From an uncultured Hyphomicrobiales bacterium (GTDB lineage Bacteria > Pseudomonadota > Alphaproteobacteria > Rhizobiales > Xanthobacteraceae), in contig CAITJJ010000281.1 in the NCBI GenBank assembly GCA_903892675.1, forward strand, positions 1 through 55,468: DNA of 55,468 bases. The letters are read 5' to 3'. A program made the position numbers and the translations under genes. Positions 1-55,468 of the stretch are shown here, piece by piece (within the stretch, counting starts at the first letter, position 1; each line of letters starts with the position of its first letter). Under the pieces are notes generated by a model. The model ran no database searches. It was not told the DNA's origin and saw only the letters and a program-made list of their open reading frames with translations.

Positions 1-1388
1 AGCAGCAGATTGGCGCCCTTGCGCAGCATTTTGGCGAGATGCACGCGGTTGCGCTCGCCACCTGAGAGTGTGCCGACCTTCTTCTGCTGGTCCGCGCCCT
101 TGAAGTTGAACAGCGAGACATAGGCGCGCGAGTTGACTTCCTTCTTGCCGACCATGATCAGGTCCTGGCCGTTGGAAATCTCTTCCCAGATATTCTTCTT
201 CGGGTCGAGCGTGTCGCGCGACTGGTCGACATAACCCATCTGCACCGACTCGCCGATCTTGATCGTGCCTGAGTCCGGCTTGTCCTGACCGGTGATCATG
301 CGGACCAAGGTCGTCTTGCCGGCGCCGTTCGGGCCGATGACGCCGACAATGCCGCCGGGCGGCAGCTTGAAGGTCAGATTGTCGATCAAGAGATTGTCGC
401 CGAATCCTTTGCTCATATTCTCGAAGTCGACGACGTTCTGGCCCAAACGTTCCGCTACGGGAATCGTAATTTGCGCGACCGTGTTGGTCTTGGCGTTGGC
501 GATCTTGAGCAATTCATCGTAACGTTCGTATCGAGCCTTGGACTTGGCCTGACGCGCCTTGGGCGACGACGAAATCCACTCGCTCTCGCGCTGCAAGGTG
601 CGCTGGCGGGTTTCGTCCTCGCGCGCTTCCTGCTCCAGACGCTTCTGTTTCTGCTTGAGCCAGGAGGTGTAGTTGCCTTCGTAGGGAATGCCCTTGCCGT
701 GATCGAGTTCGAGGATCCAGCTCGTCACGTTGTCGAGGAAGTAGCGGTCATGGGTGACGATCAGGATCGCGCCGGCATAGTCGCGCAAATGGCCTTCGAG
801 CCAGTTGACGCTCTCGGCGTCGAGATGGTTGGTCGGCTCATCCAGCAGCAGCAGATCGGGCGCATCGAGCAGCAGCTTGCACAAAGCGACGCGGCGTTTC
901 TCGCCGCCGGAGAGCTTGGAAATGTCGGCGTCGTCCGGCGGGCAGCGCAGCGCGTCCATCGCCAGATCGACCTGGCTGTCGAGATCCCACAGGTTCTTGG
1001 AGTCGATCTCGTCCTGGAGCTTCGCCATCTCGTCGGCGGTCTCGTCCGAATAGTTGACGGCCAGTTCGTTGTAGCGGTCGAGAATGGCCTTCTTGGCGGC
1101 GACGCCTTCCATGACGTTGTCGCGGACCGACTTGGTCTCGTCGAGCTCGGGTTCCTGTTCCAGGTACCCGACGCGGGCGCCCTCGGCGACGAAGCCCTCG
1201 CCGATATATTCGGTGTCGAGCCCGGCCATGATGCGCAGCAACGTCGACTTGCCGGAGCCGTTGACGCCCAGGACGCCGATCTTGGCGTCCGGGTAAAACG
1301 ACAGGTGAACGTTATCCAGCACCTTCTTTCCGGCCGGATAGGTCTTCGACAGACCGCGCATATGGTAGATGAATTGACGACCGTTCAT
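1..1388 (-). CDS. ettA: Energy-dependent translational throttle protein EttA (ABC-F), 3'-truncated by window edge
   Basis: This gene is not in the ORF track because its stop lies beyond base 1; I read it by reverse translation from ATG at 1388 ([10 protein letters not shown]). About 462 residues of the usual ~550 are present. Two ABC domains are visible: Walker [10 protein letters not shown] with [12 protein letters not shown] and [12 protein letters not shown] in the first, and GPNGAGKTT with [15 protein letters not shown] in the second. They are joined by the charged ABC-F linker ([14 protein letters not shown]). There are no membrane segments. EttA binds the ribosomal E site and gates the first elongation step according to ATP/ADP ratio. 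The family assignment is firm from the paired signature motifs and linker. The long plus-strand ORFs drawn across it are antisense shadows. Confidence 0.96.
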
Positions 1389-1692
1389 TGCCTGAAAACC
1401 CCTGAAAGCCCGGCCCAAACACGACGTGGCGTGCGCGTCACGCAGGCGGCGGTATCGTGTCGGGAAAGTCGTGGCTGATGTAGCGAGCGGAACCGCAAAG
1501 GGCAAGCGGAGCCGGGCACCGGCGCCGTCGGTAAAACTCTGCAAAGGCTGTCTATTGATATTAATCGCGATGGCCCCTTTCTCCAACGCCGCTTTAACAG
1601 TTGGCGCGCATCCTGAGCGTGAACCAGCCAGCCAAGAATGGCGGCAAAGGGGAAGCGGGCCAACGGTGCCCGCAAGCTTTCAGGGGCGTCTT

Positions 1693-1917
1693 ATGGGTCG
1701 AGCCATCGCAGCGATTTTGGGGTCCGCGGAAACGGCGCAGTACAGGTCTTTTGGGCGCCCCTTCGCCGCGATCGGCCGAACGCTCGCGGACTTCTGGCAG
1801 GAAATGACGCGAGATATCGCCAGTCCTTACCGCCCGGAAAAGCATTACATGCGCGGGCCGGGACCGGCCTGGCAGGCCAAATACGGCACCTTGCGCGCCG
1901 GCCACACGGCCGACTGA
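1693..1917 (+). CDS. Small hypothetical protein (74 aa)
   Basis: I do not recognise this protein. The track gives a longer ORF from 1426, but its first ~89 residues look like random low-complexity translation. From the internal ATG at 1693 the composition becomes more protein-like (DFWQEMTRDIASPYRPEKHY). The C-terminal half is rich in aromatic and charged residues and ends GHTAD. No signal peptide, transmembrane segment or known motif is visible. It stands alone between divergent ettA and the D-2-hydroxyacid dehydrogenase, and a 27-bp tandem repeat begins 30 bases after its stop. It could equally be non-coding. Confidence 0.35.
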   Translation: MGRAIAAILGSAETAQYRSFGRPFAAIGRTLADFWQEMTRDIASPYRPEKHYMRGPGPAWQAKYGTLRAGHTAD

Positions 1918-1947
1918 CACCCCCCCCCTTCCCTTTCGTCGCTCCTT

Positions 1948-2022
1948 CCTTAAGGTGGCGCCGTCCGGCGCGTGCCTTAAGGTGGCGCCGTCCGGCGCGT
2001 GCCTTAAGGTGGCGCCGTCCGG
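1948..2022. repeat. 27-bp direct tandem repeat, about 2.8 copies
   Basis: The unit ccttaaggtggcgccgtccg... is repeated head to tail with a 27-nt period, starting at 1948, 1975 and 2002. The first two units are identical, and the third breaks off after about 21 bases. Each unit contains two self-complementary hexamers, cttaag and ggcgcc. The array ends about 35 bases before the dehydrogenase start codon at 2058, so it lies in the likely promoter or 5' leader. The period is a multiple of three, but no convincing gene reads through it. Confidence 0.9.
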
Positions 2023-2057
2023 GCCGTCTCCGGATACAGCGATAAGGGTTCGACACT

Positions 2058-3014
2058 ATGCTCAAGGCCGCCATTCTCGACGACTATCAGGGCGTCGCGC
2101 TGAAACTCGCCGAATGGTCGGCGATCGCCAAAGATGTCGAGATCAAGGTTTTCGACAAGCCCTTTGCCAGCCAGGCCGAAGCCATCAAGGCGCTGCAGGG
2201 ATTCGCCATTGTCGCCGGCATGCGCGAGCGCACGCCGTTCCCGCGCGCGGTGATCGAGGCGCTGCCGGATCTCAAGCTGCTGATTACCACTGGCGCCAAA
2301 AATAACTCCTTCGACGTGAAGGCCGCGGCCGAGCGCGGCATCACCGTCTGCGGAACCGGCGCGGTCGGCAATCCGACCGCCGGCATCGTCTTCGGGCTGA
2401 TGCTGGAACTCACCCGCCACATCGGTTTCGAGAACGCCCGCATGAAGGCCGGCGAACAGTGGCAAACCACGATCGGCCTCGACCTCGAAGGCCTCACCCT
2501 TGGCATTGTCGGCCTCGGCAAGCTCGGCCAGCGCGTCGCCGGCGTCGGCAAGGCCTTCGGCATGAAGGTACTGGCGTGGAGTCAGAACCTGACGCCGGAA
2601 AAGGCCAAGGAAGCCGGCGTCGATTACGCCAGCCGCGAGGACCTGTTCGCCAAGTCCGATTTCGTCTCGATTCATTATCAGCTGAGCGACCGCTCGCGCG
2701 GGCTGATCACCGCCGCCGATCTCGGCCGCATGAAGAAGACCGCCTATCTCATTAATACGGCCCGCGCGCCGATTGTCGATCAGGCGGCTTTGCTGAAGGC
2801 GCTTCAGGACAAGAACATCGCCGGCGCCGGGCTCGACGTCTTCGAGGTCGAGCCGCTGCCGCTCGACCATCCCTATCGCAAGCTCGACAATGTCGTGCTG
2901 ACGCCGCATCTCGGTTATGTCAGCGAACAGAACTATCGCAAATATTTCCCCGACATCGTCGAGGACATCCGCGCCTTTCTCGATGGCAGGCCAGTACGGG
3001 TGATCGCGCCGTAG
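2058..3014 (+). CDS. D-2-hydroxyacid dehydrogenase family protein
   Basis: A 318-aa cytoplasmic NAD(P)-dependent oxidoreductase of the D-isomer-specific 2-hydroxyacid dehydrogenase family, which reduces 2-keto acids reversibly. The Rossmann motif GLGKLGQRVAG lies near residue 150. The catalytic Arg is in NTARAP, the Glu in GLDVFEVEPLP and the His in LTPHLGY, so the triad is intact. Length is normal for the family. It ends 3 bp from the stop of the convergent amidohydrolase. The substrate cannot be read from sequence; the neighbouring decarboxylase-like and IclR genes suggest a catabolic role. Confidence 0.93.
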   Translation: MLKAAILDDYQGVALKLAEWSAIAKDVEIKVFDKPFASQAEAIKALQGFAIVAGMRERTPFPRAVIEALPDLKLLITTGAKNNSFDVKAAAERGITVCGTGAVGNPTAGIVFGLMLELTRHIGFENARMKAGEQWQTTIGLDLEGLTLGIVGLGKLGQRVAGVGKAFGMKVLAWSQNLTPEKAKEAGVDYASREDLFAKSDFVSIHYQLSDRSRGLITAADLGRMKKTAYLINTARAPIVDQAALLKALQDKNIAGAGLDVFEVEPLPLDHPYRKLDNVVLTPHLGYVSEQNYRKYFPDIVEDIRAFLDGRPVRVIAP

Positions 3015-3017
3015 CGC

Positions 3018-3968
3018 CTATAGTCCCAGCAGTTTCGCCGCGTTGTTATAGCCAACATCCGCGCGCAGACTTTCCTCGAGCGCCACCGTATCGAGGAAAT
3101 GCCCGGCCTCCTCCATCTCCTCGAACGGATAATCGGCGCCGAACATCACCCGGTCGCGGCCGAGCGCATCGAGCGAACACTTCAGCGGCTCGGCCGACAG
3201 CATGCCTGAGATCGTCACCCAGATATTTTCGCGAATGTATTGCGAAGGCGCCTTCTTGAGCTTGAGGCCCTGAAATTTGGCACGGCTGTCGAAGCGCCAC
3301 AGCAGGAACGGCAGCGTCTCGCCAAGATGGCCGAGCGCGAGCCTGGCTTTCGGAAACCGGTCGAACAATCCGCCGACCACCATGCGCAGCGCGTGCGAAC
3401 CGGTCTCCACGCCCCAGCCCCACATCGGCCGCGCCAGCGCCGGGTAGCCGTCAAGCACCGACAAAGGCGTCACGGTGTCGGCCGGGTGCAGATAGATCAG
3501 CGCGCCCAACGCCTCGGCGCGCTCCCAGAACGGCGCCAGCGAGGGATGATCGAGATACATTCCGTTGGTGTGACCGTTGATCATGGCGCCACAGAATTTC
3601 AGGTCGCGCACGCAACGCTCCAGTTCATCGGCGGCGGCCTTCGGATCCTGTACTGCGATATGGGCAAAACCCGAGTAGCGGTCCGGCTGCTTCTGGATTT
3701 CCACAGCCAGAAAGTCGTTCGCCTCTTTCGCCTTTTTCGTCGCCACGGCGGCGTCGCGTTCGGCCTGCACGCCCGGTCCCGCGACCGACAGCACCGCGCG
3801 GGCGATGCCGGATTTGTCCATTGTTTCAAGGCGCACATCGCCGAAGTCGGTGAGGCGCGTGAACAGGTCGGCGGTGAGCGCCGGCGGCACCGTGGTCATT
3901 GTCGGCCGCCAATAGTCGATCAGGCCCGGCGTCAGGACGTGCTCTTCGAGCGCGATTTTCTTGACCAT
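3018..3968 (-). CDS. Amidohydrolase family protein (gamma-resorcylate/2,3-dihydroxybenzoate decarboxylase-like)
   Basis: A 316-aa protein of the amidohydrolase-2 (ACMSD-like) family. I start at MVKKIALEEH (3968) instead of the track's 4076, because the IALEEH motif belongs at the N terminus and the extra 36 residues look random. The metal ligands Glu8 and His10, a later His in LIYLHPAD and the Asp in MFGADYPFEE match the nonoxidative aromatic decarboxylase subgroup. These enzymes remove CO2 from hydroxybenzoates through a divalent metal. It is divergent from the IclR gene across a 122-bp spacer, which suggests control by that regulator. The exact substrate is unknown, and hydrolase activity remains possible. 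Confidence 0.9.
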   Translation of the reverse strand: MVKKIALEEHVLTPGLIDYWRPTMTTVPPALTADLFTRLTDFGDVRLETMDKSGIARAVLSVAGPGVQAERDAAVATKKAKEANDFLAVEIQKQPDRYSGFAHIAVQDPKAAADELERCVRDLKFCGAMINGHTNGMYLDHPSLAPFWERAEALGALIYLHPADTVTPLSVLDGYPALARPMWGWGVETGSHALRMVVGGLFDRFPKARLALGHLGETLPFLLWRFDSRAKFQGLKLKKAPSQYIRENIWVTISGMLSAEPLKCSLDALGRDRVMFGADYPFEEMEEAGHFLDTVALEESLRADVGYNNAAKLLGL

Positions 3969-4011
3969 GGCGTTTCTCCCGAATTTTTCCCTTTTCTCTG
4001 TATCGTATATT

Positions 4012-4026
4012 GGGCTAACATAACCC
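4012..4026. promoter_or_regulatory. Candidate operator palindrome in the amidohydrolase/iclR divergent spacer
   Basis: The stretch gggctaacataaccc has symmetric arms (GGGnTA...TAnCCC) and sits in the AT-rich part of the 122-bp spacer between two divergent starts. That is where an IclR protein would bind to control both directions. The match is imperfect and I have no consensus for this regulator, so this is a position-based suggestion. Confidence 0.3.
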
Positions 4027-4090
4027 GCGATGCAAGGCGGCAAAGAACGCCACGGCGTCACGGGTAGAAGCGTCAAAGGTTTGCGTCACG

Positions 4091-4861
4091 ATGGATCGTC
4101 ACGTCACCAACGATAAAAGCCAGGTACAGGTGATCGCGCGCGCGGCCGCCATTTTGCGCGCGCTGGAAGACGAAAACTCAGGCCTCAGCCTCGGACAAAT
4201 TGCACAGCGGGTAAATCTGGCGCGCTCTACCGTGCAGCGCATCGTCGCCGCGCTTGAAACCGAAAAGCTGGTGATCGCCGCGACCCCGAATGGTCGCGTC
4301 CGCCTCGGCCCCACCATCATGCGGCTCGCCGCGTCGGTGCGCAGCGATTTTATTTCGTTGGCGCGCCCGTTGCTCGAACGGCTGTCGGCGGAGTTGGAAG
4401 AGACAGTCGATCTGTCGACGGTGAAAAAAGATCATCTGGTCTTCATCGATCAGGTGGTCGGCTCGCATCGCCTGCGCACCGTATCCGCCGTCGGCGAGAC
4501 CTTTCCGCTGTATTGCACCGCCAACGGCAAGTCCTATCTGGCGCAATTGTCCGACACCGCAGTCACCGCGCTGATCGGCGACACCTATGCGCCGCGCACG
4601 CCGAAGACGCATGCGAAGTTTGACACGCTGCTTGCCGACCTCAGAACCATTCGCAAGACGGGCGTCGCCTTCGACCGCGAGGAACACACGCTCGGCATCT
4701 GCGCCGCTGGCGTTGCCTTGCAGGACCCGCTCGGCAATTCCGTCGCCATTTCGGTACCGGTGCCGATACATCGCTTCGAGGCGCGGCAGACCTTGATCGC
4801 CGAAAAGCTGCTGGCCACCAAGCACGAGCTGGAACACCGGATGAAATCCGCCATTGGCTGA
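4091..4861 (+). CDS. IclR family transcriptional regulator
   Basis: A 256-aa regulator with an N-terminal winged helix-turn-helix (LSLGQIAQRVNLARSTVQRIVAAL, about residues 35-60) and the C-terminal IclR effector domain (LYCTANGKSYLAQL; FDREEHTLGICAAGVAL). IclR proteins bind small aromatic or carboxylic ligands and repress or activate nearby catabolic genes. It lies divergent from the decarboxylase-like gene and 36 bp upstream of the cyclase gene on the same strand, so it could control both arms. It is the first of three IclR genes in the window. Confidence 0.95.
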   Translation: MDRHVTNDKSQVQVIARAAAILRALEDENSGLSLGQIAQRVNLARSTVQRIVAALETEKLVIAATPNGRVRLGPTIMRLAASVRSDFISLARPLLERLSAELEETVDLSTVKKDHLVFIDQVVGSHRLRTVSAVGETFPLYCTANGKSYLAQLSDTAVTALIGDTYAPRTPKTHAKFDTLLADLRTIRKTGVAFDREEHTLGICAAGVALQDPLGNSVAISVPVPIHRFEARQTLIAEKLLATKHELEHRMKSAIG

Positions 4862-4897
4862 TCGCCACGGCGCTCAAAGTTAAAAAGGGAGGAAGTT

Positions 4898-5737
4898 ATG
4901 AAAAAAATTCGCGGCATCGCATTCGAGGAAAACCTCAAGAACAGCATGGGGCTGGAATTCGTCAACCTGTCCCACCGCTTCGGTTATCAGTCGCCGAACT
5001 GGCCGTATTTCGAGGACGTCAAGATCGAGCGCATCCATTACATGGCGAAATCGGGCGTGCTGTCGCAGCGCATCACCACATCGATGCACAACACCACGCA
5101 TATCGACGCGCCCGCCCACGTCATCCAGGGAACGCCTTTCATCGACGAAGTGCCGCTGCCGCACTTCTTCGGTTCCGGCATCGTCGTGTCGATCCCGAAG
5201 AAGAAGTGGGAACAGATCACCTATGACGATCTGGAAAAGGCCGCCGGCAAGATCGTCCGCCCGCGCGACGTCGTCATCGTTAACACCGGCTGGCATCACC
5301 AGTACGAGGACTCGGAAGACTACTTCTGCAAGTGCCCCGGCTTCGTGCCGTCGGCCGGCAAATGGTTCGTCGAGAAGAAGGTGAAGGTTGTCGGCCACGA
5401 TACGCAGGCCAACGATCATCCGCTGGCCACCGCCATCGGCCCGCATCGCAACGGACCCTTACATCCGCATCTCCAGGCCGAATACAAGGAATGGTCGGGC
5501 GGCCGCGACTGGAAGGACGACTTCCCGGAATGGGAGCCGGTGCATCGCATCCTGTTCTCCAACGGCATCATGGGCATCGAGAATGTCGGCGGCGATCTCG
5601 ACAAGGTCACCGGCAAGCGCGTTACCTTCGCTTACTTCCCGTGGAACTGGGATCGCGGCGACGGCTGCATCGTGCGTCTGGTCGCCATCACCGACCCGAC
5701 CGGCAAGTACCGCATCGAACAGGGCAAGAAATTCTAG
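4898..5737 (+). CDS. Cyclase family protein (kynurenine formamidase-like)
   Basis: A 279-aa protein of the metal-dependent cyclase/arylformamidase family. The family hallmark is visible as HNTTHIDAPAHV, whose His and Asp residues bind the metal. The start has a strong ribosome site (gggaggaagtt) 8 bp upstream. There is no signal peptide. Family members hydrolyse N-formylkynurenine, cyclic amides or lactones. Its place as first structural gene after iclR suggests ring or amide hydrolysis in the pathway. The cupin follows 40 bp later, probably in the same transcript. The substrate is unknown. Confidence 0.9.
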   Translation: MKKIRGIAFEENLKNSMGLEFVNLSHRFGYQSPNWPYFEDVKIERIHYMAKSGVLSQRITTSMHNTTHIDAPAHVIQGTPFIDEVPLPHFFGSGIVVSIPKKKWEQITYDDLEKAAGKIVRPRDVVIVNTGWHHQYEDSEDYFCKCPGFVPSAGKWFVEKKVKVVGHDTQANDHPLATAIGPHRNGPLHPHLQAEYKEWSGGRDWKDDFPEWEPVHRILFSNGIMGIENVGGDLDKVTGKRVTFAYFPWNWDRGDGCIVRLVAITDPTGKYRIEQGKKF

Positions 5738-5777
5738 CGCACGACCATGCGCATAAAAAATATCGGGAGATACACTC

Positions 5778-6122
5778 ATGCACGTTAAACGCTTCAAGGA
5801 CGCCAAGCCGTACGACGCGCCCAATCACCGCGGCTATCATTCTCTGCGCCTGTTCGGCGCGGAAGCCGGCGGCACCAAAGGCCTTGTGTTCGGCTATTCG
5901 CACTTCCTGCCCGGCGGCGGCGCCGGCCCCGACGCCTCGCCGCCGGAAAAGGTCTATTTCGTGCTGTCCGGCGAACTGACCATCATCGTCGACGGCAAGG
6001 AAACCGTGTTGAAGGCCAACGACTCCTGCGTGATCGAGCCGAACGAAACGCGCGAGATCATCAATCGAGGCAACGAAGTCTGCTCGATCGTCGTCGCGGT
6101 GGCGATGCCGCCGGCAAAATAA
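5778..6122 (+). CDS. Cupin domain-containing protein
   Basis: A 114-aa single-domain cupin. The first cupin box is GGGAGPDASPPEKVYFVLSG, where the usual HxH has drifted to GPDASP. The second is around FEPNETREIINRG-like sequence (IEPNETREI). Loss of some canonical metal-binding histidines makes a binding or isomerase role as likely as dioxygenase activity. It sits in the middle of the catabolic operon, 40 bp after the cyclase. The 107 bp to the next gene hold a palindromic repeat. Confidence 0.88.
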   Translation: MHVKRFKDAKPYDAPNHRGYHSLRLFGAEAGGTKGLVFGYSHFLPGGGAGPDASPPEKVYFVLSGELTIIVDGKETVLKANDSCVIEPNETREIINRGNEVCSIVVAVAMPPAK

Positions 6123-6130
6123 CGAAATGC

Positions 6131-6203
6131 TGTCGTCCCCGCGCAGGCGGGGACCCAGCCCTTGGCGATTAGAGCTGGATGCCCGCCTTCGCGGGCATGA
6201 CGG
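6131..6203. repeat. Dispersed palindromic repeat (REP/RPE-like), copy 1
   Basis: The two outer parts (tgtcgtccccgcgcaggcgg... and ...cttcgcgggcatgacgg) pair with each other, and each contains its own small hairpin (ccccgcgcaggcgggg; gcccgccttcgcgggc). Such elements are scattered through Bradyrhizobium-type genomes. A related copy is at 22379-22456. Here it occupies the only sizeable gap inside the operon, between the cupin and SDR genes. Confidence 0.8.
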
Positions 6204-6229
6204 CTGAGAAATGATTGAGGGAGTATCCA

Positions 6230-7033
6230 ATGTCCGAAGCATTCCTGAAGAACCCGCTGTCGCTGTTCGACATCAAGGGCAAGGTCGCCGTCATTACCGG
6301 TGCGTCGGGCGCCTTCGGCGCGCTCTCCGCCAAGGTGCTGGCCGGCGCCGGAGCCAATGTCGTTTTGGCGGCGAGCAAAATCGACGAACTGAAAAAAGTC
6401 GCCGCCGAATGCGAAAGCCTCGGCGCCAAGGCCGCGATCGTCGCGCTGCGACCGTCGTCGGACGAAAACTGCGAGGCCATCGTCAAGGCCGCGGTCGATA
6501 CGTTCGGCCGGCTCGACATTCTCGTCGTCGCCTCGGGCCTCAACAAGGTCGCCAAGATCGTCGACCAGAAGCCGGAAGACTTTCTCGACGTGATGGACGC
6601 CAACGTCACCCAGTCCTGGCTGATGGCGCGCGCCGCCGGCAAGCAGATGCTCAAGCAAGGCGAAGGCGGCAAGGTCATCCTCACTTCCTCCGCGCGCGGC
6701 CTGCTCGGTCATCCGGCCGGCTACACCGCCTATTGCGCCTCGAAGTCGGCGGTCGACGGCATCACCAAGGCGCTCGGCTGCGAATGGGGCGACACCGGCA
6801 TCACCGTCAATGCGCTCGGGCCGACGGTGTTTCGCTCGCCGCTCACTGCCTGGATGTATGAGGACACCGAGCGAGCGCAGACCGTGCGCAAGGGCTTCCT
6901 TGCCCGCGTGCCGAAGGGCCGCCTTGGAGAGCCGGCCGATCTCGCCGGCCCCTTGTTGTTCCTCGCCTCGAAAGCATCGGATTTCTACACCGGTCACATT
7001 CTCTATGCCGACGGCGGCTACACGGCGGGATAA
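6230..7033 (+). CDS. SDR family oxidoreductase
   Basis: A 267-aa classical short-chain dehydrogenase/reductase. The start is taken at 6230 (MSEAFLKNP), behind gagggag, not at the track's 6215. It has the cofactor motif TGASGAFG near residue 22, catalytic Ser in LTSSARG, YxxxK as YCASK, and a C-terminal YADGGYT typical of family members that oxidise ring or aliphatic hydroxyls. The next gene begins 3 bp after its stop, so the two are translationally linked. It probably performs a dehydrogenation step in the encoded pathway. Confidence 0.94.
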   Translation: MSEAFLKNPLSLFDIKGKVAVITGASGAFGALSAKVLAGAGANVVLAASKIDELKKVAAECESLGAKAAIVALRPSSDENCEAIVKAAVDTFGRLDILVVASGLNKVAKIVDQKPEDFLDVMDANVTQSWLMARAAGKQMLKQGEGGKVILTSSARGLLGHPAGYTAYCASKSAVDGITKALGCEWGDTGITVNALGPTVFRSPLTAWMYEDTERAQTVRKGFLARVPKGRLGEPADLAGPLLFLASKASDFYTGHILYADGGYTAG

Positions 7034-7036
7034 AAC

Positions 7037-7945
7037 ATGAGCAAAGCGCGCATCAGCGTCATCGGCGCCGGCCTGATGGGCCACGGCATCGCGCAGGTGT
7101 TCGCGCTCGCCGGGCACGACGTCACCATCTATGACGCCTTCGCGGGCTCGCTCGAAACGGTCAAGGCGCGCATCCTCGCCAATCTGAAGGACCTTGGCGA
7201 CGACCAAGGTGCCGTCGACCGTGTCACGCCGCAAGGCGATCTCGCCAAGGCGGTGGCCAGCGCCGACTATGTCGTCGAGGCCGTGCTGGAAGATCTGGCG
7301 CTCAAGCAGAAATTGTTCGGCGAGATCGAGCCGCTGGTGCGGCCGCACACGATCCTTGCCAGCAACACTTCGGTCATTCCGATCACCGCGATCATGCAAG
7401 GACTTGAACGCCGCGAGCGCGCGCTCGGCACCCACTGGTGGAATCCGCCGTTTCTGGTGCCCTTGGTCGAAGTGATTGAAACGCAATGGACGTCGCCGGC
7501 CACCGTCGACTTCACCATGAAGCTGCATGCCGCTGCCGGCAAGAAGCCGGCGCATGTAAAGAAGGACGTGCCCGGCTTCATCGGCAACCGGCTACAACAC
7601 GCACTCTGGCGCGAAGCCATTTCACTGGTCGAGAATGGCATTTGCGACGCCGAGACCGTCGATGAAGTGATCAAGTCAGCGTTCGGCCGCAGGCTTGCCG
7701 TACTCGGACCTTTGGAAAATGCCGATATGGTCGGCACCGATCTGACTTTGGCGATCCACCAGAACGTGCTCGGCGACATCGACAGCCGGCCGGGCCCTTC
7801 GCCTTATCTCGACAAGCTCGTCAAGGACGGTAAACTCGGCTTCAAGACGGGCGAAGGCTTCCGCAAGTGGAGCCCCGAAGAACAAACGGCACTTCGCGCC
7901 AAGGTTCTGCAACATCTCAAGAAAGCGCGCGCTCAGGATAACTGA
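7037..7945 (+). CDS. 3-hydroxyacyl-CoA dehydrogenase family protein
   Basis: A 302-aa NAD-dependent enzyme with an N-terminal Rossmann domain (GAGLMGHGIAQVFALAG) and the all-helical C-terminal dimerisation domain (VPGFIGNRLQHALWREA). The region ALGTHWWNPP contains the catalytic His, and WWNPP instead of FFNPV places it nearer the L-gulonate/carnitine-type dehydrogenases than fatty-acid beta-oxidation enzymes. It starts 3 bp after the SDR stop. It probably oxidises a 3-hydroxyacid or its CoA ester made by the operon. Confidence 0.92.
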   Translation: MSKARISVIGAGLMGHGIAQVFALAGHDVTIYDAFAGSLETVKARILANLKDLGDDQGAVDRVTPQGDLAKAVASADYVVEAVLEDLALKQKLFGEIEPLVRPHTILASNTSVIPITAIMQGLERRERALGTHWWNPPFLVPLVEVIETQWTSPATVDFTMKLHAAAGKKPAHVKKDVPGFIGNRLQHALWREAISLVENGICDAETVDEVIKSAFGRRLAVLGPLENADMVGTDLTLAIHQNVLGDIDSRPGPSPYLDKLVKDGKLGFKTGEGFRKWSPEEQTALRAKVLQHLKKARAQDN

Positions 7946-7973
7946 GACGCACGCATACAACAGGGAGACGACC

Positions 7974-9245
7974 ATGACCGCCAAGACAATTTCTCGCCGC
8001 ACGCTCGTCAAGACAGGTATCGGCGCCATTGCCGCGCCCGCTCTGTTTGCAATGCCAACGCAAGCGCAAACCGCCGTTATCAAGATCGGTCACGTCAGTC
8101 CGCGGACCGGCCCGCTCGCCGGCTTCGGCGAAGCCGACAGCTTCATCCTCGAACAGGTCCGCGGCATTTTGAGCAAAGGCCTCAGCAACGGCGGCAAGAG
8201 CTACAAAGTCGAGATCATTTCCAAGGACAGCCAGTCGAGCGGCAGTCGCGCGGCCGAGGTCGCCTCCGAACTGATCCTCGGCGACAAGGTCAATCTGCTG
8301 GTCGGCTCCGGCACGCCGGACACCACCAACCCGATTTCCGATCAAGCCGAAGTCAACGAAGTGCCCTGCATCACCACCAATTGCCCGTGGCAGCCGTATT
8401 TCTTCGGCCGCAAGGGCGACCCGGCCAAGGGCTTCAACTGGACCTATCATTTCTTCTGGGGCCTTGAGGACGTCATCGGTTCGTTCCTGGCGCTGTGGGA
8501 CTCGCTGCCGACCAACAAGGTCATCGGCGGCCTGTTCCCGAACGACGCCGACGGCAATGCCTGGGGCGATCCGGTGCGCGGCGTGCCGCCGGCTTACACC
8601 AAGGCCGGTTACAAGCTCGTCGATCCGGGCCGCTATCAGCCGATGAACAACGATTTCACCTCGCAGATTTCGGCCTTCAAGGCGGCCGGCGCGGAGATCG
8701 TCACCGGCGTGATGATCCCGCCGGACTTTGCCACCTTCTGGTCGCAGGCGGCGCAGCAGGGTTTCAAGCCGAAGATCGTCACCATCGGCAAGGCGCTGCT
8801 GTTCCCCTCGGTCATCGACTCGCTCGGCGCGCGCGGCAACGGACTGTCGAGCGAAATCTGGTGGTCGCCGAACCATCCGTTCAAGTCCGGCCTCACCGGG
8901 CAAAGCTGCCAGGCGCTCGCCGATTCATACAGCAAGGCCGCCGGCAAGCCGTGGACGCAACCGATCGGCTTCCAGCACGCGCTGTTTGAAGTGGCGATCG
9001 ACGTGCTCAAGCGCGCCAAGAACCCGACCGACGCAAAGTCGATTCTCGACGCCATCGTCGCCACCAACTACGAGTCGATTGTCGGCAAGGTGCAGTGGAC
9101 CGGACAGCCGGTGAAAAACGTCACCAAGACGCCGCTGGTCGGCGGTCAGTGGCAGAAGAAGGGCGACAAGTTCGATCTGGTCATCACCGAGAACAAGACC
9201 GCGCCGGGCATCCCGGTCGGCGGCAAGCTGCAACCGCTGAGCTAG
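7974..9245 (+). CDS. ABC transporter substrate-binding protein (LivK-like, HAAT family)
   Basis: A 423-aa periplasmic binding protein. The N terminus has a Tat-type signal (SRRTLVKTG followed by a hydrophobic stretch, cut near TQAQ). The mature part is the receptor-ligand-binding fold of branched-chain amino-acid-type transporters ([18 protein letters not shown]). It belongs with livG, livF, livH and livM further down the operon. In this context the ligand is more likely an aromatic acid or similar catabolic substrate than an amino acid. A perfect 14-bp hairpin lies directly after its stop. Confidence 0.93.
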
Positions 9246-9257
9246 GCAACGCGGATC

Positions 9258-9294
9258 CCGCCATCGGCCCGCGCCCGGCACGGGCCGATGGCGG
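9258..9294 (+). terminator. Strong intercistronic hairpin after the binding-protein gene
   Basis: The arms ccgccatcggcccg and cgggccgatggcgg are exact complements over 14 bp with a 9-nt loop. No T-run follows, so full rho-independent termination is unlikely. The position, between an abundant binding protein and lower-level enzyme and transporter genes, suggests 3'-end protection of the upstream message or partial attenuation. Confidence 0.7.
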
Positions 9295-9324
9295 ACATTC
9301 ATCACCATCCGGGGAGGCGGCGCG

Positions 9325-10938
9325 ATGGCGACGGCAGCGGAGGCTCTACAGAAGACCAAGGAAGATTTCGCCAGGAAGCCCGAGACGACCGGCACGATGA
9401 AAGTGTCGCGGCCGCAGAACGGCGCGGAATATCTCGAATCGCTGCGTGACGACCGCGAGGTCTATGTCTACGGCGAACGGGTCAAGGACGTCACCACGCA
9501 TCCGGCCTTCCGCAACACCGCGCGCATGGTGGCCCGCCTTTACGACGCGCTGCACGATCCAGGACGCGCCGGCAAGTTGACGGTACCAACCGACACCGGC
9601 AATGGCGGCGTCACCCATCCCTTCTTCAAGGCGCCGAAATCGCAGGCCGATCTGATCGCCGGCCGCGACGCCATCGCCGAATGGGCGAAGATTACCTATG
9701 GCTGGATGGGCCGCGCGCCGGACTACAAGGCGGCATTCCTCGCCACGCTCGGCGCCAATGCCGACTTTTATGCGCCCTATCAGGACAACGCCAAGCGCTG
9801 GTACAAATTCAGCCAGGAGCGCCTGCCCTTCATCAACCACGCCATCATTCACCCGCCGATCGATCGCGACCGGCCGCCGAACGAAGCCGGCGACGTCTGC
9901 ATGCATGTCGAGAAGGAAACCGACGCCGGCATCATCGTCTCCGGCGCCAAGGTGGTCGCGACCGGGTCGGTCCTGACCAATTACACCTTCGTCGCGCATC
10001 ACGGCTTGATCCCTGTTCAGGACAAGGCCTTCGCCGCCATCTTCATGGTGCCGACCAATACGCCCGGCGTGAAGTTCATCTGCCGCACGTCCTATGAAAT
10101 GGCGTCAACGGTGATGGGCTCGCCCTTCGACTATCCGTTGTCGAGCCGGCTCGACGAAAACGACGCCGTGTTTATCATGGATAAGGTCCTGGTGCCGTGG
10201 GAAAATGTCTTCGTCTACGGCGACATGGACAAGGCGAACAATTTCTTCCCGCGCACCGGCTTCCTGCCGCGCTTCGTCGTGCATGGCTGCACGCGGCTCG
10301 CGGTCAAGCTCGACTTCATCTCCGGGCTGCTGCTCAAGGCGACCGAGGCCGCGGGCACCAAGGACTATCGCGGCGTTCAGGCCAATGTCGGCGAGGTCAT
10401 CGCCTGGCGCAATCTGTTCTGGGGATTGTCCGACGCCATGGTCAAGGACGCCAAGCCGTGGATTGGCGACTACGTGTTGCCGAACATGGACCCGGGCAAC
10501 GCCTACCAGATCATCGCGACGATGGCCTATACCCGCGTCAAATATCTCATCGAGCAGACAGTGGCGTCGGGACTGATCTACCTCAACAGCCATTCGAGCG
10601 ATTTCAAGAATCCGGAAATCCGCCCCTATCTCGACCAATATCTGCGCGGCTCCAACGGCTACAAGGCCGAGGAACGGGTGAAGCTGCTCAAGCTGTTGTG
10701 GGACGCGCTCGGCACCGAATTCGCCGGCCGGCACGAACTCTACGAGATCAACTATGGCGGCTCGACCGAGGAGATCCGCCGCTACTGCCTGTTCGGCGCG
10801 ATCGGTTCCGGCAATGCCGACAGGTTCAAGGGCTTCGCCGAACAATGCATGGCCGAATATGACCTCGACGGCTGGAAGGTGCCCGATCTCACCGACCCGG
10901 GCGAATTCAGTTATCACGCCTCGCGCGGAGCCAAGTAA
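9325..10938 (+). CDS. 4-hydroxyphenylacetate 3-hydroxylase N-terminal domain protein (HpaB-type flavin monooxygenase)
   Basis: A 537-aa protein of the HpaB/acyl-CoA-dehydrogenase-like fold. The opening [21 protein letters not shown] is the hallmark of FADH2-dependent phenol ortho-hydroxylases. The start follows a strong ggggagg site; the first ~24 residues are an extra tail ahead of the conserved part. These enzymes need a separate flavin reductase (HpaC), and none is encoded in this operon, so reduced flavin must come from elsewhere. A 4-hydroxybutyryl-CoA dehydratase role is less likely, since its FeS cysteine pattern was not seen. Its presence points to an aromatic substrate. Confidence 0.9.
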
Positions 10939-10941
10939 CGA

Positions 10942-11670
10942 ATGGCGGCGATCCTCGCTCTCGAAAATATCTCGAAGCGCTTCGGGGCCGTTGTCGTCGC
11001 GGATGGAATCGACCTCTCTCTCAATGAGGGCGAGGCGCTCGGCATTATCGGGCCTAATGGCGCCGGCAAGACCACATTATTTGGCATGGCCACCGGCACG
11101 GTGGCGCCCGACGCAGGCCGCGTCCTGTTCGACGGCAAGGACATCACCCGGCTGGCGCCGGAAGGCCGTTGCCGTCTGGGGCTCGCGCGCTCGTTTCAGA
11201 TTCCGCAGCCATTTTCCGGCATGACGGTTTTCGAGAACGTCGTAGTCGCCGCCGCCTTTGGCAACAATGAACGCGAAAAGGCCGTCTATGACCGCTGCGC
11301 CGATCTGCTCGAACGCTGCGCGCTGGCCGGCAAGGCCAACAAGCGTGCCGGCGGATTGACGCTTCTCGACCGCAAGCGTCTGGAACTGGCGCGTGCGCTT
11401 GCCACCAAACCGCGCGTCCTGCTGCTCGACGAGGTCGCCGGCGGTCTGACCGAGCCTGAATGCGCGACGCTGATCACGCTGATCAAGGACGTGCGCGCCG
11501 AGGGCGTCACCATCGTCTGGATCGAGCACGTCGTGCACGCCCTTCTCGCCACAGTCGATCGCCTCGCGGTGCTGCATGGCGGAAAATTCATAGCCGCGGG
11601 CGATCCGCACAAGGTCATCCGCAGCGCGGAGGTGGCGGAAATCTATATGGGGATCGACGCCGATGCGTGA
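10942..11670 (+). CDS. livG: ABC transporter ATP-binding protein (LivG-like)
   Basis: A 242-aa ATPase of a branched-chain amino-acid-type importer. Walker A is GPNGAGKTT and Walker B is VLLLDEVAGGL. The signature segment is unusual: GGLTLLDRKRLELARAL replaces the usual LSxGQ, a variant I associate with a LivG subgroup, so it is probably functional. The start is 3 bp after the monooxygenase stop, and the 3' end overlaps livF by 8 bp. It works with LivF to power LivHM. Confidence 0.93.
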   Translation: MAAILALENISKRFGAVVVADGIDLSLNEGEALGIIGPNGAGKTTLFGMATGTVAPDAGRVLFDGKDITRLAPEGRCRLGLARSFQIPQPFSGMTVFENVVVAAAFGNNEREKAVYDRCADLLERCALAGKANKRAGGLTLLDRKRLELARALATKPRVLLLDEVAGGLTEPECATLITLIKDVRAEGVTIVWIEHVVHALLATVDRLAVLHGGKFIAAGDPHKVIRSAEVAEIYMGIDADA

Positions 11671-12370
11671 CGCGCCGCTGCTCCAGGTCGATGCCATCGA
11701 CGTTTTTTACGGCGACTTCCAGGCGCTGTTTGGTGTCTCGCTGACAGTGGAGCGCGGCCATGTTGTCGCCGTGATCGGCGCCAATGGCGCTGGCAAGAGT
11801 ACGCTACTGAAGACTATCGCCGGGCTGATGCAGCCGCGCCGCGGCAGTATTCGCTTCAATGGCGCGGCGATTGACAACGCGCCGGCCTTCGCCGTCGTCA
11901 AACGCGGCATCGCGCTGGTGCCGGAAGGCCGCCGCCTGTTTCCATCGCTGTCTGTGGAAGAAAACCTCAAGATCGGCGGGCAGTCCGGCCGCCCCGGCCC
12001 CTGGACGCTGTCGCAAATCTACAAACTGTTTCCGGTGCTGTCGGAACGGCGCCATCTCCCGGCGACCGCGCTGTCGGGCGGGCAGCAGCAAATGGCGGCG
12101 ATTGGACGCGCGCTCATGTCGAACCCGGATTTGTTGCTGTGCGACGAAATCAGCCTCGGACTTGCGCCGATCATCGTGCGCGACATCTACGCGCAATTGC
12201 CAGCCATTGTCGGCGACGGCATGTCGCTGGTCATTGTCGAGCAGGATATCGCCCAGGCGCTGAAGGCGGCTGCGCAAGTCTACTGTTTGCAGGAAGGCCG
12301 CATCGCCCTGCAAGGCGCGGCGCGCGATCTCACGCGCGAAGCCATTTCAGCCGCCTACTTCGGGGTTTGA
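11663..12370 (+). CDS. livF: ABC transporter ATP-binding protein (LivF-like)
   Basis: A 235-aa second ATPase of the importer, starting inside the end of livG. Walker A GANGAGKST, signature LSGGQQQMA and Walker B LLLCDEISLGL are all intact. It is LivF-sized. A 137-bp gap with a palindromic repeat separates it from livH, which is otherwise in the same operon. Confidence 0.94.
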   Translation: MRDAPLLQVDAIDVFYGDFQALFGVSLTVERGHVVAVIGANGAGKSTLLKTIAGLMQPRRGSIRFNGAAIDNAPAFAVVKRGIALVPEGRRLFPSLSVEENLKIGGQSGRPGPWTLSQIYKLFPVLSERRHLPATALSGGQQQMAAIGRALMSNPDLLLCDEISLGLAPIIVRDIYAQLPAIVGDGMSLVIVEQDIAQALKAAAQVYCLQEGRIALQGAARDLTREAISAAYFGV

Positions 12371-12400
12371 CGAGTGAATATGCGCGTTCATCTCCCTCCG

Positions 12401-12486
12401 TCGTCATGGCCGGGCATGACCCGGCCATCCACGTCTTTCTTTCCTCGCGAAGGCGTGGATGCCCGGCTCAAGGCCGGGCATGACGA
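12401..12486. repeat. Dispersed palindromic repeat (Bradyrhizobium-type), copy 2
   Basis: An imperfect inverted repeat of about 86 bp. The left arm begins tcgtcatggccgggcatgac and the right arm ends ggccgggcatgacga, with an inner pair ccacg/cgtgg. This outline is familiar from intergenic repeats of Bradyrhizobium relatives. It fills the gap between livF and livH within the operon and can fold into a long hairpin in the mRNA. Confidence 0.8.
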
Positions 12487-12507
12487 AAAAAGGTTCGGGG
12501 TGTAGCG

Positions 12508-13377
12508 ATGACCGAATGGCTCAACGTCATCCTGCAAGGCGTGCTGATCGGCGGACTTTACGCCATGTTCGCCGCCGGCCTGTCGCTGATCTTCGGCGTC
12601 ATGCGGCTGGTCAACATCGCCCATGGCGATTTGATCGTGCTCGCCGCCTACGTCGCGCTGATGGTGACGCAGACCCTCGGTCTCGATCCGCTGACCTCGC
12701 TGCTGCTGGTCGTGCCGGCCATGGCGATCATCGGTTATGCCCTGCAGCGCCTCTTGCTCAACCGCACGCTCGGCGACGACCTATTGCCGCCGCTTTTGGT
12801 AACCTTCGGCCTGTCGATCATCATCCAGAACGGTCTGCTGGAGCTGTTCACCGCCGATAGCCGCAAATTGCAGGCCGGCGCCGTCGAGACAATGACATAC
12901 CAGATCGGTACCGGCATCTGGGTCGGCCTGTTGCCATTCATCCAGTTCGTCGTCGCGGTCGCGGTGATCGCCGCGCTGCAAGTGCTGTTCTACCGCACAG
13001 CGCTTGGCCGCGCCTTCCGCGCCACCTCCGACGATCAATCGGTCGCGCAATTGATGGGCCTCGACACCCGGCATGTCTTTGCCATGGCGATGGCGCTGTC
13101 GCTCGCCGTCGTCGCCATTGCCGGCGTCTTCCTGGCGGTGCGTTCGAATTTCGATCCGGCCATCGGGCCGGCGCGGCTGATCTTCGGCTTCGAGGCGGTC
13201 ATCATCGGCGGGCTCGGCAGCATGTGGGGCACGCTTGCCGGCGGCGTCATTCTCGGCGTTTCGCAGGCAATCGGCGCGCAGATCGATCCGGGCTGGCAAT
13301 TGCTCGCCGGCCATATCGTCTTCCTCATCATTCTGGCAGTGCGGCCGCAGGGTCTGTTTCCAAAGGTGTCGGGATGA
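12508..13377 (+). CDS. livH: Branched-chain amino acid-type ABC transporter permease (LivH-like)
   Basis: A 289-aa inner-membrane permease with about eight hydrophobic segments. It has typical LivH sequence at the N terminus (ILQGVLIGGLYAMFAAGLSL, FGVMRLVNIAHGD) and the cytoplasmic coupling region FRATSDDQSVAQLMGLD. Its last codon overlaps the livM start as ATGA, which indicates translational coupling. It forms the channel with LivM. Confidence 0.95.
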   Translation: MTEWLNVILQGVLIGGLYAMFAAGLSLIFGVMRLVNIAHGDLIVLAAYVALMVTQTLGLDPLTSLLLVVPAMAIIGYALQRLLLNRTLGDDLLPPLLVTFGLSIIIQNGLLELFTADSRKLQAGAVETMTYQIGTGIWVGLLPFIQFVVAVAVIAALQVLFYRTALGRAFRATSDDQSVAQLMGLDTRHVFAMAMALSLAVVAIAGVFLAVRSNFDPAIGPARLIFGFEAVIIGGLGSMWGTLAGGVILGVSQAIGAQIDPGWQLLAGHIVFLIILAVRPQGLFPKVSG

Positions 13378-14420
13378 GCGAACAGGGCCGCTACCGCGTC
13401 GAACACGCCACCCGCTCCAGCCGCATCGGCGTTGGCCTCATCGTCATTGTTTTGCTGGCGCTGGCGCTCGCGCCGTTCTGGGGCGACCGGCAGATGCTAC
13501 GGTTGCTGGCCGAACTGTTGACCTTCGTGGCGCTGGCCAGCCTGTGGAATCTGCTCGCCGGCTATGCCGGACTGGTCTCGGTCGGCCAGCAGGCTTTTGT
13601 CGGACTCGGCGGCTATTTGTTGTTCGCCATGGTGATCCTCGGCGGCGTTCATCCGATCGCGGCGATCTTCATCGCCGGACCGATCGCAGCTTTGGTGTCG
13701 ATCCCGGTCGCCGCGCTGACGTTTCGCTTGCGAGGCGCCTACTTTGCCATCGGCACCTGGGTGGTGGCGGAGGTCTTCCGCCTGCTTGCCTCGCAAGTGT
13801 CGGTGCTGGGCGGCGGCTCCGGCATAAGCCTTCCGGCCGCCGCGGTGATCGCCATGGCGCCGACGCGGCAGGCGCGCGAGTTCGAGATCTATTGGCTGGC
13901 GCTGGCGTTGACCGTGATGGTGCTGGCGGCCATCGTCGCCTTGCTGCGTTCGCGCCACGGCCTGGCACTGACCGCGATCCGCGACAATGAAGTCGCGGCG
14001 CAAAGCAACGGCATCGACGTCACTCGCGTCAAGCTGATCGTCTATGTGCTGACCGCGTTCGGCACCGCCATGATCGGCGCCCTGATTTTCCTGATGAAGC
14101 TGCGGATCTCGCCCGACACCGCCTTCAGCGTCAACGACTGGACCGCCTTTGTCATCTTCATTACCGTCATCGGTGGCATCGGCCGGATCGAGGGGCCGAT
14201 TGTCGGCACCATCATTTTCTTTTTCATGCGCCAGACGTTGTCCGACCTCGGCAGCCTGTACCTCTTGATCATGGGCGCCGTCGCCATCGTGGTCATGTTG
14301 TGGGCGCCGAAAGGATTGTGGGGCCTCATCGCCGAGCGCTACGGCTGGCAAGCGCTGCCCTTGCAACGGCAACTTGTATTCGACGACGACGCCCGGCGCG
14401 CCAGCGACAAACGCGCATAA
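13374..14420 (+). CDS. livM: Branched-chain amino acid-type ABC transporter permease (LivM-like)
   Basis: A 348-aa permease. I start at 13374 (MSEQGRYRVEH) in the ATGA overlap with livH; the track's 13224 start only adds out-of-frame livH sequence. Multiple membrane segments flank the conserved LWNLLAGYAGLVSVGQQAFVG and the coupling loop LTAIRDNEVAAQSNGIDV. It is the last gene of the operon, 1 bp before a clear terminator. Confidence 0.95.
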   Translation: MSEQGRYRVEHATRSSRIGVGLIVIVLLALALAPFWGDRQMLRLLAELLTFVALASLWNLLAGYAGLVSVGQQAFVGLGGYLLFAMVILGGVHPIAAIFIAGPIAALVSIPVAALTFRLRGAYFAIGTWVVAEVFRLLASQVSVLGGGSGISLPAAAVIAMAPTRQAREFEIYWLALALTVMVLAAIVALLRSRHGLALTAIRDNEVAAQSNGIDVTRVKLIVYVLTAFGTAMIGALIFLMKLRISPDTAFSVNDWTAFVIFITVIGGIGRIEGPIVGTIIFFFMRQTLSDLGSLYLLIMGAVAIVVMLWAPKGLWGLIAERYGWQALPLQRQLVFDDDARRASDKRA

Positions 14421-14452
14421 AAAAATGCCCGGCAAATTGCCGGGCATTTTTT
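14421..14452 (+). terminator. Rho-independent terminator of the catabolic/liv operon
   Basis: The stem atgcccggc/gccgggcat, with a short AAATT loop, is flanked by an A-run on the left and a T-run on the right. It can therefore terminate from both sides: the plus-strand operon and the minus-strand small gene at 14475. Confidence 0.93.
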
Positions 14453-14474
14453 ATTTGCATGCGCGAGAAAAAAG

Positions 14475-14651
14475 CTAATGCTTTTTCTTCTTCACATCGC
14501 CAGCGCCGGTGATGCCGGGATTGAACGATGGCGGATCCGAAGCCGGAAAACTCTCGTCGGAATTGACGGTAACCTTGTCTTCTTCCTTCTCGATCCGGGC
14601 GCGCTCTTCGGCGGCATGCTCTTTCGGCTTTTCAGCGACTTTGTCAGTCAT
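14475..14651 (-). CDS. Small conserved hydrophilic protein (58 aa) with SDESFPASDPPS motif
   Basis: Too short for the supplied track. ATG at 14651 sits behind an aaggggt ribosome site and reads MTDKVAEKPKEHAAEERARI..., then VNSDESFPASDPPSFNPGIT, and ends in KKKKH. The SDE(A/S)FPASDPPS segment recurs in short uncharacterised proteins of Hyphomicrobiales. The protein is very charged, probably disordered and without a signal peptide. It faces the liv operon terminator and lies 96 bp beyond the IolD-like gene stop. The function is unknown. Confidence 0.82.
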   Translation of the reverse strand: MTDKVAEKPKEHAAEERARIEKEEDKVTVNSDESFPASDPPSFNPGITGAGDVKKKKH

Positions 14652-14746
14652 GGCCTACCCCTTAATCGTGGTGGCGGCCGCCCGCTGGCGGCCGGCCTGT
14701 CGAGGATAACGGGCGGCGCTGCGATAGGTTCCTGCTTCCGGAACCG

Positions 14747-16636
14747 CTACAAATCCTGCTTGATCCAGGCGTCCTGAACGTCCTCACACCAGTTGCCGAC
14801 GTTCCACTGGCCAAAGGCGCCCAGGCCGCCGCGTTCGTCCGCGCCGGCATAGACCGGCACATGCACGACCGAGAGACCGTCATGCGAATAAGCCGCATTG
14901 AGCGCCGCGCGCAGACTGCCGGCGCTGTCGCCGCCAGACACGGCCAGGACGCCCGACACCGACGACGCCATCTGGACGTAATCAACGGCCACGCGGTCGC
15001 TGGTCTTGAACTCGACACCGTATTGCGCAAGTTGCAGACCTGTGATCGCCGCCATGCGGCGGTTATCGAAGATGACGATCATGCCGCGCACTTTGTGCTC
15101 GACGGCGTCGATCAGAACCTGCGGGTTCATCATGAAGGAACCGTCGCCGGTGAAGGCAATCGAATAGCGCGGTCGCTCGGCAAGCGCCGAGGCAAGCAGT
15201 GCGCTGGTCGCAAAACCCATATAGGACGCGCCGGTCTCGGTGTAAGTGTCGCCGCTGCGGTCGTCCTCGACGATCTGAAAGCCGTTGGCCTGCACGTCGC
15301 CGGCGTCGAAGAACTTGGCGGCGCCAATCGATCTGGCGAAGTCGGCAACGGTCTTGATGGCCGCCGGCTGCGCCAATACCGGCTTGCACCAGACGTCGTC
15401 GTGGAGCGGCGGACATTCGAAGCGCTGCTTTTTGTAGGCGGTCCATTCGGCCTTCTTCGCCGCGCAGGCGGCAAGCCATACGCCTTTATTTTTTTTCGTA
15501 TCCAACGCTTTGAGCTTTTCCGCCAGGCGCTCGGCGATCACGCCGATATCGCCGGTCAGAGCCAGCGTGTTGTTGTAATGCAGGGCGTCGGCCAGATCGC
15601 CGTTGATATTGATCACGGCCCGCGCATTCCTGTAACCGATGCCGGAGCAGTCGGCCTGACAGACCGCGCGCGTGCCGATGGCGATCAGCAGCTCGGCCTC
15701 GGCCATCGCATAATTGCCGCTGATCGAGCCTTTCGAGCCGCCGACATGCATGTTTTGCAAGTGCGCGTCCGGAAGGACGCCGGTCGAGCCCGGCGACAGC
15801 GCCACCACGGCACCCGACGCTTCCGCCAGATGCCGCAAGGCCGCGTCATGCCCGCGCGTGCCGCCACCTGCCTTGATGACGATCTTATTGGCGCGAGCGA
15901 TCATCGCCACCGCATCGTCGAGAGCTGCGTCATCGGCCGGCGCCATTTTCGTCAATGTGGGCCGTTCAGGCAGACCAGCAAGGTTGACCGTCAACCGCGC
16001 CGGCTGCGTGTTGAGCGGCAGCAGCAGATAAAACGGGCCAGCCTTGTAAGGATGATTGACGACAAGCGCGCCGCGCCGCAGCGCATCGCGGATCGCTTCC
16101 GGCGTATGCAGCACATACGACCCGCCGAGAATCGCGGTCATGCGGCCGAAGGCGCCCTGCTCCTCCTTCGGCACCTGCTGCATGTTGTAGCCTTCACCGA
16201 AGGTCGTTTCGTCGCCATAGATATGATAGACGCCGACGCCATTCGACGCGGCAGCGAGCGAGCCGGCGAAAGCCTGCATCGCGCCGGGCCCGATCGAGGT
16301 GATGACCGCCGATAGTTCGCCATATTGCCAACGCAGCGCGGTCGCCGCATGCGCCATCTCGACCTCGTTGCGGCAGTTGATGGTGCGCGTCGCGCCCTCT
16401 TCCTCGTAAATGCGCAACACATTGCCAAGATCAGTCGAGCCGTGGCCGAAAATGGCAAAATATTTGCGCACGCCTTGCTTCAGCAAGCCAAGAACCAACG
16501 CTTCCGACAACGTCGTCTCGATCAGCTTCGGTACGCTGCCCTTGGCCAGCGCTTCCGCGACGCCGCCGGCATCGCGGATGGCGCGGGCCCGTACCCGTAC
16601 CGCTCGTTCGTTGTCGTTGTCGGATCGCGTCAGCAT
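14747..16636 (-). CDS. Thiamine pyrophosphate-dependent enzyme, IolD-like
   Basis: A 629-aa ThDP enzyme of the acetolactate synthase/IolD group. The N-terminal PYR domain has the activating Glu in CRNEVEMAHAA, the middle Rossmann-like domain is present, and the C-terminal PP domain carries TGDGSFMMN with the matching Asn in IFDNRRM. The opening FAIFGHGSTDLGN resembles IolD, which hydrolyses the ring of trihydroxycyclohexanedione in inositol breakdown. No other iol gene is present, so it may cleave another cyclic 1,2-dione or act as a decarboxylase or carboligase. It is the last catabolic gene of the minus-strand cluster, 2 bp after the TctC gene. Confidence 0.85.
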   Translation of the reverse strand: MLTRSDNDNERAVRVRARAIRDAGGVAEALAKGSVPKLIETTLSEALVLGLLKQGVRKYFAIFGHGSTDLGNVLRIYEEEGATRTINCRNEVEMAHAATALRWQYGELSAVITSIGPGAMQAFAGSLAAASNGVGVYHIYGDETTFGEGYNMQQVPKEEQGAFGRMTAILGGSYVLHTPEAIRDALRRGALVVNHPYKAGPFYLLLPLNTQPARLTVNLAGLPERPTLTKMAPADDAALDDAVAMIARANKIVIKAGGGTRGHDAALRHLAEASGAVVALSPGSTGVLPDAHLQNMHVGGSKGSISGNYAMAEAELLIAIGTRAVCQADCSGIGYRNARAVININGDLADALHYNNTLALTGDIGVIAERLAEKLKALDTKKNKGVWLAACAAKKAEWTAYKKQRFECPPLHDDVWCKPVLAQPAAIKTVADFARSIGAAKFFDAGDVQANGFQIVEDDRSGDTYTETGASYMGFATSALLASALAERPRYSIAFTGDGSFMMNPQVLIDAVEHKVRGMIVIFDNRRMAAITGLQLAQYGVEFKTSDRVAVDYVQMASSVSGVLAVSGGDSAGSLRAALNAAYSHDGLSVVHVPVYAGADERGGLGAFGQWNVGNWCEDVQDAWIKQDL

Positions 16637-16638
16637 TG

Positions 16639-17622
16639 TCAGTTGGTCTTCTCGTTCGCGGCTTTGAGGATCGGGTTCCAGCTGGCGATGTCGGCCTTGA
16701 GTTGGGTGGCGAGGAAGTCGGGTCCGCGATCGCTCACCGGCGGCACCGTGCCGCCGAGTTCGAGCAGGCGCTTGGCCACCGCCGGGTCGTTCAGCGTTGT
16801 GTTGAGCGCCTCGCTCAATTTGGCGACGACGGCCTTCGGTGTGTTCTTTGGCGCGAAGATGCCGCTCCAGATATTGATCTTGAATGCCGGCACGCCCGAT
16901 TCACTGGCGTTCGGAACGTCGGGCAAAGCCGGCGAGCGGGCATTGCCCGAGACGACGATGCCTTTCACACTGCCGCCCTTGATCGCACCCTGCACACTGA
17001 CCACCTGTTCACAGAAGAAATCGACATGGCCGCCAATGACGTCGTTCAACGCTGGGCCGGTGCCGCGATAGGCGACCAGCGTCGGTTTGACGCCGAGTTC
17101 GGCAGTCAATAGCAGGCAAGCCATATGCGATGACGAGCCGATGCCGCCATGCGCCTGCTTCACCGCCTCGCCTTCCTTCTTCAGATAGGCGGTGAACTCC
17201 TTGAGGTCTTTAGCCGGAAATTCCTTGCGGGCCACGACCGCGGCCGGCGCGTTCGCGGTCAAGCCGATCGGCTCGAAGTCCTTGGTCGAATCGTAGCGCA
17301 AATTGGGAAACAGCGCCGGCGCCGAGACGTGCGAGCCCATGCTGGCGCCGAGCAGCGTGTAGCCGTCCGGCTCCGCCGCCGCGACCCGCGCCGTCCCGAT
17401 GGTGCCGCCGGCGCCGCCGAGATTTTCAATGACGACGCTCTGGCCGAGCGCCTTGCCCATGCCGTCGGCCATGATGCGGGCGACGACATCGCTCGGACCG
17501 CCGGGCGGAAACGGCACGACCATGGTGATTGGCCGGCTCGGAAAATTCTGCGCCATCGCCGGCAGACTCATTGCGGCGAAGGCAATGGCGGCCAACAGGC
17601 CCTGGATGCGCGTTTTCTTCAT
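16639..17622 (-). CDS. Tripartite tricarboxylate transporter (TctC/Bug) substrate-binding protein
   Basis: A 327-aa periplasmic binding protein with a Sec signal (MKKTRIQGLLAAIAFAA...PAMAQ). The Bug-family hallmark FPSRPITMVVPFPPGGPSD follows, then ENLGGAGGTIG. Such proteins bind carboxylates and hand them to a TctAB membrane pair or a sensor. No tctA or tctB is encoded here. It lies between the MBL hydrolase and the IolD-like enzyme in one cluster, so its ligand is probably the pathway substrate. It resembles the TctC protein at 52858-53865. Confidence 0.95.
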   Translation of the reverse strand: MKKTRIQGLLAAIAFAAMSLPAMAQNFPSRPITMVVPFPPGGPSDVVARIMADGMGKALGQSVVIENLGGAGGTIGTARVAAAEPDGYTLLGASMGSHVSAPALFPNLRYDSTKDFEPIGLTANAPAAVVARKEFPAKDLKEFTAYLKKEGEAVKQAHGGIGSSSHMACLLLTAELGVKPTLVAYRGTGPALNDVIGGHVDFFCEQVVSVQGAIKGGSVKGIVVSGNARSPALPDVPNASESGVPAFKINIWSGIFAPKNTPKAVVAKLSEALNTTLNDPAVAKRLLELGGTVPPVSDRGPDFLATQLKADIASWNPILKAANEKTN

Positions 17623-17657
17623 AGCCTAACCCTCCCTGGAGTGTTTGTACTTGTGCG

Positions 17658-18524
17658 TCATTTCAGCTCCCCGCCGATCGTGCCGTTCTTGATCGCGGCA
17701 TCGATCAGCGCGTCGTCATGCGTTACCAGCAACGAGATGTTGCGCTCGTTGCGCAGAATATTGTTGAGCCAGCGCAGTTGCCCGATAACCGCGCCCTTGT
17801 CTTCCTTGACCCAGGGCGCCGCCTTGCCTTTGACCTGCGCGATATTGTCGAGAACCCAGCCGACGTCGACGCTGTGTAGAATCTCGCGGCCGGATTGCAG
17901 CGCGATATAAACCATCTGGTGATCGGTTGAGTGGCCGGGCGCCTTGATCAGGACGACGCCGGGCGCGATCGGGTAATAATCGCCGTAGTCGAAGATGATG
18001 AACTGGTTGATCTGTTCCGCCGTCATCGCCAGATGTGGCTTGTGCGGCGTATTGAGAAGACAACGCGCGGTCTCGACGGAAACAAATGTCTTCTTCGCCA
18101 GTTCGTTGAAATTCGCGGCGCGGGTCACCCCGGCGACATGGTCGGCATGGAAATGCGTCAGCACGATCATGCGCGCGTCATCGAGCGCCTTCTGCAATCG
18201 CGCAAACGCCTCGGGGAAATAAGGCTCGCGCTTGTCCGGCGTCGAAAACGAATCGTGCGTCTCGCGGTCCATCCCTGAATCGATCATCACGGTCGCGTCC
18301 GGATAGACCACCTGAAACGCCGAGCGCGGCATCGTGATTGGCGTATCGTCGCCGCCTTCGATGACGAAGCGGTTCGGCCGCACGCTTGCCGCAACGCGCA
18401 CGGCATTGACCGCGACCGGCCAGGCGCCTGGCAGCAGTCCGGCAAGGCGGCGGATCGCCGACAGGTCCGCCGTGAACGGAACCTCCCGCACCTCAGCCAC
18501 ATCCGTCACGCCCGCGACACTCAT
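17658..18524 (-). CDS. MBL fold metallo-hydrolase
   Basis: A 288-aa metallo-beta-lactamase-fold hydrolase. The zinc motif HFHADHVAG is intact at about residue 155, followed by the later His in KAPGHSTDHQM. The size and spacing resemble lactonases such as AiiA-type enzymes and glyoxalase-II relatives. Thioester or lactone hydrolysis would suit a catabolic cluster. It starts 9 bp after the molybdenum-subunit gene, behind agagaaaag. Confidence 0.9.
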   Translation of the reverse strand: MSVAGVTDVAEVREVPFTADLSAIRRLAGLLPGAWPVAVNAVRVAASVRPNRFVIEGGDDTPITMPRSAFQVVYPDATVMIDSGMDRETHDSFSTPDKREPYFPEAFARLQKALDDARMIVLTHFHADHVAGVTRAANFNELAKKTFVSVETARCLLNTPHKPHLAMTAEQINQFIIFDYGDYYPIAPGVVLIKAPGHSTDHQMVYIALQSGREILHSVDVGWVLDNIAQVKGKAAPWVKEDKGAVIGQLRWLNNILRNERNISLLVTHDDALIDAAIKNGTIGGELK

Positions 18525-18533
18525 CTTTTCTCT

Positions 18534-19562
18534 CTACTCGGCGGCTTGCATCGCCATTGCTGCTTCGCGTCTGGCTTTCTCGCGCATCGCCAGCAGGATT
18601 TTTTCCGGCGTCGCCGGCAAATCGAAAACCCGCACGCCGACCGCATCATAGATCGCATTCATCACGGCGGGAATCGTCGGCACCATCGCCGGTTCGCCAA
18701 TGCCCTTGACGCCCAGCGGCCCGATCGGATCGGGGTCCTCGATGATGATCGAATTGACGCGCGGCACGTCGAGCGAGGTCGGCAGGATATATTTGGCAAA
18801 ACCGGACGTCGACGTGTGGCCATCCTTGAGCTGGTAATCTTCCATCAGGCCTTGGCCGATCGCCTGGACGATGCCGCCCTCGATCTGACCCTCGACGCCC
18901 TGCGGATTGACGGCGCGGCCGACGTCATGCGCCGCCCACACCGCCAGCACCTGAACTTCCCCGGTGACCGTATCGACTTCGACTTCGGCAACCTGGCAAC
19001 CAAACACATAGGCCTGCCACGGCCGGCCGGACCCGTCGCCGCCCTTGCCGTCCTGGATGCCGGTCGTATCGGTGCCGAATGTGGCGGAGCCGACCGGCAC
19101 CACGCCGCGGTTTTTGGCGCAGGCCACTGCCTCGCCCATGGTGATGCGGTGATTGGTGTTCTCGGCCCAGATTTCGCCGTTACCGGTGCGGATTGTCTCG
19201 GCGGCCACGTCCCACATCTCGGCCATGACACCGACCAAGCGCTTCCTGGCCTCGCGCGACGCAAGCGCGACGACATTGCCGATCATGTAAGTCTGTCGGC
19301 TTGCGCCCGCATGCGCGGCTTCTGGCGCGCGCGCGGTGTCGTTGTCGCCGATGACGACGTGTTCAGGTTTGACGCCGATTTCGTGCGCGGCAATCTGCGC
19401 CAGCACCGTGAGAATGCCCTCGCCGATTTCGGTGACGCCGGTGACGATTTTGGCCGAGCCGCCATCGTCGATTTCCGCCCAGGCAGCGGCGCGGTCGATC
19501 GTCGCCGTGCGGGCGATACCGTACCAGCAGGCCGCCATGCCGCGTCCGCGTTTACGGGCCAT
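18534..19562 (-). CDS. Molybdopterin-binding subunit, C-terminal half (MoCoBD_2), of a xanthine dehydrogenase-family hydroxylase
   Basis: A 342-aa protein corresponding only to the second molybdopterin-binding domain of the large subunit. It opens RKRGRGMAACWYG, has VTEIGEGILTVLAQIAA, and retains the catalytic Glu in GVKGIGEPAM. It begins four bases after the stop of the upstream gene, with ggag placed for initiation at the ATG, so it is a separately translated partner. Such a division is known for the NdhL/NdhM pair of nicotinate dehydrogenase. It must assemble with the product of 19567-21444 to form one active site. Confidence 0.9.
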   Translation of the reverse strand: MARKRGRGMAACWYGIARTATIDRAAAWAEIDDGGSAKIVTGVTEIGEGILTVLAQIAAHEIGVKPEHVVIGDNDTARAPEAAHAGASRQTYMIGNVVALASREARKRLVGVMAEMWDVAAETIRTGNGEIWAENTNHRITMGEAVACAKNRGVVPVGSATFGTDTTGIQDGKGGDGSGRPWQAYVFGCQVAEVEVDTVTGEVQVLAVWAAHDVGRAVNPQGVEGQIEGGIVQAIGQGLMEDYQLKDGHTSTSGFAKYILPTSLDVPRVNSIIIEDPDPIGPLGVKGIGEPAMVPTIPAVMNAIYDAVGVRVFDLPATPEKILLAMREKARREAAMAMQAAE

Positions 19563-19566
19563 GCGC

Positions 19567-21444
19567 TTACTCCGCCGCTTCTTGGGTGTCGCCGGCCGCG
19601 AAGCGCGTGCCGAGCGTCACCGAGGGGCGAACATCGTCATGGCCGAGATCGCCGCGTGTTTCGCCGCGCACTGCCGGCGCGCCCGCTTCCCAGCCCGAGG
19701 CTTGTTCGGCCGCTTCCAGCGCGCGCATCAGGCTAACCGAGCCGAGCGTCTGCTTGGTATGCGTGGTCGCGCCATCACGCATCGCATTGATCCGCCTGAT
19801 CTCGAACGGATCGAGCCCGAGCCGCTCGGCGATGATGTCGAGATGGCTTTCGGTGGCGAACTGCGTCTGCAACGCGCCGAACGAGCGAAAGGCGCCGGAC
19901 GGTGTGTTGTTGGTGTAAATGCCGTAAGTATCGATACGGACATTGGGAATGCTGTAGGGCCCGGCCGCAAGGATCGCCGCCTTGCGCATGACGCCTTCCG
20001 TCGAAAGACCATAAGCGCCGCCGTCGCACACCATACGCATCGCCAAAGCCTTGATCCGGCCATCGTGCATCACGCCCATGCGCAAGTTGGTGCGCGAGGG
20101 ATGGCGCTTGGCGGTCGAGATGATCGATTCTTCGCGGGTATAGACGAGCCGCACCGGCCGCATGGTCTTCATCGCCAGCAGCGCCAGCATGCCCTGGTAG
20201 ATCATGTCCTCTTTGCCTCCGAAGCCGCCGCCCACCGGGCTCATGACGAAACGGACCTTGCTGATCGGCTTGGCGATGATGCGCGCCAGCATGTGGCGAT
20301 GATGCGTGATGTTCTGGCTTGGTGACACCACCGTCACGACGTCATCATGATCGACGTAGGCAAGCCCCGCTTCCGGCTCGAGGTAAGCGTGCTCGATCGC
20401 CTGCGTCGAATAGTTTTCCTCAATGACAAGGTCGGATTCGGCAAAGCCAGCCTCGACGTCACCGACGCGGATCGGGATGTGCTTGGTGATATTGTCCGGC
20501 GCATAGTCATGGACGACGGCTGCGCCTTCGCGCATCGCCACGTCCGGGTCGAACACCGGCGTTAGCTGCTCATAAACAACCTTGATTGCGGCAACCGCGC
20601 GCTTGGCGGTCAGCGCATCTTCGGCGGCGACCGCGGCGACAGCCTCGCCGACATAGCGCACCTTGTCGTGTGCCATCACCGGCTGGTCGTGCACGAAGAC
20701 GCCGAAGCCGTCCTTGCCGGGTACATCCGCCGAGGTAATGACGCTCTCGACACCTTCCATCGCCAGCGCCGCCGACGTATCGATTGAGACAATGCGCGCA
20801 TGCGCATGCGGCGAACGCAATACCTGCACATGCAGCATGCCGGGCATAATCATGTCGCCGGCATATTTCAGGCGGCCCGAGACTTTGCTCGGCGCGTCGA
20901 TGCGGCGCACGCTTTTGCCAATGACGTCGCCGTCAGCCGTATCGGTCTCCAGCAAGGCCGTCGCCGGCAAGCGCCCGTTCTGCACGTCGCGCGCCAGTTC
21001 GACCGCGTCGAATATTTTCTGATAGCCGGTGCAGCGGCAGATGTTGCCGCCGAGCCGCTCCTTGATCTCTTCGCGGTCAGCGAAGGGATTGGCGCGCAGC
21101 GCCGCGGTCGCCGCCATCACCATGCCGGGAATGCAATAGCCGCACTGGCTGGCGCCGGCCTTGTGAAAGGCCTTTTGCAGCACGCTCAACTCGCCGGATT
21201 TTGCCAGCGACTCGATTGTATCGACCGTCGCGCCTTGCGCTTTGGCCACCGGCATCAGGCAGGACTTCACCAGCATGCCATCGACGAACACCGAGCAGGT
21301 GCCGCATTCGCCGGCGCCGCAGCCTTCTTTGTTGCCGGTCAGGTTGAGGTCGTCGCGCAGAAAGTCGAGAAGCCGCAAATGCGGCTTGGCATCTCGCGAC
21401 ACCTTGCGGCCATTGATCGTGGCGTTGAGGCGGATATCAACCAT
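19567..21444 (-). CDS. Fusion of 2Fe-2S subunit and N-terminal molybdopterin-binding half of a molybdenum hydroxylase
   Basis: A 625-aa protein with two parts. Residues 1-~160 are a complete CoxS-type iron-sulfur subunit: GCGAGECGTCSVF for the plant-type cluster and CGYCIPGM...NICRCTGY for the second. From about 175 the xanthine-dehydrogenase a/b hammerhead follows (RIDAPSKVSGRLKYAGD), then the first molybdopterin domain (SPVGGGFGGKED; GAFRSFGALQ). The chain stops after a polar tail ending QEAAE, just before the second Mo domain, which is the next gene. This fused and split arrangement is unusual. Substrate hydroxylation at a carbon next to N or O is expected. Confidence 0.92.
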   Translation of the reverse strand: MVDIRLNATINGRKVSRDAKPHLRLLDFLRDDLNLTGNKEGCGAGECGTCSVFVDGMLVKSCLMPVAKAQGATVDTIESLAKSGELSVLQKAFHKAGASQCGYCIPGMVMAATAALRANPFADREEIKERLGGNICRCTGYQKIFDAVELARDVQNGRLPATALLETDTADGDVIGKSVRRIDAPSKVSGRLKYAGDMIMPGMLHVQVLRSPHAHARIVSIDTSAALAMEGVESVITSADVPGKDGFGVFVHDQPVMAHDKVRYVGEAVAAVAAEDALTAKRAVAAIKVVYEQLTPVFDPDVAMREGAAVVHDYAPDNITKHIPIRVGDVEAGFAESDLVIEENYSTQAIEHAYLEPEAGLAYVDHDDVVTVVSPSQNITHHRHMLARIIAKPISKVRFVMSPVGGGFGGKEDMIYQGMLALLAMKTMRPVRLVYTREESIISTAKRHPSRTNLRMGVMHDGRIKALAMRMVCDGGAYGLSTEGVMRKAAILAAGPYSIPNVRIDTYGIYTNNTPSGAFRSFGALQTQFATESHLDIIAERLGLDPFEIRRINAMRDGATTHTKQTLGSVSLMRALEAAEQASGWEAGAPAVRGETRGDLGHDDVRPSVTLGTRFAAGDTQEAAE

Positions 21445-22357
21445 AGGCGGCTTCCAACTCTTGCGTCAGCGCATCGGGCGAAGCACCGGCGCGCCTGGAC
21501 GCTGCGATCAGGCCGCGCACCAGAAAGCCGCGCACGACGTCGCGGCGGTATTCCTGCCGGCTGCGCGATTGCACCAGGTCGAGCGGCATGTCAGCCGCCT
21601 CTTCCAGCAACGCGCCGGTCAACTTCTTGCCGCGCAACAAATCTTCGATCTCGCGCAGGCGGCGCGGCACCGGCCGAATGCCGGCGATCGCCAGCCTGGT
21701 GTCCTCGATCACCCGGCCGTCGCGGTCGAGCTTCACCATGACAGCAAGGCAAACCACGGAAATGACCAGTGAGCGGCGATGGCCGACTTTCTCGAAGCTG
21801 CCGCCGAAACCGGCAAGCGCGTCGCATTCAAAGCCGGTGACCAGTTCGCCTTCGGCAAGCTGGGTCTTGCCAGGCCCGGTGATGAAGTCGCGCAAAGGCA
21901 TGCTGCGCTTGACGATTTTTCCATTCTGGGCGGACGCCAATTCAACAACCGCGTCATGCGCTTCGAGACACGGCGTGGCGTCGGCCGCGGGCGAGGCATT
22001 GACGACATTGCCGCCAAGCGTCGCCTGCGCGCGGATCTGATCGTCGGCGAACCAGACCGCGCAGCGCGGCATCGCCGGCATGGCGCGGCCAAGCGCCGCG
22101 TCGTCGAGAAAACGCTGGATCGGCGTCGCAGCGCCAATGCGCACGCGACGATCGCCGACCTGGCGTTCGTTCAGTTCGGGAATTTTCGTAACGTCGATCA
22201 GCGCCGGAATCTCGACGTCGCCGGCGCGGCCCTCACGCGCCCACGGCAGCGTATCGGTGCAGCCGGCTACGACGCGATAGCGCCCGCGATTCTTCTCCAT
22301 CGCGGCGAAGGCCTCGGCGAGCGAAGTCGGCGTCAGATATTCGTCGCAGATGAGCAT
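21437..22357 (-). CDS. FAD-binding subunit of molybdopterin dehydrogenase (CoxM-like)
   Basis: A 306-aa flavoprotein of the FAD_binding_5/CO-dehydrogenase medium-subunit family. The FAD motif near residue 30 reads VVAGCTDTLPW (usually AGGTxLxP), and the second FAD segment is ATLGGNVVNASPAADATP. It overlaps the downstream FeS-Mo fusion gene by 8 bp, indicating coupled translation. It passes electrons from the FeS clusters to an external acceptor. Confidence 0.93.
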   Translation of the reverse strand: MLICDEYLTPTSLAEAFAAMEKNRGRYRVVAGCTDTLPWAREGRAGDVEIPALIDVTKIPELNERQVGDRRVRIGAATPIQRFLDDAALGRAMPAMPRCAVWFADDQIRAQATLGGNVVNASPAADATPCLEAHDAVVELASAQNGKIVKRSMPLRDFITGPGKTQLAEGELVTGFECDALAGFGGSFEKVGHRRSLVISVVCLAVMVKLDRDGRVIEDTRLAIAGIRPVPRRLREIEDLLRGKKLTGALLEEAADMPLDLVQSRSRQEYRRDVVRGFLVRGLIAASRRAGASPDALTQELEAAYG

Positions 22358-22378
22358 TCAGTCTTCCCAATTGGGTCG

Positions 22379-22456
22379 CCGTCATCGTCCGCGAAGGCGG
22401 ACGGTCCAGCTCTAGAGAAGAGAAGCGCTGGGTCTCCGCTTTCGCGGGGACGACAG
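22379..22456. repeat. Dispersed palindromic repeat (REP/RPE-like), copy 3
   Basis: The left part gtcatcgtccgcgaaggcgg and the right part gctttcgcggggacgacag carry small hairpins. They pair approximately with each other around gctgg/ccagc, as in copy 1. It lies between the alcohol dehydrogenase and FAD-subunit genes of the same transcription unit. Confidence 0.75.
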
Positions 22457-22462
22457 CATTAC

Positions 22463-23632
22463 TTATTCCGCCGCTTCTTTCCGCACGGCGTCCATTTTCG
22501 CCTTGACCACCACCTTGATCGCGTCTTCGACGCGATCCTTGGCGTAGCGGATCGCGGTCGGCAGATCGTCGAGCGGGAACGTATGCGTGTGGATCAGGGT
22601 CGCGTCGAAGCGTTTCTGCTTCATGAAGGCTTCGGCGCGGTGCGTCGCGCTCTTTCCCTCGCCGCGAATGCCGTACATGTAGATGTTGTTGCGCACGATA
22701 TGCGCGACATCGACCGGCACTTCCTCATGCGCGAAGGCCGCGAGGCAGACGCGACCGCCACGATTGACCATGCGCACGGCATCGTTGACCGCGGTAGTCG
22801 CGGCCGAGCATTCGACCACATAGTCGACGCCCTTGCCGCCATTGAGCTTCTTCACTTCGGCGACGACGTCCGGCGTCTTGCGGATGTTGATGACCGCGTC
22901 GGCCCCTAACTGGCGGCCGATCTCAAGCCGGTTGTCGCGCGTGCCGGTGAGAATGACCGGCTGTGCGCCAAGCGCCTTGGCCACGGCGACTGCCATCAGG
23001 CCGATCGGGCCCGGGCCGGTGACGACGACACTTTCGCCGGCGACGAGGCCGCCCAATTCGGTCAGCGCATACATCGCGGTGCCGGCGGTGACGACCAGCG
23101 TGCCTTCCTCATCGGTCATCTCGTCCGGAATGGCGACGAGCGTATTGATGTGGTTGACCTGATATTCGCAGAAGCCGCCGTCGGTGGTGAAGCCGTTGGC
23201 GCGATGGTTCTTGTCGACGTCGCCGTAGTTCAGGCCGTAGTTGTGGCACGACGTGTACATACCTTCGCGGCAGCGCTTGCACTGGCCGCAGCCGGCGTGA
23301 ATTTCCACCGCGACACGCTGGCCGAGTTTGTATTCGTCGACGCCATGCCCAAGCGCGACCACCGTGCCCATGTATTCATGGCCGGGCGTAAAGCCCTTGT
23401 TGAACGGCAGACCGCCCTGAATCGAGGCCGGCGGGCCGTGATAGATGATCTCGAGATCGGTGGCGCATATCGCCACCGCATCGATGCGCACCAGTACCTC
23501 GGCCTTCTTCGGCACCGGCGTCGTCTTTTCCGTCATGCTGAGCTGGCCGGGGTCGCCGAGCACCCAGGCGCGCATCGTATCGGGAATCGGGAATTCGTTA
23601 TGGTTCGTCTTCACGCCAGCGGGTGCGTACAT
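22463..23632 (-). CDS. Zinc-dependent alcohol dehydrogenase (MDR superfamily)
   Basis: A 389-aa medium-chain dehydrogenase. The catalytic zinc ligands are visible in AICATDLEIIYHG and GFTPGHEYMG, and the structural zinc cysteines in CGQCKRCREGMYTSC. The NAD-binding motif is VTGPGPIGLMAVAVAKALG. The start follows tggagga. It oxidises an alcohol or polyol to a carbonyl. It is the first enzyme gene after the IclR regulator on this strand and feeds a cluster with a molybdenum hydroxylase and a lactonase-like enzyme, consistent with stepwise oxidation. Confidence 0.93.
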   Translation of the reverse strand: MYAPAGVKTNHNEFPIPDTMRAWVLGDPGQLSMTEKTTPVPKKAEVLVRIDAVAICATDLEIIYHGPPASIQGGLPFNKGFTPGHEYMGTVVALGHGVDEYKLGQRVAVEIHAGCGQCKRCREGMYTSCHNYGLNYGDVDKNHRANGFTTDGGFCEYQVNHINTLVAIPDEMTDEEGTLVVTAGTAMYALTELGGLVAGESVVVTGPGPIGLMAVAVAKALGAQPVILTGTRDNRLEIGRQLGADAVINIRKTPDVVAEVKKLNGGKGVDYVVECSAATTAVNDAVRMVNRGGRVCLAAFAHEEVPVDVAHIVRNNIYMYGIRGEGKSATHRAEAFMKQKRFDATLIHTHTFPLDDLPTAIRYAKDRVEDAIKVVVKAKMDAVRKEAAE

Positions 23633-23678
23633 CGTTCCTCCAGAAATTCTTTTTGAGTGGTGCTTATCAAAATGCCGA

Positions 23679-24542
23679 TCAGCTTGCGGCGGCCTGTGCC
23701 TGATCGGTTGCGGTTTGGCTCGCGGGCGCGCCGAATTGCGCCGACAGCGCGCGGCTTGCCGAGACGATTTCGTTGCGCATCAGCGCGAGATGCTCGTCGG
23801 TCGCCCGCATGGTCGGCGTCGAGGCGCTGATGGCGCCGATCACGGTACCGGCCTGATCGCGGATGGCGGCGCCGATGCAGATGACGCCGGGCAGGATTTC
23901 CTCGCGGTCCATCGAGTAGCCATTGCGGCGAACGTGCCGCAGATCCTCGATCAGCGCTGCAAATTCGGTGATCGTGTTCGGCGTGTAGCGCTTCATGCCG
24001 TGTGCGACCAGGCGCTTCATCTCGTCTTCCGGCAGCCAGGCCATGATCGCCTTGCCGAGCGAAGTGGCGTGCGGCGCATCGACCTTGCCGATCCGGCCGG
24101 AGTCGACCCGCACTGCGTGGCGGGCTTCGCGCCGCGCCACGGTGACGACGTTGTCGCCCTGCAACGAGGCGAGGTGGACGGTTTCGCCGGTGGCTGCGTT
24201 GACCGTCTCGAGATAAGGCTGCGCCCGGCGCGGAAGGTCGACCTGCAGGCAGGCATGACCAAGATAAAGAATTCGCGCTCCCAAGGCATACAACCTGCGG
24301 CCCGGTACCTTCGCGGCAAAGCCGCGCTGGATCAGGGTCGCCAGCAAATGATGGCAGGTCGAGATATTGAGGCCAGTGCGGACCGACAGGTCGGTTAGCG
24401 TGGCTTCACCACCCGCTTCGGCGATGGTTTCCAGCAGAAACAGCGCACGATCGACGGATTGAATGCTGTGGCGCTCGCCTTCGGTGCGCGCGCGCGGTGG
24501 ACGGGCCTTTAAGCCGGGCCCTGGCAGGATCGTTGCGTCCAT
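23679..24542 (-). CDS. IclR family transcriptional regulator
   Basis: A 287-aa regulator. I start at MDATILPGPG (24542), behind cagggag, not at the track's 24599. The winged helix is ATLTDLSVRTGLNISTCHHLLATL and the effector domain carries ATSLGKAIMAWLPE and YSMDREEILPGVICIGA. It heads the minus-strand cluster down to the IolD-like gene and is the obvious candidate for its control. An intact effector pocket region suggests it senses a pathway intermediate. Confidence 0.95.
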   Translation of the reverse strand: MDATILPGPGLKARPPRARTEGERHSIQSVDRALFLLETIAEAGGEATLTDLSVRTGLNISTCHHLLATLIQRGFAAKVPGRRLYALGARILYLGHACLQVDLPRRAQPYLETVNAATGETVHLASLQGDNVVTVARREARHAVRVDSGRIGKVDAPHATSLGKAIMAWLPEDEMKRLVAHGMKRYTPNTITEFAALIEDLRHVRRNGYSMDREEILPGVICIGAAIRDQAGTVIGAISASTPTMRATDEHLALMRNEIVSASRALSAQFGAPASQTATDQAQAAAS

Positions 24543-24646
24543 TGTTTGTTTTCTCCCTGCGCCAAGGGAAAACTTATGCGGCATAAGAGTCAAGGTCATT
24601 TCAGCATGCCGGACGTCGATTTCGTAATATGAAATAGATACATAGA

Positions 24647-24674
24647 AGCCCGCAGGCTTTCGGCCATGCGGGCT
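24647..24674 (-). terminator. Hairpin between gmhA and the iclR gene
   Basis: The arms agcccgca and tgcgggct are exact complements with a 12-nt loop. On the plus strand the hairpin is followed by gtttta; on the minus strand the T-tract is poor. It lies just after the gmhA stop and before the iclR start, the place for an operon boundary, but termination strength on the minus strand looks modest. Confidence 0.5.
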
Positions 24675-24697
24675 GTTTTACGATCCCTGCGGCGCGA

Positions 24698-25300
24698 TCA
24701 GCCGGGCGGCACCAGCCCCAATTCGATCTCCAGCGCGCCACACAGCATCTGGCCGAGCAGTATGTGCATTTCCTGAATGCGCGCCGTGGTGCCGGACGGC
24801 ACCACCAGTAGATGGTCGGCCAGGCCCACCATGTCGCCGCCGCCTTTGCCGCCAAAAGCGGCGGTCACCAGCTTCATCGCCCTCGCCTGCTGCAGGCCCG
24901 CGATGATGTTGGCGCTTTTGCCGGAGGTCGAGATCGCAATGACAAGATCGCCCGGCCGGCCGAGCGCGGCGATCTGGCGGGCAAATATCCGGTCAAAGCC
25001 AAGATCGTTGCCAGCGGCGGTGATGGTGGAGGTATCCGTGGTGAGAGCGATTGCCGCGATCGGCGCGCGGTCGGTCTTGTAACGGATGGTCAATTCGGTC
25101 GCGAGATGCTGCGCGTCGCCGGCGCTGCCGCCATTGCCGAACAACATGATCTTGCCGCCGCCGCGAATGGCCGTCACGCTCGACGCCAGCAGCCCCGCGA
25201 AGGCAGCCTGCAACGCCGCCTCGGTCGCGCGCGCCACGGCATGGTGCTCGGCGAACTCCGCTTTGAAAAATCCGGGCACGTCCACTTTATGGTTCCTCAC
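24698..25300 (-). CDS. gmhA: SIS-domain isomerase, GmhA-like (sedoheptulose 7-phosphate isomerase)
   Basis: A 200-aa single SIS-domain protein. MLFGNGGSAGDAQHLATEL and VIAISTSGKSANI are the phosphosugar-binding loops typical of GmhA, which starts ADP-heptose synthesis for lipopolysaccharide. The length is right. GGSAGDAQH has Gly where many GmhA proteins have Ala (GGSAAD). The related DiaA proteins share the fold but usually sit elsewhere. The neighbouring glycosyltransferase and nucleotide-sugar dehydrogenase support an envelope sugar role. Confidence 0.87.
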   Translation of the reverse strand: MRNHKVDVPGFFKAEFAEHHAVARATEAALQAAFAGLLASSVTAIRGGGKIMLFGNGGSAGDAQHLATELTIRYKTDRAPIAAIALTTDTSTITAAGNDLGFDRIFARQIAALGRPGDLVIAISTSGKSANIIAGLQQARAMKLVTAAFGGKGGGDMVGLADHLLVVPSGTTARIQEMHILLGQMLCGALEIELGLVPPG

Positions 25301-25318
25301 AATCGCGCACGATAAAAT

Positions 25319-26077
25319 TCATGTCGCAAGATTTGACGGCGATCGCAGTTTCACGCTGCCGGCCGGCCGGCGCAAATAAGTCGTCGCAAAGGCGTAACCA
25401 AACCAGCGCAGATAGGCCGGCAACCAGCTGATCACGCGAAAGCGGCTGGCGCCTTTGGTGCGCTCGAACCACTGGGCCGGCACTTCGGCCACCGGCCAAC
25501 CCAGCCGATGGCACTTCACCAGAAGCTCGATGCTGTAGCAGAAACCGCTGTCGGATTCGACCGCGATGCGGTCGATGACACGCCGCGAAAACAGCCGAAA
25601 GCCGCTGGTCGGGTCGTGTGTCGGCAGGCGCGCCACATTATAAAGTGTGAAAGCCGCCGTTCGCACCAGCAACGCTTTAAGCCACGGGCAGCCGACCATG
25701 CAGCCGCCGGGAATGAAGCGGCTGGCGCAGACGATGTCGGCGCCGGCTTCGGCCTTGCCGACCATGGCGTCGACGATGGCGCCGTTGAAATCGTCGTCGG
25801 CAGGATAAACCATCACAAAAGGGGCACGGCTGGCGGAAAAGCCGGCCATGATCGCGCCATGGGCGCCGCGTCCCGGATTGCGCACGAATTCGATTTGGAG
25901 GCCTTCGACGCGCGCGGGATTGGCCTTGATCGTCGTCAGCGTGTCGTCATCCGGACGATCGTAGCAGATAAGAATGCGCGCCGGCGTCCGCATGTGATCG
26001 CGCAGCGCGCCGAGCGTCGCAAGAATATTGCGGCCTTCGTTGTAAACCGGGACGACGATGTCCAACCGCGCCGTCAT
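25319..26077 (-). CDS. Glycosyltransferase family 2 protein
   Basis: A 252-aa GT-A fold transferase. I start at MTARLDIVVPVYNEG (26077); the track's longer start adds 44 residues of unlikely sequence. The nucleotide-binding VVPVYNEG, the DxD-like VYPADDDF and the acceptor region HDPTSGFRLFSRR match the dolichol/polyprenol-phosphate-mannose-synthase-like subgroup. It lacks C-terminal membrane helices, so it is probably peripheral. It lies between gmhA and the nucleotide-sugar dehydrogenase, 35 bp from the latter. Confidence 0.9.
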   Translation of the reverse strand: MTARLDIVVPVYNEGRNILATLGALRDHMRTPARILICYDRPDDDTLTTIKANPARVEGLQIEFVRNPGRGAHGAIMAGFSASRAPFVMVYPADDDFNGAIVDAMVGKAEAGADIVCASRFIPGGCMVGCPWLKALLVRTAAFTLYNVARLPTHDPTSGFRLFSRRVIDRIAVESDSGFCYSIELLVKCHRLGWPVAEVPAQWFERTKGASRFRVISWLPAYLRWFGYAFATTYLRRPAGSVKLRSPSNLAT

Positions 26078-26112
26078 CGCTATTTCCGGTCCCGGCTGTT
26101 CTCGGTCATGCG

Positions 26113-27354
26113 CTAGTAAACAACGTTGGCATTCTTGAGGAAGCCCCAGATATCGACCACCGGCTTGCCGGCGAAGTCGGCATCGCGATAGGCCGAATGC
26201 GGCGTGCACAGAATCAAGAGATCGCTGTCCGCGACCACGCGATCGAGAGGCTGGATCGTCGGATCGGTGGTGACGAACGGATCGGTGGTCAGCACGGCGC
26301 GCGCCGCTGTCAGCAGCGTGCGCTTGAGCTTGTAGCTCAAGGAAGCGCGCGTATCGTCGATCTCGGCCTTGAATGCCATGCCTAGAAGGCCGACCGTCAT
26401 GTCGGCCAAATCGTAGCTGCGCTTGAGGTCGTCGATCAGCTGCAGCGCCAATCCCTCGTTCACCTGCATCGCAGCATGGCCGATGTTGAACTGATTGCGC
26501 GCGAAAGCGGCGAGCTGCATCGTATCCTTGAACAGGCAGGGACCGGCCGCGAAGCCCGGGCCCGGCAAAGTGCGCGCGCGCGGATAATTATGCTTCATCG
26601 CCTTCATGATCGCCGTGTAATCGGCGCCGGCCGATTTCGCGATCATGTAGAACTGGTTGGTGGCGGCGAATTCGATGTAGCGATAGGCATTATTGAACAG
26701 CTTGGCGAGTTCCGCCTCGAGCGGCGCAACGACCACGACTTCCGGCGCGATCCGGTTGAACAAGGCCACTGCTTCTTCGACCGCTTCCGGCGATGTGCCG
26801 CTGACGATCTGCGGCATCTCGCGCAGTTCCTTGATGCCGTAACCTTGCACGACCCGCTCCGGGCAGAAGGCGATTTTGTTCTTGCGGCCGAGTCGCGCCA
26901 GATAAGTATGCAGCCAGTCGGTCGTGCCCGGAAATACCGTCGAGCGCAGCACGATCAACTGGTCGTCCGCGATATGCGGCAACAGGTCGTCCATGCAGCG
27001 CTGCACCGCGGCCGTCACGGGATTGAGAAACTCATCGACCGGGGTGCCGATGGTGACGACGACCGGGCCGGAGCCATGAATTTGGGTCGGCGACGAGGTG
27101 AAAATCAGCCGGTTCTCAGCCAGCGCCTTCACCAGCAGCGGCGCCGCGCCGTGCTCGATAAAAGGCAGCTTGCCCGAACGAAGCGTCGCCAAAGTCTTCT
27201 CATTGAGGTCGTTGACGTTGACGGTCATGCCCGCTTCGGCGAAGGCCAGCACGAGCGGAATTCCTACATGGCCGGCCCCGCCAACAACGGTGATATCCGC
27301 TATCGGGCTGCTGCCTTTGGCCACCATTTCCGGGCTTTTTGACGGAGAGTTCAC
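26113..27354 (-). CDS. Nucleotide-sugar dehydrogenase (UDP-glucose/UDP-ManNAc 6-dehydrogenase family)
   Basis: A protein of about 413 aa. I choose the GTG at 27354 (VNSPSKSPEM), preceded by aaggtg; ATG at 27327 is the alternative, and the track's 27483 start adds unlikely sequence. The Rossmann motif is VVGGAGHVGIPLVLAFAE, the central dimer domain has KLFNNAYRYIEFAATNQFY, and the catalytic Cys is in GPGFAAGPCLFKDTMQL. The family oxidises the C6 hydroxyl of UDP-sugars to uronic acids for surface polysaccharide. It leads the minus-strand sugar genes. Confidence 0.9.
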   Translation of the reverse strand: MNSPSKSPEMVAKGSSPIADITVVGGAGHVGIPLVLAFAEAGMTVNVNDLNEKTLATLRSGKLPFIEHGAAPLLVKALAENRLIFTSSPTQIHGSGPVVVTIGTPVDEFLNPVTAAVQRCMDDLLPHIADDQLIVLRSTVFPGTTDWLHTYLARLGRKNKIAFCPERVVQGYGIKELREMPQIVSGTSPEAVEEAVALFNRIAPEVVVVAPLEAELAKLFNNAYRYIEFAATNQFYMIAKSAGADYTAIMKAMKHNYPRARTLPGPGFAAGPCLFKDTMQLAAFARNQFNIGHAAMQVNEGLALQLIDDLKRSYDLADMTVGLLGMAFKAEIDDTRASLSYKLKRTLLTAARAVLTTDPFVTTDPTIQPLDRVVADSDLLILCTPHSAYRDADFAGKPVVDIWGFLKNANVVY

Positions 27355-27558
27355 AGGACACCTTTTCGTAACTGCCGGACCGATATAGCAGATAACCCAA
27401 TGAGTTGCGCTAGGGACATTTGCCATCACCGGCGGGCGACACCGCAGACTGATGGCATAGGCCGCGGCCGGCCTCCGGTGCAATGGAATCTTTGACTTTG
27501 GATGCGGATTCGGGGCTTTTGGGTGAGCGGGACTGCAAATGCGAAGGATACTACATCG

Positions 27559-28503
27559 ATGCGTCGACTGCTATTGCTGCTGCTCAAAGCGACTGTTTCA
27601 ATTCTGCTGCTGTATGTGTCGCTTCGTTCCGTCAATCTTGCCGCGCTCGGCGAACGGCTGATCGGGATAAACATCGGCTGGGTCTTGGCCGCCTTGCTTT
27701 TGCAGGGCGTCCAGGTCGTTTTACAGGCGGCACGATGGCGCGCGATCGCCTTGGGGTGCGGCGCCGCGCTGGCGGCGCGCGCGGCACTTGGCATGTGTTT
27801 TATCGCGACCTTTTTCAACCAGGTCTTGCCATCGACGATTGGCGGCGATGCCGCCCGCATCTGGCTGCTGGCTCGCGGCGGCGGCGGTTGGGCCAGGGCG
27901 GCCTATTCGGTATTGATCGATCGCATCGCCGGCGTATTCGCACTCGCCGTCATCGTCATCGGCTGCCTGCCGTGGACACTTGCGCTTGTGCAGGATCCGA
28001 TCGCGCGCGCCATTCTGGTTTTGATTGGGGCCGGAGCCGTGGCCGGCGCGATCGTATTTATCCTGATCGATTTGCTGCGATTGCCGCTGCTCGATCGATT
28101 TGCGCCGGCTCGCCACCTGGTCCAGGTGTCGCGTATTGCAAGACGGCTGTGTCAGTCGCCCCGGTCGGCCGTCACAATTGGAACCCTCTCATTCGGCATC
28201 CACTTCTTGACCATCGCCTCGATCTGGTGCCTGGCCCAGTCGGTGGCCGCTTCCGCCAGTTTTGTCTTGTTGATGTTCATGATCCCGCCGGTGATCCTGA
28301 TCGCCACCGTCCCAATCTCGATCGCCGGCTGGGGCCTGCGCGAAGGCAGCATGATCGCCGCGTTCACCGTTGCCGGACTGGCCGCGGGCGACGGCCTGAT
28401 CGTCTCCGTTTTATTCGGCCTGACCGCTTTTGCGATTGGCACGATCGGCGGCGGCGTCTGGATTGTGAGCGGCGCGCGGACGTCGTCGCCGCGGCCGGTA
28501 TGA
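27559..28503 (+). CDS. Lysylphosphatidylglycerol synthase-type transmembrane (UPF0104) protein
   Basis: A 314-aa membrane protein with about eight hydrophobic segments. I start at MRRLLLLLLKATV (27559), since the track's first 19 residues are polar and precede the natural first helix. FNQVLPSTIGGDAARIW and PISIAGWGLREG are hallmark segments of the UPF0104/AglD-like flippase-type family. It is divergent from the nucleotide-sugar dehydrogenase and may move a lipid-linked sugar made by the opposite-strand genes. Its stop overlaps the MFS start as ATGA. Confidence 0.88.
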   Translation: MRRLLLLLLKATVSILLLYVSLRSVNLAALGERLIGINIGWVLAALLLQGVQVVLQAARWRAIALGCGAALAARAALGMCFIATFFNQVLPSTIGGDAARIWLLARGGGGWARAAYSVLIDRIAGVFALAVIVIGCLPWTLALVQDPIARAILVLIGAGAVAGAIVFILIDLLRLPLLDRFAPARHLVQVSRIARRLCQSPRSAVTIGTLSFGIHFLTIASIWCLAQSVAASASFVLLMFMIPPVILIATVPISIAGWGLREGSMIAAFTVAGLAAGDGLIVSVLFGLTAFAIGTIGGGVWIVSGARTSSPRPV

Positions 28504-29696
28504 AAATGTCCCCGGCGCACCCCGCCTCGCCGCGCGAACGGTTTTTGACCTCGCTTTTGTTGCTATGGCTCGCCGGCAACGCGCTGCGCCTGACCGTGCT
28601 GGCGGTGCCGCCGGTCATTCCGCTAATCCACGATCAGTTGAACATGAGCGCGACCCAGGTCGGCATTCTCACCGGCCTGCCGTCGATGCTGCTGGCGCTT
28701 GCCGCCGTGCCGGGCTCGCTGCTGATAGCGAAACTCGGCGTGCGCGCGGCGCTGGTCATAGGCCTGATGCTCACCGCCATCGGCGGCGCCCTGCGCGGGC
28801 TGATGCCGGACGTGCTGTGGCTCTATGCCATGACCATCGCGATGGCGGGCGGCGTCGCCATCATGCAGGTGACGATGCCGACGGCGGTGCGCGCCTGGCT
28901 GCCGAACCGCATCGGCTTTGCCACCGCGGTTTACACCAACGGCCTGCTGGTCGGCGAAATCCTGCCCGTGGCGTTGATGCTGGTTCTGGTGCTGCCGCTC
29001 GTCGGCGGCAGCTGGCAATGGGGCTTCGTGTTCTGGAGCGTACCGGTCGTCGTCATCGCGTTCATCGTCATGGCGCTGGCGCCGCGCGCAGCGGCGAATG
29101 GCGGCGCGCCGGTTCGCCGCAAATGGTGGCCGGACTGGCGCAACATGCTGATCTGGCGCCTCGGCATCATGCTCGGCACCGTCAACGCCGTGTATTTCTC
29201 GACCAATGCTTTCATCCCCGATTATCTGCGCAGCATCGGGCAGGATGAGTGGATCAGCGCGGCGCTGACCGCGCTCAATCTTGGCCAGTTGCCGGCGTCA
29301 TTCATTCTGCTGGCGGTGGCCGGAAGGCTCGAGCGCAAGGCATGGCCTTATGTTGCCTGCGGCATCGTCTGTCTGCTGGCGACCGGCGGCATCGTTTTTG
29401 GCAGCGGCGTTTGGATCGTGGCCGCTGCCGCGTTCGCCGGCTTTGCAGCGGCGGGAATTCTTATTCTGGTTCTGGCGCTGCCGCCTTTGCTCAGCCCGCC
29501 CGACGACGTCCATCGCGTCACCGCCGCCATGTTCACCATCAGCTATAGCTGCGCGGTGATCGTGCCGGTAATCAGCGGCGCGCTATGGGACTTGACCGGC
29601 ATTGCCGCCATGGCCTTCTTGCCGATCGCGCTCTGCGGTATCGTCCTCGTCATTCTCGCGCCGGCGATCAATCACGTTCCGCGAATGGAGAGCTAA
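28500..29696 (+). CDS. MFS transporter (CynX/NimT-like)
   Basis: A 398-aa inner-membrane carrier with about twelve hydrophobic helices. The start is the ATG in the ATGA overlap with the UPF0104 gene. The track's 737-aa ORF merely extends this frame through the previous gene out of phase. N-terminal sequence WLAGNALRLTVLAVPPVIPLIHDQLNMS and the motif LGVRAALVIGL fit the CynX/NimT branch, which moves small anions or exports compounds. The ligand is unknown. It is coupled to the genes on either side by overlap and short spacing. Confidence 0.9.
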   Translation: MKMSPAHPASPRERFLTSLLLLWLAGNALRLTVLAVPPVIPLIHDQLNMSATQVGILTGLPSMLLALAAVPGSLLIAKLGVRAALVIGLMLTAIGGALRGLMPDVLWLYAMTIAMAGGVAIMQVTMPTAVRAWLPNRIGFATAVYTNGLLVGEILPVALMLVLVLPLVGGSWQWGFVFWSVPVVVIAFIVMALAPRAAANGGAPVRRKWWPDWRNMLIWRLGIMLGTVNAVYFSTNAFIPDYLRSIGQDEWISAALTALNLGQLPASFILLAVAGRLERKAWPYVACGIVCLLATGGIVFGSGVWIVAAAAFAGFAAAGILILVLALPPLLSPPDDVHRVTAAMFTISYSCAVIVPVISGALWDLTGIAAMAFLPIALCGIVLVILAPAINHVPRMES

Positions 29697-29700
29697 CGCC

Positions 29701-30099
29701 ATGCGTCCAATTCCGGTGGGAGCCAAAGGCCGCGACACCTTGCGTGTGACGCCGGCGCACCTCGCCAACCAGTTCAAGGATGCGCTGCTGCCGAAAGTTT
29801 TCGCCACGCCGATGATGGTGACGGTGATGGAAAATGCCGCGCTCAATGCGGTGCGCGACTATCTGGAGCCGGGCGAAAGTTGTGTCGGCACCCTGGTCAA
29901 TGTCCGCCATCTGGCGGCGACGCCGGCCGGCCACGTCGTTACCGCCGAAGCGGTGGTGACCAAAGTAGATGGCCGCCATATTGAATTCACCGTTTCGGCC
30001 CGCGACGAGATCGAGGAAATCGGCAGCGGTACGCATGAACGCATGGTGGTCGATATGGACCGCATCGCCAAGAAACTGGACGCGAAGAAGCGGCCCTAA
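29701..30099 (+). CDS. Hotdog-fold thioesterase (fluoroacetyl-CoA thioesterase FlK-like)
   Basis: A 132-aa protein started at MRPIPVGAKG (29701), 4 bp after the MFS stop; the track's longer start overlaps MFS. VFATPMMVTVMENAALNAVRDYLEPGESCVGT is typical of FlK-like hotdog thioesterases, with the Glu in VMENAA in the catalytic helix and the conserved Thr/Gly region GTLVNVRHLA. It likely hydrolyses a small acyl-CoA. Cotranscription with an anion-type MFS carrier suggests detoxification or export of a short acid. Confidence 0.87.
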   Translation: MRPIPVGAKGRDTLRVTPAHLANQFKDALLPKVFATPMMVTVMENAALNAVRDYLEPGESCVGTLVNVRHLAATPAGHVVTAEAVVTKVDGRHIEFTVSARDEIEEIGSGTHERMVVDMDRIAKKLDAKKRP

Positions 30100-30160
30100 G
30101 CCACGGCGGCCTGAGGCACTTTAGCCCCTTGAATTCGAGCTTTTCCCGTTGTATCCCTCA

Positions 30161-30204
30161 ATAGGTACTTCGAAAGTATCTATTATGATGTTTTTTACAT
30201 GATA
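30161..30204. promoter_or_regulatory. Two adjacent palindromes at the XRE gene start (candidate autoregulatory operators)
   Basis: The first, ataggtacttcgaaagtatctat (30161-30183), is an imperfect 23-bp dyad centred on ttcgaa. The second, tatgatgttttttacatgata (30184-30204), is another dyad that covers the start codon at 30199. No ribosome-binding site is visible before that ATG. A small XRE protein would be expected to bind such symmetric AT-rich DNA and shut off its own gene and the hyf genes behind it. Confidence 0.55.
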
Positions 30205-30441
30205 ACAGGCACGCAGATGCGCGCCGCCCGCGCCCTGCTCGGCTTCGACCAGCGCGCGCTGGCGAAAGCCGCCGGCCTGTCTTTGCCGACCATCCAGCGC
30301 ATGGAAGCAAGCGACGGCGTGGTGCGCGGCAATGTCGATTCACTGATGAAGCTGGTCGACGCGCTGGCCGCCCATGGCGTTGAATTGATCGGCGACGGCG
30401 CCGCCTCCAGTGGCGGTGGCCGCGGGGTTCGGCTTAAATGA
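30199..30441 (+). CDS. XRE-family helix-turn-helix regulator (80 aa)
   Basis: A small DNA-binding protein consisting of one HTH: QMRAARALLGFDQRALAKAAGLSLPTIQRMEA, then a short helical tail. The N terminus MITGTQMRAARALLG is the usual start of this family, which supports the ATG at 30199 despite a poor ribosome site. It ends 37 bp before hyfB on the same strand and two palindromes overlap its start, so it probably regulates itself and the hyf operon. Confidence 0.9.
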   Translation: MITGTQMRAARALLGFDQRALAKAAGLSLPTIQRMEASDGVVRGNVDSLMKLVDALAAHGVELIGDGAASSGGGRGVRLK

Positions 30442-30478
30442 CAACGCACCAGACACATCGGCATGGCCGGCGGGGGCG

Positions 30479-32503
30479 ATGATGGTGACCGTCGCGCTCT
30501 TTGGCGTGCTGACTTTGGTGGCGCTCGCCCCCATTGCGATTGCCATCCTTGCCGTCCCCCTGAGCGGGAAGCCGAACGCGACCGGCTTTGTCTATGGCGC
30601 CTGCCTGATCGTGACGCTGATCCTGTTCCTGCTGGCGCTGCACGTCCTGCTCGAACACCCCGCCGCCTCGACGATCACTTTGCCACTCGGCCTGCCCTGG
30701 CTCGGCGCGCATTTCCGCATCGATCCGCTGTCGGCGTTCTTTCTCGTCGTGGTCAATCTCGGCAGTGCGGCGGCGAGCCTGTACGCGCTCGGCTATGGCC
30801 GCCACGAGGAAGCGCCGCAGCGCGTGCTGCCGTTCTTTCCGGTCTATCTCGCGGCGATGAATCTCGTCGTTCTGGCCGACGACGCCTTTTCGTTTTTGCT
30901 GTCGTGGGAGCTGATGTCGCTGTCGTCCTGGGCGCTGGTCATCGCCGACCATCGTCGCGCTGAAAATATGCGCGCCGGTTACGTCTATTTGTTGATGGCA
31001 AGCTTCGGCACGCTGACCTTGCTGCTCTCATTCGGCCTGATGGCCGGCGGCGACGGCGCCTATGCCTTCGACGCCATCCGCGCCTCGCATCCGGCGCTCG
31101 GCACCGCGGCGCTGGTGGTGATCCTCGCTTTGATCGGCGCCGGCTCGAAGGCCGGACTTGTTCCCTTGCATGCGTGGCTGCCGCTGGCGCATCCGGCCGC
31201 GCCCAGCCACGTCTCGGCGCTGATGAGCGGCGTCATGACCAAAGTCGCAGTGTACGGCTTCATCCGCATCGCCTTCGACCTGCTCGGCCCGCCGCAATGG
31301 TGGTGGAGCCTCGTCGTGCTGGCGCTTGGCGGCGTCACCGCGGTGATGGGCGTGCTCTATGCGCTGATGCAGCGCGATCTCAAGCGCGTGCTGGCCTATT
31401 CGACCATCGAGAATATCGGTTTGATCTTCGCCTCGCTCGGCCTGGCGCTGGCCTTCAAGGCTTACGGCATGCATGTCGCCGCCGCATTGGCGCTGACCGC
31501 CGCGCTGCTGCATGTGTTTAATCATTCGCTGTTCAAGAGTCTGCTGTTCTTCGGCGCCGGCAGTGTTCTGACCTCGACTGGCACGCGCGACATGGAGAAA
31601 CTCGGCGGGCTGATCCACCGCATGCCGCAGACGGCCTTCGTCTTCCTGATCGGCTGCACGGCGATCGCGGCGCTGCCGCCGCTCAACGGTTTCGTCTCCG
31701 AATGGCTGAGTTTCCAGGCGATCCTCTTGAGCCCGCAGTTGCCGTCCTGGGGCTTGAAGCTGATGGTCCCGGCGGTTGGCGCGCTGCTGGCGCTGTCGGC
31801 AGCGCTCGCCGCCGCGTGTTTCGTGCGCGCCTTCGGCATCGTCTTCCTCGGCCGGCCGCGTTCAAGCAAAGCCGGCGCCGCACTGGAGACCGACACCAAT
31901 TCGCTGGCCGCCATGTATGCCTTGGCCGCTACCTGCCTGATCGTTGGCATTCTGCCCGGCATTTTCATCGACGCGCTGGCGCCAGTGACGCAGATGCTCA
32001 CGGGCGCACGAATGCCGGTGCAGACCGGCGCCGAGTGGATGTCCATCGTACCGATCGCCGAAAGCCGCAGTTCCTATAACGGGCTGCTGGTCTTCGTCTT
32101 CATGGTCATCACCGGTATGGCCACCGCCTTTGCGATTCACCGATTTGCCTCGGACAAGATTCGCCGCGGCCCGGCCTGGGGCTGCGGCTATCCGGATGCG
32201 AGCCCGCTGACGCAATACTCAGCCTCCAGTTTCGCGCAACCAATCCGGCGCGTGTTCGGCAGCCTTGTTTTCCGGGCCCGCGAGATCGGCACGATGCCGC
32301 CGCCGGGCTCAAGAGCGCCAGCGACACTGACCGTGCAGTTGCGCGACCTGATCTGGGATTTTGCCTACGCGCCGGTTGCAAACGCGGTCGCGTCGATCGC
32401 CGAGCGGCTGAATTATCTCCAGTTCCTCACCATCCGCAGCTATCTCACGCTGGTGTTCGCCGCTTTGGTCATCCTGCTCACGGTGCTCGCCACATGGCCG
32501 TGA
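30479..32503 (+). CDS. hyfB: Hydrogenase-4 subunit B-like (HyfB/HycC, proton-translocating antiporter subunit)
   Basis: A 674-aa membrane protein with about sixteen hydrophobic segments. The start is at MMVTVALFGV (30479), behind cgggggcg. It carries the Mrp/NuoL-type core: ELMSLSSWALV, SKAGLVPLHAWLPLAHPAAPSHVSALMSG and NHSLFKSLLFFGAGSV. These segments hold the lysines and glutamates of a proton channel. It is the first membrane gene of the hyf-like operon and overlaps hyfC by 10 bp. It probably couples electron transfer by HyfG/I to ion movement. Confidence 0.93.
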   Translation: MMVTVALFGVLTLVALAPIAIAILAVPLSGKPNATGFVYGACLIVTLILFLLALHVLLEHPAASTITLPLGLPWLGAHFRIDPLSAFFLVVVNLGSAAASLYALGYGRHEEAPQRVLPFFPVYLAAMNLVVLADDAFSFLLSWELMSLSSWALVIADHRRAENMRAGYVYLLMASFGTLTLLLSFGLMAGGDGAYAFDAIRASHPALGTAALVVILALIGAGSKAGLVPLHAWLPLAHPAAPSHVSALMSGVMTKVAVYGFIRIAFDLLGPPQWWWSLVVLALGGVTAVMGVLYALMQRDLKRVLAYSTIENIGLIFASLGLALAFKAYGMHVAAALALTAALLHVFNHSLFKSLLFFGAGSVLTSTGTRDMEKLGGLIHRMPQTAFVFLIGCTAIAALPPLNGFVSEWLSFQAILLSPQLPSWGLKLMVPAVGALLALSAALAAACFVRAFGIVFLGRPRSSKAGAALETDTNSLAAMYALAATCLIVGILPGIFIDALAPVTQMLTGARMPVQTGAEWMSIVPIAESRSSYNGLLVFVFMVITGMATAFAIHRFASDKIRRGPAWGCGYPDASPLTQYSASSFAQPIRRVFGSLVFRAREIGTMPPPGSRAPATLTVQLRDLIWDFAYAPVANAVASIAERLNYLQFLTIRSYLTLVFAALVILLTVLATWP

Positions 32504-33450
32504 TTTACGATTTCGCCCTGCAGGGTGCGCAGATGCTGCTGGTGCTGTTATTGGCGCCGCTGCTCACCGGCTTTGTGCGCAAGGTGAAGGCACGCCTCCT
32601 GAGCCGCAAAGGGCCGCCTTTGCTCCAGCCCTATCGCGACCTGCTACGGCTGATGCGCAAGGACGTCGTGCTGGCGGACAATGCCTCCTGGCTGTTCCGC
32701 GTCATTCCCTATCTCGTCTTCGCCGCCACCTGGGTCGCCGCCTCGCTGGTGCCGACTTTCCGCAGCGGCTTGATGTTTTCCTGGACCGCCGACCTGATCG
32801 CCATCATCGCCGTGCTGGGCAGCGCGCGGTTCTTTCTGGCGCTGGCCGGCATGGACGCCGGCACCAGTTTCGGCGGCATTGGATCGAGCCGCGAAGTGAT
32901 GATATCCTCGCTGGCCGAACCGGCGATGTTGATGATCGTTTTTGTCATCGCGTTGATCGCCGGCTCAACCCAGCTCTCGACCATGGCGGCCTTCATGAAT
33001 TCGGCCGAGGTCGGCTTGCGCGTATCGCTCGGCCTTGCTCTGATCGCACTGACCATCGTCGCGATCGCGGAGAATGCGCGCATTCCGGTCGATAATCCGG
33101 CGACGCATCTCGAACTGACCATGGTGCACGAGGCGATGGTGCTGGAATATTCCGGTCGCCATCTGGCGCTGATCGAACTCGCCGCCGCGCTCAAGCTGCT
33201 TTTGTACGTGTCGCTGATTGCCTGCCTCTTCGCGCCATGGGGCATCGCTCCGGCCGTTGTCGCGCCGATTCCCATTTTCATTGGCGTCGCCGCCTATATC
33301 GGCAAACTCGCCGTCCTCGGCGCGCTGCTCGCGGTGTTTGAGACCGTGATTGCCAAGATGCGGGTCTTCCGCGTGCCGGAATTCCTCGGCGCCGCTCTGA
33401 TGCTGGCGTTGCTGGCGACTTTGCTTCGTTTCGTGTCGGGGAGTTTCTAG
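32494..33450 (+). CDS. hyfC: Hydrogenase-4 subunit C-like (HyfC/HycD, NuoH homologue)
   Basis: A 318-aa membrane protein of the NuoH family with about eight helices. The conserved cytoplasmic loops that hold the peripheral arm are present: RKGPPLLQPYRDLLRLMRKDVV near residue 45 and RIPVDNPATHLELTMVHEAM near residue 200. It links the membrane arm to HyfG and HyfI. Its TAG stop is directly followed by the hyfE ATG. Confidence 0.94.
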   Translation: MAVIYDFALQGAQMLLVLLLAPLLTGFVRKVKARLLSRKGPPLLQPYRDLLRLMRKDVVLADNASWLFRVIPYLVFAATWVAASLVPTFRSGLMFSWTADLIAIIAVLGSARFFLALAGMDAGTSFGGIGSSREVMISSLAEPAMLMIVFVIALIAGSTQLSTMAAFMNSAEVGLRVSLGLALIALTIVAIAENARIPVDNPATHLELTMVHEAMVLEYSGRHLALIELAAALKLLLYVSLIACLFAPWGIAPAVVAPIPIFIGVAAYIGKLAVLGALLAVFETVIAKMRVFRVPEFLGAALMLALLATLLRFVSGSF

Positions 33451-34113
33451 ATGCAGGGCATCGGCTTCGACATCGCGCATATGCTGGCCGGATCGCTGGT
33501 GCTGATGAGTTTCATCCAACTCTATCAGCAAAGGCTGTCAGCGCTGCTGAACGTCTTCGCGCTGCACGCTCTTGTGCTGGCTTTGTCGGTCGCCTGGCAG
33601 GCCTATGTGCAGAACGCGCCGCACCTCTACATCACCGCGCTCATCGCTTTGGTATTCAAGGCCATCGTTATTCCGCTGGCGCTGCGCCGCATCGTCATCC
33701 GGCTCGGCATCCACCGCGAAATAGAGAACGTGTTCGGCGTCGGCCTGGCCATGCTGCTCGGCATCGGGTTGGTGGCGCTGTCGATGGTGGTGATGCTGCG
33801 CGTCACCTCCGGCGCCGATCCGCTGGCGCGCGAAGATCTCGCTTTCGCTCTGTCGGTCGTGCTGCTCGGGCTTTTGATGATGGTGACACGGCGCAACGCG
33901 GTGAGCCAGGTGGTCGGTTTCATGTCGCTGGAGAATGGACTGGTGTTGGCAGCGACCGGCGCCAAGGGCATGCCTTTGGTCGTCGAGATCAGCGTCGCTT
34001 TCTCGGTGCTGATTGCCTTCATCGTCATCGGCATTTTCCTGTTCCGCATCCGCGAGCGTTTCGACACCGTCGATATGCGGGCGATGGACCGCTTCCGCGA
34101 GGAACAGCGATGA
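33451..34113 (+). CDS. hyfE: Hydrogenase-4 component E-like (HyfE)
   Basis: A 220-aa membrane protein with about six to seven helices. It resembles a NuoK-containing HyfE subunit (FMSLENGLVLAATGAKGMP, VEISVAFSVLIAFIVIGIF, where the Glu residues are the channel carboxylates). It begins one base after the hyfC stop and overlaps hyfF by 4 bp. It is part of the proton-moving module. Confidence 0.92.
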   Translation: MQGIGFDIAHMLAGSLVLMSFIQLYQQRLSALLNVFALHALVLALSVAWQAYVQNAPHLYITALIALVFKAIVIPLALRRIVIRLGIHREIENVFGVGLAMLLGIGLVALSMVVMLRVTSGADPLAREDLAFALSVVLLGLLMMVTRRNAVSQVVGFMSLENGLVLAATGAKGMPLVVEISVAFSVLIAFIVIGIFLFRIRERFDTVDMRAMDRFREEQR

Positions 34114-35549
34114 CAATCGACGCGCTCACCGGCGTACTACTAATTCCGGCCTTGACGGCCGGGCTGCTCGCCGTTTTGCCCGGTTACCGGCTGACGTCGC
34201 GGCTGAACATGCTGGCGGCATTCCTGACATTCTTGACCGCGGTGTCGCTGTTCTTTTTCGAGCCGGTATCCGGGCGCTACCTGCTGGTCGACGACCTTAA
34301 CAAGGTCTTCATCGTTCTCACCACGTTCGTGGCCTTCACCACGAGTGGGTTCAGCGCCAGCTATATCGGCCACGAAATCGAGACCGGACGGCTGAAGCCG
34401 AACCATGTGCGGTTCTATCACGCTATGTATCAAGTGCTGATGTTCGCCATGAACCTCGCGCTCATTGCCAACAATATCGGCCTGATGTGGGTGGCGATCG
34501 AACTCGCCACGCTGACCACCGTGCTGATGGTCGGCATCTATCGCACGCATGAGGCGCTGGAAGCGGCGTGGAAATATTTCATCCTCGGCAGCGTCGGCAT
34601 CGCGCTGGCACTGTTCGGCACCATCCTGATTTATATGGCGGCCCGCCCGGTGATCGGCGAAGGTCCCGACGCGATGGTCTGGACCATCCTGATAACCAAG
34701 GCGGCAAATTTCGATCCCGATCTGCTCAACGTCGCCTTTGTGTTTCTGCTGCTCGGCTATGGCACCAAGGTTGGCCTGGCGCCGCTGCATGCCTGGCTGC
34801 CGGACGCGCATGCCGAAGGTCCGACGCCGATTTCGGCGGTGCTGTCCGGCTTGCTGCTCAATGTCGCCCTTTACGCACTATTGCGCTTCAAGATGCTGCT
34901 GGCGCTCAATCCTGTCGCCATCGCACCCGGTCCGCTGATGGTGACGATGGGCCTTATGTCGGCTGTGTTCGCCGCCTTCATGCTGTACAGCCGGCGTGAC
35001 ATCAAACGCATGTTTGCCTATTCCTCCATCGAGCATATGGGCATTATCGTCTTCGCCTTCGGCATGGGCGGGCCGTTGGCCAACTTCGCCGGGCTGCTGC
35101 ACATGACCATGCATTCGCTGACCAAGTCGGCGATCTTCTTCGCGGTCGGCCATATTGCCCAGATCAAGGGCACGCAGAAGATTGCCGACCTAGGCGGATT
35201 AACGATCAGCCATCCGGTGCTCGGCTGGGGGCTGGTCGCCGGCGTCGTCGCCATTGCCGGCCTGCCGCCGATGGGCATTTTCATGAGCGAATTTCTCGTC
35301 GTCAGTTCGACCTTCGCCCGCGCGCCCTGGCTGGTCCTGATCCTGGTGATCGCCATCCTGGTCGCGCTTGGCGGTCTGTTCGCCAAGCTCAACACGATTG
35401 CGTTCGGCGAACCGCGCGGATCGAATGCGCCGGCGCAGGCCTCCTATGTGCCGATGTTCGCGCACCTCGCCATCGTCTTTGCCGCCGGCATTTATATGCC
35501 GCCGGCGCTGGTGACCGGCTTCCAGAATGTCTCGAGGCTGTTGGGATGA
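34110..35549 (+). CDS. hyfF: Hydrogenase-4 subunit F-like (HyfF, antiporter subunit)
   Basis: A 479-aa membrane protein with about fourteen helices, a second Mrp/NuoN-like antiporter subunit. The channel motifs are LMWVAIELATLTTVLMVG, GLAPLHAWLPDAHAEGPTPISAVLSG and HSLTKSAIFFAVGHIAQ. HyfF is diagnostic of hydrogenase-4-type complexes compared with hydrogenase-3. It is coupled by ATGA overlaps to hyfE and hyfG. Confidence 0.94.
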   Translation: MTIDALTGVLLIPALTAGLLAVLPGYRLTSRLNMLAAFLTFLTAVSLFFFEPVSGRYLLVDDLNKVFIVLTTFVAFTTSGFSASYIGHEIETGRLKPNHVRFYHAMYQVLMFAMNLALIANNIGLMWVAIELATLTTVLMVGIYRTHEALEAAWKYFILGSVGIALALFGTILIYMAARPVIGEGPDAMVWTILITKAANFDPDLLNVAFVFLLLGYGTKVGLAPLHAWLPDAHAEGPTPISAVLSGLLLNVALYALLRFKMLLALNPVAIAPGPLMVTMGLMSAVFAAFMLYSRRDIKRMFAYSSIEHMGIIVFAFGMGGPLANFAGLLHMTMHSLTKSAIFFAVGHIAQIKGTQKIADLGGLTISHPVLGWGLVAGVVAIAGLPPMGIFMSEFLVVSSTFARAPWLVLILVIAILVALGGLFAKLNTIAFGEPRGSNAPAQASYVPMFAHLAIVFAAGIYMPPALVTGFQNVSRLLG

Positions 35550-36955
35550 CGCTGTCGCACGAAACCGTGAACGTGGACGGCTGGCTCGAGGCGGTCGACC
35601 GTCTCGCCAATGGCAGCCTGACGCTGCTTGGCCTGTGGGCCGATCCGCCGGGCGTAAAAATGGCCACGCTCGACGAAGCCATTGGCGACATCAGCATCAT
35701 CACTTATATCACCCGCCATAACCAATACCCAACCGTCGGCGTCAAGCATCCGCCGGCAATCCGCCTCGAACGCGCCATCCGCGATCTGCACAAACTGGAC
35801 GCGATCGGCGCCAGCGACACGCGGCCGTGGCTCAAGCACCCCGACGGCGTTTACGAATTCCTCGCCGCCGAGGGCGAGGCGCTGCACCAGATCTCAGTCG
35901 GGCCGGTGCATGCAGGCATTATCGAGCCGGGGCATTTCCGCTTCACCGCCAATGGCGAATTCCTGGTGCGGCTGGAGCAGCGGCTCGGCTACGTCCACAA
36001 GGGCATCGAAGCCATGATGGCGGACGCGCCGCTCGACAAAGCCACGAAATTGGCAGCGCGAACGTCAGGCGACTCGACGGTAGCCTACGGCTTTGCTTTC
36101 GCGCTCGCCGCCGAGATGGCGCTCAAGATCGCGGCGCCGCCGCGCGCGATTTATCTACGCGCGCTGATGGCCGAACTGGAACGCCTCGCCAACCATTTCG
36201 GCGATATCGGCGCGATCTGCAACGACGCTTCGTTCTCGCTGATGCATGCGCAATGCGGCATATTGCGCGAGCTGACCCTGCGCGCGGCAGAGGCCTGCTT
36301 CGGCCATCGCCTGATGATGGACCTCATCGTGCCGGGCGGCGTCGCACGCGACATCGCTGGCGACGGCGCGACGCAATTGCGGACGCTGCTGACCGAAGTG
36401 CGCCGCGTGTTTCCGCATCTCACCGCGCTTTACGACAACACCGCCTCGTTGCAGGACCGCACCGTCACCACCGGCATCGTCAAGCCGGAATACGCGCGAC
36501 AGTTCGGCGCCGGCGGTTATGTCGGCCGTGCCTCCGGCCGCGACTTCGATGCCCGCCGCCAGCCCGGCTATGCGCCCTATGACAGGCTCACGTTCGATGT
36601 GCCGTTGCTGACCGCCGGCGACGTCAACGCGCGGGTCTGGATTCGCATTCGCGAGGTCGAGCAGAGTCTCGGTCTGATCGAGCAGATCATCGGTTCACTG
36701 CCGGACGGCGCGATCGAAACCGAACTTCAGGCCGCCGGCGCGGGTGAAGGATTTGCCATGACCGAAGCCTTCCGCGGCGACGTGCTGGTCTGGCTGCGGC
36801 TCGATGACAACGGCCGCGTCGCCCGCTGTCACTTGCGCGATGCCTCATGGTTCCAATGGCCGCTACTGGAAACCGCCGTCGAAGGAAACATCGTTGCCGA
36901 CTTCCCGCTTTGCAATAAGTCGTTCAATTGTTCATACGCAGGACACGACGCATGA
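35546..36955 (+). CDS. hyfG: Hydrogenase large subunit-like (HyfG/NuoCD homologue) lacking most nickel ligands
   Basis: A 469-aa protein with an N-terminal NuoC-like part (to about 115) and a NuoD/HycE-like large domain. In nickel hydrogenases the region after VHxGIE reads RVCGIC; here it is ARTSGDSTVAY, so both cysteines are Ser. The C-terminal CxxC is LCNKSFNCSYAGHD, where only one cysteine aligns. Three of four NiFe ligands are therefore missing, as in complex I and the Ehr (hydrogenase-related) group, and hydrogen activity is not expected. It may instead accept electrons for a quinone-like or unknown reaction. The stop codon lies inside a dispersed repeat. Confidence 0.93.
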   Translation: MTLSHETVNVDGWLEAVDRLANGSLTLLGLWADPPGVKMATLDEAIGDISIITYITRHNQYPTVGVKHPPAIRLERAIRDLHKLDAIGASDTRPWLKHPDGVYEFLAAEGEALHQISVGPVHAGIIEPGHFRFTANGEFLVRLEQRLGYVHKGIEAMMADAPLDKATKLAARTSGDSTVAYGFAFALAAEMALKIAAPPRAIYLRALMAELERLANHFGDIGAICNDASFSLMHAQCGILRELTLRAAEACFGHRLMMDLIVPGGVARDIAGDGATQLRTLLTEVRRVFPHLTALYDNTASLQDRTVTTGIVKPEYARQFGAGGYVGRASGRDFDARRQPGYAPYDRLTFDVPLLTAGDVNARVWIRIREVEQSLGLIEQIIGSLPDGAIETELQAAGAGEGFAMTEAFRGDVLVWLRLDDNGRVARCHLRDASWFQWPLLETAVEGNIVADFPLCNKSFNCSYAGHDA

Positions 36956-36996
36956 TCCCGAAAAGCGAGAACCGGCTTTCGGACAAGATCATGCGT
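36948..36996. repeat. Dispersed palindromic repeat with inverted ends, at the hyfG/hyfI junction
   Basis: The element runs from acgcatgatc to gatcatgcgt, which are exact reverse complements. It has an inner pair ccgaaaagcgag/ctttcgg. The same type of sequence (gcatgatc...ccggtttt...gatcatgc) is widespread between genes in Bradyrhizobium relatives. Here it supplies the last Ala codon and TGA stop of hyfG and occupies nearly the whole gap before hyfI. Confidence 0.82.
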
Positions 36997-37013
36997 AAAT
37001 GCAGGAAAGCCTG

Positions 37014-37529
37014 ATGCGCAAGACCATGATCGAAAGTTTGTTGCGCGGGCAGCTCACCGAACCGGCCCCGCCGGTTGACGAAGCGGCGCTCGCCGAACTG
37101 GCGGAAAGCGTCAACCGCGCCGCGCGCGCGCGGCTCGGCCGCTCGCTGTCGATCCGCCATGTCGATGCCGGTTCGTGCAATGGCTGCGAACTCGAACTCC
37201 ATGCCTTAAGCAACGCCTTCTACGATCTCGAACGCTTCGGCCTGCGCTTTGTCGCCTCGCCGCGCCATGCCGACGTGCTGACGGTGACCGGGCCTGTGAC
37301 ACAGAATATGCGCGAGGCCTTGCTGCGGACCTACGAGGCCATACCCGATCCGAAATGGGTCGTTGCCATTGGCGGCTGCGCCGTCGATGGCGGAATTTTT
37401 GTTGGCAGCGCCGCGATCGTCGGCGGCGTCAAGGACGTCCTGCCAGTCGACCTCACAATTCGCGGCTGTCCGCCCAACCCGCGCCAGTTACTGGCCGGCC
37501 TTCTCGGTCTGTTGCAGACGGTTGCCTAG
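37014..37529 (+). CDS. hyfI: NADH-quinone oxidoreductase subunit B-like (HyfI/HycG)
   Basis: A 171-aa iron-sulfur protein. I start at MRKTMIESLL (37014), which has aggaaa six bases upstream; the track's 36999 lies inside the ribosome site region. All four ligands of the proximal [4Fe-4S] cluster are visible: the pair in GSCNGCELE, then GGCAVDGG and RGCPPNP. The electron-transfer cluster is thus intact even though HyfG lost its metal site. No HyfH or HyfA ferredoxin-like subunit follows. Confidence 0.93.
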   Translation: MRKTMIESLLRGQLTEPAPPVDEAALAELAESVNRAARARLGRSLSIRHVDAGSCNGCELELHALSNAFYDLERFGLRFVASPRHADVLTVTGPVTQNMREALLRTYEAIPDPKWVVAIGGCAVDGGIFVGSAAIVGGVKDVLPVDLTIRGCPPNPRQLLAGLLGLLQTVA

Positions 37530-37532
37530 CAC

Positions 37533-38216
37533 TCAGCCGCGAATTGCGGTCTTGATGCTGGCGACGTTTGCGTCGGGCGCTTTTGCCGCGTCGATGATGC
37601 GCGCTTCGGTCTTCAACAATTTGTCTAGCGCCGCGCGCATCGCGCCGATCTTGTCGACTGGCACGACGATGGCGCCGTGGCGATCGAAATGGATGAGATC
37701 GCCGCTGGACACCGGCATGCCGTGTACCGTGACCCCACGCCCATAGTCGACGACATGGACATAAGCGTGCGACGGTGAGATTGATCCGGCAAGCATTTGG
37801 AAGCCAGGCGCGATTTGCGGGATGTCGCGCACCGAGCCATTGGTGATGGTGCCGATGCAGCCAAGCGCCTTATGCACATTCGACTGCACTTCGCCCCAGA
37901 ACGCGCCGTAGCCGGCCGGATCGTCCAGGTCCTGGATCACGACGACGCTCGGCTGCGGTGCACCGGCGATGTAATCGAGGTAGTCCATGCGCTTGTCCAT
38001 GTAACCGGCGTCGCCAAGGCCGAATGCATCCTTGGCACGGATCGTCACGGTCTTGGCGTAAGCCAGCATCGGCGGCAAATCGGGAAACGGGCAATGCAGG
38101 TGCCGCGTCGTGTAACCGTGGCCGCGCAGCTCGGGGGCGACCATCTCGACGACATTGCACACGGTTGGGGTGTCGATGGAGCGCAGGAATTCGGCATCAG
38201 CCTGTGATAGCGGCAT
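37533..38216 (-). CDS. RraA family protein (HMG/CHA aldolase-like)
   Basis: A 227-aa protein started at MPLSQADAEF (38216), behind gagga. The RraA/aldolase signature is GTITNGSVRDIPQIA, whose Arg and Asp act in substrate and Mg2+ binding, followed by GVTVHGMPVSSGDLIHFDRHGAIVVP. Members with this spacing act as 4-hydroxy-4-methyl-2-oxoglutarate aldolase or oxaloacetate decarboxylase, while others regulate RNase E. It stops 3 bp from the convergent hyfI stop. The FAH-family gene next to it suggests a sugar-acid or aromatic pathway. Confidence 0.9.
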   Translation of the reverse strand: MPLSQADAEFLRSIDTPTVCNVVEMVAPELRGHGYTTRHLHCPFPDLPPMLAYAKTVTIRAKDAFGLGDAGYMDKRMDYLDYIAGAPQPSVVVIQDLDDPAGYGAFWGEVQSNVHKALGCIGTITNGSVRDIPQIAPGFQMLAGSISPSHAYVHVVDYGRGVTVHGMPVSSGDLIHFDRHGAIVVPVDKIGAMRAALDKLLKTEARIIDAAKAPDANVASIKTAIRG

Positions 38217-38300
38217 GGCGTCCTCAATTTGTAGGCTTGAAGTGGCGCATACCATGCGGTTATTGCGGCCCTTGTCAATGTGAGCGGCCGCGGTTGAAAA

Positions 38301-39458
38301 TCAGAGCAAACCGGCGGCGGCGAGATCCCTCATCAGCGCGCGCACGCCATAGTCCCATGGCGGGCAATCCGGCGAGAGACGCACGCGGTTGACGAGCGCG
38401 CCGAATTTTTCCGACGAGATCGTCACGACATCGCCGATATGATGCGTGAAGCCCTGGCCCGGGACGCCACGATCCTTCGACGGCACGAACATGGTGCCGA
38501 GATACAGCACGATGCCGTCCGGATACTGATGATGCGGGCCCATGGCCGCGGCAATCAGGTCCTTCGGCGAACGGCTGATCTCGGCCATCGAGCTGGAGCC
38601 TTCGAGGCGATAGCCATCCTCGCCTTCGACGCTGAGATGGACATCCGCCTTCTTGATGTCATCGACTGTGAATTCGCCGTCGAACAATCGAATGAACGGC
38701 CCGAGCGAGGCCGACGCATTGTTGTCCTTGGCCTTGCCGAGCAGCAAGGCCGACCGACCTTCGACATCGCGCAGATTGACATCGTTACCGAGCGTCGCGC
38801 CGACGATGCGGCCGGCGCTCGACGCGACTAGCGCGATTTCCGGTTCCGGGTTGTTCCAGGTCGAGACCGGCAGCAGCCCGACATCGGCGCCGAAGCCGAC
38901 CGACGACATCGGCTGGCACTTGGTGAATATCTCCGCATCCGGCCCGATGCCGACTTCGAGATATTGCGACCAGGCGCCGCGTTCGACCAGCTTCGCCTTG
39001 ATCTGCATCGCCTCCGGCGAACCCGGCTTGAGCTTTGAGAGATCGTGGCCGATCAATTCGGCGATGTCGTTGCGAATGGCGGCCGCCTTCTCCGCCGAAC
39101 CGCGCGCCTGTTCCTCGATGACGCGTTCCAGCAGGCTGACGACAAAGGTCACGCCCGAGGCTTTCACTGCTTGCAGGTCGGCCGGCGACAGCAGCACCGG
39201 CACCGACGCGTCGCGCGCGGCGGCCAGACTGTTCGTTGCGATGTCGTCGAGGCCGCCGATCGTCTTTCCCGCGGCCGACCGGACGTAACTGGCCGGGTCG
39301 CTCATTTCACAGATGTCGCTGACGGTCGGGGCGTGCCGGCTGGTGATATCGACGATTGCGCCGCCGCGCACCGTGACGACCAGCGGATGCGCGATGCCTG
39401 CGATTTGCGCGCGTCCGAGAAAGACGCCAGCAGCCGGAAGTCGCATCGCATTCGGCAT
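38301..39458 (-). CDS. Fumarylacetoacetate hydrolase family protein
   Basis: A 385-aa enzyme. The start is MPNAMRLPAAG (39458), placed exactly behind ggaggaattc; the track's ATG four codons upstream overlaps that ribosome site. The FAH metal ligands are visible in WNNPEPEIAL (two Glu) and NDVNLRDVEGR (Asp). The ~385-aa form with this N terminus resembles the 2-keto-3-deoxy-D-arabinonate dehydratase branch more than classical FahA. It forms a likely unit with the RraA gene, which would then cleave or process the keto acid. The substrate is not certain. Confidence 0.9.
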   Translation of the reverse strand: MPNAMRLPAAGVFLGRAQIAGIAHPLVVTVRGGAIVDITSRHAPTVSDICEMSDPASYVRSAAGKTIGGLDDIATNSLAAARDASVPVLLSPADLQAVKASGVTFVVSLLERVIEEQARGSAEKAAAIRNDIAELIGHDLSKLKPGSPEAMQIKAKLVERGAWSQYLEVGIGPDAEIFTKCQPMSSVGFGADVGLLPVSTWNNPEPEIALVASSAGRIVGATLGNDVNLRDVEGRSALLLGKAKDNNASASLGPFIRLFDGEFTVDDIKKADVHLSVEGEDGYRLEGSSSMAEISRSPKDLIAAAMGPHHQYPDGIVLYLGTMFVPSKDRGVPGQGFTHHIGDVVTISSEKFGALVNRVRLSPDCPPWDYGVRALMRDLAAAGLL

Positions 39459-39593
39459 GAATTCCTCCATAGCTTGCGGGTCGCTAAATGCGCCCGTGCG
39501 TTATTTTTGCAAACATTGGTGGCGGATCCGGAGGGTTCTTAAAGCTAATGATTTCGCGGTTACAGTATGCTATTTTCCTGCCCAGGAGAAATT

Positions 39594-40712
39594 ATGCGGC
39601 TTTTTGCCTACACCATCATTACGGCAAGCGTCCTGGTATCGGTAAGCGTCCTGGCCGCGGTTCCAGCGTTCGCGCAGTCGGACCGCGCCGCGGCTTCTTT
39701 CTGGAAATCCGTGCAGTCTTCCTGTGACGCCACCGCTGCGAAGCCCGCAAGCGAGCTTGGCCGGCGCATCGCCCGGACAGCGATCGACGAATTCAACCAA
39801 TTTGGCGGCCACCAGATCGATTCCAACGGCCGGCTGTTCCGCTTCGGTCTGATTGAGGGGCAGCAGGAAAAAGATTTTGCCGGCGCGCCGCAGGCAAACC
39901 TCGGCGATCTCGGCTGGTGGCGAGTGATGAAATACTGGCGCTCGCTGTACGGCAAAGACACCTTGGACATGATCGAAGCGCTCGGCTATCGCGACGCTTC
40001 GACTGCGATGGACGAGGGACAATCAGGCGGGCTTTTGCGGGTCGATGCCGGCCCGCTGCTTCGCGCCATCGAGGCCACCTCCGATCCGGTGGCGCGCGAA
40101 GTCCTGCGCGAAGCGGCGCTGCGGGCGGCGGTCATCGATACGCCGTGGTCGGCGGCCTTTGTCAGCTACGTCATACGGCAGGCGGGCGTCACAACGGATG
40201 CATTCCATTTTTCCAACGCCCACCGCGCCTATATCTACGACGCCTTTGCGACCAACGCGGCCGAACTGACAAACACAGCCGGCAAGCAAATCTATCGTGC
40301 GTGTCCGGTCACGACCACCAGGCCGCGCGTCGGCGATTTGATCTGCCATCAACGCGAGCCCGCCCTCGCCGGCGCCAGCGATGCCGCGGTGCGCGAGCGA
40401 ATTCGCACCGAACTCGCGAGCAAGGCCGACACGCGCTCGGTGCGGCGCACGCATTGCGACGTGATCGCGCATATCGACCGCCTGGATCACAAAATGTACA
40501 TCATCAGCGGCAACGTCTACCACGCCGTCTCCGCCAGGAAGTTGAACCTGCGTCGCAACTTGAGGCTTTCGGCAACGCAACAAGGCCATTGCAGCGATGC
40601 AGCCCATTGGTCCTTGCCGCAGCCACCGACAGGAACGGCAGACCTGCCGAACCACAAGACCACCTGCTCGCTCAATGACAGGAAATGGTTCGTGCTGTTG
40701 CAGTTGAGGTAG
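39594..40712 (+). CDS. DUF2272 domain-containing exported protein
   Basis: A 372-aa protein. The start is MRLFAYTIITAS (39594), behind aggagaaat, giving a Sec signal cut near PAFAQS. The DUF2272 core is visible at DTPWSAAFVSYVIRQAGV, with a later His-containing block (THCDVIAHIDRL). The domain is related to NlpC/CHAP-type hydrolases, but Ser occupies the nucleophile position in WSAAF. It probably acts in the periplasm on peptidoglycan or as a binding protein. The following frameshifted gene overlaps its end. Confidence 0.85.
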   Translation: MRLFAYTIITASVLVSVSVLAAVPAFAQSDRAAASFWKSVQSSCDATAAKPASELGRRIARTAIDEFNQFGGHQIDSNGRLFRFGLIEGQQEKDFAGAPQANLGDLGWWRVMKYWRSLYGKDTLDMIEALGYRDASTAMDEGQSGGLLRVDAGPLLRAIEATSDPVAREVLREAALRAAVIDTPWSAAFVSYVIRQAGVTTDAFHFSNAHRAYIYDAFATNAAELTNTAGKQIYRACPVTTTRPRVGDLICHQREPALAGASDAAVRERIRTELASKADTRSVRRTHCDVIAHIDRLDHKMYIISGNVYHAVSARKLNLRRNLRLSATQQGHCSDAAHWSLPQPPTGTADLPNHKTTCSLNDRKWFVLLQLR

Positions 40713-41701
40713 ACTGGGACTTTCGCGATAATAAACCGATTGCGGGCGAAGCAGGGAAGGATACTCCGTTGGTACCAGCGCGCCGATATCCGATCGTCAC
40801 CTTTACAGCCGCCCTGTGGCCGATCGCCGGCGTGATCCTCGCTTTGTTGTTCTCAGCGGCGAAAGCGCGGGCCGAGGATACACCGGGCAACTGCGATGGC
40901 GCTTCCGAACTCGCTTTCCTGCCTTCACCTGTCGCGCCGTGGAAGGGCGCGCCTTTGCGCGTCGTCTTCGCCGCGGAGAAAGCAATCGAGGGCGAGCTTT
41001 CGCTGATCGCGCCCGATGGACGGATCGCTGCCCAAACGAATAAGCGCCACGGCGGGCCACCCTATTTCTGGTTCGCCGAAGTCGCGGCGCCTGACTCCGG
41101 AACATGGCGCGCCAGGCTTGTGCGCGACCGCGCGCCGGCCGGATGCGGCACAATCACGCGCGATATCGCCGTGCGCGCCGAAAGGCCATCGTCGCCGGGC
41201 GCGACAGCGGGATATGTCTGGCCTGTGCACAACACATGGAATCGGGCGACGGAAAACCTGTTCTCGGCATGGATTGAAAAACTTTTCGATGATCCGCTCG
41301 ATGCGGCGCCGTCATGGCCGGCCTTGCATGAAGTACTGCGCGACCGGTCGCGCAATTTTCTGTTCAACCATCTGGGTCTCGGCGAGGACACAATGAAAAT
41401 GGTCCTGCGCCCCGACTGCGCCGACCTGCCGTATTTCCTGCGCGCTTATTTCGCTTTCAAGATGGCATTGCCGTTCGGTTATTCGAAGTGCAGCCGCGGC
41501 GACGGCGGCAAGGCGCCGCGTTGCCCACAGTGGTTCAGTATTCAGAATCCCGAGCCCCCCGCCGCCGCCACCGCCCCAACCAGCGGCCGCGCCAAGCCCA
41601 CCGGCAGCGAACAGGTCGACCTCATTTCTCGACGGCGTGCTCGGCGGCCCGGCGGCACCTGCGCCGAGCGAGCCCGAAGCGGTTGCGCCCAGCGCCCCTG
41701 A
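40685..41701 (+). CDS. 5' part of a frameshifted exported peptidase-like gene
   Basis: A 338-aa ORF whose last ~50 residues are out of frame. It has a membrane anchor or signal (LWPIAGVILALLFSAAKARAED). TTG at 40769, behind ggaagga, is an alternative start that would give a cleaner signal peptide. The segment LRPDCADLPYFLRAYFAFK looks like the nucleophile Cys block of an NlpC/transglutaminase-like hydrolase. After NPEPP the frame breaks at a run of six C (41555-41560) and ends in arginine-rich nonsense. The partner His block is in the overlapping ORF 41637-42779. Confidence 0.75.
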   Translation: MVRAVAVEVDWDFRDNKPIAGEAGKDTPLVPARRYPIVTFTAALWPIAGVILALLFSAAKARAEDTPGNCDGASELAFLPSPVAPWKGAPLRVVFAAEKAIEGELSLIAPDGRIAAQTNKRHGGPPYFWFAEVAAPDSGTWRARLVRDRAPAGCGTITRDIAVRAERPSSPGATAGYVWPVHNTWNRATENLFSAWIEKLFDDPLDAAPSWPALHEVLRDRSRNFLFNHLGLGEDTMKMVLRPDCADLPYFLRAYFAFKMALPFGYSKCSRGDGGKAPRCPQWFSIQNPEPPAAATAPTSGRAKPTGSEQVDLISRRRARRPGGTCAERARSGCAQRP

Positions 41702-42779
41702 ACCCAAGCGCCTCGGGCTGGCAGCAACGTTCGGCGCATATACGCGAACGGTCGCGGGCGCCGTCCATTCCGGTTCGGCGCGAACGGCCCTGAGCGACAA
41801 CAACAACGACTATTATCCCGTGCCGCTCAATCAGGAAACGCTGCGCCCCGGGGCTGTGTATGCCGATCCTTACGGGCACATACTGATGATCGTACGCCGG
41901 GTGCCGCAGTCGGACGGCGCGGCCGGCGTCATTCTCGCGGTCGATGGCCAGCCGGACGGAACGGTGGCGCGCAAGCGGTTCTGGCGCGGCAACTTCCTGT
42001 TCGCCCAGGATACCGCGCTCGGCGGCCCGGGATTCAAACGCTTCCGGCCCATCGTGGCCGGAAAGACCGGTGACCTTCGGCGGCTGAGCAATGATGAAAT
42101 CGCGAAAAACCGGCAATACGCGGATTTTTCGCTCGATCAGTCTCGACTGGGGGTCGAAGACTTCTATGACCGCATGGACGACGTGATGTCACCCTCGCCG
42201 CTCGATCCTATGCGCGCGATGAAGGAGGCCATCACATCTCTCGACGAGCAGGTGAAGGTGCGCGTGACCTCGGTCGAAAACGGACGCAAGTTCCTGGCCA
42301 GCGGGCGCGGCGAAGCGACCATGCCAGACGGCGCGGCGATCTTCGAGACAAACGGCGCATGGGAAGATTTTGCGACGCCGTCTCGCGATCTGCGTCTGTT
42401 GATCGCGCTCGACGTGGTGCGTGAGTTTCCGGACCGCGTTTCGCGGCGGCCCGAGAGATACGCCATGCCGAGCAAGAGCGTCGCGGAGGTGAAAGCGGAA
42501 TTACAGGGCGTGCTGGCGTCGGAGCTTTCGCAGCGCAAGTTTTCATATACGCGCAGCGATGGTTCGACGTGGACGCTCTCGCTAAAAGACGTGTTCGACC
42601 GCGCGGCGGATCTCGAGATGGCCTATAATTTGAACGATTGCGTCGAGTTGCGGTGGGGCGCGCCATCTAAAAGCGACGAGGCGTCGACGTGCAAGCGGCT
42701 TGCGCCGTCAGCCCAGCGCGCGAAGATGACGAAGTATCGCGCCTGGTTCCACGAGCGGCGTCGACCGCCGCGCGTTTAG
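41637..42779 (+). CDS. 3' part of the frameshifted exported peptidase-like gene
   Basis: A 380-aa ORF opened by a GTG without a ribosome site. Its frame is open upstream through a proline/alanine-rich stretch (QPAAAPSPPAA) that joins smoothly to the PEPPPP of the previous ORF if one C is removed. It contains RPGAVYADPYGHILMIVRR, which would carry the catalytic His, and a long C-terminal domain with no motif I know. Together the two parts would encode about 690 aa. It ends 51 bp from the convergent hyuB stop. Confidence 0.75.
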   Translation: MLGGPAAPAPSEPEAVAPSAPEPKRLGLAATFGAYTRTVAGAVHSGSARTALSDNNNDYYPVPLNQETLRPGAVYADPYGHILMIVRRVPQSDGAAGVILAVDGQPDGTVARKRFWRGNFLFAQDTALGGPGFKRFRPIVAGKTGDLRRLSNDEIAKNRQYADFSLDQSRLGVEDFYDRMDDVMSPSPLDPMRAMKEAITSLDEQVKVRVTSVENGRKFLASGRGEATMPDGAAIFETNGAWEDFATPSRDLRLLIALDVVREFPDRVSRRPERYAMPSKSVAEVKAELQGVLASELSQRKFSYTRSDGSTWTLSLKDVFDRAADLEMAYNLNDCVELRWGAPSKSDEASTCKRLAPSAQRAKMTKYRAWFHERRRPPRV

Positions 42780-42830
42780 CCGCAAATGGCTGTTTAAAGA
42801 GTGCGCTTCAGTTCGGCTCGGACATTTCCG

Positions 42831-44750
42831 TTACGAGCAGCACCGGCAATTCATGGCAAACACCATGCGCTCCTCCTCGGTCAACTTCTCCGGCACTTTG
42901 AACTGCTCCTGCTCGATCTTCGGCGGGAATATCAAGGTCGGCGCGATCGGCTCGTCGACCGGCAAGTTTGCCGCTCGCATCTCGACGCGGCGCTTGGCCG
43001 TGGCCTCAGGGTCAATCGCACCCCCGGCGGTAAATACGGCGCCATACGATTTCTCCGCCTCGGCCCTGCTGACATAGCCGCAGCGCACGTCGCGTTCCAG
43101 CATGCCGAGGTCGCGCTCGAGCGGTGTTCCGTAACCGCCGCCGCCGCCGGAGCGCAGAATGTAAGCGTCGCCGGGCTTGAGCACCTGATTGAGCGCCTTG
43201 CCGTTGGGAAAATGGGTTTCCTTGTCGGCGCCATTGCGGTGCAGCGCCACCGAATTGCCCGCGCCGGAAAGGCCGTCGAAAAGTCCCCAGGGCTTGCATT
43301 TCACCCGGTCCATTTGCGACGAGAAATTGATTTCGTTGATGGCCTGCACCACCTGTTCGGTGCCGAGCCCGCCGCGGAAACGGCCGTCGCCGCCAGAGTC
43401 GGCGCGCAGCGTATAGCGCTCGACCAGCAACGGGTACTTGGCCTCGACCTGTTCCGACGGCCCGTTGTGCGTATCGCCATCGTTCATGGCGATCGTCGCG
43501 TTCATGCCGTCGCTGTTGTGCTTGGCGCCCCAGCCGCCGCCGATCAGGCCGCCGAGATAGATATAGAACGAATTGTCCGCAGCCTTGCGGCCGTTGACGC
43601 GGCCGACCACGAGGTCGGCGTGATGACCGGCCGCCACCTGGTCCGGCATGGCCGGGCCAACGGCCTTGAAGATCGTATCGACGACCGTCATCGGATAGGT
43701 CATCCACATGCGCATCGCAGCCGGCTTTACCGCGCTGACGACGCGCCCGGGCGGCAAAACGATGTCGAGGGCGCGGAACTGGCCTTCGTTGATCGGCATG
43801 TCGAGCGGCGAGGTGAGGCACTTGAATGCCACCTGACAACAGGACAGTCCGGCGGTCATGCCAGAATTGTAAAATCCGCCGACCTGCTTGGAGACCTCGG
43901 AAAGATCGACCGTCATGCGGTCGCCCTTGATCTCGACTGTGACGCGGATCGGCACAGGCGCGCCGACGCTCACGCCGTCATCGTCCATGAACGATTCGGC
44001 CCTGTAAACGCCGTCCGGCATGGCGAGGACCCGCTCGCGCGCGAGCCGCTCGCTTTGATTCATGATCGCGTGGATGCCATCGAGGACTTCGTCGCGGCCA
44101 TATTTGCGCATCATCTCAAGGAAGCGTTTTTCGCCGGTCTTCACCGCGGCGATCTGGGCGCGGAAGTCGCCCATGGCGCGCTCGGCAAGACGCACATTCG
44201 TCTTGATGATCGCGACAAGCTCCTCGTTGATCTGCCCCTTGCGGTAGATCTTGACGATCGGCATCTGCAGGCCTTCGGAATAGATGTCCGTCGTGGAGCC
44301 TGACAAGGTGCCGCCGACATCCGGCCAGTGCGCCATGCAGCAGGAAAAGCCGACCAGTTCGCCCTCGTGAAAAACCGGCACTGTAAAAGTCATATGATTG
44401 AGATGGCTGCCGGTGATGTAGGCATCGTTGGTCAGCAGGATATCGCCGGGATCGAGGTCACCCTTGAAGTGGGCGATCTTGGCCTTCACGGTCTCGCTCA
44501 TGCCGCGAATGAACATCGGCAGGCCAAGACCGATCGATACGGTATTGCCGTCGGCATCGAACAGCCCGACCGTGAAGTCGAGCGCCTCGTAGATGATCAT
44601 GTTGTAGGCCGTGCGCATGAGGTTGATCTTCATCTCCTCGGTCACGGCGATAAGACCGTTGCGCACGATTTCGGTCACCACCGGATCGACGGCGCGCGCC
44701 GTGTGTCCGCTTTTGTCCTGGCCTCTGCCGCTTTCGGTCATGGCGTCCAT
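42831..44750 (-). CDS. hyuB: Hydantoinase B/oxoprolinase family protein
   Basis: A 639-aa protein of the HyuB family. The track begins at a TTG; I prefer ATG at 44750 (MDAMTESG). Conserved pieces include VTEEMKINLMRTAYNMIIYEALD, GDILLTNDAYITGSHLNHMTF and the glycine-rich SGGGGGYGTPLERD. HyuB pairs with HyuA for ATP-dependent opening of hydantoins or 5-oxoproline, or for carboxylation of ketones in related complexes. It starts 2 bp after the hyuA stop. It is the terminal gene of the third catabolic operon. The substrate is not readable from sequence. Confidence 0.93.
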   Translation of the reverse strand: MDAMTESGRGQDKSGHTARAVDPVVTEIVRNGLIAVTEEMKINLMRTAYNMIIYEALDFTVGLFDADGNTVSIGLGLPMFIRGMSETVKAKIAHFKGDLDPGDILLTNDAYITGSHLNHMTFTVPVFHEGELVGFSCCMAHWPDVGGTLSGSTTDIYSEGLQMPIVKIYRKGQINEELVAIIKTNVRLAERAMGDFRAQIAAVKTGEKRFLEMMRKYGRDEVLDGIHAIMNQSERLARERVLAMPDGVYRAESFMDDDGVSVGAPVPIRVTVEIKGDRMTVDLSEVSKQVGGFYNSGMTAGLSCCQVAFKCLTSPLDMPINEGQFRALDIVLPPGRVVSAVKPAAMRMWMTYPMTVVDTIFKAVGPAMPDQVAAGHHADLVVGRVNGRKAADNSFYIYLGGLIGGGWGAKHNSDGMNATIAMNDGDTHNGPSEQVEAKYPLLVERYTLRADSGGDGRFRGGLGTEQVVQAINEINFSSQMDRVKCKPWGLFDGLSGAGNSVALHRNGADKETHFPNGKALNQVLKPGDAYILRSGGGGGYGTPLERDLGMLERDVRCGYVSRAEAEKSYGAVFTAGGAIDPEATAKRRVEMRAANLPVDEPIAPTLIFPPKIEQEQFKVPEKLTEEERMVFAMNCRCCS

Positions 44751-44752
44751 GC

Positions 44753-46828
44753 TCAAGCCCTTCCGATCTCAATATGCAGATTGCCGAAAGCGTCGACTTC
44801 GACCTTATCCTGCGGCCAGACCACCGTGGTCGAGGCGTGTTCCTCGATCAGCGCCGGGCCGTCGATGCGATTTCCCGCGACCAGCAATGCGCGGTCATAG
44901 GTCTGGGTTTCGACCGTGCCTGCGCCGGAAAAGTAAACCGGCCGCTTGCCGCGGAAGGCAGCCTCCGGCGACGCGCCTCCCTTCGCCATCGCCTCGGGTT
45001 CTGGCTTGCGCATCAAACCGACCGTCGCGGACCGCAAACTGACGATCTCGGCTTTCTCATCGGCGTTCGAATAGCCGTAGCGCGTTTCGTGGACGGCATC
45101 GAAATGCTTCTTGATGCCGGCGCGGTCCTGATTCCTGAACAGTTCCATCGGGATGTCCACGGACACCGCATGTTCCTGGCCGACATAACGCATGTCGGCG
45201 CCGCGCTGGTTGACGACCTCCACCATCATGTCCCGGCTTCGGCGAAGGTCTTCGGCGCCGCGCCGTTCCATCGCGCCGTAGAGAGCCTCCATTTCCTCGA
45301 ACGAGGCGTCGACGAATGGCTTGAACCAGGTATTTACCAGATCGCGGCGCAGATCCGCGAACAGCATGCCGTAGGCGGAGAAATGCCCGGGCGCGAAGGG
45401 AATGATGACTTTGCCGATTCGCAGTTCGCGCGCGATCATCGTGGCATGCAGGGGACCTGCGCCGCCATAGGCAATCAGCGCGAAGTCGGCGGCGTCAAGG
45501 CCGCGCTCGGTCGTCACCCAGCGCACCATGTGCGACATCTTGGTGGCGGCGACCCGCAGGATGCCGTCGGCGGCCTCGACCGCATTGAGGCCAAGCGGCT
45601 TTGCTATCTTCGCATCGATGGCAAGGCGCGCCGCGGCCAGATCGAGTTTCATTTCGCCGCCAAGGAAACGGTCGGAAGCAAGGCGCCCGAGAACGAGATT
45701 GCAATCGGTCACGGTCGGCTGTTGTCCGCCCTGCCCGTAGCAAGCAGGGCCGGGCTGGGCGCCGGCGCTTTCCGGACCGACGCGCAAGGCGCCAGCTTCG
45801 ATATGGGCAATGCTGCCGCCGCCGGTGCCCACTTCCTGAATATCGATCATCGGAATTTGCAGAGGCAGCCCGGAGGCGTAGCCGCCGACCAGCGCTCCCC
45901 CCGTCATCAGCACCTCGCCGTCATAGATGACCCCGGCCTTGGCTGTCGTGCCGCCCATGTCGAAAGCGATGGCGTTCTTCAGGCCTATATTCGCGCACAA
46001 GGTCTTGGAGCCGATGACGCCGGCAGCGGGGCCGGATTCGAGCATGCGGATGCAGGAGGTCTGCGCTTCCGCAATATCGAAAAGTCCGCCGGTCGACTGC
46101 ACGATCAGGAAAGTGCCGGTAAATCCGGTATCGCCGAGATGCGTGTCCATTTCGGACAGGTAGCTGCGCACGCGCGGCCCGACATAGGCGTTCGCCGCCG
46201 TCGTCGAGGTGCGCTCGTATTCGCGGTACTCCTGCGACAATTCGTGCGAGGCGGTGACGAACAGATCGGGGAAAGCCTGCTCGACAATCGCTTTGGCGCG
46301 CTGCTCGTGCGCCGGATTGCGGTAGGAATGCAGGAACAGGATGGCGATCGCCTTGACACCGTTCTTGACCGCCGCGCTGGCAACCTCGAGCACCTGCGCT
46401 TCATCGAGAGGGATGAGTATCTTGCCGGCCGCATCCATGCGCTCGCGAATATCGAACCGCATATCGCGATCGATCAATGGCACGTGCTTCTTGAAAAACA
46501 GATTATAGGCTTCCGGCCGATTGACCCGGCCGATCTCATAGATGTCCCGGAAGCCCTGGGTGGTCAAAAGCGCGCAAGGCGCGCCGGTACGCTCCAGAAT
46601 CGTGTTGATGGCGACCGTGGTGCCGTGCAGGAACAATTGCGCCGCTGCGAACGACGCGTCGGCCTTGCCTACACCGGTCTCGATGCCGTCGACCAACCGT
46701 TGCGGCGTCGTCAGTGTCTTGCCGAGCTTGAGGCGGCCGGTCGGCTCGTCGAACGCCGCGACATCGGTAAAGGTGCCGCCGACATCGGCCGACAGACGCA
46801 GGCGGCCTTGATTCGCTTTCATATCCAC
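44753..46828 (-). CDS. hyuA: Hydantoinase A/oxoprolinase family protein
   Basis: A 691-aa ATP-binding protein with an actin-like fold. The phosphate loop is [16 protein letters not shown], a second is [15 protein letters not shown], and the hinge has [17 protein letters not shown]. The start is GTG at 46828, six bases after ggag; ATG at 46822 would also work. It partners HyuB. Its length is typical of the N-methylhydantoinase A/acetophenone carboxylase families. The DUF1445 gene is immediately upstream in the same operon. Confidence 0.94.
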
Positions 46829-46851
46829 TCGTCGCTCCGTCGTCGTCTCAA

Positions 46852-47628
46852 TTAAGGCGTAATCAGGCTTGTCGCCCGCATGTCGGTGATGAAGCTATGC
46901 GCCGCGGCATGCGTGATGAACAACGGCAAACGCGCGGCTTCGGCCGCGGATTGCGGCGTCACCCCGCAGGCCCAGAACAAGGCCGTCTTGCCGGTCGGCA
47001 ACTCGGGTACCGGACCGCCGAAAATCGGACGCGCAGTGTCGGCGCCGATCCCGGCCGGATCGCCGACATGAATGGGCGCACCATGATTGAACGGGAATCG
47101 CGCCGAGACTTGCGTCGCCGTGATCGCCTGTTGCGGCGTCAACCAGCGCATGGTGACGATCAGATCGCCCTTGAACGGCCCGGCCGGCTCGGTCGGCTGG
47201 CTGGTGCGCAACACCCAGCGGTCCTTTTCGGTCGGCACGCCGGCGCGTTCGAAGGCGTCGTCGAAGGTGATGCCCGAACCGATCAGAAACGACACCAGAT
47301 CGTCGCGCCACAGATCGGTGATGTCGGTGCGGTCGTCCTGGGGCTCGCCATCGACAAACACTGAATATCTGGCGCAATCGGTGCGCAGGTCGGCGTTCGG
47401 CGCAAGCTTGCGCGGCACCGGGTCGCCGGCATCGAGAACTTCAAGGACCGGACAGGCGCGCTGGTTGCGCTGGCAATACAGCATAAAATCGAAGGCATGG
47501 GCCTTCGGCATGATAGCGAGATTAACCTGCACGAAGCCATGCGCGAGGCCGCGGCTGGTGCCGGTCAGGCGGCCAGCGCGGATTTCGGCGCGGATGCGCT
47601 GGCTCTCGAGCAACGCGTCCATTTTCAT
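46852..47628 (-). CDS. DUF1445 / UPF0317 putative hydro-lyase (D-glutamate cyclase-like)
   Basis: A 258-aa protein. The family core is visible as RGLAHGFVQVNLAIMPKAHAFDF, YSVFVDGEP, DDLVSFLIGSGITFDDAFERAG and WACGVTPQSA, ending with FITHAAAHSFITDM, where relatives have THAPGHMFITD. The mammalian D-glutamate cyclase carries this domain and makes 5-oxo-D-proline. Its place next to HyuAB, the oxoprolinase family, is therefore suggestive. It starts in an ATGA overlap with the preceding gene. Confidence 0.88.
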   Translation of the reverse strand: MKMDALLESQRIRAEIRAGRLTGTSRGLAHGFVQVNLAIMPKAHAFDFMLYCQRNQRACPVLEVLDAGDPVPRKLAPNADLRTDCARYSVFVDGEPQDDRTDITDLWRDDLVSFLIGSGITFDDAFERAGVPTEKDRWVLRTSQPTEPAGPFKGDLIVTMRWLTPQQAITATQVSARFPFNHGAPIHVGDPAGIGADTARPIFGGPVPELPTGKTALFWACGVTPQSAAEAARLPLFITHAAAHSFITDMRATSLITP

Positions 47629-48749
47629 GACGCGCCTGCCTCGATCTCAACTTCGTAGATCTGTGCAAAGCCGGTGCGGTCCGAAGTGAAAACGACGCGC
47701 TTGCCGTCCGGCGAGAAGCGCGGATGCGGATGGGTGTGCTGGCGCGCCTCGACCGTGACCGGGCCGTCATTATAGGGAAATGGATGCGCCCAGTGCGCGC
47801 CTTCGGACGTTGCCTCGCTCGCACAGAGGAATTGCGGCTCACCGCCAAACGGAATGATATGGAGACCTTGGTCGGGAAAATTCGTGTCGCAGACGAAGCG
47901 CGTGCCGGTAGCGTCCGGTGCGGCATGCCACGAAGGAAAGCGGTGCAGCCATTCGGTCTTGCCGGTGTCGATATCGATCAGTCGCATGCCGCGCGGCCAG
48001 TCGACGAAAGCGATAGCCCGCCTGCCCGGCAGCCACACTTCGTGCGTTACCCACTGCATCTTGTTTTCGCGCTCGTAGACGCGCCGGTTGTTGGCGCCGT
48101 CGCGCGCCACGGTCCACACCCGGTCGGTCAAAGGCCCGGCATAGAGAATGAGATTGTCGTCGTCCGGGCAGAATTGCGGATGGCCGATCGTGTCGCGTTC
48201 GAGAATGACGCTGCTCTTGCTGGTTTTGGTGTCGATGACGATGAAGCGCGACACCTTGCCGGACTTGATCGGGATCGCCCACCAGTCACCATTGGCCGAC
48301 AACGCGGTTGTCCCCATCGCAGCGCCGACCATACCCTTTTCGCGCAATTCGACGGCGCCGAAATCGGCAAGCTGCGTCTCCTCGAAAGTATCGAGATCGA
48401 CCTTCCACGCCCCGGTGCCGGCGGTGAAATAGACGAAGCGGCCGTCCGGCGACGGCGAGATGGACCATTCGGCCAGATCGGGACGGTCCGTTGCCTGCAC
48501 CAGTTGTCCGGATGCGCGGTCCTCGAAGAAAATCTGCGGCGTGCCGGTACGATGCGAAATGAAAATCAATTTCGTGCCGCCCCGGTCATAGGCCGGCACA
48601 AAAAAGAACGGGTGATGGTGGATGCTCGGGTGATCCGTCACCTGCCGCACCCGCCTGCCCGACATCGCATCGGTCGCAGAACGGCCTTCGGGCGGCGACA
48701 CCGCGCCTTTGGCCGATCGCACAAGCATGGCCGGCGCCGTCACAGACAT
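47625..48749 (-). CDS. Oligogalacturonate lyase-like (PL22) beta-propeller protein
   Basis: A 374-aa protein predicted to form a seven-bladed propeller, with repeats such as DGRFVYFTAGTG, PDDDNLILYAG and FSPDGKRVVFTSDRTG. N-terminal HHHPFFFVPAYD and C-terminal ARQHTHPHPRFSPDG resemble the Mn-binding His/Gln set of PL22 oligogalacturonide lyases. No signal peptide is present, so it acts in the cytoplasm. No other pectin genes are here, and it sits among ABC transporter and hydantoinase genes. It could act on a different uronate or be a TolB-like binding protein. Confidence 0.82.
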   Translation of the reverse strand: MSVTAPAMLVRSAKGAVSPPEGRSATDAMSGRRVRQVTDHPSIHHHPFFFVPAYDRGGTKLIFISHRTGTPQIFFEDRASGQLVQATDRPDLAEWSISPSPDGRFVYFTAGTGAWKVDLDTFEETQLADFGAVELREKGMVGAAMGTTALSANGDWWAIPIKSGKVSRFIVIDTKTSKSSVILERDTIGHPQFCPDDDNLILYAGPLTDRVWTVARDGANNRRVYERENKMQWVTHEVWLPGRRAIAFVDWPRGMRLIDIDTGKTEWLHRFPSWHAAPDATGTRFVCDTNFPDQGLHIIPFGGEPQFLCASEATSEGAHWAHPFPYNDGPVTVEARQHTHPHPRFSPDGKRVVFTSDRTGFAQIYEVEIEAGAS

Positions 48750-48798
48750 GACGGCGCCGGCGATTGATGATGAAACGCAAAGGTCATCTCAGCTCACG

Positions 48799-49872
48799 TT
48801 ACGCTTTGTAGTTTTTGGCCTGGTCGACGATCTTCGAACGGTCGAAATTATTGATCTCGTCGATCATCTCGTTGGTGAACAGCGGCTTCACGTCGGTGAT
48901 GCCATCGAGGCCGAGGAATTTGGCGTCGAGCAGCAGTTCTGCTTCGCGGATGAAGCCCATCTTGGTGTTCGGATAAGGCGGCCGGAACAGCGGAATGCGC
49001 CGCTGCGCCGCGAACAGCACCGATTTCACCGCCTCGGCTTCGCTGGCGCCGCGTGGCGCCGTTTCCGGGAACAGCTTGAGGAAGACGCGGGCGCCGGCTT
49101 CCGGATTGGCCAGCAGGAATTCCGACGACTTGGCGACGCCGCGGGCAAAGCCGACGCAAATCTTGCGGTTGGCCTTGATGTAATCTTCCATCGCGCTGAG
49201 GAACAGGCCGCCGATCAACGGTACGTCCTTGGGCCGTTCCAACATACGCAACGGTATGTTCGCCGCCTCGATCTGGCCGAAACCGGTGTCGAAATAGGCC
49301 AATGCGTCGATGACGCCGCGCTGCAAGGCGACGCCTGCCGTGACGCCGGCGCCGACCGCGATCCAGGTCACGTCCTTGTCGGGATCGAGACCGATATTCT
49401 TGATCACCGCACGGGTCACCGGATAATCGGTGGTGCCGAGATCGGAGACGCCGATCTTCTTGCCCTTGAGCGATTCGTAGCCCTTGAGGGCTGAGTCCGG
49501 CAGCACCGCGACGTCCCACTTATAGGGGTAGGTGTATTCGTAGAAGTTGACGATCTTTGGCAGCTCTTTCTTGGCATAGAGCGGCATCTGGAAGCTCGGC
49601 GTACCGACGGCGAACTGGACGTCGCCCTTGTCGACGGCGATCTGTGCGTTCGAATTGGTGCCGAGCGGCCGAGCGGTGAAGTCGAGCCCCTCTTCCGCGT
49701 AATAGCCCAGTCCGCTGCCGATCAGGATGTTGATGATGATCGGGTTGATCGACTTGATGCCGAAGCCCATCGATATCTTGGTCAGCCCCTGCGCGCGAAC
49801 AATCGAAGGCGCTGCCACGCCCGCAAGAGCAACCGCGCCTATTCCCTTAACGACGTCACGACGACTTGCCAT
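48799..49872 (-). CDS. ABC transporter substrate-binding protein (NMT1/SsuA-like)
   Basis: A 357-aa periplasmic protein. I start at MASRRDVVKGIGAVAL (49872), behind gggaggatc. The signal is Tat-like and cut near VRAQG. The mature part has the NMT1/THI5-type fold (ISMGFGIKSINPIIINILIGSGLGYYAEEGLDF), used for sulfonates, nitrate, pyrimidines and aromatic acids. The permease and ATPase follow upstream in transcription order. The ligand is unknown; the hydantoinase-type enzymes point to a cyclic amide or keto compound. Confidence 0.93.
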   Translation of the reverse strand: MASRRDVVKGIGAVALAGVAAPSIVRAQGLTKISMGFGIKSINPIIINILIGSGLGYYAEEGLDFTARPLGTNSNAQIAVDKGDVQFAVGTPSFQMPLYAKKELPKIVNFYEYTYPYKWDVAVLPDSALKGYESLKGKKIGVSDLGTTDYPVTRAVIKNIGLDPDKDVTWIAVGAGVTAGVALQRGVIDALAYFDTGFGQIEAANIPLRMLERPKDVPLIGGLFLSAMEDYIKANRKICVGFARGVAKSSEFLLANPEAGARVFLKLFPETAPRGASEAEAVKSVLFAAQRRIPLFRPPYPNTKMGFIREAELLLDAKFLGLDGITDVKPLFTNEMIDEINNFDRSKIVDQAKNYKA

Positions 49873-49892
49873 ATGATCCTCCCATCTTTTTT

Positions 49893-50750
49893 CTAGTGTT
49901 TTCCGCGATTGGCCCAATGAATGACCGAGCGCTCGATCCGGCGCACGACAAGGTGCAGCAGGATGCCGGTGACGCCAAGGACAACAAGCGCGCCGAATAC
50001 GCCGGCGACATCCGTCACCGCCTGTGCCTTGGTGATGGCGACACCCATGCCTTGCTGCGCGCCGAGAAATTCGGCGACGATGGTTCCGAGCAGGGCATAG
50101 ACAATGCCCATGTCGAGGCCGGCGAAGATATACGGCGCGGCCGAAGGCAGCTTGACGATGTAATAGGTCTCCAGCCGCGACGCCGATAACGCCTTCATCA
50201 GTTCCAGTCGTTCGACTTCGGCGGCACGAATGCCGGCAAAACAGTTCACCAGCATCGGAAAAAAGGCGAGCAGCGCCGCCATCGCCACTTTCGATCCGTC
50301 ACCGAAGCCGCACCAGATCACGATCAGCGGCGCAATGGCGACTTTCGGCAGGCTCTGCAACGCGAAGGCGTAAGGCATCAGCGCGGTTTCGACGGCGCGG
50401 AACTCCGCCATCAGCGAGCCGAAGAATAGTCCGAGGCTGGCGCCGATCATGAAGCCGAGCAGCGCATTCGACATCGTGCTCCACAGCGGCATGTACCAGC
50501 CGAGCGGGCTCGCCGGCGAAACGGCGATGCCGCTCCATAGCGCGACGAAAACCTGTTCCGGCGCCGGCAGAATATAGGGCGGCACCTTGAGCACGATCAC
50601 GCCGGCCTTCCAAACCAGCAGCAGCGTCAGGAAACCGGCGATGCCAATGCCGATACTGCGGATGCGGACGCTCCGGCGGCGCGACTGCGCGGCGGCCGCC
50701 GACATGGCGATGAGGTCCAAAGCGTTGGTTTCGGTGCGAACGTCGGCCAT
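49893..50750 (-). CDS. ABC transporter permease (SsuC/TauC-like)
   Basis: A 285-aa inner-membrane permease started at MADVRTETNAL (50750); the track's 53 extra residues overlap the ATPase gene. About six hydrophobic segments are present. The coupling motif is EVERLELMKALSASRLETYYIVKLPSAAPYIFAGL. It lies 7 bp after the ATPase stop and 20 bp before the binding-protein start, so all three are one unit. Confidence 0.93.
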   Translation of the reverse strand: MADVRTETNALDLIAMSAAAAQSRRRSVRIRSIGIGIAGFLTLLLVWKAGVIVLKVPPYILPAPEQVFVALWSGIAVSPASPLGWYMPLWSTMSNALLGFMIGASLGLFFGSLMAEFRAVETALMPYAFALQSLPKVAIAPLIVIWCGFGDGSKVAMAALLAFFPMLVNCFAGIRAAEVERLELMKALSASRLETYYIVKLPSAAPYIFAGLDMGIVYALLGTIVAEFLGAQQGMGVAITKAQAVTDVAGVFGALVVLGVTGILLHLVVRRIERSVIHWANRGKH

Positions 50751-50757
50751 GCGCCCA

Positions 50758-51591
50758 TTACTCCAGAAGCATTCGGATTTCGCGCGCCAGCGCGACATGA
50801 CTCGAGCTACCGAACGTCTCGGCGGCGATGCGCGGCCTCGGGACGTCGACGACAAGATCACGGACGATCCGGCCGGGGCGCGGCGACATGACGACGACAC
50901 GGTCGCCAAGGAAGATCGCCTCGTCGATCGAATGGGTGATCAGGACCACGGTCTTCTTGCTGGCGAGCCAAATGCGCTGCAATTCGGCGTTCATTCGTTC
51001 TCTGGTTAGCGCGTCCAGCGCGCCAAACGGTTCGTCCATCAGAAGCAATTTTGGGTCACGGGCCAGCGCTCGGACGATAGCGGCGCGCTGCTGCATGCCG
51101 CCGGACAGTTCGTATGGATACTTGTTCTCGAAGCCCTTGAGGCCGGCGATCTCGAGCAGCTTATGGATTTCGGCGATCTTGCCGGCGTCGCGCGAGCTGC
51201 CGCCGACACGCAAGGGCAGCATGACGTTCTGCAATACGGTGAACCACGGCAGCAGATTGGACTGCTGGAACACGACACCGACTTCCGGCGAAGGGCCATT
51301 CAGAGTTTTGCCGGCAAGCGACGACGTGCCGGCATCCGCCGTATCGAGCCCGGCGAGAAGCCGCAACAAGGTCGTCTTGCCGCAGCCCGACGGCCCGACA
51401 AGACAGACGAATTCGCCATCGCGCACCGTCAGGTCGACATTGTCGAGCGCCAGTACGGAATCCCCGGCGACAGTCGAGTAGATTTTGACGACGCCTTCGA
51501 CGACGATCAGCGGATTGCCCGCGCCGTTTTGCTTGGCCGCGGCGGCGATCGGCGGCGTGGCGAATCCTGCTGCATCTGTCGCTAGACTCAT
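50758..51591 (-). CDS. ABC transporter ATP-binding protein (SsuB/TauB-like)
   Basis: A 277-aa ATPase. The start is MSLATDAAGF (51591), behind aaggaagg. Walker A GPSGCGKTT, signature LSGGMQQRAAIVRAL, Walker B LLLMDEPFGALD and switch His in VLITHSIDEAIFLGD are all intact and typical of nitrate/sulfonate/bicarbonate importers. It begins 10 bp after the iclR stop, suggesting that regulator and transporter are cotranscribed. Confidence 0.95.
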   Translation of the reverse strand: MSLATDAAGFATPPIAAAAKQNGAGNPLIVVEGVVKIYSTVAGDSVLALDNVDLTVRDGEFVCLVGPSGCGKTTLLRLLAGLDTADAGTSSLAGKTLNGPSPEVGVVFQQSNLLPWFTVLQNVMLPLRVGGSSRDAGKIAEIHKLLEIAGLKGFENKYPYELSGGMQQRAAIVRALARDPKLLLMDEPFGALDALTRERMNAELQRIWLASKKTVVLITHSIDEAIFLGDRVVVMSPRPGRIVRDLVVDVPRPRIAAETFGSSSHVALAREIRMLLE

Positions 51592-51601
51592 CGTGCCTTC
51601 C

Positions 51602-52459
51602 TTAAACAGCTGCTGAAATCGTTCCGCTTGCCTGCACCGCCCGCGCAATTTCCTTTGCCGCCCGCCGCACCGCGATGAGGGCCTTGTCGCGAAACTCGTC
51701 GACCGAAAGCTGCATCTGTGGCACCGCGACGCTGACCGCGGCGAGCGGATAATTGTCGATGTCGAGGACCGGCACCGCCAGCACGCGCAGCCCGCTGCCG
51801 AAATACGAATTGCGCAAGGCATAACCGTCTTCCCGGACGCCGCGCAGGCTGCGCTCGATTTCGTCGCGCTTCATCGGTTTGTGCGGAAAGCCGCCAGCCC
51901 GCGGCTTAAGCGCGAGCACACGCGCCAGTTCGCGCGGCGGCAGGAATGCCAGCATCGCCTCGCCAATCGTGCTCCAGAAGGCGGGGATCGTCGTGCCGAT
52001 GCGAATGTCGACGCCGATGCGCGTCAATCCCGCACGCACGCGCTCGATATAAAGTATGTCGGCGCCGTCGAGCACGCCGAGGCTGGCGGCCTCGTTCACC
52101 TCGCCGACCAGCGACCGCAGGATCGGCCGTGCGATTTCGCGCAAGTCGGCGCGGCCGATAGCATGCAGGCCGAGATCGGTGCATTTGAGCGTCAGGCGGA
52201 AGCGCTTGCTGTCCGGTATACGGCTGATATAGCCGGCCATCACCAACGTATTGAGCATACGGAACGCGGTGCCCGGATCGAGTTTCGCAAGCGCCGCCAC
52301 TTCGCTTAGCGTCAATTCGGCCCGCTCGGCGGTGAAGGCTTCGAGAACGCGCAGTCCCTTGGCGAGCGAATTGACCAGATTGCGTGAGTCGTCATCCGGC
52401 TCGGGCTTCGCTGCCGCCGGCGCGTTTTTGTCCAGCCTGGACTGTCTCTTCCCTGGCAT
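51602..52459 (-). CDS. IclR family transcriptional regulator
   Basis: A 285-aa regulator with a basic N-terminal extension (MPGKRQSRLDKNAPAAAKPE). A winged helix follows (LTLSEVAALAKLDPGTAFRMLNTLV), then the IclR effector domain (FWSTIGEAMLAFLPPREL; YALRNSYFGSGLRVLAVPV). It is the first gene of the minus-strand operon that continues through the ABC transporter to hyuB, so it probably controls this operon and itself from the 400-bp region upstream. Confidence 0.95.
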   Translation of the reverse strand: MPGKRQSRLDKNAPAAAKPEPDDDSRNLVNSLAKGLRVLEAFTAERAELTLSEVAALAKLDPGTAFRMLNTLVMAGYISRIPDSKRFRLTLKCTDLGLHAIGRADLREIARPILRSLVGEVNEAASLGVLDGADILYIERVRAGLTRIGVDIRIGTTIPAFWSTIGEAMLAFLPPRELARVLALKPRAGGFPHKPMKRDEIERSLRGVREDGYALRNSYFGSGLRVLAVPVLDIDNYPLAAVSVAVPQMQLSVDEFRDKALIAVRRAAKEIARAVQASGTISAAV

Positions 52460-52857
52460 CGCTGTTCTTATGTTTCGGAATGCGAAACTTATTTGCTATC
52501 ATATTAAAGACCGAATGGATTGTGCCGTCAATCGCGAGCGCAAGCGCGCGAGTTGAGCCACGCAAAATGCTTTGCGTTTCGGTTCCCAGCCATTGCGTCA
52601 ATCGCACAGCGAAGCTCAGCAAGCCGCAAATCCGGCCACACCTCCCAGGAGCGGAATTTTTCGCGTCAGAGACAGAGACCCAAACTGGCCTATCGTTGCT
52701 TAGAATATGGACCACAATACGGGGCAGCTCCTAAAGGAGGCCGACCAATGGTTTTTTCCGATTACAGGATGACGACAGAACCGCATGCACGGATGCAAAT
52801 AAACGTGGTCGGACGCTATGCGAAGCGTCCGTTTTCATTGAGTTTCGCGTTGCAATT
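52460..52857. other. Intergenic region upstream of iclR: promoter space, small ORF and hairpin, no recognised gene
   Basis: About 400 bp with lower GC than its neighbours. It must hold the promoter of the iclR-ABC-hyu operon near 52470-52510, where AT-rich sequence (ttatttgctatcatattaaag) lies just upstream of the start. A plus-strand mini-ORF and a hairpin occupy the far end and are listed separately. Nothing else was recognised. Confidence 0.5.
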
Positions 52858-52861
52858 TTAG
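52748..52861 (+). CDS. Possible 37-aa ORF with a consensus ribosome-binding site
   Basis: The ATG at 52748 is preceded by aaaggagg at ideal spacing. It reads MVFSDYRMTTEPHARMQINV... and ends NF-type hydrophobic (SFALQF). I know no homologue. Its stop overlaps the convergent tctC stop by 4 bases. A 7-bp-stem hairpin (ggacgct/agcgtcc, 52811-52830) lies inside its 3' third, which argues for a leader or terminator instead of a conserved peptide. Confidence 0.25.
   Translation: MVFSDYRMTTEPHARMQINVVGRYAKRPFSLSFALQF
52811..52830. terminator. Hairpin near the tctC 3' end
   Basis: The arms ggacgct and agcgtcc pair exactly around a 6-nt loop. On the plus strand gttttcatt follows. On the minus strand it lies 28 bases after the tctC stop and could end that transcript, although the T-tract there is weak. 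Confidence 0.45.
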
Positions 52862-53865
52862 TTCGGCGCCGCCGTGGTTGCGGCCGCTTCTTTCAGGATC
52901 GGAGCCCAGCGCGGGATGTCGGACGCGACGGTCTTGCGCAAATGATCCGGGCCGCGTTCCGCCTTCGGGGGAACGGTGCCGCCGAGATTGCCGAGCTTCT
53001 GCTTGGTCGATGGTTCGTCAAGCGTCTGGTCGAGCGCATCGGCCAACTTGGCGATGATCTCCTTCGGCGTGCCCTTTGGCGCGTAGATCGCGCTCCAGAT
53101 GTTGAGCTGGAAGTCGGGCGCGCCGGCTTCCTTTGACGTCGGCACGTCCGGTATCGCGGCAAGCCGCTCCGGACCAGCGACAACAATGCCCCGTACCTTC
53201 TCGCCCTGGATAGCGGAGACCATCACGACCGCCTGCTCGCACAAATAATCGACATGCCCTCCCATCAAGTCGTTCATTCCCGGACCCATGCCGCGATAGG
53301 CAACCTGTGTGGGTTTGAGATCAAATATCTTGTTGAAGAGAAGGCAGGCCATATGCGCCGTGCCGCCAACGCCACCGTGCGCCTGTTTCACCTCGGCGCC
53401 TTTCGGCTTGGCCCAGGAAACGAACTCTTGCATGGTTTTGGCAGGCAGCGCGGTCTTGATCGAAATGGCAGCTGGCGCATTGGCCGACATACCGATCGGT
53501 TCGAAGTCCTTGTTCGAGTCGTATTTCAGGTTCGGGTAAAACGATGGTGCGGCAATGATCGTGCCCATGCTAGCCGCGAATATCGTATAGCCGTCGCCCT
53601 TGGCCTCGGCCGCCCGCGTCGCACCGATGGTGCCGCCGGCGCCACCGACATTTTCGATGATGATATTCTGTCCGATGTGGCGGCTCATGCCTTCCGCGGC
53701 TATGCGGGCGACGATGTCGCTGGGGCCGCCGGCTGGGAATGGCACGATCATGGTGATGTTCCGTGTTGGGTAGCTTTGTGCATGACCCGGCGACAACTCA
53801 CCGATCGTGAGCGATGCCGCCATAGCTGCGGTGAGAAGAGAAAGAAGCACCGTATTTTTTTTCAC
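52858..53865 (-). CDS. Tripartite tricarboxylate transporter (TctC/Bug) substrate-binding protein
   Basis: A 335-aa periplasmic protein. I start at GTG 53865 (VKKNTVLLSLL), behind gggggg, which gives a proper signal peptide ending GHAQS. The track's 54-residue extension is unlikely. YPTRNITMIVPFPAGGPSD and ENVGGAGGTIG are the Bug-family hallmarks. It strongly resembles the TctC at 16639-17622, and both lack TctA/TctB partners here. It lies upstream of the iclR-ABC-hyu operon on the same strand and may supply a second uptake or sensing route. Confidence 0.94.
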   Translation of the reverse strand: MKKNTVLLSLLTAAMAASLTIGELSPGHAQSYPTRNITMIVPFPAGGPSDIVARIAAEGMSRHIGQNIIIENVGGAGGTIGATRAAEAKGDGYTIFAASMGTIIAAPSFYPNLKYDSNKDFEPIGMSANAPAAISIKTALPAKTMQEFVSWAKPKGAEVKQAHGGVGGTAHMACLLFNKIFDLKPTQVAYRGMGPGMNDLMGGHVDYLCEQAVVMVSAIQGEKVRGIVVAGPERLAAIPDVPTSKEAGAPDFQLNIWSAIYAPKGTPKEIIAKLADALDQTLDEPSTKQKLGNLGGTVPPKAERGPDHLRKTVASDIPRWAPILKEAAATTAAPN

Positions 53866-54065
53866 CGTCGCCCCCCAGTTATAGATTTTTGCGCTTTTCA
53901 GCAGGAACTTCATTTCGTTAAGCCGATGACACAAGTAGAGATCAAAATTTTTGCCATAGCAAACGCAGATTGGATAGGCCTCTATGCTGCAATGCAGCGA
54001 ACTCCGCGAAGTGCCATTAGCGGACATTCAGCCAGATAGAAATGGCGGCACACAAAAAAGTATCA

Positions 54066-54677
54066 TCAAATCGACTTCAACCGATCGAGACCCTTGTTCA
54101 GCAAAAGCGCGACGTTCGGCGCAGGAGGAATTGACAGGACGGCCTGGTGTCCGCGCTCGGACATTTTGCTCCAGGTCTTGGCGAGGATGTCAGCCAATCG
54201 TGTATCGTCGTCGGCGTATTTGCCGGCGAACGCCGCCAATTCATATTTAACGAAGACGATGCAGATGACGTCTTCCAGCGTCTGCACTTCGTCGTCGTCC
54301 TTCAGCCGCTCCTTGCGCACGATGGAAGCGACACGCGCAATCGTCGCCTGATCGTAAGAGAGATCGGCGAGAATGGCCGAGAGCCGCGCCGCATGATGAT
54401 CGCGCAGAGCGAGCCGCCAGCGGTGATAGCCCGGCCGGTCCATCGGATACTGTGTGCGGGGAATGATCCAGCGCTCGATATGTTGGCCGCGCACCGCGAT
54501 CCGGAGCGGCTCGAAAGCGTCCGGTGCGAACGTTGCCAATTCCGCCGACATCCGCATCCCGTAGATCAGATTGGCCGGGCGCGGCGCCCCATCCACCTCC
54601 ACGCTCTTCGGATCGGCGCTATTGGCCGCGTCAATCGCAGCGAAGGCTTTGAGAAGTCGTTGCGTTTCCGAAGTCAT
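54066..54677 (-). CDS. DUF4202 domain-containing protein
   Basis: A 203-aa cytoplasmic protein. I prefer ATG 54677 (MTSETQRLL); the track begins at a GTG three codons earlier. The DUF4202 family is recognisable from AVRGQHIERWIIPRTQYPMDRPGYHRWR, with His and Trp residues set as in HD-like metal sites (LRDHHAARL). The function is unknown, but the family is often adjacent to assimilatory nitrate/nitrite reductase genes, and here it is divergent from nirB. Confidence 0.88.
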   Translation of the reverse strand: MTSETQRLLKAFAAIDAANSADPKSVEVDGAPRPANLIYGMRMSAELATFAPDAFEPLRIAVRGQHIERWIIPRTQYPMDRPGYHRWRLALRDHHAARLSAILADLSYDQATIARVASIVRKERLKDDDEVQTLEDVICIVFVKYELAAFAGKYADDDTRLADILAKTWSKMSERGHQAVLSIPPAPNVALLLNKGLDRLKSI

Positions 54678-54879
54678 CGTTGCCACACAGTAAGAGGATG
54701 AGACACCGCTGATATAACAAATGGCACGACCAGATATGCATAGATTTTAGGCAACATGACCCCAAGGCGAGCAATGGTCACGAACTCGTTCACCGTCACC
54801 GGCCCGAGCAGGCGCCGGAGATGAACCAAGAATGCAGTAGACATAAGCTCTTTTGCAGATCACACCCGCTCTCGCGTTC

Positions 54880-54896
54880 TGGCATAAGGGTTGCAT
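54880..54896 (+). promoter_or_regulatory. Sigma-54 (RpoN) promoter for nirB
   Basis: The sequence tggcataagggttgcat matches TGGCAC-N5-TTGCA with the invariant GG (54881-54882) and GC (54893-54894) separated by exactly 10 bases. A start about 12 bases later falls near 54906, directly at the first leader hairpin. Sigma-54 control through NtrC is expected for nitrogen assimilation genes. I did not find a clear NtrC dyad upstream. Confidence 0.8.
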
Positions 54897-54907
54897 GCTT
54901 TTTCGTC

Positions 54908-54954
54908 GGTCAGTGCTGACCATTCTTCCGACCCATGCGCCCAATGCCGGGCGC
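54908..54954 (+). ncRNA. Tandem-hairpin ANTAR-type antitermination leader (NasT-responsive) of nirB
   Basis: Two hairpins follow the predicted transcription start. P1 is ggtc-AGTGCT-gacc (54908-54921) and P2 is gcgccc-AATGCC-gggcgc (54937-54954), separated by 15 bases. Both hexaloops have A at position 1 and G at position 4, the known recognition pattern of ANTAR-domain proteins such as NasT/NasR. These bind to stop a downstream terminator forming when nitrate or nitrite is present. P1 has only 4 GC-rich pairs (5-6 if the loop closes). Confidence 0.65.
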
Positions 54955-54964
54955 CGAGGACACA

Positions 54965-54994
54965 AACTGTTCGTCGCGCTAGCGCGGCACAGTT
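54965..54994 (+). terminator. Leader hairpin following the ANTAR motif
   Basis: An outer stem aactgt/acagtt encloses a perfect inner palindrome cgcgctagcgcg. It lies 10 bases after P2, the place for the terminator that ANTAR binding would counter. No T-run follows, so assignment as terminator is tentative. Confidence 0.45.
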
Positions 54995-55030
54995 ACGTGC
55001 ACCCAGGTGATCGGAACCCACACATTCGAA

Positions 55031-55066
55031 GCGTGATGCGGGGCTATCGCTAGCCCTCATTCACGC
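55031..55066 (+). terminator. Second strong leader hairpin before nirB
   Basis: The arms gcgtgatgcggggcta and tagccctcattcacgc pair over 16 positions with a few internal mismatches and a tcgc loop. It lies 74 bases before the nirB start. It could be the regulated terminator or a stability element. No T-tract is present. Confidence 0.45.
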
Positions 55067-55139
55067 TGTCGCGGAGTTGCGGAGGCAATCGCCTTCGTCG
55101 GCGTTCTTCGCATTGAGCACGCGCACAGCTGAGGGCGGA

Positions 55140-55415
55140 ATGAAGCAGAAGCTAGTGATCGTCGGCAATGGCATGGCGCCGGGCCGCGCGCTCGACCTGT
55201 TATTCGAGACAGCGCCCGAGGCCTACGAGGTCACGATCTTCAACGCCGAGCCGCGGGTGAACTATGACCGCATCATGCTGTCACCGGTCCTGTCGGGCGA
55301 AAAGTCGTTCGAGGAAATCGTCATTCACGGTGACGGCTGGTACATCAAGCACGGCGTCACGCTCTACAAAGGCGCCAAGGTGACCGGTATCGGAGCTATG
55401 GTCGAAAGTTGGTGA
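55140..55415 (+). pseudogene. nirB: Nitrite reductase large subunit NirB, N-terminal fragment with premature end
   Basis: From ATG 55140, behind gagggcgga, it reads MKQKLVIVGNGMAPGRALDLL..., followed by NYDRIMLSPVLSG and GDGWYIKHGVTLYKGAKVTGI. This is the FAD-binding start of NirB, the NADH-dependent assimilatory nitrite reductase, normally more than 800 aa. After the TGI segment, where NirB continues with an Asp-led strand, the sequence turns into GAMVESW and stops at residue 91. The break at about 55392 looks like an insertion boundary or an assembly junction. Everything before it is well conserved, so the lesion is recent or artificial. Confidence 0.85.
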
Positions 55416-55468
55416 CGGGGTAGATCAGGAAGGCGGCATATCGTGGGGGTAGTTGAAGCCTCCACTTC
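55393..55468. mobile_element. Possible end of an insertion sequence interrupting nirB (cut by window edge)
   Basis: From about gagctatggtcgaaagttgg on, the sequence no longer resembles nirB in any frame. The minus strand reads an open tail ending PPRYAAFLIYPVTNFRP then stop, which could be the C terminus of a transposase near its terminal repeat. Only 76 bases are available, so family and terminal repeat cannot be established. Confidence 0.35.

What the first reader, a model, noticed from the sequence alone, without database searches (positions are those of the whole stretch)
54880..55139. nirB leader combining a sigma-54 promoter with a two-hairpin ANTAR antitermination RNA
The -24/-12 element has exact GG-N10-GC spacing and predicts a start one or two bases before hairpin P1. 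P1 and P2 both have hexaloops with A1 and G4 (AGTGCT, AATGCC), and two further hairpins follow before the ATG. The sequence shows the elements. Established knowledge is that NasT/NasR-type ANTAR proteins bind such pairs in nitrate/nitrite assimilation leaders. The inference is a double gate: nitrogen limitation by NtrC/sigma-54, then nitrate/nitrite by NasT.
Basis: partly seen in the sequence, partly recalled or inferred. Interest (0 to 1): 0.75.

Follow-up and report, generated by a model that had tools for sequence, protein, structure and literature searches.

The report
NasT-type RNA switch before nirB
In front of a nitrite reductase gene sits a nitrogen-starvation promoter whose RNA begins with the two small hairpins that nitrate-sensing NasT proteins bind, an arrangement known from Pseudomonas, but the transcription terminator that such hairpins normally control cannot be found here.

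Summary
TGGCATAAGGGTTGCA (54880-54895) is the only full-consensus sigma-54 site in the window, and P1/P2 carry every known ANTAR feature: hexaloops with A1/G4, C:G closing pairs and a 15-nt linker. Shuffled leaders match this 17 times in 20,000, and never with P1 near the start. One same-genus genome (G548) keeps the sigma-54 site, two NtrC-like sites 140-170 bp upstream, all stems and A1/G4; only free loop positions changed. The genome encodes nasT-nasS, ntrC and rpoN. nirB leaders across the family, and in Reyranella, share the layout (P1 near +1). The NtrC/NasT double gate is well supported, and is known for Pseudomonas nirBD.

Two corrections. First, 'antitermination' is not shown: no U-tract terminator follows (1 of 34 nirB leaders has one, against at least 17 of 30 nasS-linked leaders). 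In a Bradyrhizobiaceae class a covarying helix competes with P1, and the ribosome site is usually paired. Translational or Rho-dependent output is possible but unproved for the window. Second, nirB is cut at codon 84 by an IS256-family end at the contig edge, and the rest of NirB was not found in the draft genome; here the leader may be a relic.

The parts
54710..54726 (-). NtrC-like site TGCCATTTGTTATATCA, about 170 bp before the sigma-54 motif
   Evidence: 2 mismatches to YGCMNNNNTTNNTRGCA; identical in G548
54737..54753 (+). NtrC-like site TGCATAGATTTTAGGCA, 143 bp before the sigma-54 motif
   Evidence: 1 mismatch to the motif given in PMC5424462; kept in G548 inside a conserved block followed by diverged sequence
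54880..54895 (+). sigma-54 -24/-12 element TGGCATAAGGGTTGCA, GG-N10-GC; +1 predicted near 54906
   Evidence: only full match in the window, expected 0.10; identical in G548; the sigma-54-start to P1-start distance is 26-29 nt in the sampled nirB leaders of the same layout
54908..54921 (+). P1: 4-bp stem GGTC/GACC, hexaloop AGTGCT (A1, G4), C:G closing pair
   Evidence: loop is AACGCC in G548, stem unchanged
54937..54954 (+). P2: 6-bp stem GCGCCC/GGGCGC, hexaloop AATGCC (A1, G4), C:G closing pair; linker to P1 is 15 nt
   Evidence: loop is AATGTG in G548; best window hit of the nas-leader model, 15.9 bits but E = 0.22
54965..54994 (+). H3 hairpin, no U-tract after it
   Evidence: predicted fold; a different hairpin stands at this place in G548
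55030..55067 (+). H4 hairpin, no U-tract after it
   Evidence: predicted fold; one compensatory pair change against G548
55090..55137 (+). possible ribosome-site helix 55090-55097 with 55130-55137 (8 bp, includes GAGGG of the Shine-Dalgarno site)
   Evidence: pairable in both window and G548 but reached in 96 of 1000 column shuffles: suggestive only
55131..55135 (+). Shine-Dalgarno site GAGGG
   Evidence: sequence; 4 nt before the ATG
55140..55391 (+). nirB 5' fragment, 84 codons
   Evidence: 99% identical to an intact nirB in G548; NirB model TIGR02374 match
55392..55468 (+). end of an IS256-family insertion sequence cutting nirB; contig edge
   Evidence: 77 bp identical to the end of contig C290; that end matches the start of IS256-family elements on Bradyrhizobium plasmids
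54066..54686 (-). divergent DUF4202 gene sharing the intergenic region
   Evidence: PF13875, 222.5 bits; conserved beside nirB in G548

Best explanation
This is a NasT-target ANTAR leader on a sigma-54 transcript of nirB. Under nitrogen limitation NtrC, bound near 54710-54753, drives the sigma-54 promoter and RNA starts near 54906 (inferred). The RNA opens with P1 and P2, which NasT would bind once nitrate or nitrite releases it from NasS (inferred from NasT biology). NasT binding then allows nirB expression after initiation. Intrinsic antitermination is unlikely as the output because no terminator was found. The likelier outputs are ribosome-site access or Rho-dependent termination; which of them is not resolved. 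Shown here: the elements, their conservation, and the cognate regulators in the genome. Not shown: NasT binding, the transcript start, or any regulation. In this strain the nirB behind it is broken by an IS256-family element in the assembly.
For: Sigma-54 match and its uniqueness. P1/P2 descriptor p about 1e-3, and 0 of 20,000 near the start. Conservation in G548 of NtrC-like sites, sigma-54 element, stems and A1/G4. Same layout upstream of nirB in other genera of the family (L111, L112, L114-L116, L122; L117-L120 keep P1 but have G1 in P2) and in Reyranella-type genomes. nasT (ANTAR 76 bits plus receiver domain) next to nasS, nrtABC and nitrite reductase genes on contig C253. ntrC 732 bits and rpoN present. 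The contig is not misbinned: 82.8% nucleotide identity with G548 across nirB and the neighbouring DUF4202 gene.
Against: No intrinsic terminator. Independent covariance models do not find the element significantly. No Rfam match. Only one close relative in 44 genomes of the genus shares this nirB, so covariation for the window's own leader rests on two sequences. nirB is truncated, so the element may no longer regulate anything here.
Confidence: 0.75

Rival explanations
1. Translational ANTAR switch: without NasT the leader folds so that the nirB ribosome site is paired; NasT holding P1/P2 shifts the fold and frees it.
For: nirB leaders lack U-tract terminators (1 of 34) while nasS-linked leaders have them (17 of 30 by a strict scan). 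In the Bradyrhizobiaceae class (10 sequences) a 10-bp helix that uses the 3' half of P1 covaries at two pairs; 6 double-change cells, 0 of 500 shuffles, slid controls lower. In that class the Shine-Dalgarno bases are mostly paired, and a segment just after P2 pairs with the 5' arm of that hairpin with some covariation.
Against: For the window itself the 8-bp ribosome-site helix is reached in 9.6% of column shuffles, and folding with P1/P2 held does not free the site (mean unpaired 0.40 free against 0.30 held). In the Bradyrhizobium-like class (L198-L217) the site is not clearly occluded.
Confidence: 0.3
2. Classical antitermination, with a terminator missed here because it lacks a clean U-tract or depends on Rho.
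For: ANTAR control of nitrate assimilation is by antitermination in the systems studied (PMC7496416; review PMC12830290). The genome's own nrtA leader on C253 has the canonical P2-overlapping terminator.
Against: No terminator-like site by two scans. No strongly C-rich, G-poor stretch; C/G overall 1.06, best 60-nt window 1.64.
Confidence: 0.35
3. The leader is a relic: nirB was destroyed by the IS256-family insertion and its control region is no longer under selection in this strain. This is compatible with the best explanation for the ancestral function.
For: nirB stops at codon 84 in an IS256-family end; no remaining siroheme part of NirB in the assembly; a separate nitrite/sulphite reductase gene exists on C253.
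Against: The assembly is 85.5% complete in 404 contigs and the junction is at a contig edge, so an intact copy in part of the population is possible. P1/P2 are undamaged, so any loss is recent.
Confidence: 0.35
4. Chance: unrelated small GC-rich hairpins that happen to lie after a sigma-54 promoter.
For: GC-rich DNA folds easily; covariance models give no significant score.
Against: Descriptor p about 1e-3, substitution pattern against G548, and the same layout in independent nirB leaders.
Confidence: 0.07

Closest known systems
Pseudomonas nirBD leader NalA (NtrC/sigma-54 plus NasT; Romeo et al. 2012, reviewed in PMC12830290)
   Same: Same gene, same promoter type, same pair of gates (nitrogen limitation, nitrate/nitrite).
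   Different: NalA blocks elongation by a terminator that NasT relieves; no terminator was found in the window leader.
Klebsiella oxytoca nasF leader (Ntr plus NasR; PMC7496416, PMC5424462)
   Same: Two hairpins, hexaloops with A1/G4, C:G closing pair; Ntr control plus nitrate.
   Different: NasR senses nitrate itself; an intrinsic terminator is controlled; the downstream gene is nasF.
Canonical nasTS-linked leader of the same genome (nrtA on contig C253)
   Same: Two A1/G4 hexaloop hairpins (ggtccAATGACgggcc, cagcAACGCCgctg) after a sigma-54-like motif; same NasT.
   Different: 2-nt linker, P1 about 58 nt after the promoter motif, P2 overlapping a GCGGC-TTTTTTT terminator; the window has a 15-nt linker, P1 at about +2 and no terminator.
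Actinobacterial ANTAR RNAs acting on translation (PMC8164766)
   Same: Dual stem-loop with A1/G4 and 2-25 nt linker; translation-level control.
   Different: There the motif itself covers the ribosome site and binding represses; here the motif lies about 180-230 nt upstream of the start codon and NasT is expected to activate.

Membership tests
ANTAR-target dual-hairpin RNA | two stem-loops with hexanucleotide loops, A at 1 and G at 4 | tested here: met
   AGTGCT and AATGCC; A1 and G4 kept in G548
ANTAR-target dual-hairpin RNA | C:G pair closing each loop and linker of 2-25 nt | tested here: met
   both loops closed by C:G, linker 15 nt
ANTAR-target dual-hairpin RNA | cognate ANTAR protein in the genome | tested here: met
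   single ANTAR protein, nasT on C253 beside nasS
ANTAR-target dual-hairpin RNA | recovered by a covariance model of other family members | tested here: inconclusive
   R2 15.9 bits, E 0.22, P2 only; R1 9 bits, E 2; no relevant Rfam match
ANTAR-target dual-hairpin RNA | binds NasT | not testable with these tools
   needs a gel shift or similar
ANTAR transcription attenuator (antitermination leader) | intrinsic terminator overlapping P2 | tested here: not met
   none in the leader; present in the nrtA leader of the same genome
NtrC/sigma-54-dependent promoter | GG-N10-GC element | tested here: met
   54880-54895, full consensus, unique in the window, identical in G548
NtrC/sigma-54-dependent promoter | upstream NtrC sites | tested here: met
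   two NtrC-like sites, 1 and 2 mismatches, both conserved in G548; motif match alone is weak
NtrC/sigma-54-dependent promoter | rpoN and ntrC in the genome | tested here: met
NtrC/sigma-54-dependent promoter | mapped transcript start near 54906 | not testable with these tools
   no transcript data
ANTAR leader acting on translation | ribosome site occluded in the unbound fold and freed when P1/P2 form | tested here: inconclusive
   mostly paired in the Bradyrhizobiaceae class; not significant and not freed in the window

The most novel reading that the evidence does not exclude
Alphaproteobacterial nirB leaders form a class of NasT-responsive RNAs without an intrinsic terminator, in which P1 starts at the transcript's first bases and competes with a downstream helix, so that NasT switches ribosome access (activation of translation) rather than termination.
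Probability: 0.25. Interest if true: 0.6.

Novelty: new variant of a known kind. Interest (0 to 1): 0.4.

Why it matters
It carries the NtrC plus NasT logic, known from Klebsiella and Pseudomonas, to a family of Alphaproteobacteria, and defines a nirB leader layout with P1 at about +2 and no terminator. If the output is translation, NasT would be an activator of ribosome access, which the papers read here do not describe; that is directly testable in Bradyrhizobium-type strains. One paper read here states that the regulation of the nitrate assimilation genes narB and nirB in Sinorhizobium meliloti is not known (PMC6616083).

Tried and rejected
Rfam: nothing relevant.

Covariance models: R1 (Bradyrhizobiaceae nirB class) and R2 (nas leaders) do not recover the window significantly; they are tuned to their own linkers and sequences. 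R2 over the whole genome finds significantly only the nrtA leader, which was in its training set.

Pairing of the P2 5' arm and loop with the ribosome-site region looked attractive by eye in several classes. The duplex test against shuffled and swapped partners was mixed (own mean -35.0, cross mean -31.2 kcal/mol, many individual leaders unremarkable), and the G548 fold does not predict it. I dropped it as a general claim.

Window ribosome-site helix and P1 5'-arm alternative helix: 9.6% and 15.6% of column shuffles reach them, so suggestive only.

Upstream in-frame extension of nirB (from 55077): open in both genomes, but the changes are mostly amino-acid changing while NirB itself is 99% identical; read as non-coding by eye, not tested formally.

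Misbinning: rejected, G548 of the same genus has the same neighbourhood.

Rho site: no clear C-rich, G-poor stretch, which is not a real test.

Full report
What is there. The window is a complete contig (C281) of a draft genome of 3.6 Mb in 404 contigs, 85.5% complete. Near its right end a sigma-54 element TGGCATAAGGGTTGCA stands at 54880-54895 with exact GG-N10-GC spacing. It is the only full-consensus site in 55 kb, with 0.10 expected. The predicted start is near 54906. P1 (54908-54921, loop AGTGCT) and P2 (54937-54954, loop AATGCC) follow, then H3 (54965-54994), H4 (55030-55067), a GAGGG ribosome site (55131-55135) and the nirB ATG at 55140.

Is it more than chance. NasR SELEX work gives the recognition rule: a pair of stem-loops, C:G closing pair, A1 and G4 in a hexaloop (PMC7496416); a later survey gives a linker of 2-25 nt (PMC8164766). 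A pair that meets all of this with stems of at least 4 bp is found in 17 of 20,000 dinucleotide shuffles of the leader. With P1 in the first 20 nt it is found in none. The whole window holds three such pairs on both strands.

Comparison with a close relative. Of 44 genomes of the genus, only G548 has the same nirB, 99% identical in the first 84 residues, with an intact long reading frame. Nucleotide identity over 54072-55391 is 82.8%, including the divergent DUF4202 gene, so the contig is not misbinned. Within the intergenic region a block at 54702-54760 is conserved, the next 110 bp or so are diverged, and the sigma-54 element is identical. The conserved block holds two NtrC-like sites with 1 and 2 mismatches. 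P1 and P2 differ at five positions, all in loops and none at A1, G4 or in stems (p = 2.8e-4). H4 has one compensatory change.

Cognate regulators. The genome has one ANTAR protein. It is NasT, with a receiver domain and an ANTAR domain, followed by nasS, nrtABC, a NirB-like FAD protein and a nitrite/sulphite reductase on contig C253. rpoN and ntrC are present. The C253 nrtA gene has the canonical leader: a sigma-54-like motif, ggtccAATGACgggcc, 2 nt, cagcAACGCCgctg, and a terminator ending GCGGC-TTTTTTT that overlaps P2.

Wider comparison. nirB leaders of other genera in the family (L111, L112, L114-L116, L122) have a sigma-54 element with P1 26-29 nt after its first base, a linker of about 18-21 nt and P2. 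L117-L120 and the Bradyrhizobium-like L198-L217 keep an A1/G4 P1 but have G at position 1 of the P2 loop. Reyranella-type leaders (L028, L031) have the layout too. Loci from the genome search on the minus strand are not reoriented; early readings of them were corrected.

Output step. A U-tract terminator is absent in the window. It was found in 1 of 34 nirB leaders, against 17 of 30 regions downstream of nasS, by the same strict scan. In the Bradyrhizobiaceae class an exhaustive helix search ranks first a 10-bp helix between the 3' half of P1 and a segment about 90 nt downstream. It covaries at two pairs, with 6 double-change cells against 0 of 500 shuffles, and slid controls are lower; related rows inflate such counts. 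The Shine-Dalgarno bases of that class are mostly paired, and a segment after P2 can pair with the other arm of that hairpin. This fits a translational switch. For the window itself the evidence is weak: an 8-bp conserved helix covers the ribosome site, but 9.6% of column shuffles reach it, and holding P1/P2 does not free the site in the fold. I therefore leave the output open between translation and an unseen, perhaps Rho-dependent, termination.

Negative formal tests. Rfam has no relevant match. Models R1 and R2, built without the window, score it at 9 and 15.9 bits with E of 2 and 0.22. These models are specialised, but the result means membership is not established by a covariance model.

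State of the gene. The nirB frame ends at 55415. From 55392 the sequence is identical over 77 bp to the end of contig C290, which matches the start of IS256-family elements on Bradyrhizobium plasmids. The rest of NirB is not in the assembly. Either nirB is interrupted by an insertion sequence in this strain, or the assembly joins a minority path.

What is known. NtrC/sigma-54 plus NasT control of nirBD is described in Pseudomonas (PMC12830290, citing Romeo et al. 2012), Ntr plus NasR control of nasF in Klebsiella (PMC5424462, PMC7496416), and NasT-nasA leader binding in Paracoccus (PMC3795266). The double gate is therefore a known kind. New here are the nirB leader layout in Alphaproteobacteria and the missing terminator. 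A library of open-access papers was searched; subscription literature was not.

Noticed in passing
window 55392-55468: Contig end is an IS256-family element end that interrupts nirB after codon 84; the same 77 bp lies near the end of contig C290, a length suggesting an assembly k-mer overlap at a repeat.
   Followed up: partly
window 54066-54686 (-): Divergent DUF4202 gene lies 24-67 bp from the two NtrC-like sites and is conserved beside nirB in G548, so the sites may serve both genes.
   Followed up: no
L026 (G000:C283) around 680-740: A second nrtABC set has a full-consensus sigma-54 element (TTGGCACCGAAGTTGCT) only some 60 nt before its likely ATG, leaving no room for an ANTAR leader.
   Followed up: no
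L235 4588-10193 (G548): Operon downstream of intact nirB: a formate/nitrite transporter and a PP2C phosphatase-protein kinase fusion.
   Followed up: partly
L198-L217 (Bradyrhizobium-like nirB leaders): P2 hairpins keep G4 but have G instead of A at loop position 1 (GCGGAT, GCCGAT, GCGGCT), while P1 keeps A1/G4.
   Followed up: partly
L028, L031 (Reyranella-type nirB leaders): Three consecutive hexaloop hairpins with A1/G4; the last two match the canonical nas model at 34-37 bits although not used to build it.
   Followed up: partly
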